Of a DNA stretch of 51,095 nucleotides, positions 1 through 51,095 are shown piece by piece. Positions within the stretch are counted from its first letter, which is position 1. Every line of letters begins with the position of its first letter. This DNA is from Prolixibacteraceae bacterium. Lineage in GTDB: Bacteria > Bacteroidota > Bacteroidia > Bacteroidales > Prolixibacteraceae. Location of the stretch: assembly GCA_019459485.1 (NCBI GenBank), contig JAIBEZ010000078.1:1-51095 (forward strand), given 5' to 3'. The position numbers and the translations under genes were made by a program. Below the pieces are notes generated by a model. The model searched no databases, was not told the DNA's origin, and worked only from the letters and a program-made list of their open reading frames with translations.

Positions 1-565
1 GCGCATTTTCAGCAGTTTCCAACTTGCCTTCGTACTTATCCGAAACGGCATCGCCCCACGAACCGGAACCAAAATCTTTGTTCCAGCCGCTCATTCCCCA
101 ACGCATGGCATACACATTTCCGTAGCCCATTAAACGCAAAAGCGAGGTAGCATAGCTCGAAGTTTGTCCCGACTTGCAAACCATTACTATTTTATCGAAT
201 TCGAAAGGCTTGATAACATTGGAAAAATAATCGGGAATTTCGGTAAACTCTACATTCACCGCACCTTTAATGTGTCCTTTTGCAAAAGCTTCCGGAGTTC
301 TTATATCAATAATTTTAATGTTTCCTGAAAGTTCCTCATTAACCGAAGACGCTTTTATCAGCGAAGGGAAATTTCGTCCATTCACATAATCACCCGATTC
401 TTCCAGGTATTTCAGCAACTTGTGCGCTTCATCGTTTATTTCAACAGTTGCAGATTTGCTCACTGTTTCAACCGCTGATTCCGCAGGTTTGGGTTTATTT
501 CCTCCTGAACAGGATATCAGAACCGACAGCAGGATTAACGCAATGATTTGATTGATCGTTCTCAT
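1..565 (-). CDS. Rhodanese-domain lipoprotein (3' end outside window)
   Basis: The reading frame starts at the ATG complementary to 563-565 and runs off the left edge, so the C-terminus is missing. The N-terminus is a lipoprotein signal: a short charged start, a hydrophobic stretch and a lipobox ending LISC. A linker of about 25 residues follows, then a rhodanese fold with the typical IIDIRTPEAFAKGHIKGAVN segment and an active-site loop starting CKSGQTS, whose Cys would carry the persulfide. It is probably an envelope-anchored sulfurtransferase or a rhodanese-like binding protein; the substrate cannot be told. It lies 68 bp downstream of the start of no other gene on this strand: the next upstream gene (another lipoprotein) ends 12 bp before it, so the two may be cotranscribed. 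Confidence 0.85.
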   Translation of the reverse strand, partial: MRTINQIIALILLSVLISCSGGNKPKPAESAVETVSKSATVEINDEAHKLLKYLEESGDYVNGRNFPSLIKASSVNEELSGNIKIIDIRTPEAFAKGHIKGAVNVEFTEIPDYFSNVIKPFEFDKIVMVCKSGQTSSYATSLLRLMGYGNVYAMRWGMSGWNKDFGSGSWGDAVSDKYEGKLETAENA

Positions 566-577
566 TTATAAAAGATA

Positions 578-1633
578 TTATCCTTTTTTCACCACCAAAA
601 CTTCATCCTTGTCGTACTGAACTGTTTCAATTCTGCGACCTTGTTCATCGTATTTATAAACTGTAATCGCTACTCCGTCAGCCGGATTATTGGCGATACT
701 TTTGTCTTTGTCCATCGAAATCCGTTTTACCAAAGCGCCATGTTCGTCGTACTCCGATTTGATTACCGGTAAACTTTTTCCACCAAGGAATTCGTTGTCC
801 TGATCAAACTGGATCGTTTCAACCGTGTAGCCATTTGCGTCAACTGTATTCGTCCTTTTGGCCCAACCCCAGTATAAATTTGAAAGTTGTCCGGAAGCAT
901 TGTGAACCGAAAAATTCAGCAAATCACCATTTTCATTGTTTTCGAATAAAAAGTAAGAAACGCCAATGTCGCCGCAGTTTTCAGCAGTGCAATTGTATAA
1001 GGTATCGCCCTTATAATTAGCCATCCGGGTTACAAACCCATTTACATCATATGAAAAACGCAGTTCATAAAACGGGCAGAATTCATTCATAACGACTTCT
1101 TCTCCTGCCAGATTATAGCGTAATTCCTGAATCATTCCATCAGCAAGCTTGCTCCATTTGAAGTTATGAACTTTGTTCCTGTTCTCAATTGGTGCTCCAT
1201 TTTCATCTAAAAAACGCAGGGCAATCCTCATTCCTGATTCGTCGACCGTATATTCAAAGGCTGAAGCCCCGGCATTTTTAGCTGGTTCACCTTTTTCATT
1301 GAAGAAATGTTTGATCTGTTTATCGCCCTCATAAGTATAGGCAACTTTTGCAGCGCCCATTGACGAATAATCGAGCAATACACCGTTCCGGTTGTATTCA
1401 ATCGAAGCCAGTTGGCCGTTTTCACTGGTTGTAAACTTGTAATTATTAATGGTTTTAGCCTCCTCCGCAGTGAGCGGATGTGTACCTTTTTCGTTATCCC
1501 AAGGCGTTTCGCTGAACAGAATACCACGATAATATTTTACATTGCTATCGGCCTCAGTTTTAGCCGGTTTCTGATTACATGCGCTGAATACCAATGCAAT
1601 TAATGCGAATAAAATAAATTTGTTGAATTTCAT
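578..1633 (-). CDS. Lipoprotein with YD-like repeats, function unknown
   Basis: I take the start at 1633 (MKFNKFILFALIALVFSAC), which gives a clean lipoprotein signal with the lipobox Cys at residue 19; an in-frame ATG 18 codons upstream would bury the signal. The mature part is built of repeating segments of the kind Y-x-YDE-x-G and FDxNGFVTRM, with an aromatic residue, an acidic turn and a glycine, reminiscent of YD/RHS-type or MORN-like beta repeats found in Bacteroidota surface lipoproteins. There is no catalytic motif that I recognise. It sits 12 bp upstream of the rhodanese lipoprotein gene on the same strand, so a shared operon is likely. Function is not assigned. Confidence 0.75.
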   Translation of the reverse strand: MKFNKFILFALIALVFSACNQKPAKTEADSNVKYYRGILFSETPWDNEKGTHPLTAEEAKTINNYKFTTSENGQLASIEYNRNGVLLDYSSMGAAKVAYTYEGDKQIKHFFNEKGEPAKNAGASAFEYTVDESGMRIALRFLDENGAPIENRNKVHNFKWSKLADGMIQELRYNLAGEEVVMNEFCPFYELRFSYDVNGFVTRMANYKGDTLYNCTAENCGDIGVSYFLFENNENGDLLNFSVHNASGQLSNLYWGWAKRTNTVDANGYTVETIQFDQDNEFLGGKSLPVIKSEYDEHGALVKRISMDKDKSIANNPADGVAITVYKYDEQGRRIETVQYDKDEVLVVKKG

Positions 1634-1787
1634 TTTTTTAATGTATTTATGATTATTAAAACTTACCGTATAACTTGAAATAAACACCGACTTTGCAGGA
1701 ATGTTTAAATGACAAACTTTTCAGTTAATTTTTCACACTAATAAAACAAGGAACATACACAGTAATATTACGTATCTACTGAAAAAA

Positions 1788-2237
1788 ATGAAATACATCA
1801 CTCTCACCATCCTGCTCTTTTTCGCCTCATTTAGCCTAATGGCTCAGGGGAAAATACTTCCTGCAGAACTAAAGTACCGAAATTCGATTAATGCATATAT
1901 TGGATTGATTGAACTCAATTTCAACTACGAACGAAATCTACTTCAACATGCTCATTCCTATACAAATATCAGGGCAGGATATGGCTACTGGACAAATTTG
2001 CAGTTAGAGGGTGCCTGCATTGAAGCTGTTGGTGTTCATGTTTTAGGCAGGAAGAATTCTCATCCTGAGTTTAACCTTGGAGTTAAATATATTATTGACA
2101 AAGCAGATAAAGATGATGCTTTTGTACCACTGGCGTATGCCGGTTACAGATTTGAGGAACCTGAGGGCAGATTTATTTTCAGGCTTGGACTTACGATCCC
2201 TTCCATTTTTAATTTAGGCTTGGGATGGAAATTTTAA
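1788..2237 (+). CDS. Small secreted barrel-like envelope protein, hypothetical
   Basis: 149 residues. Residues 1-20 form a Sec signal peptide ending LMAQ, which fits signal peptidase I cleavage. The rest has alternating polar and hydrophobic stretches with many aromatic residues and ends in WKF, a terminal aromatic pattern seen in outer-membrane beta-barrel proteins; segments such as NIRAGYGYW and AYAGYRF look like barrel strands. The protein is short for a full barrel (about 8 strands at most). I do not recognise a family. It is a single gene, transcribed away from the lipoprotein pair, and is followed 20 bp later by a clear terminator. Confidence 0.65.
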   Translation: MKYITLTILLFFASFSLMAQGKILPAELKYRNSINAYIGLIELNFNYERNLLQHAHSYTNIRAGYGYWTNLQLEGACIEAVGVHVLGRKNSHPEFNLGVKYIIDKADKDDAFVPLAYAGYRFEEPEGRFIFRLGLTIPSIFNLGLGWKF

Positions 2238-2256
2238 TTCGACAACATTAATAAAT

Positions 2257-2290
2257 AAAAAAAGTCCCTGAAATTCAAGGACTTTTTTTT
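2257..2290. terminator. Bidirectional intrinsic terminator
   Basis: The stem GTCCCTG/CAAGGAC (one C-A mismatch) has a 5-nt loop and is flanked by seven A on the left and eight T on the right, so it can stop the barrel-like gene on + and read-through from the tRNA gene on -. Confidence 0.8.
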
Positions 2291-2298
2291 ATTATCGG

Positions 2299-2372
2299 CG
2301 GTGCGGACGGGACTCGAACCCGCGACCCACGGCGTGACAGGCCGTTATTCTAACCAACTGAACTACCGCACC
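2299..2372 (-). tRNA. tRNA-Asp (anticodon GTC)
   Basis: On the minus strand a full cloverleaf can be drawn: acceptor stem GGTGCGG/CCGCACC, D-arm with AGTTCAGTTGG, anticodon loop CTGTCAC with anticodon GTC complementary to 2336-2338, and T-arm CGGGTTCGAGTCCCG. The discriminator base is G. The 3' CCA is not encoded (CCG follows the acceptor stem), so it would be added after transcription. Confidence 0.96.
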
Positions 2373-2585
2373 AATATTCTGTTTTGAACCTGATTCTTTC
2401 AAATTTAGATCCTGTTTTTCAAAACTTACAACACATTTTTAAAGAACTAACCTCCTGAAATCCGTTTCTGAAAAGGCTTTGCAAATATAGCCTTTCTTTT
2501 TTTTCCTGCAATAGGGCAAATTAAAATAATCAAAGTTAAAACAACATCTTTTCATCAAAGCATAATAATCTGACTATCAGCACAT

Positions 2586-3509
2586 CTATTCTATTACATC
2601 TGAGAAAACAAAATTCGACTTCATAAGTTTTTTTTCGCCTTGCCAGCTGTATGCCAACAATTTACCGGTACGTGCCACGCATGAATCAACACAACAAAGA
2701 TTTTCGGCCATTATTCCGCAACACTGATTTAAACAGTAATGTCCGAAGAAAACAATCGGATCGTTTGCCGGATATGGCTTCCTGATTTGAATAATTTGAT
2801 TGGGTATTGTATAGGCCGGAAGTTCAAATCTGCTTTCAAGAGAAATTTCCCTGAAAGTTTTTCCTTCCGGATTTTCCCACCACTTCATACGAAACGAACG
2901 GTGAGGCCGTCCTTCATCATCAAAAACCAACAAATCTTTGGGTAACTGAAAATCAATTCCCTTGCATGTTTCCCAAAAACTTTCTGAAAATTTAGTGACG
3001 TTCAACGCAATTTCCCTCAACAATGGTTTCGAAAGTTTCGCTTCTGTGATTGAATTTTTAAGCAGTTGAATATTTTGATCATCCCAACAGGCATGAGCCA
3101 CCCGGATGTCGCCAAAATCGAGAAACATTGGCAAAGTTCGCATCCATTTTAAGTGACTTTTAAATTCGTCTCTGAAATTTACAAACTCTTCGAGTGTTTG
3201 ATTTATCTGAAGCTGATATTTTGGTATCCGTTTTTTATAATACTTTCCCTCGTTATCGCGCAAATAATAAAGTACAGCATACATTTCATGGTTCCCAAGT
3301 ACGGCATGCGCAGTGCCGCTCTCAACCATTTTGCGGATTATATTTATGGTTTCCCTGATTTTTGGACCACGATTAATGAAATCCCCAACAAATACAGCCT
3401 TTCTGGTCGGATGTGCATAGCAACCATCTTTCAGTTGATAAGCTAATTTCTTCAGTAAATTCTTAAGCTGATCGGCATGACCATGAACATCTCCAATAAT
3501 ATCGTACAT
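2586..3509 (-). CDS. Metallophosphoesterase, PP1/ApaH-like
   Basis: 307 residues of the calcineurin-like phosphatase superfamily. The metal-binding motifs appear in order near the N-terminus: GDVHG (residues 6-10), GDFINRGP (about 42-49, in place of the usual GDYVDRGP) and GNHE (about 73-76); later His residues in VAHACWDD and FFGHYC complete the site. The family includes symmetrical Ap4A hydrolases and bacterial PP1-like protein phosphatases; the length and the D-to-N change in GDxxDRG leave the substrate open. It is cytoplasmic, with no signal peptide. The ATG lies 2 bp beyond a strong terminator of the upstream symporter gene, so its promoter must overlap that hairpin or lie inside the upstream gene. 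Confidence 0.85.
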   Translation of the reverse strand: MYDIIGDVHGHADQLKNLLKKLAYQLKDGCYAHPTRKAVFVGDFINRGPKIRETINIIRKMVESGTAHAVLGNHEMYAVLYYLRDNEGKYYKKRIPKYQLQINQTLEEFVNFRDEFKSHLKWMRTLPMFLDFGDIRVAHACWDDQNIQLLKNSITEAKLSKPLLREIALNVTKFSESFWETCKGIDFQLPKDLLVFDDEGRPHRSFRMKWWENPEGKTFREISLESRFELPAYTIPNQIIQIRKPYPANDPIVFFGHYCLNQCCGIMAENLCCVDSCVARTGKLLAYSWQGEKKLMKSNFVFSDVIE

Positions 3510-3510
3510 A

Positions 3511-3544
3511 CAAAAATTGCCCGAATGGTTTATTCGGGCAATTT
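3511..3544 (-). terminator. Intrinsic terminator of the SGLT-type symporter gene
   Basis: A perfect 13-bp stem (AAATTGCCCGAAT at 3514-3526 against 3532-3544) with a 5-nt loop, followed on the minus strand by a T run ending at 3512. It lies between the symporter stop and the phosphoesterase start. Confidence 0.85.
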
Positions 3545-3602
3545 AAAGATTTTTTTACGAAATATGTTTCAAGCTTAAAATAAACTTGGGTTAGGTTTTT
3601 TC

Positions 3603-5348
3603 CTACCAGAAATATGCATAGAACAAAGCACACAGAACCACTACGCCGAGAGAGGCAATAACATCCCACTTGTTCCAACTATTCCTGATAAGGGTTTTGT
3701 AGTCGCCTGTGAAGGTGATAAACTCAATCTGTTGAGCGGTTGGTTTTTTAGTAAAGAACGATACTACAACCATAAACAACATGATGAAGGCAAGAAGCCA
3801 TATCTCAAAGATAAGCCAATTCGTATGCCAGAACCAAGTGGTGGATTCCCAGTACCAGCCAGTCATTACGTCTTTACCTGTATTTGTAAAGATGTTGGTC
3901 ATCAAGCGTACCATACCAATAAGAAAGCCAACGATTAAACCAGCTTCACCTGCCTTGGGTGTAATTCTCTTGGAAAATATACCCATTACGAATACGGCGA
4001 CCATTGCAGGAGCGAGCAGCGATTGAATGCCTTGCAGATAGCTGTAAAGGCTACCGAGACTCATCATGACAGGTATCCATACAATACCGAGTATCACTAC
4101 AACAATTGTTGCAATACGGCCTACCAAAACGTATCTGGCCTCGCTTTTGCCTTTGAACATTGGCTTATAAAAGTCTTCGGTGTACAATGTGGCGCAAGAG
4201 TTGAAGAATGCCGCCAAAGAAGCAACCAATGCAGATATAAAGCCAATGGTAACAATACCTTTCACACCAGCAGGCAATACAAACTTAACCATTGAGCCAA
4301 AGGCAGTATCAGGGTTGTCTAACGCAAATCCGCTTTCAGGACGTGCTGCCAATGCGGCGGCTACCATACCTGGGATCAGGAACATAAATACAGGCAACAA
4401 TTTGAAATAACCGGCTGCGATAGTACCTCTTCGGGCACGCATCATCACTACGTCGCTCGACTCGCCTTTTCGTTGTCCGAGTACACGTTGAACGATGTGC
4501 TGGTCGGTAGCCCAATACCAAAAGCCGATAATTGAGGCTCCGAGAAATACCCAAAAGCCAGGATACTCATCATAAAACGGGTCGCCTGTCTCAAGGTGGA
4601 ACATATGGTTTGTACCATAAGCAACGCCGTCAGCTCCTACGTTTAGTGTTTTGGAATAGTCAATCATTGCAGTCCAACCGTCAGCAATGCTGCCGTTTCC
4701 GAGTGCTGACAATCCAAGGAAAAGCACGAGAAATGAACCAATAATAAGTATAGGCGTTTGAATTGCCGACAGGGTCATCACGCCTTTCATGCCGCCCAAA
4801 ACGGTAAAAATACCTGTTAACACGATCAGGCCAATAGCTCCGTACCAGAAAGGCAAGCCAAGAAGGCTCTCCATGAAGATACCCCCGGTAAAGGCTGTTA
4901 CACTCACTTTGGTTAACACATAAGCGATAAGTGTGATAATCGACAGCCACGAACCAGTAGCAGGTGTGTAGCGATTTTTGAGAAAGTCGGGCATTGTGAT
5001 GATTTTCCCCAACTTAATGTTCATCAATTGATAGAACGGCACAAAGAGCCAGCCAAGGATGAGTATCATCCAGCCTTGCATCTCCCAGTGCGCCATGCCT
5101 ACACCTGCTTTTGCTCCTGTGCCGGCAAGCCCTACGAGATGTTCAGAGCCAATGTTTGCAGCAAAGATAGCCGCACCAATGATATACCATGGCTCGCCTT
5201 TACCGAACAGATAGTCTTCACTGTTGGCGCCTTTCTGTAAACGTTTGTCTTTTTGTACCGAACGCCATACAGCCCAAGAAACAGCCAAAATCCCGATCGT
5301 CATAATTGCCCAGTCGAGCCAAATAAATTCATGTGAGTTCCAATTCAT
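3603..5348 (-). CDS. Sodium:solute symporter, SGLT (sugar) type
   Basis: 581 residues and about 14 hydrophobic segments, the size and layout of vSGLT-like sodium/galactose or sodium/glucose cotransporters of the SSS family. The N-terminal part carries the family pattern FGKGEPWYIIGAAIFAANIG followed by SEHLVGLAG, the TM1 region that lines sodium and substrate sites. Its position, 27 bp downstream of a Nudix-type regulator and next to galK, galT and a FucP-type permease, points to a hexose substrate, most simply galactose or glucose; this is inference from context. Transcription probably starts with the regulator gene, making a regulator-transporter pair. It is closed by the terminator at 3511-3544. 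Confidence 0.88.
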   Translation of the reverse strand: MNWNSHEFIWLDWAIMTIGILAVSWAVWRSVQKDKRLQKGANSEDYLFGKGEPWYIIGAAIFAANIGSEHLVGLAGTGAKAGVGMAHWEMQGWMILILGWLFVPFYQLMNIKLGKIITMPDFLKNRYTPATGSWLSIITLIAYVLTKVSVTAFTGGIFMESLLGLPFWYGAIGLIVLTGIFTVLGGMKGVMTLSAIQTPILIIGSFLVLFLGLSALGNGSIADGWTAMIDYSKTLNVGADGVAYGTNHMFHLETGDPFYDEYPGFWVFLGASIIGFWYWATDQHIVQRVLGQRKGESSDVVMMRARRGTIAAGYFKLLPVFMFLIPGMVAAALAARPESGFALDNPDTAFGSMVKFVLPAGVKGIVTIGFISALVASLAAFFNSCATLYTEDFYKPMFKGKSEARYVLVGRIATIVVVILGIVWIPVMMSLGSLYSYLQGIQSLLAPAMVAVFVMGIFSKRITPKAGEAGLIVGFLIGMVRLMTNIFTNTGKDVMTGWYWESTTWFWHTNWLIFEIWLLAFIMLFMVVVSFFTKKPTAQQIEFITFTGDYKTLIRNSWNKWDVIASLGVVVLCALFYAYFW

Positions 5349-5375
5349 AGTTTTTATAGATTAGATTATAATAGT

Positions 5376-6056
5376 TTAAAATTTAGCTATCCGATTGACA
5401 TCCATATCTCCGATATTGGCTTTCACCTTGTAATAAAAAGCTCCTTTGCGCGATTCCGAAACATCTTTTTCACTTAACTTTTCAAGTACTCCAAGCGACA
5501 AAATCTTTTTTCTGAAATTCCCCGGGTCAAATTCATGCTGAAAAATAGCCTCGTACAATTTCCGCAACTGAATAAGGGTAAACATTTCGGGCAATAATTC
5601 GCTTCCGCAAAGGCTGTATCCGGCCCTTTGCTGAAGTTTCACCAAAGCTTTTCCCAACATTTCCTGATGGTCGAAAATCAGGTTTGGAAGCTTTCTGATT
5701 GGTATCCAATAGGCTCCATTCTCTTTCACTTTTTCTTCATCATGCAAATCAATCCGGATTAATGCGTAATAAGCCAAACTGATAACCCTCGCTTCAGGAT
5801 CACGATTTGGTTCGGAAAAAGAAGCAACCTGTTCTAAAAAAATCTGCTCAAGTCCGGTTGTTTGTTTCAGGATACGTGCTGCGGCTTCATCAGCAGATTC
5901 GTTGTCCTGAACAAATCCACCCAACAACGACCAGTTGCCTTTGTATGGCTCGAAACTACGGGGATAAAGCAATAATTTTATTTCTTCGTCCTGATAACCC
6001 AGTATCACACAATCAACTGCAACGTAATGCTGCGGATGTATTTTGTACAATTCCAT
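5376..6056 (-). CDS. Nudix-fold transcriptional regulator (AraR/NrtR type)
   Basis: 226 residues: a Nudix fold (about 8-140) followed by a winged-helix-like region (about 150-225). The Nudix box at 47-69 keeps the glycines and the first Glu (E53) but reads RILKQTTG where hydrolases have REUXEEXG, so all three metal-binding glutamates of the REXXEE core are gone. Loss of catalysis with a C-terminal wing is the hallmark of Nudix-derived sugar regulators known from Bacteroidetes (AraR) and of NrtR. It precedes the SGLT-type symporter by 27 bp and likely controls it. The upstream 260 bp holds two palindromes (6088-6112, 6192-6235) that may be its operators. The ligand is unknown; a hexose or a sugar phosphate is plausible. 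Confidence 0.85.
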   Translation of the reverse strand: MELYKIHPQHYVAVDCVILGYQDEEIKLLLYPRSFEPYKGNWSLLGGFVQDNESADEAAARILKQTTGLEQIFLEQVASFSEPNRDPEARVISLAYYALIRIDLHDEEKVKENGAYWIPIRKLPNLIFDHQEMLGKALVKLQQRAGYSLCGSELLPEMFTLIQLRKLYEAIFQHEFDPGNFRKKILSLGVLEKLSEKDVSESRKGAFYYKVKANIGDMDVNRIAKF

Positions 6057-6087
6057 AGAAAAGAATCAGTAATAATGTCGGCTAAAG

Positions 6088-6112
6088 TATAAAAGTATTT
6101 TTTACTTTTATA
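6088..6112. promoter_or_regulatory. Palindrome TATAAAAGT-N7-ACTTTTATA, candidate operator
   Basis: Perfect 9-bp arms separated by 7 bp, 32 bp upstream of the start of the Nudix-type regulator. The arm spacing (about 1.5 turns centre to centre) suits a dimeric winged-helix protein, so autoregulation is the simplest reading. Not tested. Confidence 0.45.
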
Positions 6113-6191
6113 AACCTGATTCAATAAAAAACTATTTCCTGTTGGAAAACATTTTTTGATACAAAACACTTTTCCTTTTCAACAGAATCAA

Positions 6192-6235
6192 TTCATTTCT
6201 GTTTTTCCTATTTTATACAGAAAAACAGAAATGAA
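6192..6235. repeat. Perfect 16-bp inverted repeat
   Basis: Arms TTCATTTCTGTTTTTC (6192-6207) and its exact complement (6220-6235) enclose a 12-nt loop. There is no T run on either side, so a terminator role is unlikely. It lies between the permease terminator and the Nudix regulator start and could be an operator or an mRNA leader structure. Confidence 0.6.
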
Positions 6236-6257
6236 GATTCAACAAGAAAATAAGCTA

Positions 6258-6292
6258 TAAAAAAATGGCAGTAGGAAAATCCCTACTGCCAT
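6258..6292 (-). terminator. Terminator of the galT-galK-permease operon
   Basis: A perfect 11-bp stem (ATGGCAGTAGG at 6265-6275 against 6282-6292) with a 6-nt loop and eight T on the minus strand. It ends the gal operon and separates it from the Nudix regulator unit. Confidence 0.88.
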
Positions 6293-6315
6293 TAATTAAA
6301 ATTCTTTAAAAATAT

Positions 6316-7608
6316 TTATTCTACAGAAATATTCTTGTTTACATTCTTACTTCCAACTAAAGCATAAAATAAAAGGTAAGCAAGACCAGCAACAATTACC
6401 CAGTAACTAGGCATATAACCAGCGATATCGGCTACCCATCCCTGAAGTGCAGGAAGAATTCCTCCACCGCAAACCATGACCATGAAAATTCCTGAAGCTG
6501 CTGCCAGATATTTTCCCAAACCTTCAACTGCAAGATTGAAAATACCACCCCACATAATTGAAGTACAAAGTCCAACTAATACAAGGAATGCAGCAGTGAT
6601 AGGCACTTCCAATAAACCGAATGAGGTTATACCATCAATACTTTTTAATACAGGCATTGAAACCTGTATAGAAGCTGGAGTAAACATAGCCAACAGCACA
6701 AGTACCAGACCTAGCCCAGATGCAAAGGTAAGCATCGTTTTACTTGACACCTTTGCTCCTATTGAAGCTCCAACCAAACGACCTATCAGCATCAGGAACC
6801 AATACGTACCTGCAACGAATCCTGCAGTAGTAGCATTCATTGGATTAGGAGTATTCGGATCAACAAGGAAATAATTCAAAACACCGGGAGTACCCACTTC
6901 AACACCAACATAAACGAAAATACCGACAGCACCTAAAATGAAATGACGGAACTTCAAGGCACCAGACATCAGGGTTCCCATTGGTTCAGAAGATTGCTCA
7001 GCGTGAGGTTCCGGAATGCTTACAAAATACAATACAACAAATACGATCGCGAATACAGCCATTGCTGCATACATGAAAGGGAAAATATCAGTAATTCTGG
7101 CTTTTGCAGCATCTCCAATTAAAATACCAACGATCATTGGTGTAGCAGTAGCCATTACTGAGTTGAAAGATCCTCCAACCTGAATCAGCTGATTACCTTT
7201 GTTACCACCACCGCCAAGCGTGTTAAGCATAGGATTAACAACGGTATTCAACAAACACATAGAAAAACCTGCCACAAATGCGCCTGCCAGATAAACGGCA
7301 AAAGCTGAATCCTGACTTGAATAGCCTGAAAGATATTGAATACCTACTCCAACAAATCCAACAGCAACAGCAATCAAGGCCGTTTTCTTGTAGCCTATTC
7401 TTTGGAGCAAAATCCCACTGGGAATACCCATTACTGCATAAGCAATAAAGTTGGCGGCATTCCCAAGAAGTCCCAAGAAATTAGTTACTGCAAATTGGCT
7501 TTTTAAAACGATACCCATCGGGGCTGCCAGGTTTGTTACGAACGAAATCATACCAAAAAGCATGATCATCATGATGATTGGCACGGTGTAATTTTTGTTT
7601 TGTGTCAT
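6316..7608 (-). CDS. Sugar MFS permease, FucP/GluP-like (FHS family)
   Basis: 430 residues with 12 predicted membrane helices. It resembles the fucose-galactose-glucose:proton symporters: an N-terminal half with GNAANFIAYAVMGIPSGILL and a central GGGGNKGNQLIQVGGSFNS, the segment following TM4 in FucP-type carriers. Substrate in this locus is most likely galactose or glucose, as the gene is the last of the galT-galK-permease operon and a strong terminator follows. It is the second sugar carrier in the locus (the other is the SGLT-type symporter), so uptake may be split between a proton-driven and a sodium-driven system. Confidence 0.87.
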   Translation of the reverse strand: MTQNKNYTVPIIMMIMLFGMISFVTNLAAPMGIVLKSQFAVTNFLGLLGNAANFIAYAVMGIPSGILLQRIGYKKTALIAVAVGFVGVGIQYLSGYSSQDSAFAVYLAGAFVAGFSMCLLNTVVNPMLNTLGGGGNKGNQLIQVGGSFNSVMATATPMIVGILIGDAAKARITDIFPFMYAAMAVFAIVFVVLYFVSIPEPHAEQSSEPMGTLMSGALKFRHFILGAVGIFVYVGVEVGTPGVLNYFLVDPNTPNPMNATTAGFVAGTYWFLMLIGRLVGASIGAKVSSKTMLTFASGLGLVLVLLAMFTPASIQVSMPVLKSIDGITSFGLLEVPITAAFLVLVGLCTSIMWGGIFNLAVEGLGKYLAAASGIFMVMVCGGGILPALQGWVADIAGYMPSYWVIVAGLAYLLFYALVGSKNVNKNISVE

Positions 7609-7701
7609 AATCTGAGCTAATTAGATTGTTAATTTATTAAGTTTATGTTTGTGTTGTACATTTAAATTTGAGTTCCCGAAAGTGCGAAAAATAAAATGCA
7701 T

Positions 7702-8991
7702 TTACAAATCAAGTTTTATCGATCCTTTGGCGCGAATAAACAACTTGTGGCAGCTTCCTTTACCATAAACATGTTCGAGCGTTTCAACATATTTATCCAG
7801 CAAATCCTGCGGTACAAATGCCTGAATGGTTCCGCCGAATCCACCTCCGTGAACACGCCATGCACCTTTTCCTTTCAAAATCATTTCGCTTAAAGCCAAA
7901 GCCAGCGAAACCACCTGGTCATCTTTGTGAACTACGTCGAAAATGTTTTGATTGTACATGTAAGAACTGTATCCCGATTCAACCACCATTTTCAGGAAGG
8001 CCTGAAAATCGTTGCTTTCAAGGGCAGCCACCTGATCAACAACACGTTGATTGTCGCCCTGAAAATGATATGCACGGAGTATTGCCCTGTCACCTGTAAC
8101 TTTACGGATTTCAGGAATTTTATCGACAATCTGTTCCAAAGTTACTTCTCTCAAAACTTTAGCGCCAAGCACTGCTGCAACTGCTTTCATTTCTGTTGGA
8201 AGCGATGCATATTCAGCCTGCGATGCGGCATCGTCGTGTCCGCCGCCAACATCAGTAATCACCAATGCAAATCCGGTTGAAACAAAATCAAAATCAACTT
8301 CTTTAACGATTGGTTTCGATGGATCTTTAAAATCGATTGTAATTAAACCACCCACGGAACAAGCGGTTTGATCCATCAGACCACAAGGTTTTCCGAAGTA
8401 ATTATTTTCCGACCACTGTCCAATGATCCCATTTTCAACTGCGCTCATTTTGCCGTCGTTGAAAAGATGGTTAATAATCGCGCCAACCAACACTTCGAAT
8501 GAAGCCGAAGAACTCAAGCCGGAACCTTTTGGAACACGACCATCAACGCAGGCATCAAAACCACCGATTTCGTATCCCACCTGTTTCATCCTCGCACAGA
8601 TTCCTTTTACCAAAGCGGAGGAAGTGTAGAATTGAGACTCGTCAATTGTTAGGGTACTTAAATCAACCTGAAATTCAGGATATCCGGCAGATTTTATACG
8701 GATAACATTTGTTCCGTTTGTGGCCGCAACAGCAATCATGTCGAGGTTAACAGCTCCGGCCAACACACGTCCGTAATTGTGGTCGGTATGGTTACCGCCT
8801 ATTTCTGTGCGTCCCGGCGAGCTAAACAATGCGACATCATCAGGTCCGTAAACTTTCTGAAATTCGTTCATCAACGAAACATAACGATCGGCCTGTTCTT
8901 TCAGAACAACCTCATTTACGCCATATAATTCCTGAAACAATGGATTTTTTCCATCGGCAATCTTTTCGATTAAAGCATTAATTTTTGCCAT
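7702..8991 (-). CDS. galK: Galactokinase
   Basis: 429 residues of the GHMP kinase family; phosphorylates galactose at C1. The sugar-binding motif near residue 60 reads GRTEIGGNHTDHNYG, a variant of GRVNLIGEHTDY seen in E. coli-type enzymes. The ATP-binding motif PKGSGLSSSASFE lies near 135-147, the CGLMDQ segment near 205, and the GHMP motif 3 WRVHGGGFGGT near 383. It is about 45 residues longer than E. coli GalK. It follows galT by 122 bp and precedes the permease by 93 bp on the same strand, so it sits in the gal operon. Confidence 0.92.
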   Translation of the reverse strand: MAKINALIEKIADGKNPLFQELYGVNEVVLKEQADRYVSLMNEFQKVYGPDDVALFSSPGRTEIGGNHTDHNYGRVLAGAVNLDMIAVAATNGTNVIRIKSAGYPEFQVDLSTLTIDESQFYTSSALVKGICARMKQVGYEIGGFDACVDGRVPKGSGLSSSASFEVLVGAIINHLFNDGKMSAVENGIIGQWSENNYFGKPCGLMDQTACSVGGLITIDFKDPSKPIVKEVDFDFVSTGFALVITDVGGGHDDAASQAEYASLPTEMKAVAAVLGAKVLREVTLEQIVDKIPEIRKVTGDRAILRAYHFQGDNQRVVDQVAALESNDFQAFLKMVVESGYSSYMYNQNIFDVVHKDDQVVSLALALSEMILKGKGAWRVHGGGFGGTIQAFVPQDLLDKYVETLEHVYGKGSCHKLFIRAKGSIKLDL

Positions 8992-9039
8992 AATTTTTTG
9001 TTTATTGATTATTTAATATTTTTTTTTCGAAAAATAAGA

Positions 9040-9106
9040 AACACCGAATAAGAAATAAGGAACATCGAAGTTTTCGTTTTACATTTCTTGTTTCTTGTTC
9101 GATATT
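9040..9106. repeat. Imperfect 23-bp inverted repeat between galT and galK
   Basis: Segment 9040-9062 and the complement of 9084-9106 agree at 18 of 23 positions and all five differences are transitions, so the plus-sense RNA can pair throughout with G-U wobbles. It fills most of the 122-bp galT-galK gap. It could protect or attenuate mRNA; the role is unknown. Confidence 0.45.
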
Positions 9107-9113
9107 CGATATT

Positions 9114-10160
9114 TTATTTTGATTTATAATGTACATCTGAAAGGTCGCGCAAACGTTGGGCTGCCTGTTCGGCTGTAATGTCTCGTTGAGGAGTTGCCAG
9201 CATTTCGTAACCTACCATAAATTTCTTTACCGAAGCCGAACGCAAAAGCGGTGGATAAAAATGCATGTGGAGGTGCCATTCCGGATAATCTTTTCCATCG
9301 GTTGGCGCCTGATGCAGACCGGCAGAATAGGCAAACGAAACTTCAAAAAGGTTGTCGTATTTGATGGTCAGCTTCTGATAAACATCGGCTAAAGCAGTTC
9401 TTTCGGCATCGGTCAACAAGGTGATATTCTGAACCGGACGTTTGCTGATGATCATGGTTTCGAAAGGCCAGACAGCCCAATACGGAACAAGGGCAACAAA
9501 ATGATCATTTTCAACCAGAATGCGATCTATTTTTGCGAGTTCAGCTTTCAGGTAATCGCCTAATAAGGTTGTTCCGTGTTTTTCGAAATATTCCTTTTGT
9601 GTTTTCGATTCTTTTTCGGGCTCGGTTGGTACCGACGATGAAGACCAGATTTGTCCGTGCGGATGCGGGTTTGAACAGCCCATGATCGCCCCTTTATTTT
9701 CAAAGATCTGGACATAATTAATCATCTCATTTGCTGCCAGTTCAGCATATTCGTCACACCAAACATCGACCACTTTCCGAATATCTTCCACTTCCATTTC
9801 AGGAATAGTCATACTATGGTCGTCGCTGAAACAAATCACTTTACAAATACCTGTTTCGCTTTTGGCCTGAAACAGATTTCCTTCATCAATATTTCCTTCC
9901 GGAGAATGTGTTAATAAGGCGCTAAAGTCGTTGGTAAACACAAAAGTTCCTTTGTAGGGTGGATTGAACTTCCCTCCTGCCCTTTCGTTTCCTGCACATA
10001 AATAGCAAGTTGGGTCATAGCTCGGACGTTCGTCTGAAACAGTCTTTTCAACCTGCCCCTGCCACGGCCTTTTTGCCCTGTGCGGCGACACCAAAATCCA
10101 GTCGCCTGTTAATGGATTAAAGCGCCTGTGCGGGTGTTCTTCAATATTAAATTTATTCAT
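9114..10160 (-). CDS. galT: Galactose-1-phosphate uridylyltransferase
   Basis: 348 residues, the normal size for GalT of the HIT superfamily. It swaps UMP between UDP-glucose and galactose-1-phosphate in the Leloir pathway. Visible motifs: [20 protein letters not shown] at the N-terminus, [12 protein letters not shown] with the CxxC zinc ligands near 56-59, and the active-site NPHPHGQIW near 165 with the uridylylated second His. A C-terminal HLHMHFYPP supplies further His ligands. It is the first gene of the gal operon. The tandem operator at 10176-10195 lies 16 bp upstream of its start, next to a TATTTTTA box, so repression by the neighbouring GntR-type protein is likely. Confidence 0.95.
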
Positions 10161-10175
10161 AATTATATCTTTCTA

Positions 10176-10195
10176 ACTGGTAGGTACTGGTGGGT
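10176..10195 (+). promoter_or_regulatory. Gal operator site A (tandem 10-bp repeat)
   Basis: ACTGGTAGGTACTGGTGGGT: two 10-bp copies of ACTGGTRGGT head to tail. It lies 16-35 bp upstream of galT and directly downstream of a minus-strand TATTTTTA (-7-like) box at 10195-10202. Matching sites occur at 11311-11329 and 49848-49867. Confidence 0.75.
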
Positions 10196-10250
10196 AAAAA
10201 TAGAATATTTCAACATTCAGGAACAGATAAAATTTGTGTTTAGAAACATA

Positions 10251-11249
10251 TCAAAGCGAGTTCCGTCTGATCAACGACGAATTGTTCCTGATTTTCCCGA
10301 AACTTCTTTCCTGAATCATCTTTGCCAGCGTTTGCCCCATCAGTTGAAAGTCGGTTGAAATAGTGGTGATTCCTCCGGCAACTACCTCTTTCAGAACTGT
10401 ATCGTTAAACGAAACAATCCCAACATCTTTACCTAATTCAAGATTTTTTTCGGCAGCCATTTTAACAAGTCGCACCAAATTTCTATCAGACGGCACAAAA
10501 TAGGCTTCTCCCATTTTCATTTCTTTGTTCAGCACATTCCTGATAATTTCAAACTGAAAACCCTTCTCCTTGCAAAACCGCTGAAATCCAATCATTCGCC
10601 CTTCCGGTTCTTTTCCGCCGGGGAAAATCATAATAAGTTTGGTGTATTTCTGAAGCAGGTCGAAACCATCCATCAATGCATCGTAAACGTCCTGTTCAAA
10701 ATCCTGGTAAACAACCGGATAATCCAAAAGATCAGCCTTCAGCCGGTCGAGAATATATACCTTTTCTTTCGGCAGTTTCGAAATAATATCGACTGTTTCA
10801 TCAAAAGTTGCAGGCATGATCACATAGGAAGTATATTTACCAACACTTTCAGAAATAAGATCTTTAAATACCTGATAATTAAAATGGTGAAAATAAATAT
10901 CAACGCTAGATTTTGCATCCAGATTGTTCAGCACCGAAGTATATAAATCTTCTTTAAAGGCATTGAGCTCGTCAAAAAGCACAAAAATCTTCTGATCAAG
11001 ATTAATCTCAACACTGTTGATATAATATCCTTTCCCCGGAATGGAATTGATAATTCCTTTTGCTTTCAACTCGTTGAATGCCACCATTACAGTATCGCGC
11101 GACAATTCAAACTCGACGCATATCTGGTTCAGCGAAGGAATTTTATCTCCCAGTTTAAGTTCCCCGATTGAGATGGCTGTGTAAATTGAATTGATAATTT
11201 GCCGGTATTTGGGAATACCTATTGAATCATCAATCTGAATATTCTTCAC
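10251..11249 (-). CDS. GntR-family repressor with LacI-type sensor domain
   Basis: 332 residues. Residues 1-78 form a GntR winged helix: PKYRQIINSIYTAISIGELK, GDKIPSLNQICVEFELSRDT, then VMVAFNELKAKGIINS and the wing GKGYYI. Residues 85-332 resemble a periplasmic-binding/LacI-type sensor (VGIVSFNDT and GGITTISTDFQLMGQ are typical), so it is a GntR/LacI hybrid of the kind common in Bacteroidota. It is divergent from galM and ends 90 bp before galT on the same strand. The shared ACTGGTRGGT sites next to galT, galM and the beta-galactosidase gene, and one in its own divergent promoter region, make it the likely gal/lac repressor; the inducer may be galactose. That assignment is inference. Confidence 0.87.
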   Translation of the reverse strand: MKNIQIDDSIGIPKYRQIINSIYTAISIGELKLGDKIPSLNQICVEFELSRDTVMVAFNELKAKGIINSIPGKGYYINSVEINLDQKIFVLFDELNAFKEDLYTSVLNNLDAKSSVDIYFHHFNYQVFKDLISESVGKYTSYVIMPATFDETVDIISKLPKEKVYILDRLKADLLDYPVVYQDFEQDVYDALMDGFDLLQKYTKLIMIFPGGKEPEGRMIGFQRFCKEKGFQFEIIRNVLNKEMKMGEAYFVPSDRNLVRLVKMAAEKNLELGKDVGIVSFNDTVLKEVVAGGITTISTDFQLMGQTLAKMIQERSFGKIRNNSSLIRRNSL

Positions 11250-11310
11250 TCGTTTCAGTTTTAGTTTAAAAAACAGTTTTCAAAAATAACAATTAATCGA
11301 AACAAAATAC

Positions 11311-11329
11311 ACAACCAGTACCCACCAGT
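11311..11329 (-). promoter_or_regulatory. Gal operator site B
   Basis: Read on the minus strand: ACTGGTGGGTACTGGTTGT, the same 10-bp tandem as site A, with the second copy degenerate at its end. It lies in the gntR-galM divergent region, 15 bp upstream of the galM -7 box and where a -33 element would sit, so binding should block galM transcription. Confidence 0.75.
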
Positions 11330-11343
11330 CTGACAGAAAAAAT

Positions 11344-11351
11344 TAAATTTG
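11344..11351 (+). promoter_or_regulatory. Candidate galM promoter -7 box (TAAATTTG)
   Basis: Exact match to the Bacteroidetes -7 consensus TAnnTTTG, 113 bp upstream of the galM start; the region about 19-23 bp upstream is covered by operator site B. Confidence 0.5.
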
Positions 11352-11371
11352 TAAGCCGAAAGACGAAAAAG

Positions 11372-11440
11372 GGATCAGTGATCAGTCGCAGTTGACAAAA
11401 AAGCAAAAGTGATCAGCGGTCAGTCGCAGTTTGCAGAAAA
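11372..11440 (+). repeat. Two imperfect tandem copies in the galM leader
   Basis: Copies at 11372-11400 and 11410-11440 share GATCAG-G-TCAGTCGCAGTT with small changes, then an A-rich tail. Each also contains internal GATCAG repeats. It lies in the presumed 5' leader between the galM -7 box and the galM start. No function is evident. Confidence 0.55.
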
Positions 11441-11463
11441 GAATCAAACTAAAATATACTAAC

Positions 11464-12510
11464 ATGAAAATTACAAAATCCTACTTCGGGAAAACGAACG
11501 AAGGAGTTGAAGCCGAATTATTTATCTTATCGAATGACAATCAGGTAACAGTTAAAATTACCAACTACGGGGCGATCGTCACCTCGATCGAAACTCCGGA
11601 CAGAAACGGAGATCTTGCCAACATTGCTTTGGGATTCGATAAGTTGGAAGACTACCTGAGTCCTGAATACCTGGGAAGTTATCCTTATTTTGGCTGCATT
11701 TGTGGCCGTGTTTGCAATCGTATTGCAGATGGTAAATTCACCTTGGAAGGCAAAAACTATTCGTTGGCAGTAAACAATGGCCCAAACCACTTGCATGGCG
11801 GTTTGGTTGGTTATGATCGCAGGTTATTTTTTGCTGAAATAATTGACGAAACAGAAAAAGTTGGCGTTAAGCTGAGTTATCTGAGTCCTGACATGGAAGA
11901 AGGTTACCCCGGAAACTTAAAAGTTAGCTGCACTTACACCTTAAATAACAACAACGAACTGACCATTGAATACGCTGCTGAAACAGACAAGACAACCATT
12001 GTGAACCTGACCAATCACACCTATTTCAACTTAACCGGAGGAAAAAAGACCATTCTGAACCACGAACTTGAATTGCCGGCCAGGACTTTTACCGAATCAA
12101 TCGGAAGTATTCCAACCGGTGAAATTATTTCCGTAGAAGGAACTCCGTTTGATTTCCTCAACAAAAAAGAACTGGGCAAAGATATTGAACCACTTCCTGA
12201 CGGGTATGATTTAAATTTTGTGCTCGACAATACCGAAGGCGATCTGGTAAAAGCCGGCAGTCTGAGCGAGGAAAGTTCAGGAAGAATGGTTGAAGTTTAC
12301 ACCACTCAACCTGGAATTCAACTTTATACCGGTTACTGGATTCCGGAAATAACAATTGACGGACAGAAAAAATTCGGACGATACTCTGGTGTGGCTTTGG
12401 AAACACAACATTACCCCGATTCAATCAATAAACCACACTTTCCGCCGGTAACACTTGCTCCCGGTGAGCATTTTTACGAAAAAACGAGTTACATATTCGG
12501 GACAAAATAA
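11464..12510 (+). CDS. galM: Aldose 1-epimerase (galactose mutarotase)
   Basis: 348 residues from the start at 11464; an in-frame ATG 11 codons upstream falls inside the repeat-rich leader and would add a non-conserved tail. GalM interconverts alpha and beta anomers of galactose and glucose, feeding GalK. Family motifs: NYGAIVTSIETPDRNG, GRVCNRIADGKF, NNGPNHLHGG (His of the active site near 96-98), TNHTYFNL with the second catalytic His near 174, and the C-terminal YSGVALETQHYPDS with the catalytic Glu near 312. It is transcribed divergently from the repressor gene and followed by a strong terminator, so it is its own unit. Confidence 0.94.
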   Translation: MKITKSYFGKTNEGVEAELFILSNDNQVTVKITNYGAIVTSIETPDRNGDLANIALGFDKLEDYLSPEYLGSYPYFGCICGRVCNRIADGKFTLEGKNYSLAVNNGPNHLHGGLVGYDRRLFFAEIIDETEKVGVKLSYLSPDMEEGYPGNLKVSCTYTLNNNNELTIEYAAETDKTTIVNLTNHTYFNLTGGKKTILNHELELPARTFTESIGSIPTGEIISVEGTPFDFLNKKELGKDIEPLPDGYDLNFVLDNTEGDLVKAGSLSEESSGRMVEVYTTQPGIQLYTGYWIPEITIDGQKKFGRYSGVALETQHYPDSINKPHFPPVTLAPGEHFYEKTSYIFGTK

Positions 12511-12537
12511 GAAACCGGATTTTCTAATTGTTTTAAG

Positions 12538-12570
12538 CCTCCTGATTGTTTTTCATTCAGGAGGTTTTTT
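12538..12570 (+). terminator. galM terminator
   Basis: Stem CCTCCTGA/TCAGGAGG with an 11-nt loop, followed by six T. Confidence 0.88.
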
Positions 12571-12592
12571 AATGGTTCAAAAAATTCATTTC

Positions 12593-12600
12593 TATCTTTG
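12593..12600 (+). promoter_or_regulatory. Candidate deoC -7 box (TATCTTTG)
   Basis: Exact TAnnTTTG match 35 bp upstream of the deoC start and just after the galM terminator. No good -33 element is seen. Confidence 0.5.
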
Positions 12601-12634
12601 TTCCGATTAAACCTCAAATAAATCATGCATCCCA

Positions 12635-13351
12635 ATGAACGAAATCGTTTCTAAACTTGCAAAAATGATCGACCATTCGATCCTTCACCCGACAATGACC
12701 GACGAAGATTTGCGCAGAGAATGCGAAGTTGCCCGAAAATACAATGTTGCATCGGTTTGTGTAAAACCCTACGCTGTAAAACAAGCCGTTGAATTGCTGA
12801 AAGGCAGCGACGTGCTGGTTGGCTGTGTAATTGGGTTCCCAGCTGGAAACTCTGCCATTGCGGTAAAAGTTTTTGAAGCCGAAAATGCCTGTAAAGATGA
12901 CGCCGTTGAAATTGACATGGTTATCAACATTGGCAAGGCTTTGCAGGGTGATTGGGCATATATTACTGAGGAAATTAAATCGGTAACCGATGCCTGTCAC
13001 AAGCACGGAGCCATCGTAAAAGTGATTTTCGAAACCGACTATGTGAGCAGAGAAGCTGACATTGTAAAGCTTTGCCAGATTTGTACTGAAGTTGGCGCCG
13101 ACTACGTGAAAACCTCATCAGGATTCGGCTTCGTGAAACAGACCAACGGCGATTACAACTATGTGGGAGCCACCATTCCGATTTTGGAACTGATGAAAAG
13201 AAGTGTTGGCCCGAAGGTAAAAGTAAAAGCCGCAGGCGGTGTCCGCACACTCGATCAACTGATTGCAGTTCAGGCTGCCGGATGCAGCCGATGCGGAGCA
13301 ACTGCAACTTCAGTAATGATGGAAGATGCTATGAGGCGGTTTGAAAGCTAA
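12635..13351 (+). CDS. deoC: Deoxyribose-phosphate aldolase
   Basis: 238 residues, a TIM-barrel class I aldolase that splits 2-deoxyribose-5-phosphate into glyceraldehyde-3-phosphate and acetaldehyde in deoxynucleoside breakdown. N-terminal MIDHSILHPTMTDEDL carries the family IDHTxLxP signature. The Schiff-base Lys lies in DYVKTSSGFG (about residue 163) and the second active-site Lys in VKAAGGVRT (about 193). It is a single gene with its own -7 box; the 33-bp palindromic repeat 4 bp after the stop may act as its terminator. Confidence 0.94.
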   Translation: MNEIVSKLAKMIDHSILHPTMTDEDLRRECEVARKYNVASVCVKPYAVKQAVELLKGSDVLVGCVIGFPAGNSAIAVKVFEAENACKDDAVEIDMVINIGKALQGDWAYITEEIKSVTDACHKHGAIVKVIFETDYVSREADIVKLCQICTEVGADYVKTSSGFGFVKQTNGDYNYVGATIPILELMKRSVGPKVKVKAAGGVRTLDQLIAVQAAGCSRCGATATSVMMEDAMRRFES

Positions 13352-13354
13352 CCA

Positions 13355-13391
13355 TTACTCAGCAGGTGACTTGAAATCACCTGCTGAGTAA
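13355..13391. repeat. 33-bp palindromic repeat, copy 1
   Basis: Perfect 15-bp arms (TTACTCAGCAGGTGA and its complement) with a 7-nt loop, between the convergent deoC and NfeD genes. The core ACTCAGCAGGTGACTT-n-AAATCACC continues into CTGCTGAGT. Related copies are at 14853-14885 and 42307-42339. Here it can act as a transcription stop in both directions, though there is no T run. Confidence 0.8.
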
Positions 13392-13399
13392 ACAGGTAG

Positions 13400-14824
13400 T
13401 TATTCTTTTTCAACATACAACTGAGCTGTTTCAACCTTGGTAACCACAATCGGGGTTCCTTTGTCGATCATGCCCGATTCGGCCAAAGCATCGTAGTTTT
13501 TGCCTTCAATATTTATTTTTCCTGAAGGGCGTAAAGTGGTAATCGCAACACCTCTTTTACCTTTCAGGTGAAGGATTTCGGTATCTACACCCACATAACC
13601 ATCCTTTAAACTCATCACCTCATGAAGTGAAAGATGTGAAAACTGACCAGTCTCGGCAGTAAACATTTTCTGGCTCAGGTAAATGGCCAAACCTATTCCG
13701 CCAACAGTACCGACTAAAACGGTTACCAGCGCAACAAGTAAATCACCACTGTTCACATGATCGAAAGTAAAGTTCACATTTTTTATCAGGCTTAAAACAA
13801 GTCCTGAAAAAGCCAGCGTAATTCCTGAAATTCCGGTGACTCCAAAGCCTGGAACGACAAATATTTCGACTGCAATCAGGATTAAACCAATAACAAAAAT
13901 CAGAATTTCCCAGTTGGCAGCCAATCCTTCGAGGTAAAGCGGTGAAAAGTATAAAACAGCTGCCAAAACTGCCACGCCAAATGGGAACCCAATTCCGGGT
14001 GTCTGCATTTCGAAATAAATTCCACCCAAAATAGCCATGATCAGAATTCCTGAAACAATCGGGTTCACCATAAAACCGATGAAACGTTCCAATGCAGTCG
14101 GTTTGTATTCCACAATCCGGGCATTTTCCATTTCGTTTAGTTTCAGCACTTCGTCAACGGTTTCGCAAATACCTTCGCAATAGCCGTTTTTCATGGCTTC
14201 CATCGGAGTAAAAGTCAGGATTTTGCCAGTATCAATGATTCCTGGAATATAAACCCGTTCGTCAACCATCGCTTCAGCGATCAATGGGTCACGCTTCCAA
14301 CGAAAAGTGGTATCCTGACCTGTAATAATAGTGTCGCCTCCCTGGGCTTCGGCAGTAGCACGCATGGTTGAGCGCATGTACGACTGGTATTTATCGGGCA
14401 TTTTTTCGCCGGTCTGATTCACCACAGTTGCAGCACCAATCGAGCCGCCGGTGCGCATATAAATACGGTCGCAGGCAATCGAAATGAGTGCGCCAGCCGA
14501 TGCTGCATTGTTGTCGATAAACACCACCACCGGAATTTTACTGTTCAGGATGCGGGTTCGGATCGAATCAGCATCAACCACTGTTCCACCATAAGTATTC
14601 ATGTGAATCAGAAACAAATCAGCTTTCAAGCTGTCGGCAGCTTCGAAAGCCTGTTTCGTTTGCCGCCAGATTGCCGGGGCAATATTTTCTTTGATATTGA
14701 ACTTGTAAACCAGCTTTTGTTTGCTTTGAGATTCTGTTTTTACCTGAATTGAATCCTGGGCAAAAGCTTCAGAAAAGCCAAATAACAGACTGAAAATAAA
14801 AGTGATTAATAATCCTGATTTCAT
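13400..14824 (-). CDS. NfeD-family membrane serine protease (ClpP class)
   Basis: 474 residues, the long form of NfeD. Residues 1-22 are a signal peptide. The ClpP-like protease domain (about 35-240) has the NTYGG oxyanion motif and the nucleophile segment NNAASAGALISIACDRI with the catalytic Ser; the Lys partner is probably in the GEKMPDKY region. Four to five membrane helices follow (about 250-385), then a soluble OB-fold NfeD domain at the C-terminus (GYVGVDTEILHLKGKRG onward). The family works with stomatins at the inner membrane. No stomatin gene is nearby. Confidence 0.88.
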   Translation of the reverse strand: MKSGLLITFIFSLLFGFSEAFAQDSIQVKTESQSKQKLVYKFNIKENIAPAIWRQTKQAFEAADSLKADLFLIHMNTYGGTVVDADSIRTRILNSKIPVVVFIDNNAASAGALISIACDRIYMRTGGSIGAATVVNQTGEKMPDKYQSYMRSTMRATAEAQGGDTIITGQDTTFRWKRDPLIAEAMVDERVYIPGIIDTGKILTFTPMEAMKNGYCEGICETVDEVLKLNEMENARIVEYKPTALERFIGFMVNPIVSGILIMAILGGIYFEMQTPGIGFPFGVAVLAAVLYFSPLYLEGLAANWEILIFVIGLILIAVEIFVVPGFGVTGISGITLAFSGLVLSLIKNVNFTFDHVNSGDLLVALVTVLVGTVGGIGLAIYLSQKMFTAETGQFSHLSLHEVMSLKDGYVGVDTEILHLKGKRGVAITTLRPSGKINIEGKNYDALAESGMIDKGTPIVVTKVETAQLYVEKE

Positions 14825-14852
14825 ATTTCGATATTTTTTTGATTGCTGGCTT

Positions 14853-14885
14853 ACTCAGCAGTTGACTTTAAGTCACCTGCTGAGT
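14853..14885. repeat. 33-bp palindromic repeat, copy 2
   Basis: ACTCAGCAGTTGACTT-TA arms against AGTCACCTGCTGAGT, one mismatch in the stem. Same length and core as copies 1 and 3. It lies between the start of the NfeD gene and the end of the lipocalin gene (both minus strand), 28 bp upstream of the NfeD start. Confidence 0.75.
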
Positions 14886-14914
14886 GACAAAGCTATAACA
14901 TTACTTAAGAAAAA

Positions 14915-15451
14915 TCAATTTTCCTTCTGCCGAACTTTCTCAAGCTTTGCCAAATTGTATCCGCGTTTCCGGGCTTTTTCCAGAAGCATTTCGTAAGTCG
15001 TTGTATCCATTTGTGGTGTCCGGCATAAAATCCAGAAATATTTGTCAGACGAACTTCCGATCATGGCATATTGGTAATTCTCATCCAGTTCAAGTACAAA
15101 ATAATCGGCATAGAAAATCCAGAAAAATGCAACTTTTAGCTTTCCGGGCTCTGCTTTATCCGGAATTTTAGCCTTGCCTTCTGCAATCGAAAGTTCACCA
15201 TCCAGCGATTTTTTATAACCCTGATTTATGACTTTAATTTTGCCGTCATCACGCAGACTGTAAGTTGCAGTAACTCCAACCAAATTCTTCTCGAACGAAT
15301 GAGGGAAACGGGCAATTTCGTACCATGTTCCGAGGTACCGGTTCAATTCGAGTTCTTTCACAGTGGTTTGATCAATCATCTGACTATTGGTTTTGGTACA
15401 GCTAAAAACAAATAACACACTAAATATCAACAACAAATGGACTGTTTTCAT
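14915..15451 (-). CDS. Bacterial lipocalin (Blc-like), lipoprotein
   Basis: 178 residues. The N-terminus is a lipoprotein signal ending VFSC. The lipocalin signature GTWYEIARFPHSFEKN (structurally conserved region 1, residues about 41-56) is followed by LVGVTATYSLRDDGKI and VINQGYK, then VLELDENYQYAMIG and WILCRTPQMD, the further conserved blocks of Blc. The family binds lysophospholipids or fatty acids at the outer membrane. It stands alone between a hairpin-rich region and the NfeD gene. Confidence 0.9.
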   Translation of the reverse strand: MKTVHLLLIFSVLFVFSCTKTNSQMIDQTTVKELELNRYLGTWYEIARFPHSFEKNLVGVTATYSLRDDGKIKVINQGYKKSLDGELSIAEGKAKIPDKAEPGKLKVAFFWIFYADYFVLELDENYQYAMIGSSSDKYFWILCRTPQMDTTTYEMLLEKARKRGYNLAKLEKVRQKEN

Positions 15452-15539
15452 AGATTTAATTGTTTTGAGTTCTTCAAATTTACTTAATTAACAACTCACA
15501 GACTTTTAATTTCTAAAAAATTTAAAATCGCGACACCAC

Positions 15540-15597
15540 GGGTGCGGAAGTTTTTAACTTCCGATATTAAAATCTGCGATTAAAAATCGCCGCACCC
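15540..15597. repeat. Cruciform-like element with three stems
   Basis: An outer stem GGGTGCGG (15540-15547) / CCGCACCC (15590-15597) encloses two inner hairpins, GGAAGTT-TTT-AACTTCC (15546-15562) and GCGATT-AAA-AATCGC (15576-15590). It lies in the 292-bp gap between the divergent lipocalin and purB genes. It looks like a dispersed Bacteroidota hairpin element; no second copy is in this window. Confidence 0.7.
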
Positions 15598-15668
15598 AAG
15601 TTCCAAAAACGCTTTTAAAATTTTTCTACCTTTACGGCTCGAAAAAAATCATTCCATGAAAAAATAAA

Positions 15669-15727
15669 CACATAGGCACATAGAACACATAGTTTTTATT
15701 TTTCTATGTGTCCTATGTGCCTATGTG
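15669..15727. repeat. Long inverted repeat before purB
   Basis: 24-nt arms (15669-15692 and 15704-15727) differ at one pair and enclose an 11-nt T-rich loop. Each arm itself is a near-repeat of CACATAG. It ends 16 bp before the purB start, so it would be in the purB leader RNA if transcription begins upstream (a TACCTTTA box is at 15627-15634). Confidence 0.75.
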
Positions 15728-15743
15728 GTTTTAAAATAAACAG

Positions 15744-17090
15744 ATGAAACTAAATTTACTCACTGCAATTTCGCCTATTGATGGCAGGTATCGCCCAAAA
15801 GTTGAAAATCTTCAACTTTATTTTTCAGAATATGCACTCATCAGATACCGCGTTCTGGTTGAAGTTGAATACTTTATCGCTTTATGTGAATTGCCGTTGC
15901 CTCAACTTAATAGTTTCGACAAAACATTGTTCGGCTCACTCAGAAAAATTGTAGCCAACTTTTCGCTGGAAGATGCTCAACGGATCAAAGACATCGAAAA
16001 AGTTACCAATCACGATGTGAAAGCTGTCGAGTATTTCCTGAAAGAAGAATTCGACAAGCTGAATATTCAGGAATTTAAAGAGTTTATCCACTTTGGATTA
16101 ACCTCGCAGGATATCAACAATACAGCGGTTCCGAAGTCAATTCAGGACGCACTCGACAACGAATATTACCCGGCCATCAATGATTTGGTTGACAAACTCG
16201 ATGAGATGGCAACCGAATGGAAAGACATCCCGATGCTGGCAAAAACACACGGTCAGCCTGCATCTCCAACCAATCTGGGTAAGGAAATACGGGTATTTTC
16301 GGAAAGGATTAAAGGCCAGTTGGAGCAGTTGAAAGCCATTTCATGCGACGCCAAATTTGGCGGGGCAACCGGCAATTTTAACGCGCACCACATTGCTTAT
16401 CCGGAAATTAGCTGGAAAGCATTCGGCAATCATTTCCTGAAAAAATATCTGGGACTTGAACGGTCTCAATACACCACACAAATTGCCAATTACGACAATC
16501 ATGCCGCCATTTTCGATGCGATGAAACGTGTCAATAACATCATCATGGACTTGAATCGCGACATGTGGACCTACGTTTCGATGGAATATTTCAAGCAAAA
16601 AATCAAGGCCGGAGAAGTTGGTTCTTCGGCCATGCCACACAAGGTAAACCCGATTGATTTTGAAAATTCTGAAGGAAATATTGGTTTGGCAAATGCACTT
16701 TTCGAACATTTGTCGGCCAAACTACCGGTTTCGCGACTGCAACGCGACCTCACCGATTCAACCGTTTTGCGCAACATTGGCGTACCGTTCGCTCATTCGC
16801 TGATTTCTATCAATTCGACCATGCGCGGACTGAACAAACTATTAATCAACAAAGAAGCCATCAACGCCGATCTGGAAAAAAACTGGCCAGTAGTGGCGGA
16901 AGCCATTCAAACCATTTTGCGGCGCGAAGGCTACCCGAATCCCTACGAAGCCCTTCGCAACCTTACCCGTGTTAACCGGAAGATTGATCAGGAAGTGATT
17001 CATGAATTTATTGATTCGCTGGAAATTTCGGATGCACTCAAAACTGAATTAAAAAAGATAACTCCGCAAAACTACACCGGAGTTTTTTAA
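15744..17090 (+). CDS. purB: Adenylosuccinate lyase
   Basis: 448 residues of the fumarase/aspartase superfamily; acts twice in purine synthesis, on SAICAR and on adenylosuccinate. N-terminal LTAISPIDGRY is the usual start of the family. KTHGQPASPTNLGKE gives the catalytic His near 174, and the signature loop GSSAMPHKVNPIDFENSEGN is near 294-313 with the catalytic Ser in GSS. The length matches E. coli-type PurB. A terminator hairpin is embedded in the last ten codons. A long inverted repeat sits in the leader. Confidence 0.96.
   Translation: MKLNLLTAISPIDGRYRPKVENLQLYFSEYALIRYRVLVEVEYFIALCELPLPQLNSFDKTLFGSLRKIVANFSLEDAQRIKDIEKVTNHDVKAVEYFLKEEFDKLNIQEFKEFIHFGLTSQDINNTAVPKSIQDALDNEYYPAINDLVDKLDEMATEWKDIPMLAKTHGQPASPTNLGKEIRVFSERIKGQLEQLKAISCDAKFGGATGNFNAHHIAYPEISWKAFGNHFLKKYLGLERSQYTTQIANYDNHAAIFDAMKRVNNIIMDLNRDMWTYVSMEYFKQKIKAGEVGSSAMPHKVNPIDFENSEGNIGLANALFEHLSAKLPVSRLQRDLTDSTVLRNIGVPFAHSLISINSTMRGLNKLLINKEAINADLEKNWPVVAEAIQTILRREGYPNPYEALRNLTRVNRKIDQEVIHEFIDSLEISDALKTELKKITPQNYTGVF
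17060..17088 (+). terminator. Terminator inside the purB 3' end
   Basis: Stem AACTCCG/CGGAGTT with an 11-nt loop and a T run that encodes the last Val-Phe codons and the first base of the stop codon. Confidence 0.7.
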
Positions 17091-17160
17091 ACGTTCAGGA
17101 ACATTAAACAACTGTTTTTTAGAGTTTTAGTCAACAGTATTTATACTGAACAACCGATTC

Positions 17161-18981
17161 ATGAAAGATTTTTTCAAGATTTTAAGACGCTTTATACCAC
17201 CTTATAAAAAGCAGTTAATTCTAAATTTTCTGTTCAACTTGCTGTCGGCACTTTTTACAGTCTTTTCTGTTGCGATGATGATTCCAATTCTGGATATCAT
17301 TTTCGATACAGCAAAAGATGTTACTACTCTGGTTCCTTGGGAGATGTCAAAAGACGCTATTTTCCACAACGCTACTTATTACATTACGATTTTCAAAACT
17401 GAAAATGGCCCCGGATTTACCCTTTTGTTTGTTGGCCTTTTCGTGATCTTAGCCACACTCCTGAAAGTCGGGTTCTATTATCTGGGAGCCTATGAGTCCA
17501 TTTCTATCCGGAATGGAGTTGTGAAAGATATTCGCGAGCAGATATACACAAAAATTCTCAGACTGGCTCTCCCCTTTTTCTCGGAGGAACGAAAAGGCGA
17601 CATCATATCGCGCATTACCGGTGACGTTACTGAAGTGGAAAATTCAATCATGTCGTCGCTTGATATGTTCATAAAAAATCCAATTATTATAATCGTCCTG
17701 CTCGTATCAATGCTGATCATGAGCCCAAGCATGACGCTGTTTATATTTCTGGTACTGCCTGTCGCCGGCTTTATCATTGGCCGTGTGGGCAGATCGTTGA
17801 AAAAAGTATCGCGCGAAGGTCAGGATAAAATGGGCGAAATACTGACTGTCGTTGAAGAAACACTTGGAGGATTGCGCATCATCAAAGCGTTCAATGCCGA
17901 AAGAAAAATGAATGCACGCTTTTATTCTGAACTTCACGATTACAAATCCATCATGAACCGGCTGATGCGTCGCCGCGAACTGGCACACCCACTGAGCGAA
18001 TTGCTTGGAACAATCGTTATCATTATTATCGTTTGGTATGGCGGAACTCTAATTTTAGGTAAAAGAGGCGAATTGTCAGGAACCGAATTTATCGCTTATA
18101 TTGCTATTTTCTATCAGATAATAAATCCAGCCAAAGCATTTACCACCGCACTTTACAGCATTCAAAAAGGATTGGCTTCGATGGACCGTATCGACAAGAT
18201 TTTGATGGCTGACATAACCATTCCTGAATCGCCAAATGCACAGCCTGTCAGCACATTAAAAAACACCATCGAATACCGGAATGTAAGTTTTTCGTACGAT
18301 GAAAAAGTAGTGCTTAACAAGGTTTCGCTAATCATTCCGAAAGGAAAAACCATTGCACTGGTGGGACAATCCGGAAGTGGAAAAACCACGTTTGTTGATC
18401 TGTTGCCTCGATTTTACGATGTGAAAGATGGCCAGATTTTAATTGATGGTACTGATATCCGCAGCCTGAAACTGCACGATCTCCGCGATTTGATGGGCAA
18501 TGTGAACCAGGAAGCCATTTTATTCAACGATACAATTTTCAATAACATCGCTTTCGGAGTTGAAAACACTTCAATGCCTGAAGTGATTACTGCCGCCAAG
18601 GTTGCCAATGCGCATGATTTCATCATTGAAACAGAACACGGTTATGATACTGTTATTGGCGATCGTGGAAGCAAACTTTCAGGAGGACAGCGCCAGCGAC
18701 TGAGCATTGCACGTGCGATCCTAAAAAATCCGCCTGTCCTGATTCTCGACGAAGCCACTTCGGCACTCGACACCGAATCGGAACGCCTGGTTCAGGATGC
18801 ATTGGAGAACCTGATGAAAAACCGTACTTCAGTAGTAATTGCGCACCGTTTGTCAACCGTTCGGAATGCCGACCTGATTTGTGTATTTCATGAAGGCGAG
18901 ATTATTGAGCGCGGCACGCACGACGAACTGATTGCATTGGATGGCCGTTACAAACGACTGCACAGTATGCAAATGTTTTAA
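17161..18981 (+). CDS. ABC exporter, MsbA-like (fused TMD-NBD)
   Basis: 606 residues. The first 330 or so contain six membrane helices of an ABC type-1 exporter domain. The nucleotide-binding domain has Walker A VGQSGSGKTT (about 399-408), the signature LSGGQRQRLSIARAIL (about 507-522), Walker B VLILDEATSALD and the H-loop VIAHRLSTV. Such half-transporters work as homodimers and flip lipids, lipid A-core or hydrophobic compounds; in Bacteroidota one copy is usually called MsbA, but the substrate cannot be fixed from sequence. It is on its own between purB and speA. Confidence 0.9.
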   Translation: MKDFFKILRRFIPPYKKQLILNFLFNLLSALFTVFSVAMMIPILDIIFDTAKDVTTLVPWEMSKDAIFHNATYYITIFKTENGPGFTLLFVGLFVILATLLKVGFYYLGAYESISIRNGVVKDIREQIYTKILRLALPFFSEERKGDIISRITGDVTEVENSIMSSLDMFIKNPIIIIVLLVSMLIMSPSMTLFIFLVLPVAGFIIGRVGRSLKKVSREGQDKMGEILTVVEETLGGLRIIKAFNAERKMNARFYSELHDYKSIMNRLMRRRELAHPLSELLGTIVIIIIVWYGGTLILGKRGELSGTEFIAYIAIFYQIINPAKAFTTALYSIQKGLASMDRIDKILMADITIPESPNAQPVSTLKNTIEYRNVSFSYDEKVVLNKVSLIIPKGKTIALVGQSGSGKTTFVDLLPRFYDVKDGQILIDGTDIRSLKLHDLRDLMGNVNQEAILFNDTIFNNIAFGVENTSMPEVITAAKVANAHDFIIETEHGYDTVIGDRGSKLSGGQRQRLSIARAILKNPPVLILDEATSALDTESERLVQDALENLMKNRTSVVIAHRLSTVRNADLICVFHEGEIIERGTHDELIALDGRYKRLHSMQMF

Positions 18982-19035
18982 CGACATCTGAGTCTCCAAA
19001 AAAATTCAAATCACTTTCAATATTTTATTACATTT

Positions 19036-19077
19036 ACCGCGTTTTTAAAATCTGATTTCGATCAGAAATGACGCGGT
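19036..19077 (+). promoter_or_regulatory. Two-part hairpin with TTCG tetraloop before speA
   Basis: Outer stem ACCGCGT (19036-19042)/ACGCGGT (19071-19077) and inner stem TCTGAT-TTCG-ATCAGA (19051-19066), a UUCG-capped hairpin. A T run follows at 19086-19092, 9 nt after the outer stem. It may be the terminator of the ABC exporter gene or a leader structure of speA. Confidence 0.55.
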
Positions 19078-19127
19078 TTACAGCGTTTTTTTATTTTGAG
19101 TATTAACAAACAAATAATTTTTTCTGA

Positions 19128-21020
19128 ATGAGAAAATGGCGTATCGAAGACTCAGCCGAACTTTACAACATCAACGGTTGGGGTATCAACTTTTTTTCTA
19201 TCAACCAAAAAGGCAATGTAACGGTCACTCCAAAGAAAAACGGAGTAGAGATTGACCTGAAAGAATTGGTTGAAGAGCTGCAACTTCGGGATGTTTCGGC
19301 ACCTATGCTGCTTCGTTTTCCGGACATTCTGGATAACCGGATTGAAAAAATGGCCAGCTGCTTTAAATCTGCTGCTGAAGAGTACGAATACAAAGCCCAA
19401 AATTTCATCATATATCCTATCAAGGTAAACCAGATGCGTCCGGTTGTGGAAGAAATTGTCAGTCACGGCAAAAAATTTAACATTGGACTGGAAGCCGGAT
19501 CGAAACCTGAATTACATGCGGTTATTGCCATCAGTACCGATAACGACTCGTTGATTATCTGCAACGGATACAAAGACGAAAGTTATATTGAGCTGGCACT
19601 GCTGGCTCAAAAGATGGGAAGACGCATTTATCTGGTGGTTGAAAAACTGAACGAACTAAAACTGATTCTAAAAATTGCGCAACGCCTGAAAATCAAGCCA
19701 AATATTGGTATTCGTATTAAGCTTGCCAGTTCGGGAAGCGGCAAATGGGAAGATTCGGGCGGCGATGCAAGCAAGTTCGGTTTAACTTCAAGTGAACTTC
19801 TGGAAGCGCTTGATATTTTGGAAAAGAAAGGAATGCAGGATTGCCTGAAATTGGTCCATTTTCACATTGGCAGTCAGGTTACAAAAATACGGCGCATTAA
19901 AATTGCCATGCGCGAAGCCTCACAGTTTTACGTCCAGATTTACCTAAAAGGTTTTAACGTTGAATTCGTTGATATTGGTGGTGGTCTGGGTGTCGATTAC
20001 GATGGAACTCGCTCGTCGAGCAGCGAAAGCAGCGTCAATTACAGTATTCAGGAATATGTAAATGATGCCATTGCCACCATGGTGGATGCCAGTGATAAAA
20101 ACAACATTCCGCACCCGAATATTATTACTGAATCTGGACGCTCACTGACAGCACATCATTCTGTACTGATTTTCGAAGTGCTCGAAACAACCTCTCTCCC
20201 AACAATGGGCGAGGAAGAAGTTTCGAAAGAGGATGATCATGAACTGGTTCGTGAATTGTTTTCGCTCTGGGAACAACTCAACCAGTCGAAAATGCTTGAA
20301 ACCTGGCACGATGCCCAGCAAATCAAGGAAGAAGCGCTCGACCTGTTCAGCCTTGGATTGGTTGACCTGAAGACCCGCGCACAAATTGAGCGTCTGTTCT
20401 GGTCGATTACCAAAGAAATTCACCAGATGACCGGAGAGCTAAAACACATTCCTGAAGAGCTGCTTTATTTACCGAAATTACTGTCTGACAAATATTTCTG
20501 TAACTTTTCGTTGTTCCAGTCGCTCCCGGATTCATGGGCGATCGATCAGATTTTTCCCATTATCCCCATTCAACGCCTGGATGAAAAACCGGAACGTTCA
20601 GCAACAATTCAGGACATTACCTGCGACTCCGACGGAAAAATCGACAACTTCATCTCAACCCGAAACTTCTCCTATTATCTGCCGGTACATCCGATTAAAT
20701 CAAAAGAACCTTATTACATGGGTGTATTTCTGGTAGGAGCTTATCAGGAAATACTGGGCGATTTGCACAACCTGTTTGGCGATACCAACGCGGTACACGT
20801 TTCGGTGAACGACAAAGGATACAGCATCGATCAGATCATTGACGGTGAAACTGTGGCCGAAGTGCTCGACTACGTTCAGTACAACGCCAAAAAGCTGGTT
20901 CGTACTGTAGAAACCTGGGTAACTTCGTCTGTAAAATCAGGAATTATTTCTGCGGAAGAAGGAAAAGAATTTTTATCGAACTACCGCTCCGGTTTGTACG
21001 GATATACTTATCTGGAATAA
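19128..21020 (+). CDS. speA: Biosynthetic arginine decarboxylase
   Basis: 630 residues, PLP-dependent fold III enzyme (alanine-racemase-like barrel plus Greek-key domain), the usual length of SpeA. It turns arginine into agmatine for polyamine synthesis. N-terminal WRIEDSAELYNINGWGINFF is the family start. YPIKVNQMR holds the PLP Lys (about residue 99), FHIGSQVTKIRRI and the glycine-rich VDIGGGLGVDYDGT bind the cofactor phosphate, and TESGRSLTAHHSVLIFEV and the later C-terminal domain follow. A clear terminator follows the stop; a UUCG hairpin precedes the start. Confidence 0.95.
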   Translation: MRKWRIEDSAELYNINGWGINFFSINQKGNVTVTPKKNGVEIDLKELVEELQLRDVSAPMLLRFPDILDNRIEKMASCFKSAAEEYEYKAQNFIIYPIKVNQMRPVVEEIVSHGKKFNIGLEAGSKPELHAVIAISTDNDSLIICNGYKDESYIELALLAQKMGRRIYLVVEKLNELKLILKIAQRLKIKPNIGIRIKLASSGSGKWEDSGGDASKFGLTSSELLEALDILEKKGMQDCLKLVHFHIGSQVTKIRRIKIAMREASQFYVQIYLKGFNVEFVDIGGGLGVDYDGTRSSSSESSVNYSIQEYVNDAIATMVDASDKNNIPHPNIITESGRSLTAHHSVLIFEVLETTSLPTMGEEEVSKEDDHELVRELFSLWEQLNQSKMLETWHDAQQIKEEALDLFSLGLVDLKTRAQIERLFWSITKEIHQMTGELKHIPEELLYLPKLLSDKYFCNFSLFQSLPDSWAIDQIFPIIPIQRLDEKPERSATIQDITCDSDGKIDNFISTRNFSYYLPVHPIKSKEPYYMGVFLVGAYQEILGDLHNLFGDTNAVHVSVNDKGYSIDQIIDGETVAEVLDYVQYNAKKLVRTVETWVTSSVKSGIISAEEGKEFLSNYRSGLYGYTYLE

Positions 21021-21044
21021 GAATATTCATATTATATTATACTG

Positions 21045-21081
21045 AAATGCAAATACTTCTGAAGAGGTATTTGCATTTTTT
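21045..21081 (+). terminator. speA terminator
   Basis: A 15-bp stem (21045-21059 against 21064-21078, one G-T pair) with a TGAA loop, followed by a T run. It separates speA from the convergent lipid kinase gene. Confidence 0.88.
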
Positions 21082-21107
21082 GCATGGTACTTCGTGTAGT
21101 CTTACAA

Positions 21108-21980
21108 TCACTTTCCACACCGCACCCAAATTTTCGCTGCATCAAGTTTAATTGTTGCCGGAGTTTGAAACTGTCCGGGTTCGCCATCGAAATGATAATA
21201 AGGTGTATTGGCCAGTTCCAGATCAATTTGTTTTGCCTTGTAACAATCTACAAACGGCAGTTTGGGTATCAGCTTTGTAAACAAGGCTATTGCGAAAAAA
21301 GGCATCCATATTTTTGCAAATTTGCGCACAACCACCACGTCAATTAAACCGTCGGTCATGCTGGCGGAAGGTGCGATAAACGCATTGTTGCCGAACTGTG
21401 TAGCATTGGCAAAAGTGATCAGGAAAACAGTCTTTTCGATCAGAACTCCATCAATTTTCATTCGCACATCTAGCGGTTTGTAAAATATACTTTCCTGAAC
21501 AACCAATTGTATATATTTCAGAAATCCACGTGAGGTAGCTGTACTCATTTTATGGGCAACCAGCGCATCAAATCCGATACCACTTGTGCAAAGGAAATGC
21601 TGATTATTAAGTTTGCACACGTCCAACTGAATGTTTTTCCCTGCTATCAAAGTGCGGGCACTTTTACGCATGTCCATCGAAATTCCAAGTTCGCGGGCCA
21701 GGCCATTTCCGGAGCCCATTGGGATGATTCCCATCAGAGTGTTTGAAACAATCAATCCTTTTGCAACTTCGTTAACTGTTCCATCGCCGCCAACTGCAAC
21801 TACCATATCAAAACCATTGGCCGAAGCCTGAGATGCAAGTTCAGTGGCATGTCCGGAGTAATCAGTAAGAGAATATTTAACTGAACAACCATTCTTCTTT
21901 AAATACGGAACCACAATATCAAGGACATCCGCTCCATTCTGATGCCCTGCATATTTATTGATGATCAGAAATATTTTCAT
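21108..21980 (-). CDS. Diacylglycerol kinase-family lipid kinase
   Basis: 290 residues from the chosen start MKIFLIINKYAG, which is where the family usually begins; in-frame ATGs 5 and 19 codons upstream exist, and the farther one lies inside a dispersed palindrome, so I reject it. The N-terminal kinase domain shows the DAGK catalytic motif VAVGGDGTVNEVAKG and the lipid-kinase segment GSGNGLARELGI. The C-terminal domain has GIGFDALVAHKM and ends in YYHFDGEP with the DGE motif. It phosphorylates diacylglycerol or a related lipid such as sphingosine or ceramide; sphingolipids are frequent in Bacteroidota, but this is not decidable here. Confidence 0.87.
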   Translation of the reverse strand: MKIFLIINKYAGHQNGADVLDIVVPYLKKNGCSVKYSLTDYSGHATELASQASANGFDMVVAVGGDGTVNEVAKGLIVSNTLMGIIPMGSGNGLARELGISMDMRKSARTLIAGKNIQLDVCKLNNQHFLCTSGIGFDALVAHKMSTATSRGFLKYIQLVVQESIFYKPLDVRMKIDGVLIEKTVFLITFANATQFGNNAFIAPSASMTDGLIDVVVVRKFAKIWMPFFAIALFTKLIPKLPFVDCYKAKQIDLELANTPYYHFDGEPGQFQTPATIKLDAAKIWVRCGK

Positions 21981-22039
21981 CGTTTGTTGTGACATAGTTG
22001 ATTGACTATATATTTTTTGAGACGCAATGAGAGACATGA

Positions 22040-22067
22040 TAAGAGACGCGATAAATCGCGTCTCTTA
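22040..22067. repeat. Palindrome with GAGACGCG core
   Basis: 13-bp perfect arms TAAGAGACGCGAT and complement around AA; a partial GAGACGC copy lies at 22019-22025. It sits between the lipid kinase start and the end of the LtaS-like gene (both minus strand). This kind of palindrome is dispersed in some bacterial genomes; only one full copy is visible here. Confidence 0.7.
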
Positions 22068-22070
22068 GGG

Positions 22071-23909
22071 TTATCGGTTAATAAAATCATCGTGTAAAAC
22101 CTGCATGTATGCTTTCGGAAAAATTAAATCCACCGATTTCGCGGCAGGTTTCGAAACAAAATCATTGGTGTTCTGATCGAAATAAAAACTTCCTTCAGGA
22201 ACAACATATCCCCAACCTGAATCGAGCATGTAAAAAGCGTGGGGATGCGAGGTGAAAAAGTCTTTCGCAAACGGAGCAGCATCAGTATCCCAACCCAGTT
22301 GATGAATAAGCGAAGTTCCAAAATCGATCTGTTGCGTAATGGTTTCAATTCGCACCAAAGAGTCAACCACCCCACCCGACCATATCAGCGGAATCCGATA
22401 CGAAGCCGGATCGGTAATGTCGGTCGGTCCGGGCGGCAAGGTCCCATGGTCGGATGTCACAATTAATAAGGTATTGTTCCAAAGCGGAGATTTCCGGAAC
22501 GAATCGATAAACGCTCCCAGACAACTGTCGGTATATGCCACTGAATTCAGGTATTTCTCTTCGTTTGAATTTCCGGGGACCTTCGAAAACGGCACGTCAT
22601 AAGGCGGATGACTGCTAATTGTATAAATGGTTTTCATGAAAGGCTCCTGTTCGTTCTTCAAATCTTCCGTGGCGCGTTCAAAGACATACCCGTCCGGAAC
22701 ACCCCATTTGGTCATCCGACCCAATTCCGACGGAAAATCAGCTTTGGTGACCAACTTCCCGAAATTGCCCTTCAGTACAAATGTTTTCAGGTTATAAAAA
22801 TTGATGTCGCCCCCATAATAAAAGGAGGTATGATAGCTTTTTCTATTAAAATACTCCGGAAGCAGTGTCAAACCATTTGATTTTTCAGGATAAACCATGA
22901 TGGAAGTGCTCAGCAACGAAGGATATCCGCCCAGCAATGCAGAAATACCGCGATCAGAACGATTTCCGGTTGAATAAAAGGAAGTAAAAACGGTGCTTCG
23001 GGTGCAAAGAGAATCCAGATTGGGAGCGATTCCATGCAATCCGCCCAAAGGAGCGATTACTTTATTGGTGAAACTCTCCAAAATAATGAGGATTACATTG
23101 GGTTGTTTCTCCGGATTCAACTTCAGTAGTTGCGGCCTGGAAATTACCGTGTCGTTTTTTTGATATTCATTAAAAATCCGCAGACTTTCTTCCTTATCCA
23201 GATAAGTACATGGGTTCGAAAACCGTTTACGCTTTTCAACCGATTTGGCAAAATTCCACAAATAATTGGTTGCTGCCTGATTGACATACAACTTAGAACT
23301 AAAGGCTACCGAACTAAGATTCAGCGGCGAAGTATCCAGTCCACCGCGTATTGGGAGGATCAAGCTTGCTACTATTAATAATTGAATCAAAGGAAAATAC
23401 CATTTAACCGCACCTTCAACAGAAACACCTTGAGGAAAAATTTTTCTGTATATAAAAAGAAATACAAAGATCAGACTTCCTGAAATCAGCAAACCCAGCA
23501 ATACATCAATTACAGAAACCGATGCTCCTATGGCCACAGGATCACCGAGATAATTGAATACAGTGACATTCACACGGGTTCCCCAATGTGGGTACAAACC
23601 CAAATCGAGTACGATTAGGGCGGATGCAATAATCAAAAAAAGCAGTGTATAATGATGTATGAACCGATTGATATACTTCGATGCCAAAACAATACGGAAG
23701 CACAAAAGCAATCCAGGCAACAAAAGCAGGTAACAAGCGGTTGAAACGTCCATCTTTAATCCATGCCAAAATATTCCTGAAATTTCGCCTGAAGACAATT
23801 GTCCGGTTGTATTAAAATTCCACATCAGGAATAAGATCTTGGCAACCCAAAAGAAAGCCATCCAGAAAAGAAAATACTTCAGAAGCCGTAACAATTGTTG
23901 CCTCATCAA
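22071..23909 (-). CDS. LtaS-like membrane sulfatase-fold protein
   Basis: 612 residues: five N-terminal membrane helices (to about 190) and a periplasmic alkaline-phosphatase-superfamily domain. NVILIILESFTNKVI (about 268-282) gives the first metal Asp/Glu and TGNRSDRGISALLGG the nucleophile Ser/Thr region; DINFYNLKTFV and the later TSDHGTLPP with the metal-binding Asp-His complete the site. The family transfers phosphoglycerol or phosphoethanolamine groups (LtaS, OpgB, EptA relatives). Bacteroidota have no lipoteichoic acid, so lipid or glycan headgroup transfer is likely. It is upstream of the lipid kinase gene on the same strand, so substrate recycling of diacylglycerol is possible, as in LtaS-DgkB pairs; that link is inference. 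Confidence 0.87.
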   Translation of the reverse strand: MMRQQLLRLLKYFLFWMAFFWVAKILFLMWNFNTTGQLSSGEISGIFWHGLKMDVSTACYLLLLPGLLLCFRIVLASKYINRFIHHYTLLFLIIASALIVLDLGLYPHWGTRVNVTVFNYLGDPVAIGASVSVIDVLLGLLISGSLIFVFLFIYRKIFPQGVSVEGAVKWYFPLIQLLIVASLILPIRGGLDTSPLNLSSVAFSSKLYVNQAATNYLWNFAKSVEKRKRFSNPCTYLDKEESLRIFNEYQKNDTVISRPQLLKLNPEKQPNVILIILESFTNKVIAPLGGLHGIAPNLDSLCTRSTVFTSFYSTGNRSDRGISALLGGYPSLLSTSIMVYPEKSNGLTLLPEYFNRKSYHTSFYYGGDINFYNLKTFVLKGNFGKLVTKADFPSELGRMTKWGVPDGYVFERATEDLKNEQEPFMKTIYTISSHPPYDVPFSKVPGNSNEEKYLNSVAYTDSCLGAFIDSFRKSPLWNNTLLIVTSDHGTLPPGPTDITDPASYRIPLIWSGGVVDSLVRIETITQQIDFGTSLIHQLGWDTDAAPFAKDFFTSHPHAFYMLDSGWGYVVPEGSFYFDQNTNDFVSKPAAKSVDLIFPKAYMQVLHDDFINR

Positions 23910-24240
23910 AATCGGTTTGAATTTATGAATTATGGAAAATGGACTGCAAATATAACAAAACTGAACTTCACAATTTTACAGTGCTGAAAATCCTGAACAA
24001 ATAATATAAAAGCAAAAAAGATGTTCATTTTTTTTATTTCCGGTAAAAAACCAATATTCAAAGATGGAATACAAATTAATCTCACTAAATTACTTTTTAT
24101 TTCAATAATAACATTTAATATATCTTTTTGATATTTTTTAAATCATATCATATACATTTTAATATCCCAACATCATATTTCACGACTATTTGATTTATAA
24201 ATATTTAGAAGCACAAATCGAAATGTAATTTTTAGCATTT
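23910..24240. other. AT-rich divergent intergenic region
   Basis: The 617-bp gap between the divergent LtaS-like and TorF-like genes is strongly AT-rich. I see no ORF or RNA gene here. The right half (24253-24461) holds the phased elements, -7 box and hairpin listed separately. No sigma-54 pattern (TGGC-N8-TTGC) was found. Confidence 0.6.
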
Positions 24241-24252
24241 TTATAGATATAC

Positions 24253-24365
24253 CCCTATTTTTTAGAGTAAAACTTCATTTTTTGTATCTATTTTCAACTT
24301 ACAACCCTATTTTTTAAACATTTTGTTTGTTAATTTATCTTTAATTCACGCATACCCCCTATTTC
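24253..24365 (+). promoter_or_regulatory. Three CCCTATTT elements spaced exactly 52 bp
   Basis: CCCTATTTTTTA at 24253-24264 and again at 24305-24316 are identical; a third, CCCTATTTCAAA, begins at 24357. Each start is 52 bp from the last (five helical turns), all preceded by A or C, and the third lies 36 bp before the -7 box. This is the pattern of an activator bound on one DNA face upstream of a promoter. Confidence 0.6.
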
Positions 24366-24392
24366 AAAATAAACAACGATAGGAAAAATACA

Positions 24393-24400
24393 TACTTTTG
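24393..24400 (+). promoter_or_regulatory. Candidate -7 box (TACTTTTG) of the ammonium locus
   Basis: Exact TAnnTTTG match; transcription would start near 24406 and leave a leader of about 120 nt that includes the hairpin at 24421-24461. No -33 element is evident, which suits activator dependence. Confidence 0.5.
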
Positions 24401-24420
24401 GCCAAGCATATCAAACGAAA

Positions 24421-24461
24421 GGGGTGCTTCTAAAAAAAAGTTATTTTTCATTGAACGCCCC
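24421..24461 (+). promoter_or_regulatory. Leader hairpin before the ammonium locus
   Basis: GGGGTGCTTC (24421-24430) can pair with GAACGCCCC (24453-24461), with one bulged C and one G-U; the loop itself has an A8/T5 inner stem. There is no T run directly after it, so it is not a plain terminator. Role unknown. Confidence 0.45.
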
Positions 24462-24526
24462 CCAAAATATTAGATGCAGATAGATTTTAAAACAAATAAA
24501 TTTTTTAACACTTAAAATTAAGTATC

Positions 24527-25195
24527 ATGAAAAAGAAAATTACCCTCATTGTTTTTGCGATTCTTGCGATTTGTACTTTGAATGTTAAAGCGCAAGAAGT
24601 TGAAGAAAAAGCGTCACCCTTCACTGCAGGAGCTGATTTTTACAGCAACTACGTATGGAGAGGTTCTGTATTGGGTACAGGACCAGCCTTCCAACCCTCT
24701 GTAAAGTTTAATACTGGCGGTTTAACCATTGGAGTATGGGGATCATTTGATGCAGCTGGCTATGCTGAAGCAGATCCATATATTTCTTATGCATTCTCAA
24801 ATGGTCTAAGCATTGGCGTAACAGACTATTATTATCCAAGGGCTGGTGGTTCATTCATGTCAGATTCAACAAATGCTGTAGAAATCAACCTTGGTTATAC
24901 AATTGGAGGTTTAAGCTTAAGTGCAAACTACATTGTAAACGAAGCCTCAGTAGCAGCATCAGCAGGCGAAGACAAATACTTTCAGGCCGCCTATGCCTTT
25001 AAAAATTTCAGCTTAACAGTTGGCGCAGGAGACGGATGGCACACTTCTGATGGAAAATTCAATGTGTGTAACATCGCCCTTGGCACTGGAAAAGTAATTA
25101 AAATTACCGATAGCTTTTCCGTTCCGGTATCAGGCCAGGTTGTTTTCAATCCCGAAAAGAATCAGATGTTTATGGTTGTAGGTTTCTCCTTATAA
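24527..25195 (+). CDS. TorF-family putative outer-membrane porin
   Basis: 222 residues with a signal peptide (cut after NVKAQ). The mature N-terminus has ADFYSNYVWRGSVLG, the S-x-YVWRG-x hallmark of the TorF (Gcw_Chp) family, and the rest is made of amphipathic strands (KFNTGGLTIGVWG, EINLGYTIGGLSLSANY), ending GFSL. These proteins are thought to be outer-membrane barrels found beside glnK-amtB pairs, where they may admit ammonium or small nitrogen compounds. It is the first gene of the locus, 45 bp before the first PII gene. Confidence 0.82.
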   Translation: MKKKITLIVFAILAICTLNVKAQEVEEKASPFTAGADFYSNYVWRGSVLGTGPAFQPSVKFNTGGLTIGVWGSFDAAGYAEADPYISYAFSNGLSIGVTDYYYPRAGGSFMSDSTNAVEINLGYTIGGLSLSANYIVNEASVAASAGEDKYFQAAYAFKNFSLTVGAGDGWHTSDGKFNVCNIALGTGKVIKITDSFSVPVSGQVVFNPEKNQMFMVVGFSL

Positions 25196-25239
25196 CAATA
25201 CTATTTCAATAAAAATTAACACGAAATAATATACTCAAA

Positions 25240-25596
25240 ATGAAAAAGATTGAAGCAATTATACGCAAAATAAAATTCGATGATGTTAAAATAGCACTCA
25301 ACGAAGCAGGAATTGAATTCTTCTCTTTTTGGGATGTTCGCGGCGTTGGCCAGACCAGGGAAGAACGAATGTATCGTGGTGTCGTTTATGACACAAGCAC
25401 CATCGAACGCACTATTCTCTCCATTATTGTACGGAATAAAAACGTAGAAAAAACAGTACTGGCGATCATGACAGCTGCCAGAACTGGTGAAATCGGCGAT
25501 GGAAAAATATTCGTTTCCGCCATTGAAGAATCTTACCGCATCAGGACCGGTGAATTTGGAGATGAGTCATTGTTCATAAAAGGGAAAGAAATTTAA
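25240..25596 (+). CDS. glnK: PII signal protein, GlnK type (first copy)
   Basis: 118 residues. Trimeric PII fold: start MKKIEAIIRKIKFDDVK; T-loop about 37-55 with MYRGVVYD, where Tyr50 aligns with the uridylylated Tyr51 of E. coli and Tyr45 is also present; B-loop TGEIGDGKIFV, the ATP-binding segment; C-loop YRIRTGEFGDESL. It would bind ATP/ADP and 2-oxoglutarate and plug the ammonium channel encoded 23 bp downstream. No uridylyltransferase gene is in the window. The order porin-PII-Amt suggests a single operon. Confidence 0.92.
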   Translation: MKKIEAIIRKIKFDDVKIALNEAGIEFFSFWDVRGVGQTREERMYRGVVYDTSTIERTILSIIVRNKNVEKTVLAIMTAARTGEIGDGKIFVSAIEESYRIRTGEFGDESLFIKGKEI

Positions 25597-25619
25597 AAAC
25601 AACTAAAAAAACATCAATC

Positions 25620-26876
25620 ATGGACGAAGTAACACTCACATCTTTGGCCGCGTCCGCAGCGGATATGGCCAGATCAATAGATACCATCTGGGTTTTAATA
25701 ACAGCTTCCCTGGTATTCTTCATGCAAGCAGGTTTTGCCCTGGTAGAAGCGGGATTCACCCGTTCGAAGAATACTGTAAACATCCTATATAAAAACCTGA
25801 TGGACTTCTGTGTAGGCTCAATTGTATTTTGGGCATTGGGTTTTGGTCTGATGTTCGGAACAGATATCGCTGGTTTCATAGGAACTCCCGATTTATTTTT
25901 CAAGAATGGATGGACTGGTGGAATTCCTGCAGAAGCTTTCCTGATTTTTCAAACAGTATTTGCAGCAACGGCCGCCACCATTGTTTCAGGGGCGATGGCA
26001 GAACGTACCGAATTTAAATCATACCTGATCTTTTCACTCGTTGTCTCAGCGGTTATCTATCCGGTATCAGGTCACTGGATCTGGGGCGGAGGATGGTTAT
26101 CACAATTGGCAACTCCTTTTCACGATTTTGCCGGATCAACAGTAGTACACATGGTTGGTGGAGTGGTTGCATTAACAGGAGCAATCCTACTTGGGCCACG
26201 TCTTGGAAAATACAACGGAAAGAAAGTAAATGCAATTCCAGGTCACAGCATGACCCTCGGAGCTTTGGGTGTATTTATCCTGTGGCTTGGTTGGTTCGGA
26301 TTTAATCCCGGATCGCAGCTGGCTGCTTCTGGATCTGCAAATGCAACAGCTATCTCCCATATTTTTGTTACCACCAACCTTTCAGCCGTTGCCGGAGCAT
26401 TGGCAGCATTAGTGATTAGTTGGCTTAAATGGGGAAAACCCAGTTTGAGTTTTGCATTAAACGGAGCTTTGGCCGGTTTGGTCGGGGTAACTGCAGGTTG
26501 CGCTGTAGTAACAGCTTCAGGAGCCTTACTGATTGGCCTGATTTCAGGAACAGTACTTGTATTTGCCGTTACATTTATCGACAATGTACTTCATATTGAC
26601 GATCCGGTTGGTGCAATATCTGTTCATGGAGTTTGCGGTGCTTTGGGAACCATCATGGTTGGTTTATTTTCGGAATCAACTGGCCTGTTTTACGGACATG
26701 GAGCAGCTCAACTCGTCACTCAGCTAATCGGAGTCGCTGCAGTTGCAGCGTGGGCTGGGGTAACCGGGTTCATACTTTTCAAAATATTGAAAGCAACCGT
26801 TGGTTTAAGAGTTCCAAAACGGATCGAAGAAGAAGGTCTGGACATATACGAACACGGAGAAAGCGCTTACAATTAA
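25620..26876 (+). CDS. amt: Ammonium transporter, Amt family (no signal peptide)
   Basis: 418 residues, 11 membrane helices. It begins with a short acidic tail and no cleavable signal peptide, unlike the second Amt of the locus. Family features: MQAGFALVEAGFTRSKNTVN in TM1, FAGSTVVHMVGG with the first pore His (about residue 177), and SVHGVCGALGTI with the second (about 335). The C-terminal tail is short and ends DIYEHGESAYN, the typical GlnK-contact tail. It is distinct from the second Amt in sequence, so this is not a recent duplicate. Confidence 0.92.
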   Translation: MDEVTLTSLAASAADMARSIDTIWVLITASLVFFMQAGFALVEAGFTRSKNTVNILYKNLMDFCVGSIVFWALGFGLMFGTDIAGFIGTPDLFFKNGWTGGIPAEAFLIFQTVFAATAATIVSGAMAERTEFKSYLIFSLVVSAVIYPVSGHWIWGGGWLSQLATPFHDFAGSTVVHMVGGVVALTGAILLGPRLGKYNGKKVNAIPGHSMTLGALGVFILWLGWFGFNPGSQLAASGSANATAISHIFVTTNLSAVAGALAALVISWLKWGKPSLSFALNGALAGLVGVTAGCAVVTASGALLIGLISGTVLVFAVTFIDNVLHIDDPVGAISVHGVCGALGTIMVGLFSESTGLFYGHGAAQLVTQLIGVAAVAAWAGVTGFILFKILKATVGLRVPKRIEEEGLDIYEHGESAYN

Positions 26877-26911
26877 TAACTATTTCTTCAACAATTAGAT
26901 TTGTTGTTTTT

Positions 26912-26955
26912 CAAGAAGAGGGGACTGTTGGGGGACAGGCCTCTCTTTCTTTTCC
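26912..26955 (+). terminator. Terminator after the first Amt gene
   Basis: AGAGG (26917-26921)/CCTCT (26940-26944) with an inner CTGT/ACAG stem, then a pyrimidine-rich tail. Moderate strength. The remaining part of the 318-bp gap to the next gene is AT-rich and holds no ORF. Confidence 0.6.
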
Positions 26956-27116
26956 ACTTTTAAGTGCCGAATCATATCTTTTTATAAATTCCATCATTTT
27001 GACATTTTGTGCATATTTACCGCACATTACAATCTATTTTATATCATTTATTAATTTTTTGTATCTTTTTTTAATACAATCAACTCAATTATCAATACAA
27101 CAAATCAATATTTTTA

Positions 27117-27124
27117 TATTTTTG
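27117..27124 (+). promoter_or_regulatory. Candidate -7 box (TATTTTTG) of the second PII-Amt pair
   Basis: Exact TAnnTTTG match 71 bp before the second PII start, in an AT-rich stretch where chance matches are common. No -33 element and no CCCTATTT element are seen. Confidence 0.35.
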
Positions 27125-27194
27125 TTCGCATAAATAATTATAAACTTTCAGGAAAAACCCATTCCTGATTTCACTAACTCAAAATTTAATTGTC

Positions 27195-27539
27195 ATGAAG
27201 AAAATTGAAGCCATCGTTAGAAAAACCAAGTTTGAGGAAGTCCGGGCAGCACTGCACGATGCCGACATCGAATTTCTTTCCTGGTGGGAAGTCAAAGGAC
27301 AGGGCACTGCCCGACAGGGACTCATATTTCGCGGAATTGCCTACGACGTAAATTCGATTTCGCGTATCTGCATTTCATTTGTTGTGCGCGAAATCAATGT
27401 CGAAAAATCGATCAATGCCATTCTTGAATCGGCCTATACCGGCGAAAGCGGTGACGGAAGGATTTTTGTAAGCGACATTGCTCAATCCATCCGCATCCGG
27501 ACCAAAGACCGCGGCGACGAATCCCTCTACAACAAATAA
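27195..27539 (+). CDS. glnK: PII signal protein (second copy)
   Basis: 114 residues. Same fold as the first copy: MKKIEAIVRKTKFEEVRAAL, T-loop with IFRGIAYD (Tyr50 kept, but Phe45 replaces the Tyr of copy 1), B-loop TGESGDGRIFV and IRIRTKDRGDESLYNK. The charge pattern of the T-loop differs (GQGTARQGL against GVGQTREER), so the two PII proteins probably prefer their own Amt partner. It precedes the second Amt gene by 16 bp. Naming as glnK rests on the Amt linkage; glnB would be as good. Confidence 0.9.
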   Translation: MKKIEAIVRKTKFEEVRAALHDADIEFLSWWEVKGQGTARQGLIFRGIAYDVNSISRICISFVVREINVEKSINAILESAYTGESGDGRIFVSDIAQSIRIRTKDRGDESLYNK

Positions 27540-27555
27540 TTTAGCAGCAAATCTC

Positions 27556-28917
27556 ATGAAGATAAAAATAAAATACGCCGGGATGGCATTACTTGGATTA
27601 ATGGCCCCCACCGTCCTTTTTGCTCAGGAAGCTGCAGTAGCAGTAGCAGAACCAACTCCCTATATTGATTTTGGCAACACGGCATGGATGATCGTTGCAA
27701 CAGCATTGGTAATGCTGATGACTATTCCCGGCCTGGCATTATTTTATGGCGGTTTGGTCCGTCAGAAAAATGTCTTGAACATACTGATGCAGTGTTTCAT
27801 TTTAACAGCAGTGATTACCCTCGAATGGGTATTCTTCGGCTATAGTCTTGCATTTAGCTCGTCAACAGGAGTTCTTGCTCCGTTTATTGGCGGATTCGAC
27901 TGGGTACTTCTGAATGGAATTGGAGTTAACGATGTTAGCCCATACTTTATTTCGCAGGAAACTGCCCGAATCCCGCACCTGTTATTTGTTCTGTTTCAGG
28001 GAATGTTTGCTGTCATTACCCCTGCGTTAATTATCGGCGCTTATGCCGAACGTATTAAATTCCGTGGCTTTCTCATTTTCTCCTTACTCTGGGCCATTTT
28101 TGTCTATAATCCTGTTGCACATTGGGTTTGGTCGGCTGACGGATGGTTGTTCAATATGGGTGCTCTTGATTTTGCCGGTGGAACAGTCGTTCACATCAAT
28201 GCAGGTATTGCCGCACTGGTTATGACACTCCTGATTGGAAACAGAAGAAATTACAACAATCACCCAACAGCGCCCCACAGCATTCCATTGGTAGTTATTG
28301 GAACAGCATTGCTTTGGTTTGGCTGGTTCGGTTTTAACGCCGGAAGCGGATTGGCTGCCGACGGATTGGCGATCAGCGCATTCCTTTCAACCCATGTTGC
28401 TACCGCAACTGCTGCTTTAACCTGGGCTTTGCTCGATTGGACAATCAATAAAAAACCAACTGTGATCGGTGTTTGTACCGGTGCAGTAGGAGGACTGGTT
28501 GCCATTACACCTGCAGCTGGTTTTGTTGGAGTACCGGGTGCCGTAGTTATTGGTGTTGTGGTTTCAATCGCGTGTTTCTTCATGGTTTCGGTCGTAAAAC
28601 ACAAATATGGTTACGACGACACGCTCGATGCTTTTGGAGTACACGGAATCGGCGGTATTATTGGTGCACTTTTAACCGGACTGCTTGCCACTCCTGCCAT
28701 TCAGGCATCATACAGCGGTTTATTCTACGGAAACCCGAAACAACTTTGGATTCAGTTAATTGCCACAGTTGCAACCATGGTATTTTCAGGTTTAATGACC
28801 TATGTAATATTTAAAATAGTTGATAAGTTATTTGGAATCCGGGCCACTCAGAAAGAAGAAATTGCAGGTCTCGACATTTCTCAGCACAACGAAATGGCTT
28901 ATGCCGAAAATGATTAA
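27556..28917 (+). CDS. amtB: Ammonium transporter AmtB (with signal peptide)
   Basis: 453 residues from the ATG at 27556, which opens a signal peptide (MKIKIKYAGMALLGLMAP to FAQ); an in-frame TTG 26 codons upstream lies inside the PII gene and is rejected. Eleven TM helices follow, as in E. coli AmtB. Motifs: GLALFYGGLVRQKNVLN in TM1, FAGGTVVHINAG with the first pore His (about residue 212), FGVHGIGGIIGALLTG with the second (about 362), and the GlnK-contact tail ending GLDISQHNEMAYAE. A strong terminator follows. Confidence 0.94.
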   Translation: MKIKIKYAGMALLGLMAPTVLFAQEAAVAVAEPTPYIDFGNTAWMIVATALVMLMTIPGLALFYGGLVRQKNVLNILMQCFILTAVITLEWVFFGYSLAFSSSTGVLAPFIGGFDWVLLNGIGVNDVSPYFISQETARIPHLLFVLFQGMFAVITPALIIGAYAERIKFRGFLIFSLLWAIFVYNPVAHWVWSADGWLFNMGALDFAGGTVVHINAGIAALVMTLLIGNRRNYNNHPTAPHSIPLVVIGTALLWFGWFGFNAGSGLAADGLAISAFLSTHVATATAALTWALLDWTINKKPTVIGVCTGAVGGLVAITPAAGFVGVPGAVVIGVVVSIACFFMVSVVKHKYGYDDTLDAFGVHGIGGIIGALLTGLLATPAIQASYSGLFYGNPKQLWIQLIATVATMVFSGLMTYVIFKIVDKLFGIRATQKEEIAGLDISQHNEMAYAEND

Positions 28918-28968
28918 TACAAAAGCTTTAGTTCGATCCCATGTTAGTTTAATGCTTTAGATTTTTTT

Positions 28969-29002
28969 GAGAGATCTGTCGAAAGACAGGTCTCTCTTTT
29001 TT
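28969..29002. terminator. Terminator, amtB and M20 deacylase (convergent)
   Basis: 12-nt arms GAGAGATCTGTC/GACAGGTCTCTC (one G-U) with a GAAA tetraloop and a T run; overlaps the last bases of the convergent M20 gene. Confidence 0.85.
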
Positions 29003-30050
29003 ATAGAATGTTCAAATCATTCAGCAAATCGACATAAATCCGGAATCCATCTTCGATCTCCGAAATCAGGATAAATTCATCGGCAGTATGCGAACGGGCG
29101 CTGTCTCCCGGTCCGATTTTTACCGACGGAAATGGGATCACTGCCTGATCGGAAGTGGTGGGCGATCCGTAATAACTCAAGCCCAACTTAATTCCACGTT
29201 GAACAATCGGATGATCAACCGGAATTCCCGAAGAATTCAACCTGAACGAACGAGGTTTTACTTCCGAATCAATCAATTCATCAATGATTCTGAAAGCCTC
29301 CTGATTTGAATAATATTCATTTGTCCGAACGTCAACAGAAAACGAACAAGTATCAGGAACCACATTGTGCTGAGCTCCTGCATTGATGATTGTAACCGAC
29401 ATTTTCACGGCGCCTAAAACAGCTGAAGTCTTCTCAAACCGGTAATTTCTGAGCTTTTCAATATCTGCAATGGCCTTGTAAATGGCATTTTCGCCTTCTT
29501 CCCTGGCAGCGTGGCCCGATTTTCCGCGAGCGGTACAATCCAAAACCATCAAACCTTTTTCAGCAATGGCCAACTGCATTTTGGTGGGTTCGCCAACAAT
29601 TGCCAAATCCAAATGTCCCAATTCATTTAAAATACTTACCAGCCCGTTTAATCCTGAAATTTCCTCTTCAGCAGTAGCAGCATAAATCAGGTTGAACGGA
29701 AGATTATCCTTCACATTAAAATGCATAAAAACAGCCAACAAAGTAACCAGTGGTCCACCGGCATCATTGCTTCCCAAACCGTACAGAATCCCGTTTTCCA
29801 CATCAGGAGCAAACGGATCGCGTGTATATCCGTTGGCTGGCTTTACTGTGTCGATGTGCGAATTCAGCAAAATAACCGGAAGACCCTCTTTCCAATGCAG
29901 GTTTTTAGCCCATGTATTATTATTTTTTATTTCGTATTTTATTCCTGAATGATCTAAAAACTGACGGATCAAAAGCGCTGCATCCTGCTCATTCTTACTA
30001 AATGAAGGTATTGCAATCAGCGATTTTAACAGATGAATGTAATTTCTCAT
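29001..30050 (-). CDS. M20 family deacylase (ArgE/DapE type)
   Basis: 349 residues, zinc amidohydrolase. Metal and catalytic residues fall in the usual order: NSHIDTV (His, Asp), GSNDAGGPLVTLL (bridging Asp), TAEEEISG (catalytic Glu and metal Glu), VGEPT (Glu) and the C-terminal GPGDSARSHTADEF with the last His. A dimerisation domain (RGKSGHAAREEGENA) lies between. Relatives deacylate acetyl- or succinyl-ornithine or -citrulline in arginine synthesis or succinyl-DAP in lysine synthesis; Bacteroidota often use succinylated intermediates. No arginine genes are nearby, so the substrate is not fixed. Confidence 0.85.
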   Translation of the reverse strand: MRNYIHLLKSLIAIPSFSKNEQDAALLIRQFLDHSGIKYEIKNNNTWAKNLHWKEGLPVILLNSHIDTVKPANGYTRDPFAPDVENGILYGLGSNDAGGPLVTLLAVFMHFNVKDNLPFNLIYAATAEEEISGLNGLVSILNELGHLDLAIVGEPTKMQLAIAEKGLMVLDCTARGKSGHAAREEGENAIYKAIADIEKLRNYRFEKTSAVLGAVKMSVTIINAGAQHNVVPDTCSFSVDVRTNEYYSNQEAFRIIDELIDSEVKPRSFRLNSSGIPVDHPIVQRGIKLGLSYYGSPTTSDQAVIPFPSVKIGPGDSARSHTADEFILISEIEDGFRIYVDLLNDLNIL

Positions 30051-30233
30051 AGCTCATATCGTTTCAATGGTTGACAAAAATCAAAAAAAATGTTCGGATT
30101 TGACACCAAATTCAGGAAAAACACGAAATATTAATGGCATTGTAACTTTTTATTTTGTGTGAAACTTACAAAAAGGTACTTTTACAAACAGAAACCATAA
30201 AAAGTTCAACTAATACACAAATAATTTATTCAC

Positions 30234-31559
30234 ATGGAAAACCAACAAAAAAATGGAGTTTCAAGACGACGGTTTCTTGGAACAACTGCCATTGGTATGG
30301 CAGGAGTAGCAATGTTCTCATCGTTGGCAGCCTGCAAACAAAAAGTGGTTGACAACGATCTGAAAATCGGATTCATCGGAATGGGACAGCAGGCAATGTT
30401 CTTAATGAACGGATTCTTGCAGATCCCCGGCGTAAAAGTTATTGCAGGCTGCGATGTTTACGGCGTAAAACGTCAGCGTTTTGAGAAAAAAGCCAAAGCT
30501 TTCTATGAAAAAGCAGGACTCGAAGTTGAAATTCAGACTTACGAAAAATACCAGGATTTACTGGCGCGTGCCGACATCAACGTAGTTGTAATCGCCGTTC
30601 CGGATCATTCACATGCCATGATTGCCATTGCAGCATGTAAGGCAGGCAAAGATGTATATCTGGAAAAACCGATGACTTTCACCATCAAAGAAGGCCAGGA
30701 ATTGCGTCGCGTAGTGCGCGAAACCAACCGCATTCTGGCAGTGGGAAGCCAGCAGCGTTCTGACCCGAATTTCCAGCACGCCGTTAACCTGGTTCAAACA
30801 GGTGCACTCGGGCAAATTGAAAAAGTAAACGCTTACGTTGGCGCTCCTCCAACACCTTATAATTTACCGGAAGAAACGCTTCCAGCTGATTTGAACTGGG
30901 ATCTTTGGCTGGGTTCTCTGCCAATGCCAATTCATTACAACAGTCAATTAAATCCACCGATCACCATCGAACCAGAACAAAACGAACAATTCTGGGGCGG
31001 ATGGCGCTGGTACAAAGAAATGGGCGGTGGTTTCACAACCGACTGGGGTGCTCACATGTTCGACGTTGCACAATGGGGACTTGGAATGGACAAAAGTGGT
31101 CCTGTTGAGATTTCACCGATTGGAGACGGAACTGAATTCATGCAGTTTGTGTATGCAAACGGCGTGGTAATGACTTCGGAACCATTTGACGAAAAGAAAA
31201 CCAAAGGGGTGAAATTTACCGGAAAAGATGGCTGGATCGAAGTATCACGCGGTCATTTCCTTGCTTCTGACGACAAGTTTCTGCCACCGGCACAACCTGA
31301 AGGCGACACAGGTCCGTATGAAACAAAAATTCCTCACCAGATCAATTTCATCGAAGCGGTGAAGGAACGCAAAGATCCGATTGTACCTGTAGAAATCGGT
31401 CACAGCAGTTGTACTGTTTGCACACTGGGTAACATTGCCTGCGAGCTGAAACGCACCATTAAATGGGATCCGGCAACCGAAACCTTCATCGACGATGCAG
31501 ACGGCGCAGCAACCAATTTACTTCATTACCAATACCGCGAAGGCTGGAAATTGGTATAA
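30234..31559 (+). CDS. Gfo/Idh/MocA oxidoreductase, Tat-exported lipoprotein
   Basis: 441 residues. The N-terminus has the twin-arginine motif SRRRFLG and a hydrophobic run ending in the lipobox LAAC, so it is likely exported folded by Tat and lipid-anchored. The Rossmann domain begins KIGFIGMGQQ (about 41-50). EKPMT, the Gfo/Idh signature with the catalytic Lys, is near 141, and GGGFTTDWGAHMFDVAQWG lies in the C-terminal substrate domain. Such proteins act on carbohydrates with bound NAD(P), in several cases as glycoside-processing enzymes. Stand-alone gene, so no substrate can be proposed. Confidence 0.9.
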   Translation: MENQQKNGVSRRRFLGTTAIGMAGVAMFSSLAACKQKVVDNDLKIGFIGMGQQAMFLMNGFLQIPGVKVIAGCDVYGVKRQRFEKKAKAFYEKAGLEVEIQTYEKYQDLLARADINVVVIAVPDHSHAMIAIAACKAGKDVYLEKPMTFTIKEGQELRRVVRETNRILAVGSQQRSDPNFQHAVNLVQTGALGQIEKVNAYVGAPPTPYNLPEETLPADLNWDLWLGSLPMPIHYNSQLNPPITIEPEQNEQFWGGWRWYKEMGGGFTTDWGAHMFDVAQWGLGMDKSGPVEISPIGDGTEFMQFVYANGVVMTSEPFDEKKTKGVKFTGKDGWIEVSRGHFLASDDKFLPPAQPEGDTGPYETKIPHQINFIEAVKERKDPIVPVEIGHSSCTVCTLGNIACELKRTIKWDPATETFIDDADGAATNLLHYQYREGWKLV

Positions 31560-31592
31560 TTGAATAAATTGCATCTGAGGATGTAATTGCAT

Positions 31593-31636
31593 AACGCAGG
31601 TACTTCGGATAAAACCGGATTACCTGCGTTTTTTTT
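31593..31636 (+). terminator. Terminator of the Gfo/Idh gene
   Basis: Stem AACGCAGGTA/TACCTGCGTT (10 bp) with an 18-nt loop that has an ATCCGG-like inner stem, then a T run. The T run overlaps the stop codon of the convergent HTH gene. Confidence 0.85.
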
Positions 31637-31970
31637 ACCTGCTGACCAAATCTTTGAGCGTTTGTCGCAAGATTCCCACCTCCAGTTCCAGCTCTTTCAC
31701 CCGGTTTTGTAGCGCTTCGGCTTCTGACCGATCAATTTCTTTTGTATAATCGGGTTCCGGATAGGAGAGCTTGATGGCTATTTCCCTGAAAAAATTATAA
31801 TTCAGGAATTCTGACAGCTCCGCCAGCCGCTGAACCTGTAAAGTCGGCCGCTTCAACATCCCCGCCACCGACGAATGGTTCATCTTCAACCCGCGCGACA
31901 AATCTGTTGCATTAATGTGTTTGCGGTCCATTTCGCGTCGAATCATGGAGATTATTGGCAGTTGTTCCAT
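31635..31970 (-). CDS. Small HTH (XRE-like) protein with C-terminal coiled coil
   Basis: 111 residues. Residues 8-72 fit a lambda-repressor-like HTH: MIRREMDRKHINATDLSRGL, then KMNHSSVAGMLKRPTLQVQR as the turn and recognition helix, and LAELSEFLNYNFFREI. Residues 85-109 form a strong heptad coiled coil (ALQNRVKELELEVGILRQTL), so it should dimerise or oligomerise. The start lies 40 bp from an array of eight 21-bp repeats, each of which holds a 13-bp near-palindrome; that array is the obvious candidate binding site. No toxin or phage gene accompanies it. Function otherwise unknown. Confidence 0.8.
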   Translation of the reverse strand: MEQLPIISMIRREMDRKHINATDLSRGLKMNHSSVAGMLKRPTLQVQRLAELSEFLNYNFFREIAIKLSYPEPDYTKEIDRSEAEALQNRVKELELEVGILRQTLKDLVSR

Positions 31971-31995
31971 AGCATTTGGTTTTATCGTGAAACAT

Positions 31996-32003
31996 CAAAA
32001 TTA
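31996..32003 (-). promoter_or_regulatory. Candidate -7 box of the HTH gene (TAATTTTG)
   Basis: On the minus strand an exact TAnnTTTG match 26 bp upstream of the HTH start. The -33 region falls on the left inverted end of the 21-bp array, so a protein bound there would compete with RNA polymerase. Confidence 0.5.
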
Positions 32004-32009
32004 CAATCT

Positions 32010-32222
32010 AAAAGTAGCAATATTTGTTTAAAATACATCAGTTCTGATGTATCTTAAACGAATATTGCTGTTTATAAAATAAATGCTGATGTTTATAAGA
32101 TAAATTTAGCGATAAATAGAATAAATATCGCGATACTTAGAATAAGTGTTGCTGTATTTAAAACAAGTGTTTATGTATTTAGAACAAATATTGATGTATT
32201 TACAACAAATATTGCTACTTTT
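32010..32222. repeat. 21-bp tandem repeat array with 31-bp inverted ends
   Basis: Eight contiguous 21-bp units: 32042-32062, 32063-32083, 32084-32104, 32105-32125, 32126-32146, 32147-32167, 32168-32188, 32189-32209. Positions 1 (T), 9 (T), 13 (T), 17 and 20 (A) are the same in all units; the core is TGTATTTAgAACA, a near-palindrome. Left end 32010-32040 and right end 32192-32222 are inverted copies, 29 of 31 bases alike. The last three units are the most similar. Period 21 equals two helical turns. It lies between the HTH gene start and the tonB stop, with no ORF. Confidence 0.85.
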
Positions 32223-32277
32223 TGCTCCTAATTTGATGTATAATGTATTAAATTTCTACACCGGCGGAGCAAAGTAT

Positions 32278-33237
32278 TTAATCCAGTACAAAACGGTAAG
32301 TAATGGTTCCAACCTGAAATGCGGGAGCATTTTCGTCGGCATTAAAACGAGCCTGAAGCGCGGCTCTCCTGGCAGCAGCTATCATATCGGCATCAGCTGT
32401 ATTTGAACCTTTTACGCCGGCCTCTGCTTTGGTAACCTGACCAGCTTTATTAACAGTAACCTGAACCACAACGATGCCTTCGTCGTTTCCGGGATAATTT
32501 GGCTTTGGCAACGACAAACCACTCCGGCCATCAAGGCTGAATGATGTTCCATTTCCAACTCCACCGCCCGGGCCATATTTATCTGCATTGGCAGTTCCCT
32601 GCGGACTTCCCTGATTGCCTGCGCCATAAGTTACACCTTGTCCGGTGCTTTTCGAATCGGCAGTTCCCTGTCCCGAGCCTCCAAAAGCATTTTTTGCACG
32701 GTTATTTATTTCACCTGCTTTTCGTTTTTCAGCAGCAGCCTGTGCTAATTTCTGTTCTTCTTCTTTTTTCTGGCGGGTTATTTCTGCCAAACGTTGCCTG
32801 TCACTTTCAGCCTGTCGTTGCCTTTCAAGGCGCTCCTGTTTTTGTTTCTCATTCAGGAGTTTTTCTTTTTCAAGATCTTTGGCTTTTTCAAGATCCTTTT
32901 TCTTCTTCGCCGTTTCCAGAGCAACCGTCTTTTCCACGTCCTGGGTCATCAAAGCTTCCTTTTCGACTGGTGTTGCAATACTTTTAACAGGAGGTGGTGG
33001 AGGAGTCTTTGTTTCTGCCTGTTTTTCTTCCTGATCCTCGATGGGTGCAGTTTCGCTGGGAGCAGGCTCTTCTTCTCCAAAGCCTGTTTCCGAATCGCCA
33101 AAATTCACCAGAATACCTTCTTCACCGGGCAAAGGTAGCGGTGTAAAAAAACCAAAGAACAGCAACAATGCAAGCACCACCGCATGTGTAATGAGGGTAC
33201 CGATAATGCCTGTTCTATGTTCTTTTATATATTCCAT
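32278..33237 (-). CDS. tonB: TonB/TolA-like energy transducer
   Basis: 319 residues. One N-terminal membrane helix (HRTGIIGTLITHAVVLALLL) anchors it in the inner membrane. Residues about 75-90 hold a proline run (KTPPPPPV), then a long charged Lys/Glu/Gln coiled-coil region (100-185), a Gly-rich linker (GGSGQGTADSK onward) and a C-terminal TonB domain (GLSLPKPNYPGNDEGIVVVQ to the last YRFVLD). The coiled coil is closer to TolA than to short TonB proteins. It overlaps the exbD stop by 1 bp, so exbB-exbD-tonB is one operon. It transmits ion-motive force to outer-membrane receptors. Confidence 0.88.
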   Translation of the reverse strand: MEYIKEHRTGIIGTLITHAVVLALLLFFGFFTPLPLPGEEGILVNFGDSETGFGEEEPAPSETAPIEDQEEKQAETKTPPPPPVKSIATPVEKEALMTQDVEKTVALETAKKKKDLEKAKDLEKEKLLNEKQKQERLERQRQAESDRQRLAEITRQKKEEEQKLAQAAAEKRKAGEINNRAKNAFGGSGQGTADSKSTGQGVTYGAGNQGSPQGTANADKYGPGGGVGNGTSFSLDGRSGLSLPKPNYPGNDEGIVVVQVTVNKAGQVTKAEAGVKGSNTADADMIAAARRAALQARFNADENAPAFQVGTITYRFVLD

Positions 33238-33644
33238 TATTCTTCGGCTGCAGTAGCAAGAATCATTTTTATATTGTTGCGCTTGGCAATGTTCATTATA
33301 CTCACCACTTGTTCAATCGGAACGCTTTTATCAGCATGAAGAGCAATATAGGTCTCTTCATTTTCCTTTACCATTTGTTGTAAATGTGGCTCAATTTCTG
33401 AAAAAGAAACCCTTTTCAAATCACCATCCTCATTAATGTAATACTTCAGATCAGCAGTGATAGAGACAGTTGTAATTGCCTTTGCAACAGTTTGGTTATT
33501 GCTTTGAGGCAACAACAACTTGAGGGCATTTGGTGCCACCATGGTGGAAGTTATCATGAAAAATAGCAGCAACAGGAAAACAATATCAGTCATCGAAGCC
33601 ATACTAAAAGTCACATTCACCTTATTTCGACGTTTTAAAGCCAT
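33237..33644 (-). CDS. exbD: ExbD/TolR biopolymer transport protein
   Basis: 135 residues: a charged N-terminus, one helix (MASMTDIVFLLLLFFMITS) with the conserved Asp (D20) that conducts protons, and a periplasmic domain. ALKLLLPQSNNQT follows the helix, as in the family. Only one ExbD gene is present here, whereas many Bacteroidota carry two. It is 10 bp downstream of the exbB gene and overlaps tonB. Confidence 0.92.
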   Translation of the reverse strand: MALKRRNKVNVTFSMASMTDIVFLLLLFFMITSTMVAPNALKLLLPQSNNQTVAKAITTVSITADLKYYINEDGDLKRVSFSEIEPHLQQMVKENEETYIALHADKSVPIEQVVSIMNIAKRNNIKMILATAAEE

Positions 33645-33654
33645 GATTTGCTTT

Positions 33655-34383
33655 TTATTTTGCTGGTTCGTTTAACATATCCATAAAATCACTGGTGGCA
33701 GCTTCCATATTAAATACTACTTTTTCGACGTTGGCTACCAAAATATTGTAGGCGAAATAAGCAACAATACCAACAATCAAACCGGCCACAGTTGTTACCA
33801 TCGCCTGATAAATCCCTGAAGACAACAAGGTGATATTAATGTTGTTTCCTGCATTTGCCATGTCATAAAAGGCAGATATCATACCTGTTACAGTACCAAG
33901 AAAACCGAGCATTGGCGCTCCGCCGGCAACACTTGCCAAGGCTGGAAGTCCTTTTTCCAGCTTCGAAACTTCAAGGTTCCCAACATTTTCAATTGCAGTA
34001 GTTACATCAGCCATTGGCCGGCCGATGCGCGAAATACCCTTTTCTATCATTCGCGAAGTAGGCGTATTTTCAGTTCGGCACAAAGCGTAAGCCGAATCAA
34101 TTTTTCCGTCCATAATGTATTCACGAACACGATCCATTAACCGGGGATCTACTTTTCCTGCTTTACGTATGGCCATGTACCGGTCGAAAAAAATGAATAC
34201 TGCCACAAATGACAATAAAACAATTGGGATCATCAATGGTCCTCCTTTGATGGCCATTTCGAAAAATCCAGTTACTAAACCCTCCGGCTGAACGGGTTTT
34301 GCCGCGGCTTGAACTCCTGCGGCCAAATTTTGACCTGCCTGTAAGATGATAAAATTTAGCATATGCATTTTGTTTAAAGTCAA
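33655..34383 (-). CDS. exbB: ExbB/TolQ proton channel
   Basis: 242 residues, MotA/TolQ/ExbB family, with three membrane helices. GGPLMIPIVLLSFVAVFIFF is TM1, and the family segment LGFLGTVTGMISAFYDMANAG and VAGLIVGIVAYFAYNILVA make TM2 and TM3. The ATG at 34383 and others at 34368 and 34362 are possible; the N-terminal helix MHMLNFIILQAGQN suggests a start close to 34368. First gene of the exbB-exbD-tonB operon. Confidence 0.9.
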   Translation of the reverse strand: MTLNKMHMLNFIILQAGQNLAAGVQAAAKPVQPEGLVTGFFEMAIKGGPLMIPIVLLSFVAVFIFFDRYMAIRKAGKVDPRLMDRVREYIMDGKIDSAYALCRTENTPTSRMIEKGISRIGRPMADVTTAIENVGNLEVSKLEKGLPALASVAGGAPMLGFLGTVTGMISAFYDMANAGNNINITLLSSGIYQAMVTTVAGLIVGIVAYFAYNILVANVEKVVFNMEAATSDFMDMLNEPAK

Positions 34384-34390
34384 CTAAAAT

Positions 34391-34430
34391 AAAACGAGGC
34401 ACACCATACAAATAGTATGCCCCGCAAAAA
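34391..34430 (-). terminator. Weak terminator between nhaD and exbB
   Basis: Inner stem CATAC/GTATG with AAATA loop and outer GGC/GCC pairs; T-rich tail TTTTATTTT on the minus strand. Imperfect. Confidence 0.4.
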
Positions 34431-34454
34431 TACAATTTATTTACAGGAAATAGA

Positions 34455-35834
34455 TTAATGAGCAAATTCCAACATATAAACTCCGGCTCCCGCCAAATAT
34501 CCTAACAATGCCAGCCAGGAAATCTTTTTTAAATACCATATAAAATCTATTTTTTCGAGCCCCATGGCGGCCACACCTGCCGCAGAACCAATAATCAGGA
34601 TACTCCCACCGGTACCGGCAGTATAGGCCAAAAACTCCCAAAATACGCCATCCTGAACAAAGTTCGCCAGATAACCGGTTGTACCTGGATCACTGATAGG
34701 GTACATACCCATAGCACCCGCAACCAATGGAACATTGTCAACAACGGAAGAAAGTAAACCAATTGATATGGCAATAAAGTTAACATTACCCAAATTTTCG
34801 TCTAAGAATTGTGACATCAAAGCAAGCTGACCGGCCGATTGCAATGCTGCTACCGCAGATAAAATTCCAAGAAAGAACAGAACTGTTGGGGTATCTACTT
34901 TTCTGATAACAGCAGTTATTTTCAAACGGTTTTTAATTTCATCAGGCTTATCTTTGTGTATTATTTCAGAAACAACCCATATTACACCCAGCGAAAACAA
35001 CATGCCCATATAAGGAGGCAAATGCGTAAGCGTTTTAAATACAGGCACAAACAACAATCCGCCAACTCCTAAAGCCAACATTAGCATTCTTTCTGAAGGG
35101 GTGGTGAATTCTTTCTCCGACAGATCAATCTGTGGTCGCACAACATAACCCTTCATTGTAAAAGACAAGACAATTAAAGGTACTGTAAGGCAAACCAAAC
35201 TGGGAAGAAATACTCCGGTAATGATTTTTAAAGCTGTTATCTGGCCTCCGATCCATAACATGATGGTAGTTACATCGCCGATTGGCGACCAGGCGCCACC
35301 GGCATTGGCAGCCAATACCACCATACTTGCAAAAAACCAGCGTGTTTCTTTGTCGCTCACCAATTTCCTCAACAAAGCGACCATCACTATGGTGGTGGTA
35401 AGATTATCAAGCAGGGCCGACATGAAAAATGTAAGAATACTGAGAAGCCAGAGTAGCTTTATCTTATGGGTGGTATTAATCTTATCAGTGATAACCTTGA
35501 ATCCCTGGTGCTGATCAATCACCTCAACAATGGTCATTGCAGCCAGTAAGAAAAACAAGATCTCAGCAATTTCGCCGATGTGGTGAATAATTTCGTAATC
35601 AACGATAAAATGCCGCATGCCTTCCAGCCCAACGGAACCGGGATACAATGCCTGAAATTCTTTCCACGACATGCTAAATCCCATATTTAAAATGCTTTCA
35701 GCATCCATGATATATGCAACCCAACACAAAGTTCCAATCAACAATGCTGAAGCTGCTTTATCCACTTTTAGCGGATGTTCAAGTGCGATGGCAGTGTAAC
35801 CCAGCACAAAAATGACAACCATTAGTATAAACAT
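34455..35834 (-). CDS. nhaD: NhaD-type sodium/proton antiporter
   Basis: 459 residues with 11-12 membrane helices, ion transporter superfamily (ArsB/NhaD). It starts MFILMVVIFVLGYTAIALEH and carries LLDNLTTTIVMVALLRKLVS, with the acidic and Asn residues of the ion site, and AGGAWSPIGDVTTIMLWIGG, a diagnostic NhaD block, then VVDNVPLVAGAMGMY in the second half. It expels sodium at alkaline pH. It lies upstream of exbB on the same strand, 71 bp apart, with a weak hairpin between. Confidence 0.9.
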   Translation of the reverse strand: MFILMVVIFVLGYTAIALEHPLKVDKAASALLIGTLCWVAYIMDAESILNMGFSMSWKEFQALYPGSVGLEGMRHFIVDYEIIHHIGEIAEILFFLLAAMTIVEVIDQHQGFKVITDKINTTHKIKLLWLLSILTFFMSALLDNLTTTIVMVALLRKLVSDKETRWFFASMVVLAANAGGAWSPIGDVTTIMLWIGGQITALKIITGVFLPSLVCLTVPLIVLSFTMKGYVVRPQIDLSEKEFTTPSERMLMLALGVGGLLFVPVFKTLTHLPPYMGMLFSLGVIWVVSEIIHKDKPDEIKNRLKITAVIRKVDTPTVLFFLGILSAVAALQSAGQLALMSQFLDENLGNVNFIAISIGLLSSVVDNVPLVAGAMGMYPISDPGTTGYLANFVQDGVFWEFLAYTAGTGGSILIIGSAAGVAAMGLEKIDFIWYLKKISWLALLGYLAGAGVYMLEFAH

Positions 35835-35941
35835 AAGTCAGAATTTAGAGAGTTTTTTGAAAGATTGTAAATATAGGATATTGAACAGATTAAATGCAAT
35901 CTGCTATTTATATTTTCAGCCAGTTCACTAAAAATTCAAAT

Positions 35942-38900
35942 TTAATTAACCGGCACAGATCTGACCCTTTTCAATCCAAACAGCGTTTTAACTTTTTGCC
36001 AAAGCTCTTCAAAATCATTAAAATCTTCCCGGTATGAAAGACCAACTCCCTGTGTATAGGGCGAAGTTTCGTAAATCAGATTATTGTTGGCATGGTTGTA
36101 GGCTTTCAGCTGAAGCTTTCCGTTTTGTGTGAGTTTTACATTGACATCGGCATCGCCAACCAGACTGTTGTTATTGGCATTTAATTTCTGCGACGAGTTG
36201 TTCGCGATGTTTCCGTTGATACTGACCCTGTTGTTGAACATTTGGGTACTGAGTGCCAATTCAACTTCATCATTGGAAATTTGGTCTCCCGGACGGTAAT
36301 TGAACCCGATATCAAAATCGTTGCTTATTTGCGAAAGCCAGTTACTAAACTGGTTCGAAAACAGTTCGAACGCTGTTGACGCCGTTGATCCGGCGAGATT
36401 GCTGTTTACTCCTGTTGCATAAAATCTGCCTAGTACCAGAAGCGATAACATTTGCTTGTTCATATCTTCTTCTGAACTAATGTATTGCTTTATTTCATCT
36501 TTGATCCGGTCTTCAGTTGAAGGCAATTCAATATCAAATTTAATATCCGGATTGCTAAGATTTCTGGTAAGTTCAATTTTACACAATACTGGTATCCGTT
36601 GACTATCGATATCATCATACGTGTTCGCAAACAGCTCGCTCAACGATGCTTTTAGCCGGTAAATCGCATTGAGATCGACAACTGCATTGGTTGGATCTCC
36701 ATTCCACTGAATTGTTCCGCCCCGCTGAATTTCGAATTTTTTATTGATTACATTTTGTAGGGTAAAAAGATAATCTCCCTGTTCCACAGTATATTCTCCA
36801 TACATGGTAATGTTTGAATTGTTGTCAATGTAAATCTGCATATTGTCTGATGACCCCTGTGCACGTATCACATCACCTATTTTCGAATTGTAAATCAGTT
36901 GGGCTTTGGCTTCAGGAGTAATCCGAATGTCGAACCTCATTTGCAGATCCGACTTGATTACAGGAGTTTTCTTCTTCTCTTCCAAACTTTTGTTTCCAGG
37001 GTTAACAAAAGTCAGAAAATCGTATTGCTGTGCTTCGTCAGCATATTCCAGATAGATACTCATGTCTGTTCCTCTTTCTGTTTGCGCAACACCGGTAATT
37101 AAAACATTCGCTCCCTGACCGGTAATCCTCACATTTCCGCTTCCGAAGGTTTTACCGTAAAATTGCTGATTGATGGCCGATGTGGTATTGATTGCCATAA
37201 TCCTGTCGGATCTGACGGACAAGTCATAAACCATTTTTGAAAAACTCCGGTGCTGAATGGAACCGCTAAATATACCGGAATTGCCAAAATCATCGTAAAT
37301 TCTCATTTGCGGAAAAATAATATTGTCACCTTCAAATTTCACAGAATCGTTCATGGTGTAATTTACCTGTAATTCAGAAAGCATCAGACCTGCATTCGAC
37401 GCATACAACGCGCCTTTGTGCTGAATATGGTTCAGTTTACCGTAAACATGCACTTTGCCGGTAGCTTCACCATGAAAGTTGCTGAAACTGGTCCCCATGA
37501 GCGGCTGAAGAATCAACAATGAAAACTGATCGAAATTCGCATTTACAGAAAGACTGTCTTTGGCCGGATTGTAAATTCCGTAGGCCAACAGGGTATTTTT
37601 GTCATTCGACTTCAACAACACTTCGGCATTAATTTCACCTGCCGACCGATCGAGGCGGCTCTGAACCGATGCCGTTCCCAGCGAATGTCTGAGCAGACTT
37701 AATCCGCTAATTTCCAGATCAGATAAAAACAACGGTCGTTCATAAACATCAAGAAATGATAGACTTCCGTTAAGATTTCCCTTTAGTGCCAGATTACCTG
37801 CTACAAAGTTATTCAGTACATTCAGATCGATCTGGTCAAAAATAAAATTGAGTTTATTTTCCTGACTTTTATCAATTGAGCCATCGACTGTAACGGATTG
37901 GCCTTTGTTCGATAATTTAAGTTTGTTCACTTTTATAAGCGTCGAGTCAACTGTAATCAATGCAGAATTGAGCTGCCATAAAGTATCGGCAAGGTATATC
38001 CGGCTTGGTTTTACCGAAACCTCTACATGCGGACTATTTTTTTGTTCGAAAAACTTTGCACTTGTGTTCAGCGATCCGCTGTACGAAACTGCATCGAAAT
38101 TATTCCAAATCAGTTTCGAATCCAGAATATTATTTTCTGCTTCCGAAATTAGCGAGAGATTGTAAACTTTAAATTTTTCACCAAGACTTACTTGTTCAAT
38201 TTTATTGTGAATGTCCAGCTTCGAATTTCCATTCATGTTAAATGAAAATTTATGGAAGATCGCAGTTTGGTATCGAATCTCCGGGAACAGGGCATTTATA
38301 GTTAAAGTATTATTTTCTGAATTAATAGTTCCATCAATTGTAGCTCGATCCATCATTAAATCAGGCATTAACACCCGTGTAAAACGATTGACGTCCTTCA
38401 GGGAAAGTTTAAAGTCAAAATTGTTTTCTATTACCTCTGCAGGAAACGTAAGCCCTGCCGACGGAAGGTATTTGCCAATAATTTTCTTTACAGAATGATG
38501 GAGGTTGTGAAACTCATACTGCCCGCGAATGTCTGCATCCAGAAAATCAGACCGCACCTGCAAAACAGGCCCGTTTTCGTAAAATGTTTTCAAATCGAAA
38601 TTGTCGAATGAAACTGAATCGTTTTCATTTCTGTATGTGCCTTTGGTAAAATGTATTAAGCCATCGATGTTATCAATATTACTTCCTGAAAAATTTGCAC
38701 TCAGGGCAAAAGAAATTTCCGATTGCTTGAACTTGTGGTCGAGATTCATTGCCCGAAGATCGGCTTTCGCCAAAAGCATTTCAAAATTGAAAACCGGAAC
38801 AGGAACATTCAGGTCGAATTTACCATCGAACCTTAATTTCAAATTCGGATCGTCAACCAGCAAATAGCCATCGAATTTTTTGTTCAGAACATCACCGTTC

Positions 38901-40294
38901 AGCTGAATATTTTTGTACTGATAATTATTCACGAAAACGCTGTCGATCTTGCCTGAAACCCTGGCGGAAAAATTACGTGTCTTCTGGTTGAGTATTCCTT
39001 TTATATCGCCGTTAAACGTAATCCCATCAAGCAAATCCGACCGGAACAATTCGCCAAGTTTAAAATCAACAGTTTTCAGTTTTCCATTGATTTTCAGTTT
39101 TTCATCATCAGAAGGAACAAACGACAAGTCGGTTGTTAGCACGCCCCATTTCGATCTGAAAGTTCCGAACGCAACAAAATCGCTGAGGAACCCGGTAAAA
39201 TTTCCTTTGTATTCAACAACTCCTGCCTGAAGAAGTTGAGCCGGAATCGTCAGTTGCTGAAGTGGAAAATTATCGGGAAGTTTGACCTTGCTCAAATCAT
39301 TGAAATCGGCAAATGATTGTTTCAGGTCGATGTGCATGTATGTATTTGCTATTTCTGGCAACCCATTTAAATACAGATCAAATGCCAGCTGGGTATTATT
39401 GCCCATGCTTAGCTGAATGTTTTTCCCCTTTAAATCGGCCAATGTACCGGAAATCTGCCCCGAAACGTCAACATTTTCTTCCATGCCTTTCAGGAAAGGT
39501 AGCATCATTCCCATATCTTTGAGGTTGATCCTCGATTTCTTCAGGTCTATGTTGACTTTCATCTTTTTCAGGTCGAATTCGGTCCCGCGTTTCTTTTTCT
39601 CTATCATCACATTCAGTTCTGTTATTTCTGAATTGGATGTCAGGGCATGAAGGTTTATCAGGTTGATTGAATCGGACGTAGCAATAAAACGGGCAGTAAA
39701 ATCTTCGAGATAAAAATCTTTGTGGTCGTTTAACTGAAATTGGGTAATCAAAAAAGCTATTTTTTCGTACTGAAGTTCCAAATCGGAAACGCCCAGCGTT
39801 ATATTCCTCAAATCAATCAGGTGTTGGCCAATACTGTCCTGATAAGTATATTTTACCGAAGCATTGTTGAACTCGAACCGTTTCATGTTAAAATCGAACT
39901 GAAGGCTGTCTGTAGTTTTTGGGGCATCTTTTTTTGCGAACAGATCGACCAGAAACTGGTAATTTGATGTTCCGGTGGTGTCGGAAACGATGGTAAGAAA
40001 AGTATTGTTCAACTCAAGTTTATCTATTCCGGCAGTTCGCTTTTTAATACTGAACGAATTGATGCTTGCCACCAATTCCTGAACATACAAAAGTGAATCG
40101 TTTTTTTGATCCTTTATCAGAACATCTTCAAGAATTATTTTGTTGAAAAAAGAGATTGAAACACCTTTAACAGTGACACTTGTATTGTATTTTCGCGAAA
40201 ATTGTTCTGCCAGTTTATTGACAAGAAAAGTCTGCACACCCGGGCTCTGAAGAATGAACCAGGAACCAATGAGCAGGATAAATACCGTGCCCAA
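35942..40294 (-). CDS. tamB: TamB-like AsmA/DUF490 translocation protein
   Basis: At least 1450 residues. An N-terminal membrane anchor (FILLIGSWFILQSPGVQTFL) leads into a long series of beta-rich repeats (AsmA-like, then TamB) that span the periplasm, and the C-terminal TamB domain (about 1150-1430) contains SEEDMNKQMLSLLVLGRFYA and SWNLSQISN-like motifs. It bridges the inner and outer membranes to move lipids and help barrel assembly. The only start codon in the frame before the helix is a TTG at 40292-40294, which leaves no basic residues before it; the frame stays open upstream through KKTFKIGFSVLG to a TAG, where ATT codons at 40325 or 40328 could start. The true N-terminus is therefore uncertain. 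Confidence 0.85.
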   Translation of the reverse strand: MGTVFILLIGSWFILQSPGVQTFLVNKLAEQFSRKYNTSVTVKGVSISFFNKIILEDVLIKDQKNDSLLYVQELVASINSFSIKKRTAGIDKLELNNTFLTIVSDTTGTSNYQFLVDLFAKKDAPKTTDSLQFDFNMKRFEFNNASVKYTYQDSIGQHLIDLRNITLGVSDLELQYEKIAFLITQFQLNDHKDFYLEDFTARFIATSDSINLINLHALTSNSEITELNVMIEKKKRGTEFDLKKMKVNIDLKKSRINLKDMGMMLPFLKGMEENVDVSGQISGTLADLKGKNIQLSMGNNTQLAFDLYLNGLPEIANTYMHIDLKQSFADFNDLSKVKLPDNFPLQQLTIPAQLLQAGVVEYKGNFTGFLSDFVAFGTFRSKWGVLTTDLSFVPSDDEKLKINGKLKTVDFKLGELFRSDLLDGITFNGDIKGILNQKTRNFSARVSGKIDSVFVNNYQYKNIQLNGDVLNKKFDGYLLVDDPNLKLRFDGKFDLNVPVPVFNFEMLLAKADLRAMNLDHKFKQSEISFALSANFSGSNIDNIDGLIHFTKGTYRNENDSVSFDNFDLKTFYENGPVLQVRSDFLDADIRGQYEFHNLHHSVKKIIGKYLPSAGLTFPAEVIENNFDFKLSLKDVNRFTRVLMPDLMMDRATIDGTINSENNTLTINALFPEIRYQTAIFHKFSFNMNGNSKLDIHNKIEQVSLGEKFKVYNLSLISEAENNILDSKLIWNNFDAVSYSGSLNTSAKFFEQKNSPHVEVSVKPSRIYLADTLWQLNSALITVDSTLIKVNKLKLSNKGQSVTVDGSIDKSQENKLNFIFDQIDLNVLNNFVAGNLALKGNLNGSLSFLDVYERPLFLSDLEISGLSLLRHSLGTASVQSRLDRSAGEINAEVLLKSNDKNTLLAYGIYNPAKDSLSVNANFDQFSLLILQPLMGTSFSNFHGEATGKVHVYGKLNHIQHKGALYASNAGLMLSELQVNYTMNDSVKFEGDNIIFPQMRIYDDFGNSGIFSGSIQHRSFSKMVYDLSVRSDRIMAINTTSAINQQFYGKTFGSGNVRITGQGANVLITGVAQTERGTDMSIYLEYADEAQQYDFLTFVNPGNKSLEEKKKTPVIKSDLQMRFDIRITPEAKAQLIYNSKIGDVIRAQGSSDNMQIYIDNNSNITMYGEYTVEQGDYLFTLQNVINKKFEIQRGGTIQWNGDPTNAVVDLNAIYRLKASLSELFANTYDDIDSQRIPVLCKIELTRNLSNPDIKFDIELPSTEDRIKDEIKQYISSEEDMNKQMLSLLVLGRFYATGVNSNLAGSTASTAFELFSNQFSNWLSQISNDFDIGFNYRPGDQISNDEVELALSTQMFNNRVSINGNIANNSSQKLNANNNSLVGDADVNVKLTQNGKLQLKAYNHANNNLIYETSPYTQGVGLSYREDFNDFEELWQKVKTLFGLKRVRSVPVN

Positions 40295-40427
40295 AACCGA
40301 AAATCCTATTTTGAATGTTTTTTTAATAATTTTGTCGCGCTAAAATATTTGGCAAAATAACATAAATAGGCTGATAAAAACCAGTCTGCTAAAGAAATAA
40401 ACGACTGATCGGACATTTTATTGAACT

Positions 40428-41465
40428 ATGGACAAAGAAAAAGACATCGTGATATTGGGCATCGAATCGTCATGCGACGATACTTCTGCCTCTGTAATAA
40501 AAAATGGTTTTCTGCTGTCGAATATTATAGCCGGACAGAAAGTTCACGAATTATACGGCGGTGTAGTTCCCGAACTTGCCAGCCGGGCTCATCAGCAAAA
40601 CATCATCCCGGTGGTCGATCAGGCAATGAAACAGGCCGGAGTTACCAATGAAGAAATTACAGCCATTGCTTTTACACGCGGCCCCGGCTTGTTGGGCTCA
40701 CTGCTTGTTGGAACTTCTTTCGCAAAAGGTTTTTCGCTGGCAACCGGCATCCCGATGATCGAAATCAACCATCTTCAGGCTCATGTTCTGGCACATTTTA
40801 TTCAGGAATACAACGAACCTTACGACCCGCCAAAATTCCCGTTTCTTTGCCTTTTGGTTTCAGGCGGAAATTCGCAGATTATCAGAGTAAAAGATTACCT
40901 CGACATGGAAGTTATTGGCCAAACCATTGACGATGCAGCTGGTGAAGCATTCGACAAATGCGCCAAAGTGATGGGTCTTCCATACCCCGGCGGACCTTTC
41001 GTGGATAAACTTGCCAAGGAAGGAAATCCGGATGCATTTCAATTCTCGAAACCACGGATAGCCAATTTCGATTACAGTTTCAGCGGATTGAAAACCAGTT
41101 TCCTGTATTCTCTGCGCGATCATTTGAAAGAAAACGAAAATTTCATTGAAGAACGCAAAGCCGATTTGTGCGCTTCGCTGCAAAAAACAATCATCGATAT
41201 TTTGTTGGACAAACTGATAAAAGCGGCCAAAGAAACGGGTATCAAAGAAATGTCGGTTGCCGGAGGTGTTTCTGCCAATTCAGGATTGCGACAGGCGCTG
41301 GTTGAAACTGCTGTGAAATACCGCTGGAAAATGCACATTCCGAAGTTCGCCTTCACCACCGACAATGCCGCCATGATTGCCATGACCGGCCATTTCAAAT
41401 ACCTGAAAGGTGAATTTATAGGCATGGAGGCGGTGCCGTTTGCAAGGATGGATATAAGGGTTTAG
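40428..41465 (+). CDS. tsaD: tRNA N6-adenosine threonylcarbamoyltransferase
   Basis: 345 residues, ASKHA fold. N-terminal ILGIESSCDDTSASV is the nucleotide-binding start; INHLQAHVLAH (about 110-120) has the HxxxH metal-binding pair; LVSGGNSQI and VAGGVSANSGLR are family blocks, and TDNAAMIAMTG is the C-terminal motif. It transfers threonylcarbamoyl to A37 of tRNAs that read ANN codons, with TsaB, TsaC/Sua5 and TsaE, none of which is in this window. Divergent from tamB. Confidence 0.96.
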   Translation: MDKEKDIVILGIESSCDDTSASVIKNGFLLSNIIAGQKVHELYGGVVPELASRAHQQNIIPVVDQAMKQAGVTNEEITAIAFTRGPGLLGSLLVGTSFAKGFSLATGIPMIEINHLQAHVLAHFIQEYNEPYDPPKFPFLCLLVSGGNSQIIRVKDYLDMEVIGQTIDDAAGEAFDKCAKVMGLPYPGGPFVDKLAKEGNPDAFQFSKPRIANFDYSFSGLKTSFLYSLRDHLKENENFIEERKADLCASLQKTIIDILLDKLIKAAKETGIKEMSVAGGVSANSGLRQALVETAVKYRWKMHIPKFAFTTDNAAMIAMTGHFKYLKGEFIGMEAVPFARMDIRV

Positions 41466-41573
41466 AGAGCCATCTGATGGATTGGAGAGCTACAAACTCG
41501 CAAAGCAATCTCCAAAAAAGCAGATCAAGCACTTTCATATATTTTTTTTAACTTTCACCGTATTTTAAACGAT

Positions 41574-41894
41574 ATGATTGACTCTCACAAAATAGATGAA
41601 GTAATTAACAGAATTGCCACCAGATTCAATCCGGACAAGATCATTTTGTTTGGTTCTTATGCGAACGGAACTCAAAATGACAATAGCGATTTGGATCTTT
41701 TAATTGTGCAGGATTCCGATCTTCCGATGCAAAAAAGAGGATTTGATATTCGTATGTCGCTACTTGGCACAATGATCCCCATGGATATTTTATTCTATAC
41801 CAAATCGGAATTTGAAGAAGAAAAAAGCAAAAACTCTTCTTTTTTAAATTCAGCAATAAAAAATTCGAGAATAATGTATGAGCGGACAGTTTGA
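41574..41894 (+). CDS. Minimal nucleotidyltransferase (MNT, MntA-like)
   Basis: 106 residues. FGSYANGTQNDNSDLDLLIV is the DNA polymerase beta-like motif G-S-x10-D-x-D, where both Asp are metal ligands; a third acidic residue lies in MDILFYT. It overlaps the HEPN gene by 17 bp, the standard layout of MNT-HEPN pairs, where the MNT enzyme neutralises the HEPN partner by adding AMP to it (shown for some systems). Whether this pair is a toxin-antitoxin or another system is not settled by sequence. Confidence 0.85.
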   Translation: MIDSHKIDEVINRIATRFNPDKIILFGSYANGTQNDNSDLDLLIVQDSDLPMQKRGFDIRMSLLGTMIPMDILFYTKSEFEEEKSKNSSFLNSAIKNSRIMYERTV

Positions 41895-42294
41895 GGAAAT
41901 AAAAGAATGGATGGAGAAAGCTGACCATGATCTGGGCTCGGCAAAAGTAATCTACTTGCATCTTCCTGAATATTTTGATACCATTGCTTTTCATTGCCAG
42001 CAAGCCGTAGAGAAATATTTAAAAGCCGTATTAATCTATTATCATATCGATTTTCTTCGTTCACATGACTTGATTTATTTACTCGAATTGCTTTCAGCAA
42101 AAATTGAGGTAGATGATTCCAAATTCAAAAAAGCATTTTCATTAAATAATTTTGGAGTTCAGATACGCTATCCGAATAAAATTGTAAAACTGTCAAAAGA
42201 AGAAATTGAGGCCGCAATTGAGATCTCTGAAGAATTCAGAAGATTTGCGGTTAAAATTATTGGAATGGAATCATCCAAATTCGATGCAACTTAA
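41878..42294 (+). CDS. HEPN-domain protein (partner of MNT)
   Basis: 138 residues, all-helical. EWMEKADHDLGSAKVIYL and IAFHCQQAVEKYLKAVL are the two core HEPN helices, and FLRSHDLIYLLEL carries the conserved HDL. The RNase motif R-x4-6-H seen in HepT-type toxins is not present in that spacing (the Arg and His are separated by one Ser), so RNase activity is doubtful. It starts inside the MNT gene, 17 bp overlap, in another frame. Confidence 0.83.
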   Translation: MSGQFEEIKEWMEKADHDLGSAKVIYLHLPEYFDTIAFHCQQAVEKYLKAVLIYYHIDFLRSHDLIYLLELLSAKIEVDDSKFKKAFSLNNFGVQIRYPNKIVKLSKEEIEAAIEISEEFRRFAVKIIGMESSKFDAT

Positions 42295-42306
42295 ACCAAA
42301 TCCATC

Positions 42307-42339
42307 ACTCCGCAGGTGAATTTGAGTCACCAGCTGAGT
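42307..42339. repeat. 33-bp palindromic repeat, copy 3 (degenerate)
   Basis: ACTCCGCAGGTGA-ATTTGAG-TCACCAGCTGAGT: same length and layout as copies 1 and 2, with two arm mismatches. It lies between the convergent HEPN and GNAT genes and ends 8 bp before the GNAT stop. Confidence 0.65.
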
Positions 42340-42346
42340 AGATCTA

Positions 42347-42856
42347 TCACAGCCTTTTCAGCATCCACAATCCGCAGCCGAAGTGTTTGGTATCGCCCAA
42401 AGGCGCTGACAGGTATTCGAATCCGAACTTCTCATAAACTTTTACTGCAAGGTTCAATTCGGGCAAAGTTTCGAGGTAAATCTGCTGAAATCCATTGTTG
42501 CGGGCAGTTTCGAGGCAACGTTCCATCAACATCCGGCCCAATCCGATACCGCGGGCTTCGGGCAGCAAATACATCTTCACCAGTTCGCAGATGCCGTCGG
42601 GCAAACCTTCGGTTGGATAAATACCGCCACCACCCAATAATTTTCCATCAGCTTCAGCAACAAAATAAGCCGACTTAGGTGTTTGAAATAATTCGAACAA
42701 TGCATCGGTTGTCGGATCAAAAAAGACCGTTCCCGGAACATTGGCACCAAACTCAGTCAGGGTATTGCGCACAATTAAAGCCAATTCAGGATTATCGGAA
42801 GGTTGAATATTTCGAATGTGGATATTTGGATGAATGTGAGAAAGAGAACTCGACAT
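42347..42856 (-). CDS. GNAT family N-acetyltransferase
   Basis: 169 residues, single GNAT domain. Motif A with the acetyl-CoA pyrophosphate loop reads ARGIGLGRMLMERCLE (about residues 99-114), and FEYLSAPLGDTKHFGCGLWM gives the C-terminal part. N-terminal HIRNIQPSDNPELALIVRN matches the usual start. Substrate unknown. A degenerate copy of its N-terminal coding sequence lies on the other side of the PIN/antitoxin genes (43525-43564). Confidence 0.85.
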   Translation of the reverse strand: MSSSLSHIHPNIHIRNIQPSDNPELALIVRNTLTEFGANVPGTVFFDPTTDALFELFQTPKSAYFVAEADGKLLGGGGIYPTEGLPDGICELVKMYLLPEARGIGLGRMLMERCLETARNNGFQQIYLETLPELNLAVKVYEKFGFEYLSAPLGDTKHFGCGLWMLKRL

Positions 42857-42872
42857 AAGATCAATTTGAATT

Positions 42873-43262
42873 TTACAGGCTATGTGGATCGATAACCTTT
42901 AGCCCTTTGATATTTTTAAAGTCAGAGATGTTTCGGGATAGTAATATCAAGTCGTAAACCAAGGCAGTAGCTGCAATAATTGCATCAGGTAATTTAGTCT
43001 TAGATTTCTTACGGATGTCAATGCTTACGTCCACGACAGAGTTTGTCAAATCAAGTATCGTAGCATCCCGCATAAAATTTGCGAGTAATTGATAATGCTG
43101 TTCCGGAGCATTAAAGCCAAGCACTTCAATTTTGGAAATCACTGAAATATTGGGTACTTTATCAATGATTTGATTCATGAATTCCATACCCGTCAAAGGA
43201 AGTTTTTGACTGAGGTAATCTATGACGGCATTCGTGTCAATTAAATACTGCGACTGTTCCAT
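42873..43262 (-). CDS. PIN-domain toxin (VapC-like)
   Basis: 129 residues. PIN acidic residues in order: LIDTNAVIDYL (first Asp), SVISKIEVLGF (Glu), KLPDAIIAATALV (Asp) and SRNISDFKNI (final Asp). PIN domains are metal-dependent RNases, and in VapBC modules cut tRNA or rRNA. It overlaps the upstream antitoxin gene by 22 bp, the usual arrangement for a coupled pair. Confidence 0.87.
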   Translation of the reverse strand: MEQSQYLIDTNAVIDYLSQKLPLTGMEFMNQIIDKVPNISVISKIEVLGFNAPEQHYQLLANFMRDATILDLTNSVVDVSIDIRKKSKTKLPDAIIAATALVYDLILLSRNISDFKNIKGLKVIDPHSL

Positions 43263-43456
43263 TCATTGCGACTTTCATTTACAAAATTTTGAATTTCATC
43301 GGCAATATCTGAAGGTAATTTGCCTGCATATTTTTCAGAAAGTTTTTGTTGGGGCTGAATGCTTTTTTTCAGTACCTTGATAATGTGCAAATCTTCCAGA
43401 TCGTCTAAAAGTTTGTATGCCTTATCGTTGTTTATTTGTATGAGTACAGTTTCCAT
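43241..43456 (-). CDS. Antitoxin of the PIN module
   Basis: 71 residues, METVLIQINNDKAYKLLDDL then charged helices ending NEWNSRSI. The N-terminal half resembles the short beta-hairpin/helix antitoxins paired with PIN toxins in Bacteroidota and cyanobacteria; I cannot assign an exact DNA-binding fold. The C-terminal helix likely wraps the toxin. The gene comes first and overlaps the toxin gene by 22 bp. Confidence 0.78.
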   Translation of the reverse strand: METVLIQINNDKAYKLLDDLEDLHIIKVLKKSIQPQQKLSEKYAGKLPSDIADEIQNFVNESRNEWNSRSI

Positions 43457-43524
43457 GACTTAAAATTCAGTTATAAATATAAACAAATGTACAAAAATAA
43501 AGGAACGCAAATAAAACGGAGTTG

Positions 43525-43564
43525 GGATTATCGGCGGGTTGAATATTTCGAATGTGAATATTTG
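43525..43564 (-). pseudogene. Fragment of a GNAT acetyltransferase gene
   Basis: 40 bp here match 42789-42828 inside the GNAT gene at 37 positions, in the same orientation, and translate on the minus strand to NIHIRNIQPADNP against NIHIRNIQPSDNP. The rest of the gene is missing or too diverged to recognise. The two copies flank the PIN/antitoxin pair as direct repeats. Confidence 0.7.
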
Positions 43565-43701
43565 ATGGAAGGTAATTTTGTATTGAATTCATCGGTTTCT
43601 GATTTAAGCGATCAAGTAAGCAATTGGTTATTGAAATATCAACAAAGATAATGTTCCCAAGAGCACAACCTGGAACTTTGAACTTGAAACTTGAAACTCA
43701 C

Positions 43702-44805
43702 TCAATTTATTCCTTTCCACCATTCCGTAGTAATCTCGAATAAATCTAAATTCACTTCCTCTCCAATCATCGGATGGACAATCGGAACATTTAACCGATG
43801 CGCCTCTTTCGTGACCCTTTCAATTGGCTCGTCCCAGGCGTGCAGTGCAAGCGCAAATTTACCCCAGTGAACCGGCACAAAGGTTTTTGCTTTCAAGTCG
43901 ATGGCCGCCTGAACCAACTCTTTGGGCATCATGTGTATGTATTTCCATGACTTGTTGTACTGGCCGCATTCGAGCAAAGCCAGGTCAAAAGGACCATGTT
44001 CAATTCCTATTTTGGCAAAATGGGTATCGTAACCCGAATCGCCTCCAATAAAAATATTTTTCGAAGGTGTTTGCAATACAAACGAAGCCCAAATTGCCTG
44101 ATTTCGTTTAAAACCTCTTCCGGAGAAATGACGCGCCGGAGTTGCAGTGATTACAAAACCTGAATCAAGTACAGCCGATTCGTTCCAGTCCTTTTCGATG
44201 ATTTGTTCAGGTGCGAAGCCCCAATGTTCGAGATGAGCGCCTGTGCCCAAACTGGTAATTATTTTCCCAACTTTCGGCTTCAGTTTCAGCACCGTTTTGT
44301 AATCCAGATGATCCCAGTGATCGTGCGTGATGAAAAGGTAATCTATTTCAGGAAAATCGTCGGGAGTATAAACGTCGCTTCCCTCAAAGCTTTTCACCAT
44401 AAACGAAAAAGGTGAAGCGCTTCCGCTAAAAACCGGGTCAACCAGCATGGTTTTTCCATCAATCTGCATAAAATACGAAGAATGCCCGAACCAAACCAAC
44501 ACATCTTTTTCAGGATTGAGCGTTAAAAGACTGGTCTTTACAGATGGTAAAACCTCTTTCGGTCTGTTACGCTTGCTCCGTTTGAAAGACGCCTCTTTCA
44601 TTATAGAAAAATAACTCGCATCTTCGGCCAAATCGGGCGTAAAGCTTTGGTTCTGAAATTTTCCATCCCTGAAATTGGGAGAGTTATTAATTCTGGCAAG
44701 GCGCTCGCCATTGGCTGTTTTTCCGAATTCTGGATGGTACATAAACAATGAGACGGCCAACACAAGTGCTATTATTACTGAAACTATTATTGTCATTATC
44801 TTCAT
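43702..44805 (-). CDS. MBL-fold metallohydrolase, membrane-anchored
   Basis: 367 residues. One N-terminal membrane helix (IVSVIIALVLAVSLFMYHP) precedes a beta-lactamase fold. THDHWDHLDY gives the HxHxDH zinc motif near 160-169; ATPARHFSGRG and VPVHWGKFALALHAWDEP carry further His ligands, and FIGGDSGYD the later Asp. The layout resembles NAPE-PLD/UlaG-like hydrolases, which act on phospholipid or lactone substrates. Substrate not assigned. Confidence 0.86.
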   Translation of the reverse strand: MKIMTIIVSVIIALVLAVSLFMYHPEFGKTANGERLARINNSPNFRDGKFQNQSFTPDLAEDASYFSIMKEASFKRSKRNRPKEVLPSVKTSLLTLNPEKDVLVWFGHSSYFMQIDGKTMLVDPVFSGSASPFSFMVKSFEGSDVYTPDDFPEIDYLFITHDHWDHLDYKTVLKLKPKVGKIITSLGTGAHLEHWGFAPEQIIEKDWNESAVLDSGFVITATPARHFSGRGFKRNQAIWASFVLQTPSKNIFIGGDSGYDTHFAKIGIEHGPFDLALLECGQYNKSWKYIHMMPKELVQAAIDLKAKTFVPVHWGKFALALHAWDEPIERVTKEAHRLNVPIVHPMIGEEVNLDLFEITTEWWKGIN

Positions 44806-44909
44806 TCAAATTAATTTTGGATACTATTCTGTTTTCAATCATTTATTTAGAAGAACTTCAATAACAATAAATCAGCTTTTCTGTTTTGGAAAATCATGAA
44901 TTGACACTA

Positions 44910-44944
44910 AACAAATCAGGGCTCCACTTCGAGTGAAACCCTGA
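44910..44944 (-). terminator. Terminator of the S9 peptidase gene
   Basis: TCAGGG/CCCTGA outer stem and CACT-TCG-AGTG inner stem, followed on the minus strand by TTTGTTT. Confidence 0.7.
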
Positions 44945-44979
44945 CTATCAATATCATAACACCAAATATAATTTCTAAT

Positions 44980-46869
44980 TTATTTTTCCTGAGTTTTCAG
45001 GTGTTTGTCTAGAAATGCAAGCATCGAACGATAAAATTCGAAGCGGTTTTCTTCGTTGTGAAAACCGTGACCTTCATTGTCTTTCACAAGGTATTCAACA
45101 TCAATACCCCGGCTCTTCAAAGCAGCCACAATTTGGTCCGACTCATCAATATTCACACGCGGATCGTTGGCACCCTGGGCAACAAATAGGGGGGCTTTGA
45201 TTTTATCGACCAGAAAAACAGGTGAAACTTCTGCCAACATTAAACTGTCAGCTTTCGGGTTTCCAACCATTTCGTAAAACATGTCGCGCAACGGTTCCCA
45301 ATAGGGTGGAATGGTGTTCATAAATGTAAACATATTCGAAACGCCCACATAGTCAACTCCCGCAGCATACAATTCAGGAGTTAGGGTAAGCCCGGCCAAA
45401 GTAGCATAACCGCCATAACTTCCACCATAAATGGCTACCCGTTTCGGATCGGCAATCCCTTGATCGATCAACCATTTCACACCATCCGAAATATCGTCCT
45501 GCATCGTACGACCCCATTGTTTAAACGATGCCTCCCAAAACTTTCGTCCAAAGCCGGTAGAGCCACGGAAATTCATTTGCAAAACAGCATAACCATTGTT
45601 TGCCAGAAACTGTACTTCAGAATTGAATCCCCAGTAATCGCGTGCCCACGGACCTCCATGCGGATTAATCACCACAGGAAGGTTTTTCGGATCGTACCCT
45701 TTGGGCAATGTCAGGTATCCCTGAATAGTCAGTCCATCGCGCGACTGGTATGATATTGGTTTCATATCGCACAAATCGTTTTCGTTGAGCCATGGCGACA
45801 AATCGGCCAGTTTGGTTAATTCTCCTGAAGTTTTATCGTACATGTAAAATGCACCGCGACTTTTATCACTGTATGTGCGGATCATAAATTTATCTTCAGC
45901 CTTGTTTTTGCTTCCAATATTTACCAGGTATCCGGGCAATTTCTCCTGAAGTTTTTTCTTCATGGATTCTGCTTCACCATCAAAAAAGTGTTCTTTTTCC
46001 AGATCAGTAGTCCATGAAACTGACAATAGTTTTTTATCTTTTTTAGAATAATCTACACCTTCAATGTCAGCCTCCTGAGTTTCAAAAACGATTTCCTTTT
46101 CTTTGCCTTCAGCCGGATCGAACAAAACCAGGGCCGACTTATCACGACCCAAATTTGAAGAAGCATAAAGCATTTTATTATCGAATGTAAAAAGGAAAGG
46201 CGAAACTGATTCTTTAAAATTGGTTGTCAGCACCGAACGGAACTGATCCTGCTCTGTTTCGCGAAAAAGAATGGTCTGGTTCACGCCATCGGTTGAAAAG
46301 GCCACCCGAAGTTTGCCCTCATGATCGGTCATCCAACCCACAATATTTCCTGGATTTTCGGCCAGTTGAACCATTTCTCCTGAATTCACATTTAGGCGGA
46401 ACGGGTCAAAAACCTGTGGATTTCGCTTATTCAATCCAACAATAACTTCACCATCAACGTCTTCAAGATCATCAATCAGGTCGGTACGGACTTTTTCAAA
46501 TACCGTCAGCCCTTTTTGCTCAGTTCCATCAGCGTTAACTCCATAAAGCTGGAAATTTTCATCGCCGCCGGTATCTTTCAGGAATAAAATACGGTTGTTT
46601 CCTTTCCAGAGGTATCCGGCAATGTCGCGCTCTGTTTCAGAAGTTATACGTACTGCCGAATCAGCGCCCACTTTCTGAACGAATACATTTAATCGGGACT
46701 CCCATGGAGCCAGATATGAAAAATACTCACCATTGGGCGAAAGCCTGAAAGCTGTTTTCTCCGGGTTCCGGAAAAAATCTTCCATCGGAATTTGAGGCGC
46801 TTTCTCTAAAGCTGGCTTACACGAAGCAATTCCTAAAAACAAAACAAAAACAATCATTAACCTGTTCAT
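44980..46869 (-). CDS. S9 family prolyl oligopeptidase-like lipoprotein
   Basis: 629 residues. The start is a lipoprotein signal (GIASC). A seven-bladed beta-propeller (about 35-370) with repeated W/Y and NRILFLKD-type strands is followed by an alpha/beta hydrolase domain. The catalytic Ser is in YGGSYGGYATLAG (about residue 470), the Asp in GANDPRVNIDES and the His in DNEGHGFH. It probably cuts short peptides in the periplasm. Its own promoter and terminator, with no visible partner genes. Confidence 0.88.
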   Translation of the reverse strand: MNRLMIVFVLFLGIASCKPALEKAPQIPMEDFFRNPEKTAFRLSPNGEYFSYLAPWESRLNVFVQKVGADSAVRITSETERDIAGYLWKGNNRILFLKDTGGDENFQLYGVNADGTEQKGLTVFEKVRTDLIDDLEDVDGEVIVGLNKRNPQVFDPFRLNVNSGEMVQLAENPGNIVGWMTDHEGKLRVAFSTDGVNQTILFRETEQDQFRSVLTTNFKESVSPFLFTFDNKMLYASSNLGRDKSALVLFDPAEGKEKEIVFETQEADIEGVDYSKKDKKLLSVSWTTDLEKEHFFDGEAESMKKKLQEKLPGYLVNIGSKNKAEDKFMIRTYSDKSRGAFYMYDKTSGELTKLADLSPWLNENDLCDMKPISYQSRDGLTIQGYLTLPKGYDPKNLPVVINPHGGPWARDYWGFNSEVQFLANNGYAVLQMNFRGSTGFGRKFWEASFKQWGRTMQDDISDGVKWLIDQGIADPKRVAIYGGSYGGYATLAGLTLTPELYAAGVDYVGVSNMFTFMNTIPPYWEPLRDMFYEMVGNPKADSLMLAEVSPVFLVDKIKAPLFVAQGANDPRVNIDESDQIVAALKSRGIDVEYLVKDNEGHGFHNEENRFEFYRSMLAFLDKHLKTQEK

Positions 46870-47130
46870 AGTTTCAAATTTTAGTTTACAAATAGCTGTT
46901 TTTAAAAATCATTATTTAAACTGCTGTTTAATGCCTTATAAGATAAGCAATTCTATCCATAATTACACCAGTTATAAAAATTATAATTTTATTTTATCTG
47001 CTGTTTTATAAAATATCAGGAAGATTAAAATCTCCCAACATTGAAGAAATAGTTTGCGAGAAATGGCTTAACTTTATTGAATAAATAGAAACCGCTTACA
47101 AAAAGTATAAATTTTAAACCATCGTTTATT

Positions 47131-48117
47131 TTGTCAGTAAAACCTAAAATACCAGTCATGATCGTCACAGGCTTTCTGGGAGCCGGCAAAACGACCTTTA
47201 TCAATAATCTGTTATTACAGAACGAAGGGGTTAAAATTGGCCTAATAGAAAACGAATTCGGGGATACTTCCATCGATTCCAGATTAATTGCCGACTATAA
47301 ACCCGAAAGTATCATTGAATTAAACAATGGCTGCATCTGTTGTACAATTTTCAATGAATTTGCGATGACACTTCAAGAGCTGATTAAGAAGCACGATCAT
47401 CTGGAACAATTAATCATTGAAACCACAGGAATAGCCGACCCCGGCCCAATCATCGAACCATTTTTTCAGGATGAGGAGTTAAAACGTTTATTTGAACTTA
47501 GCGGAACGATTTGCATTGTTGATTCAGTTAACTTTTCGGAGCACATTGCCGGTATCGAACAGCAAAAGCAAATCATTCTGAGCGATATGATCATTCTGAA
47601 CAAAATGGGGGATGTTGATTTGAAAACGCTCGCCAACATCCGGAATAAATTGGCCGCACTCAACAAAACCGCCATGGTTATCGAAACTGATTATGCCCGG
47701 GTCGAACCCTTACATTTATATCAGTTGCAGCCGGATCTGCAGGACGAGTTTATCCGCAAATTACGGAAACCATTTTTTAGCGAGCCCGAAAATGGTGGAT
47801 TTCACAGTTTCACCATTCGGTTTGGTGGATTTATAAACGAAACCCGTTTCCGTGATTGGTTTAAATATTTTGCATCGCTGCACCGAAAAGATGTTTTTAG
47901 AATTAAAGGGATCGTAAATTTCCAAAACAATCCCATGATTGGGATTGTACAATCGGTTGGTGGGATGATCTCAATTACAGAAGGATCAGTGCATAATCCT
48001 TACGCCCCACTTGAAAATGTAATGGTTTTTATCGGAAAAGACATCAGCAAATATCAGATTGAAAAAGAAATTCAGGAGTTTTTAGTTCAGAAAGACCAAC
48101 CAAAAAGGCAAGCTTAA
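47131..48117 (+). CDS. COG0523 GTPase (CobW/YjiA-type metallochaperone)
   Basis: 328 residues. The P-loop VTGFLGAGKTTFINN (about 13-27) and IENEFGDTSIDSRL (switch region) are followed by NNGCICCTIFNEF with the CxCC metal-binding motif; TTGIADPGPI is Walker B and ILNKMGDVD the NKxD motif. The C-terminal CobW_C domain follows. It binds zinc or another metal and delivers it to a target protein. I use the TTG at 47131, because the first ATG (47158) would remove the first beta strand of the P-loop domain. The 3' end overlaps the convergent AEC gene by 36 bp. Confidence 0.88.
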   Translation: MSVKPKIPVMIVTGFLGAGKTTFINNLLLQNEGVKIGLIENEFGDTSIDSRLIADYKPESIIELNNGCICCTIFNEFAMTLQELIKKHDHLEQLIIETTGIADPGPIIEPFFQDEELKRLFELSGTICIVDSVNFSEHIAGIEQQKQIILSDMIILNKMGDVDLKTLANIRNKLAALNKTAMVIETDYARVEPLHLYQLQPDLQDEFIRKLRKPFFSEPENGGFHSFTIRFGGFINETRFRDWFKYFASLHRKDVFRIKGIVNFQNNPMIGIVQSVGGMISITEGSVHNPYAPLENVMVFIGKDISKYQIEKEIQEFLVQKDQPKRQA

Positions 48118-49008
48118 CAAAGCAAGCAAAGTGCTCAACACCACTGCTCTTGATGCAAATTCTGTATTTAATTCATACTTCATACAAAGTGCGTAAGCAG
48201 TCAACCCCATTGGCATTGCAGCTTCCAAAACCCAGGTTCGGCTTATCTGCAAATCCACAAAAGGTTTCAATATCAGGAAAAACAAAAGCGGCAAAACAAA
48301 AAGGATTACCACACTGAAAGCCAGAACCGGCAGCCATTCGCGAAATTTTCCAAAAGGTTGTCTGCCCATGAACAATCCAAGTGAAAAGAGTACAACAGCA
48401 GTAACTGAATTGGCAAAAATATCAAGTCCGCCCATCACAATCTTTGGTAGCTGTAAATGATTGACGGCGATAAAAAGACCAATAAAAACGGCTATTAACA
48501 ATGGATTGGTTACTAACCGAACAAAGAGTTCGCGCAGGTGAACTTTGTGATCGCCAAAATATTCAACCAGAAAAATTCCCAGCGTAAACATCCAAAAAAC
48601 GTAAACCGAAGAAATCATGGTTGCTTCGGGCAGAATTTCATCGCCAAAGGCACTCCGCAAAACAGGAATTCCCAGATACGCCACATTTCCATAAGAAACG
48701 GCCAGAAATAAGGTACGGCGGGTGCTGTTCTTTAATTTCAGAAGCGCGGATACCGGAAAAACCATCAGCATTGAAATAACAATCCTTGCAGAATTCCAGC
48801 CAATCAGGCTGCCATATAAATTCATGTTCCACTCCAAACGCGACAAAGCAACCAGAATCAAAGCTGGGAAACCAATCCAAAGCGCATAATTGTTCAGTAT
48901 TTCGAGCCACTTATCGTCAACAGATTTATTGCGGCTAACAACCATCCCCACAAAAATGACCAGAAACAAAGGGCCGATGGATTGAAATGCTGAGAAGAAT
49001 TGTGCCAT
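48082..49008 (-). CDS. AEC family transporter (auxin-efflux-carrier like)
   Basis: 308 residues, ten membrane helices in two five-helix halves. N-terminal QSIGPLFLVIFVGMVVSRNK and the later GIPVLRSAFGDEILPEATM with conserved Gly and Pro are typical of the family, and AMPMGLTAYALCMKYELN is the second-half signature. Substrates of bacterial members include malonate, malate and other carboxylates; none can be fixed. Convergent with, and overlapping, the COG0523 gene. Confidence 0.85.
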   Translation of the reverse strand: MAQFFSAFQSIGPLFLVIFVGMVVSRNKSVDDKWLEILNNYALWIGFPALILVALSRLEWNMNLYGSLIGWNSARIVISMLMVFPVSALLKLKNSTRRTLFLAVSYGNVAYLGIPVLRSAFGDEILPEATMISSVYVFWMFTLGIFLVEYFGDHKVHLRELFVRLVTNPLLIAVFIGLFIAVNHLQLPKIVMGGLDIFANSVTAVVLFSLGLFMGRQPFGKFREWLPVLAFSVVILFVLPLLFFLILKPFVDLQISRTWVLEAAMPMGLTAYALCMKYELNTEFASRAVVLSTLLALLSLPFWLVFLN

Positions 49009-49135
49009 GGTCGCGGTTTAAAATTGATATTTATGCTTGATATTGATGGTCATTTGCATTGCGTCATTAATAGAAAGAACCTTACGGAACAAAACAACCG
49101 GAACTATTAATAACAACTAAATGACCACCTAATGA

Positions 49136-49747
49136 CTAATTGCGTTCATTCGCTGCAAACGGATCGGTTACAAACGGGCGCACATCGGTTAGCAGCATTC
49201 CTGCGGTTTGTGCAGCCTGCATTCCAAGTTCGCCATCTTCAAAAACCTGGCAATACCGAGGTTCAACATTCATCAATTCCGCACATTTCAAAAATGTATC
49301 AGGTTCAGGTTTGTGCCTTTCAACATCATCGGCAGTCACAATAAAATCGAACAGTTGATCAATTTCCAATTCCTGCATCTGAAGCATCGCACTTTGCCGG
49401 CTTGCACCCGTTCCTACAGCCATCGGGATTTTTCCGTGAGCGTTCTTCATCAAATCAATCACTGCATCGTGCGGCTTTATTTGGTTTATATTTCTCCGGA
49501 ACTCCGTTTGTTTCATCGTAACCAAATCTTCCGCATCAATTTCCAGATTTTGCTCCCGTTTGATTCGCTCGGCAAAACTGATGGTTGGCGCTCCGGTCAT
49601 TTCAACCAGAATACGTTCGTCAAAAGTGCAGTTTAGCTTTTCGCACACCGAATGCCAACTGGCAATGTGCACCGGAAGCGAATCCGACAAGGTTCCGTCC
49701 AGATCAAAAATCAAAGCTTTTGCTCCGGGATATATTTCAAGTATCAT
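49136..49747 (-). CDS. HAD-family phosphatase (beta-phosphoglucomutase-like)
   Basis: 203 residues. Motif I FDLDGTLSDSLP with the nucleophile Asp, motif II VGTGASRQ, motif III Lys in ERHKPEPDTF, and motif IV FEDGELGMQAA. The helical cap between motifs I and II fits beta-phosphoglucomutase or sugar-phosphate phosphatase relatives. The next gene (beta-galactosidase) is transcribed away, so no operon link. Confidence 0.87.
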   Translation of the reverse strand: MILEIYPGAKALIFDLDGTLSDSLPVHIASWHSVCEKLNCTFDERILVEMTGAPTISFAERIKREQNLEIDAEDLVTMKQTEFRRNINQIKPHDAVIDLMKNAHGKIPMAVGTGASRQSAMLQMQELEIDQLFDFIVTADDVERHKPEPDTFLKCAELMNVEPRYCQVFEDGELGMQAAQTAGMLLTDVRPFVTDPFAANERN

Positions 49748-49821
49748 TCAGAATAATTTTAGGCGGCAAAATTAACAAACTTTTATACCTGCCGACAAAT
49801 CTGAAAGATTCACTTGTCTAA

Positions 49822-51095
<1,274 letters not shown>

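Follow-up and report, generated by a model that had tools for sequence, protein, structure and literature searches.

A small helix-turn-helix (HTH) gene preceded by an array of degenerate repeats spaced at about two turns of the DNA helix recurs across related Bacteroidia, and the combination of gene and upstream phased array is, as judged from the sequences, a family trait: an array within 450 bp upstream was found for 51 of 72 different homologues. The letters of the repeat unit differ between loci while spacing and position are kept, and unit and protein diverge together. The reading that we favour, at a probability of roughly 0.6, is that the gene encodes a solitary autorepressor whose dimers would coat a private, phased operator array, working in the manner of KfrA.

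The array and the HTH gene in the window

The window is the whole stretch of DNA analysed here, 51,095 bp of a Prolixibacteraceae bacterium, and forms a complete contig (C31) of a 5.5 Mb genome. The features of interest are as follows.

31635..31970, minus strand: HTH gene encoding 111 amino acids, with a Cro/C1-type HTH (HTH_26) and, at the C-terminus, a stretch of heptads (from the ORF list and Pfam)
31996..32003, minus strand: TAATTTTG, candidate -7 element for transcription of the HTH gene, located 33 nt 5' of the ATG
32010..32040, no strand: left arm of the inverted ends, matching 32192-32222 in reverse complement at 29/31 positions
32016..32036, plus strand: reversed, promoter-proximal unit, differing at a single position from the unit pattern of the opposite strand (z = 5.1)
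32049..32216, minus strand (the gene strand): eight direct 21-bp units (self-offset score, TRF and pairwise identity)
32192..32222, no strand: right arm of the inverted ends, pairing with 32010-32040 (29/31)
approximately 31634..32277, no strand: extra segment, made up of gene and array, that relatives lack in their tonB/oxidoreductase gap, from gap comparison and with approximate borders

The first-pass annotation of this DNA had described eight contiguous 21-bp units, and these are confirmed by a mean pairwise identity of 0.66 as against 0.32 in shuffled sequence (sd 0.02, maximum 0.38, 1000 shuffles), by a self-offset score of 77.4 at period 21 over 32045-32222, and by TRF calls of the same period at 32100-32145 and 32137-32214. 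The 450 bp 5' of the HTH gene score 77.5, and the highest score among 40 dinucleotide shuffles is 17.5. Scores of at least 22 are reached by four of the 226 overlapping tiles of the window, two on the 21-bp array and two on a separate repeat at 11359-11443, which has an offset of 38 bp and a score of 28.5. The inverted ends are exactly as had been claimed, 31 bp with 29 identical, and extend to 43 nt at 86% identity; the gene was likewise correctly placed, its start lying about 40 bp from position 32010. A ninth, reversed unit is located between the eight direct units and the gene.

Two other features attributed to the array did not hold up. Its unit had been thought to contain a near-palindromic core, and yet its similarity to its own reverse complement (0.33) is below the mean of 0.44 for column-permuted units (p = 0.88). 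The array had also been seen as bounded like a discrete element, but the HTH gene lies outside the inverted ends and reversed units are common elsewhere: of 46 arrays 19 have one at p < 0.02, many of these being simply palindromic; the inverted ends were accordingly rejected as element borders. Searches for RNA families returned just two weak plant-type miRNA matches, below gathering scores.

The putative -7 element fits all six specified bases of TAnnTTTG, the Bacteroidota -7 consensus. With TAATTTTG at 31996-32003 as the -7 element, the predicted -33 region falls inside the reversed unit at 32016-32036, in agreement with the earlier proposal that the -33 region of the gene lies on the left end of the array. 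The 111-residue protein matches Pfam HTH_26 at 24.1 bits against a cut-off of 22 (E = 4.3e-5), which places it among Cro/C1-type HTH proteins, and its C-terminal heptad stretch may be read as a short coiled coil. Profile matches to coiled-coil chains are weak (E of 0.07 or worse), and the search for closely related solved structures gave none, with a best E of 0.069. NCBIfam holds no family above cut-off for the protein, and PHROGs and PADLOC gave weak HTH matches only. Elsewhere in the window, at 25240-28917, the ORF list contains two adjacent pairs resembling PII and ammonium-transporter genes.

Recurrence of the arrangement among homologues

Homologues were found in 13 of 61 relatives and, patchily, in 36 of the 140 genomes of the family; a looser profile, which also catches a related array-less subfamily, found one in 96 of 395 genomes of the class, and a phylum sample of 395 genomes yielded 18, all from the same class. 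For each fetched homologue the 450 bp 5' of the gene were scanned for self-similarity at offsets of 15-69, with 40 dinucleotide shuffles each, and an array was called where the score was at least 3 above the best shuffle and the period fell within 19-22, 40-44 or 61-66. The 93 upstream stretches scanned led to a tree of 73 rows and 72 different homologues, leaving out proteins identical to another, copies that are truncated or lie at a contig end (L016, L021, L051, L053, L052 and others below 80 aa), a duplicate (L040) and a copy with a short upstream stretch (L055); L111, the same record as L035, was excluded from the recount.

A check suggested earlier was whether arrays adjoin homologues of the HTH gene in related genomes, and the recurrence of the arrangement supports such a link. 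Homologues in the close family were not mostly devoid of arrays: among the window genus, the family and named records a clear array is present in 38 of 44 rows and the best period lies near 21, 42 or 63 in 43, the weak arrays being those of L013, L039, L050, L120, L121 and L128; for L128 the upstream sequence is limited to 167 bp. The class sample has arrays in 13 of 28 rows; the 15 rows without one come mostly from the other subfamily, and 2 of them have their best period within the band. Of 24 additional loci from the phylum sample, checked with 15 plain shuffles, five carry a clear array, with periods of 21, 22 and 44, and one more is borderline. On the 73-row tree, whose deep forks lack resolution, the array label needs 10 changes as against 18.5 when shuffled, and none of 500 shuffles was as low.

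The arrays span 97-374 bp, with a median of 212, and the best periods of the passing rows are 20 (1 row), 21 (31), 22 (1), 41 (4), 42 (10), 44 (1) and 63 (4), both tallies covering 52 rows with one duplicate among them. Array periods follow the helix, at two or four turns and multiples. Since they are not all multiples of three, the arrays are not coding repeats; a coding heptad repeat, in which 21 bp would equal seven codons, is excluded by the periods of 20, 22, 41 and 44 bp. In 17 of 20 regions, which total 937 tiles and about 216 kb, an array of this type precedes the HTH gene, and L096, L099 and L100 have no upstream match at a score of at least 22. The only other tiles of such a period in these regions are two short 42-bp-lag repeats just 3' of the gene in one genome (G024), and further matches scoring at least 22 comprise three repeats of 15, 25 and 51 bp. 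Comparison of the homologues indicates that two-turn spacing and position persist and that unit sequence does not. At three loci from genomes of two families (L087, L094 and L093), copies with a period of 41 or 42 bp lie near one gene pair, a gcvP-like ORF of 954 aa and an ORF of 212 aa, which is perhaps an old shared site.

Divergence of unit and protein

Units were compared among 44 arrays of the 21-bp class, for which the null 95% level of unit similarity is 0.43. Where protein identity is at least 0.8, 23 of 24 pairs exceed this level; the count is 46 of 98 at identities of 0.5-0.7 and 91 of 824 below 0.5, where 5% would be expected by chance. Paralogues within the window's own genome are already apart, the window and C35 copies having a protein identity of 0.70 and a unit similarity of 0.41, below the null level. 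Loci L010 and L011 have one flank in common (924 bp at 75%) with unrelated units (0.37) and a protein identity of 0.58, and L007 and L008 reach a unit similarity of just 0.43 at a protein identity of 0.82. These comparisons suggest that protein and array are one co-evolving unit; the joint decay fits co-evolution, would equally be given by neutral drift of both, and is no proof of binding.

Conserved columns do not cluster into a core within the unit (4 of 45 arrays at p < 0.05; Fisher statistic 104.8 on 90 df), so that a design of conserved core and spacer was rejected, and a palindromic operator is not the rule, with 15 of 52 consensus units palindromic and the window unit not among them. 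No common binding mode is therefore visible. Compensated hairpins were also rejected as a general explanation: within-unit covariation, scored as the maximum statistic over axes, is significant at p < 0.05 for 11 rows out of 51, of which 47 are gene-linked arrays and four derive from gene-less arrays, two of these four overlapping; the window array gives 0.645. The signal is strong in L059, L024 and the arrays L154 and L156 of genome G008, and is inflated by a 42-bp alternation in L012, L018 and L035. Small hairpin-like units whose stems vary yet remain complementary can be seen in L154 (about 2355-2650), L059, L060 and L024, the covariation in L060 not being significant (p = 0.381).

The turnover of unit letters between subfamilies, with no conserved core, is what would be expected if the arrays had arisen by slippage in AT-rich DNA and stood beside the gene by chance, with no role. 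We regard this as very improbable, because position and period recur at many loci with unrelated letters, among them the GC-richer array of L011, and because the related array-less subfamily differs, with 2 of 15 class-sample negatives having their best period in the band.

Proposed mechanism and comparison with known systems

In the autorepressor reading, the HTH protein would dimerise through its C-terminal helix, and dimers would occupy successive 21-bp units on one face of the DNA, coating the private array. The promoter-proximal end would meet the -33 region of the gene's own predicted promoter, so that a filled array would silence the gene, and the many in-phase units could make this autorepression steep and cooperative, perhaps with some benefit to the cell. 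If the match between protein and array is the only tight constraint, both may drift together, leaving a private unit at each locus. The first-pass annotation had already proposed an autoregulated HTH protein that coats the array; this part is strengthened by the comparison of homologues, and the array end reaches the predicted promoter region, as an autoregulator would require. The palindrome, the element borders and the partition role that accompanied it have been dropped. Against an autorepressor, arrays of hundreds of base pairs exceed the length needed for repression.

Should the protein bind the array, these loci would represent many natural protein-operator pairs with unrelated letters on one scaffold in several Bacteroidia families, and thus a set from which to learn how Cro/C1-type HTH specificity changes and to draw orthogonal regulators. 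They would also offer a way to ask why a cell retains up to about 17 phased sites before one small gene, and an example of tandem repeats in a bacterial gap that are constrained in spacing and free to drift in sequence.

The closest likeness is to KfrA of plasmid RA3, reported to be an oligomeric HTH and coiled-coil autorepressor whose operator has five 9-bp repeats, three in one orientation and two in the opposite one, and whose tail runs from residue 54 to 355 (PMC7783346); KfrA relatives form filaments on the operator (PMC7821693). KfrA of RA3 and R751 resembles the present protein in its N-terminal HTH, helical tail and operator of direct repeats, some of them reversed, at its own promoter, the promoter being predicted here. 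It differs in that it is encoded on a plasmid and its tail comprises some 300 residues, whereas the window protein is chromosomal and 111 residues long, and in its 9-bp repeats, against 21-bp units of two turns in arrays of 97-374 bp whose letters vary between relatives. By analogy, the HTH/array locus may work like KfrA; we claim neither relatedness nor membership, since the long tail is absent.

BldC of Streptomyces forms head-to-tail multimers on direct repeats in sites of varying length (PMC5859096). The likeness lies in a small HTH protein with direct repeats, multimer coating being BldC's own feature; BldC differs in its MerR-like fold, its lack of a coiled coil and its developmental regulon, whereas the present HTH is of Cro/C1 type and, unlike the BldC regulon, the window unit has no further sites in its own genome. 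Plasmid iterons and centromeres, too, consist of tandem repeats spaced at roughly two turns of the helix, to which the product of a neighbouring gene binds. The present arrays differ from these in being chromosomal, several per genome, and with no linked replication or partition gene among the matches listed. No described system of this kind was recognised in searches of the open-access literature.

Partner genes, replicons and phages

With their phased direct repeats 5' of a small HTH gene, the loci resemble plasmid centromeres. Such a likeness could point to a partition or centromere-like system, as could the contribution that KfrA binding to its own repeats makes to RA3 stability (PMC7783346). 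Among the matches listed, the HTH gene is the sole ORF cluster common to all of 35 regions, the next commonest, response-regulator-like, being present in six. Distances from dnaA, as fractions of half the genome, are 0.10, 0.77, 0.66, 0.84, 0.55, 0.56 and 0.59, with no bias toward the origin across these seven genomes (about four independent loci), and genomes hold several differing paralogues each. With neither a shared partner gene nor an origin bias, the partition-like switch suggested earlier finds hardly any credence; a plasmid-type system was rejected, as no NTPase or partner cluster is linked among the matches listed for the 35 regions.

A leftover phage or plasmid immunity repressor with its operators is similarly far-fetched. 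The HTH weakly resembles phage repressors (phrog_4583, E = 1.5e-4), but plasmids gave no homologue at E <= 1e-5 (72,556 records) and phages none at E <= 0.01 (50,697 records). Strict patterns matched viral contigs 40 times, and no match encodes a relative. A phage immunity repressor was rejected within the sensitivity of those searches.

Insertion, duplication and mobility

In the window, gene and array sit between convergent tonB and Gfo/Idh-type oxidoreductase genes. No HTH match occurs at any of 18 tonB loci of relatives; ten of these loci have both neighbouring genes, and gene and array are absent from all ten. The gap measures 721 bp in the window compared with 131-316 bp in nine relatives and 734 bp in the tenth, where another ORF, about 200 aa long, occupies it (L138, G006), so this site accepts insertions. 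The simplest reading is that gene and array were inserted together in the window lineage, with repeated loss as the alternative. In G024 the C37 copy matches the C3 copy at 95.7% across 956 bp covering array and gene; beyond this, similarity stops save for short repeats, and the flanks mostly differ. The gaps around the three G024 copies (L083, L084 and L085) are rich in short dispersed repeats. Loci L010 and L017 are an example of copies inherited in place, and some gene copies are truncated. Gene and array would, in the autorepressor model, move and duplicate as one piece.

Searches of about 786 kb of fetched sequence for transposase linkage gave one Y1 (IS200-type)-like ORF, at L155 3936-4505 on the plus strand, about 1 kb from a gene-less array and below the Pfam cut-off (E = 0.0056). 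Mobility through RAYT was set aside on this single weak match, and a transposable element was rejected, with no recurrent transposase and direct repeats of any size around gene and array at 3 of 52 loci only. At L067 a 58-bp direct repeat (88%) closely flanks array and gene.

Arrays without the gene

Four genomes were searched with their own units. In the window's genome (G000) the window unit gave six outside matches at three mismatches against five for the reversed control, and so marks its own array only; the unit of the C56 array has no array elsewhere in that genome, and G024 units were found only at the three gene copies. G008 has a gene-linked array on C637 and three others, on C40, C462 and C334, in whose vicinity the HTH gene has left no trace; a single weak match on C639 is not an array. 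In G227 the gene-linked array on C81 is accompanied by a row of related units on C33, 3' of a gene named from its sequence as that of ribosomal protein L16, with no HTH ORF within the 3 kb read. Arrays with no HTH neighbour had been named as a sign against the link, and this came true in part: they exist in two of four genomes, alongside gene-linked arrays. Each of the four gene-less arrays sits in a gap at the end of a gene, in two cases between convergent genes, and autorepression alone does not explain them; in the autorepressor model they may serve as extra coated sites or sinks.

These arrays lend some weight to a different account, in which the locus is a minimal element of a selfish or architectural kind. 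Here the array would spread, satellite-like, and the protein would condense, bridge or protect its copies, with autorepression as a side effect. The insertion at the window tonB site, the duplication in G024, the gene-less arrays at three sites in G008 (two between direct repeats) and one in G227, and the patchy presence in 36 of 140 family genomes, with truncated copies, are all in its favour. It has to contend with the lack of a linked transposase beyond the lone Y1-like ORF in about 786 kb, with direct repeats around gene and array at only 3 of 52 loci, and with the finding of no gene-less arrays for the window unit, the C56 array of the same genome or G024. We consider it rather unlikely. 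Tentatively, and still with more doubt than confidence, the locus may be seen as a bacterial counterpart of satellite DNA co-evolving with its binding protein, in which spacing is kept while array letters and protein specificity turn over together, and which would insert and duplicate as a unit in Bacteroidia and seed arrays coated in trans.

Two of the gene-less arrays in G008 are flanked by direct repeats of 100-123 bp.

L155, 2538-2657 and 3018-3139: direct repeats (80%) flanking a gene-less array, G008
L156, 2844-2943 and 3308-3407: direct repeats (88%) flanking a gene-less array, G008

The L156 repeat recurs (74%, 98 bp) just 3' of the HTH gene in another genome, G011 (L005, 1383-1480).
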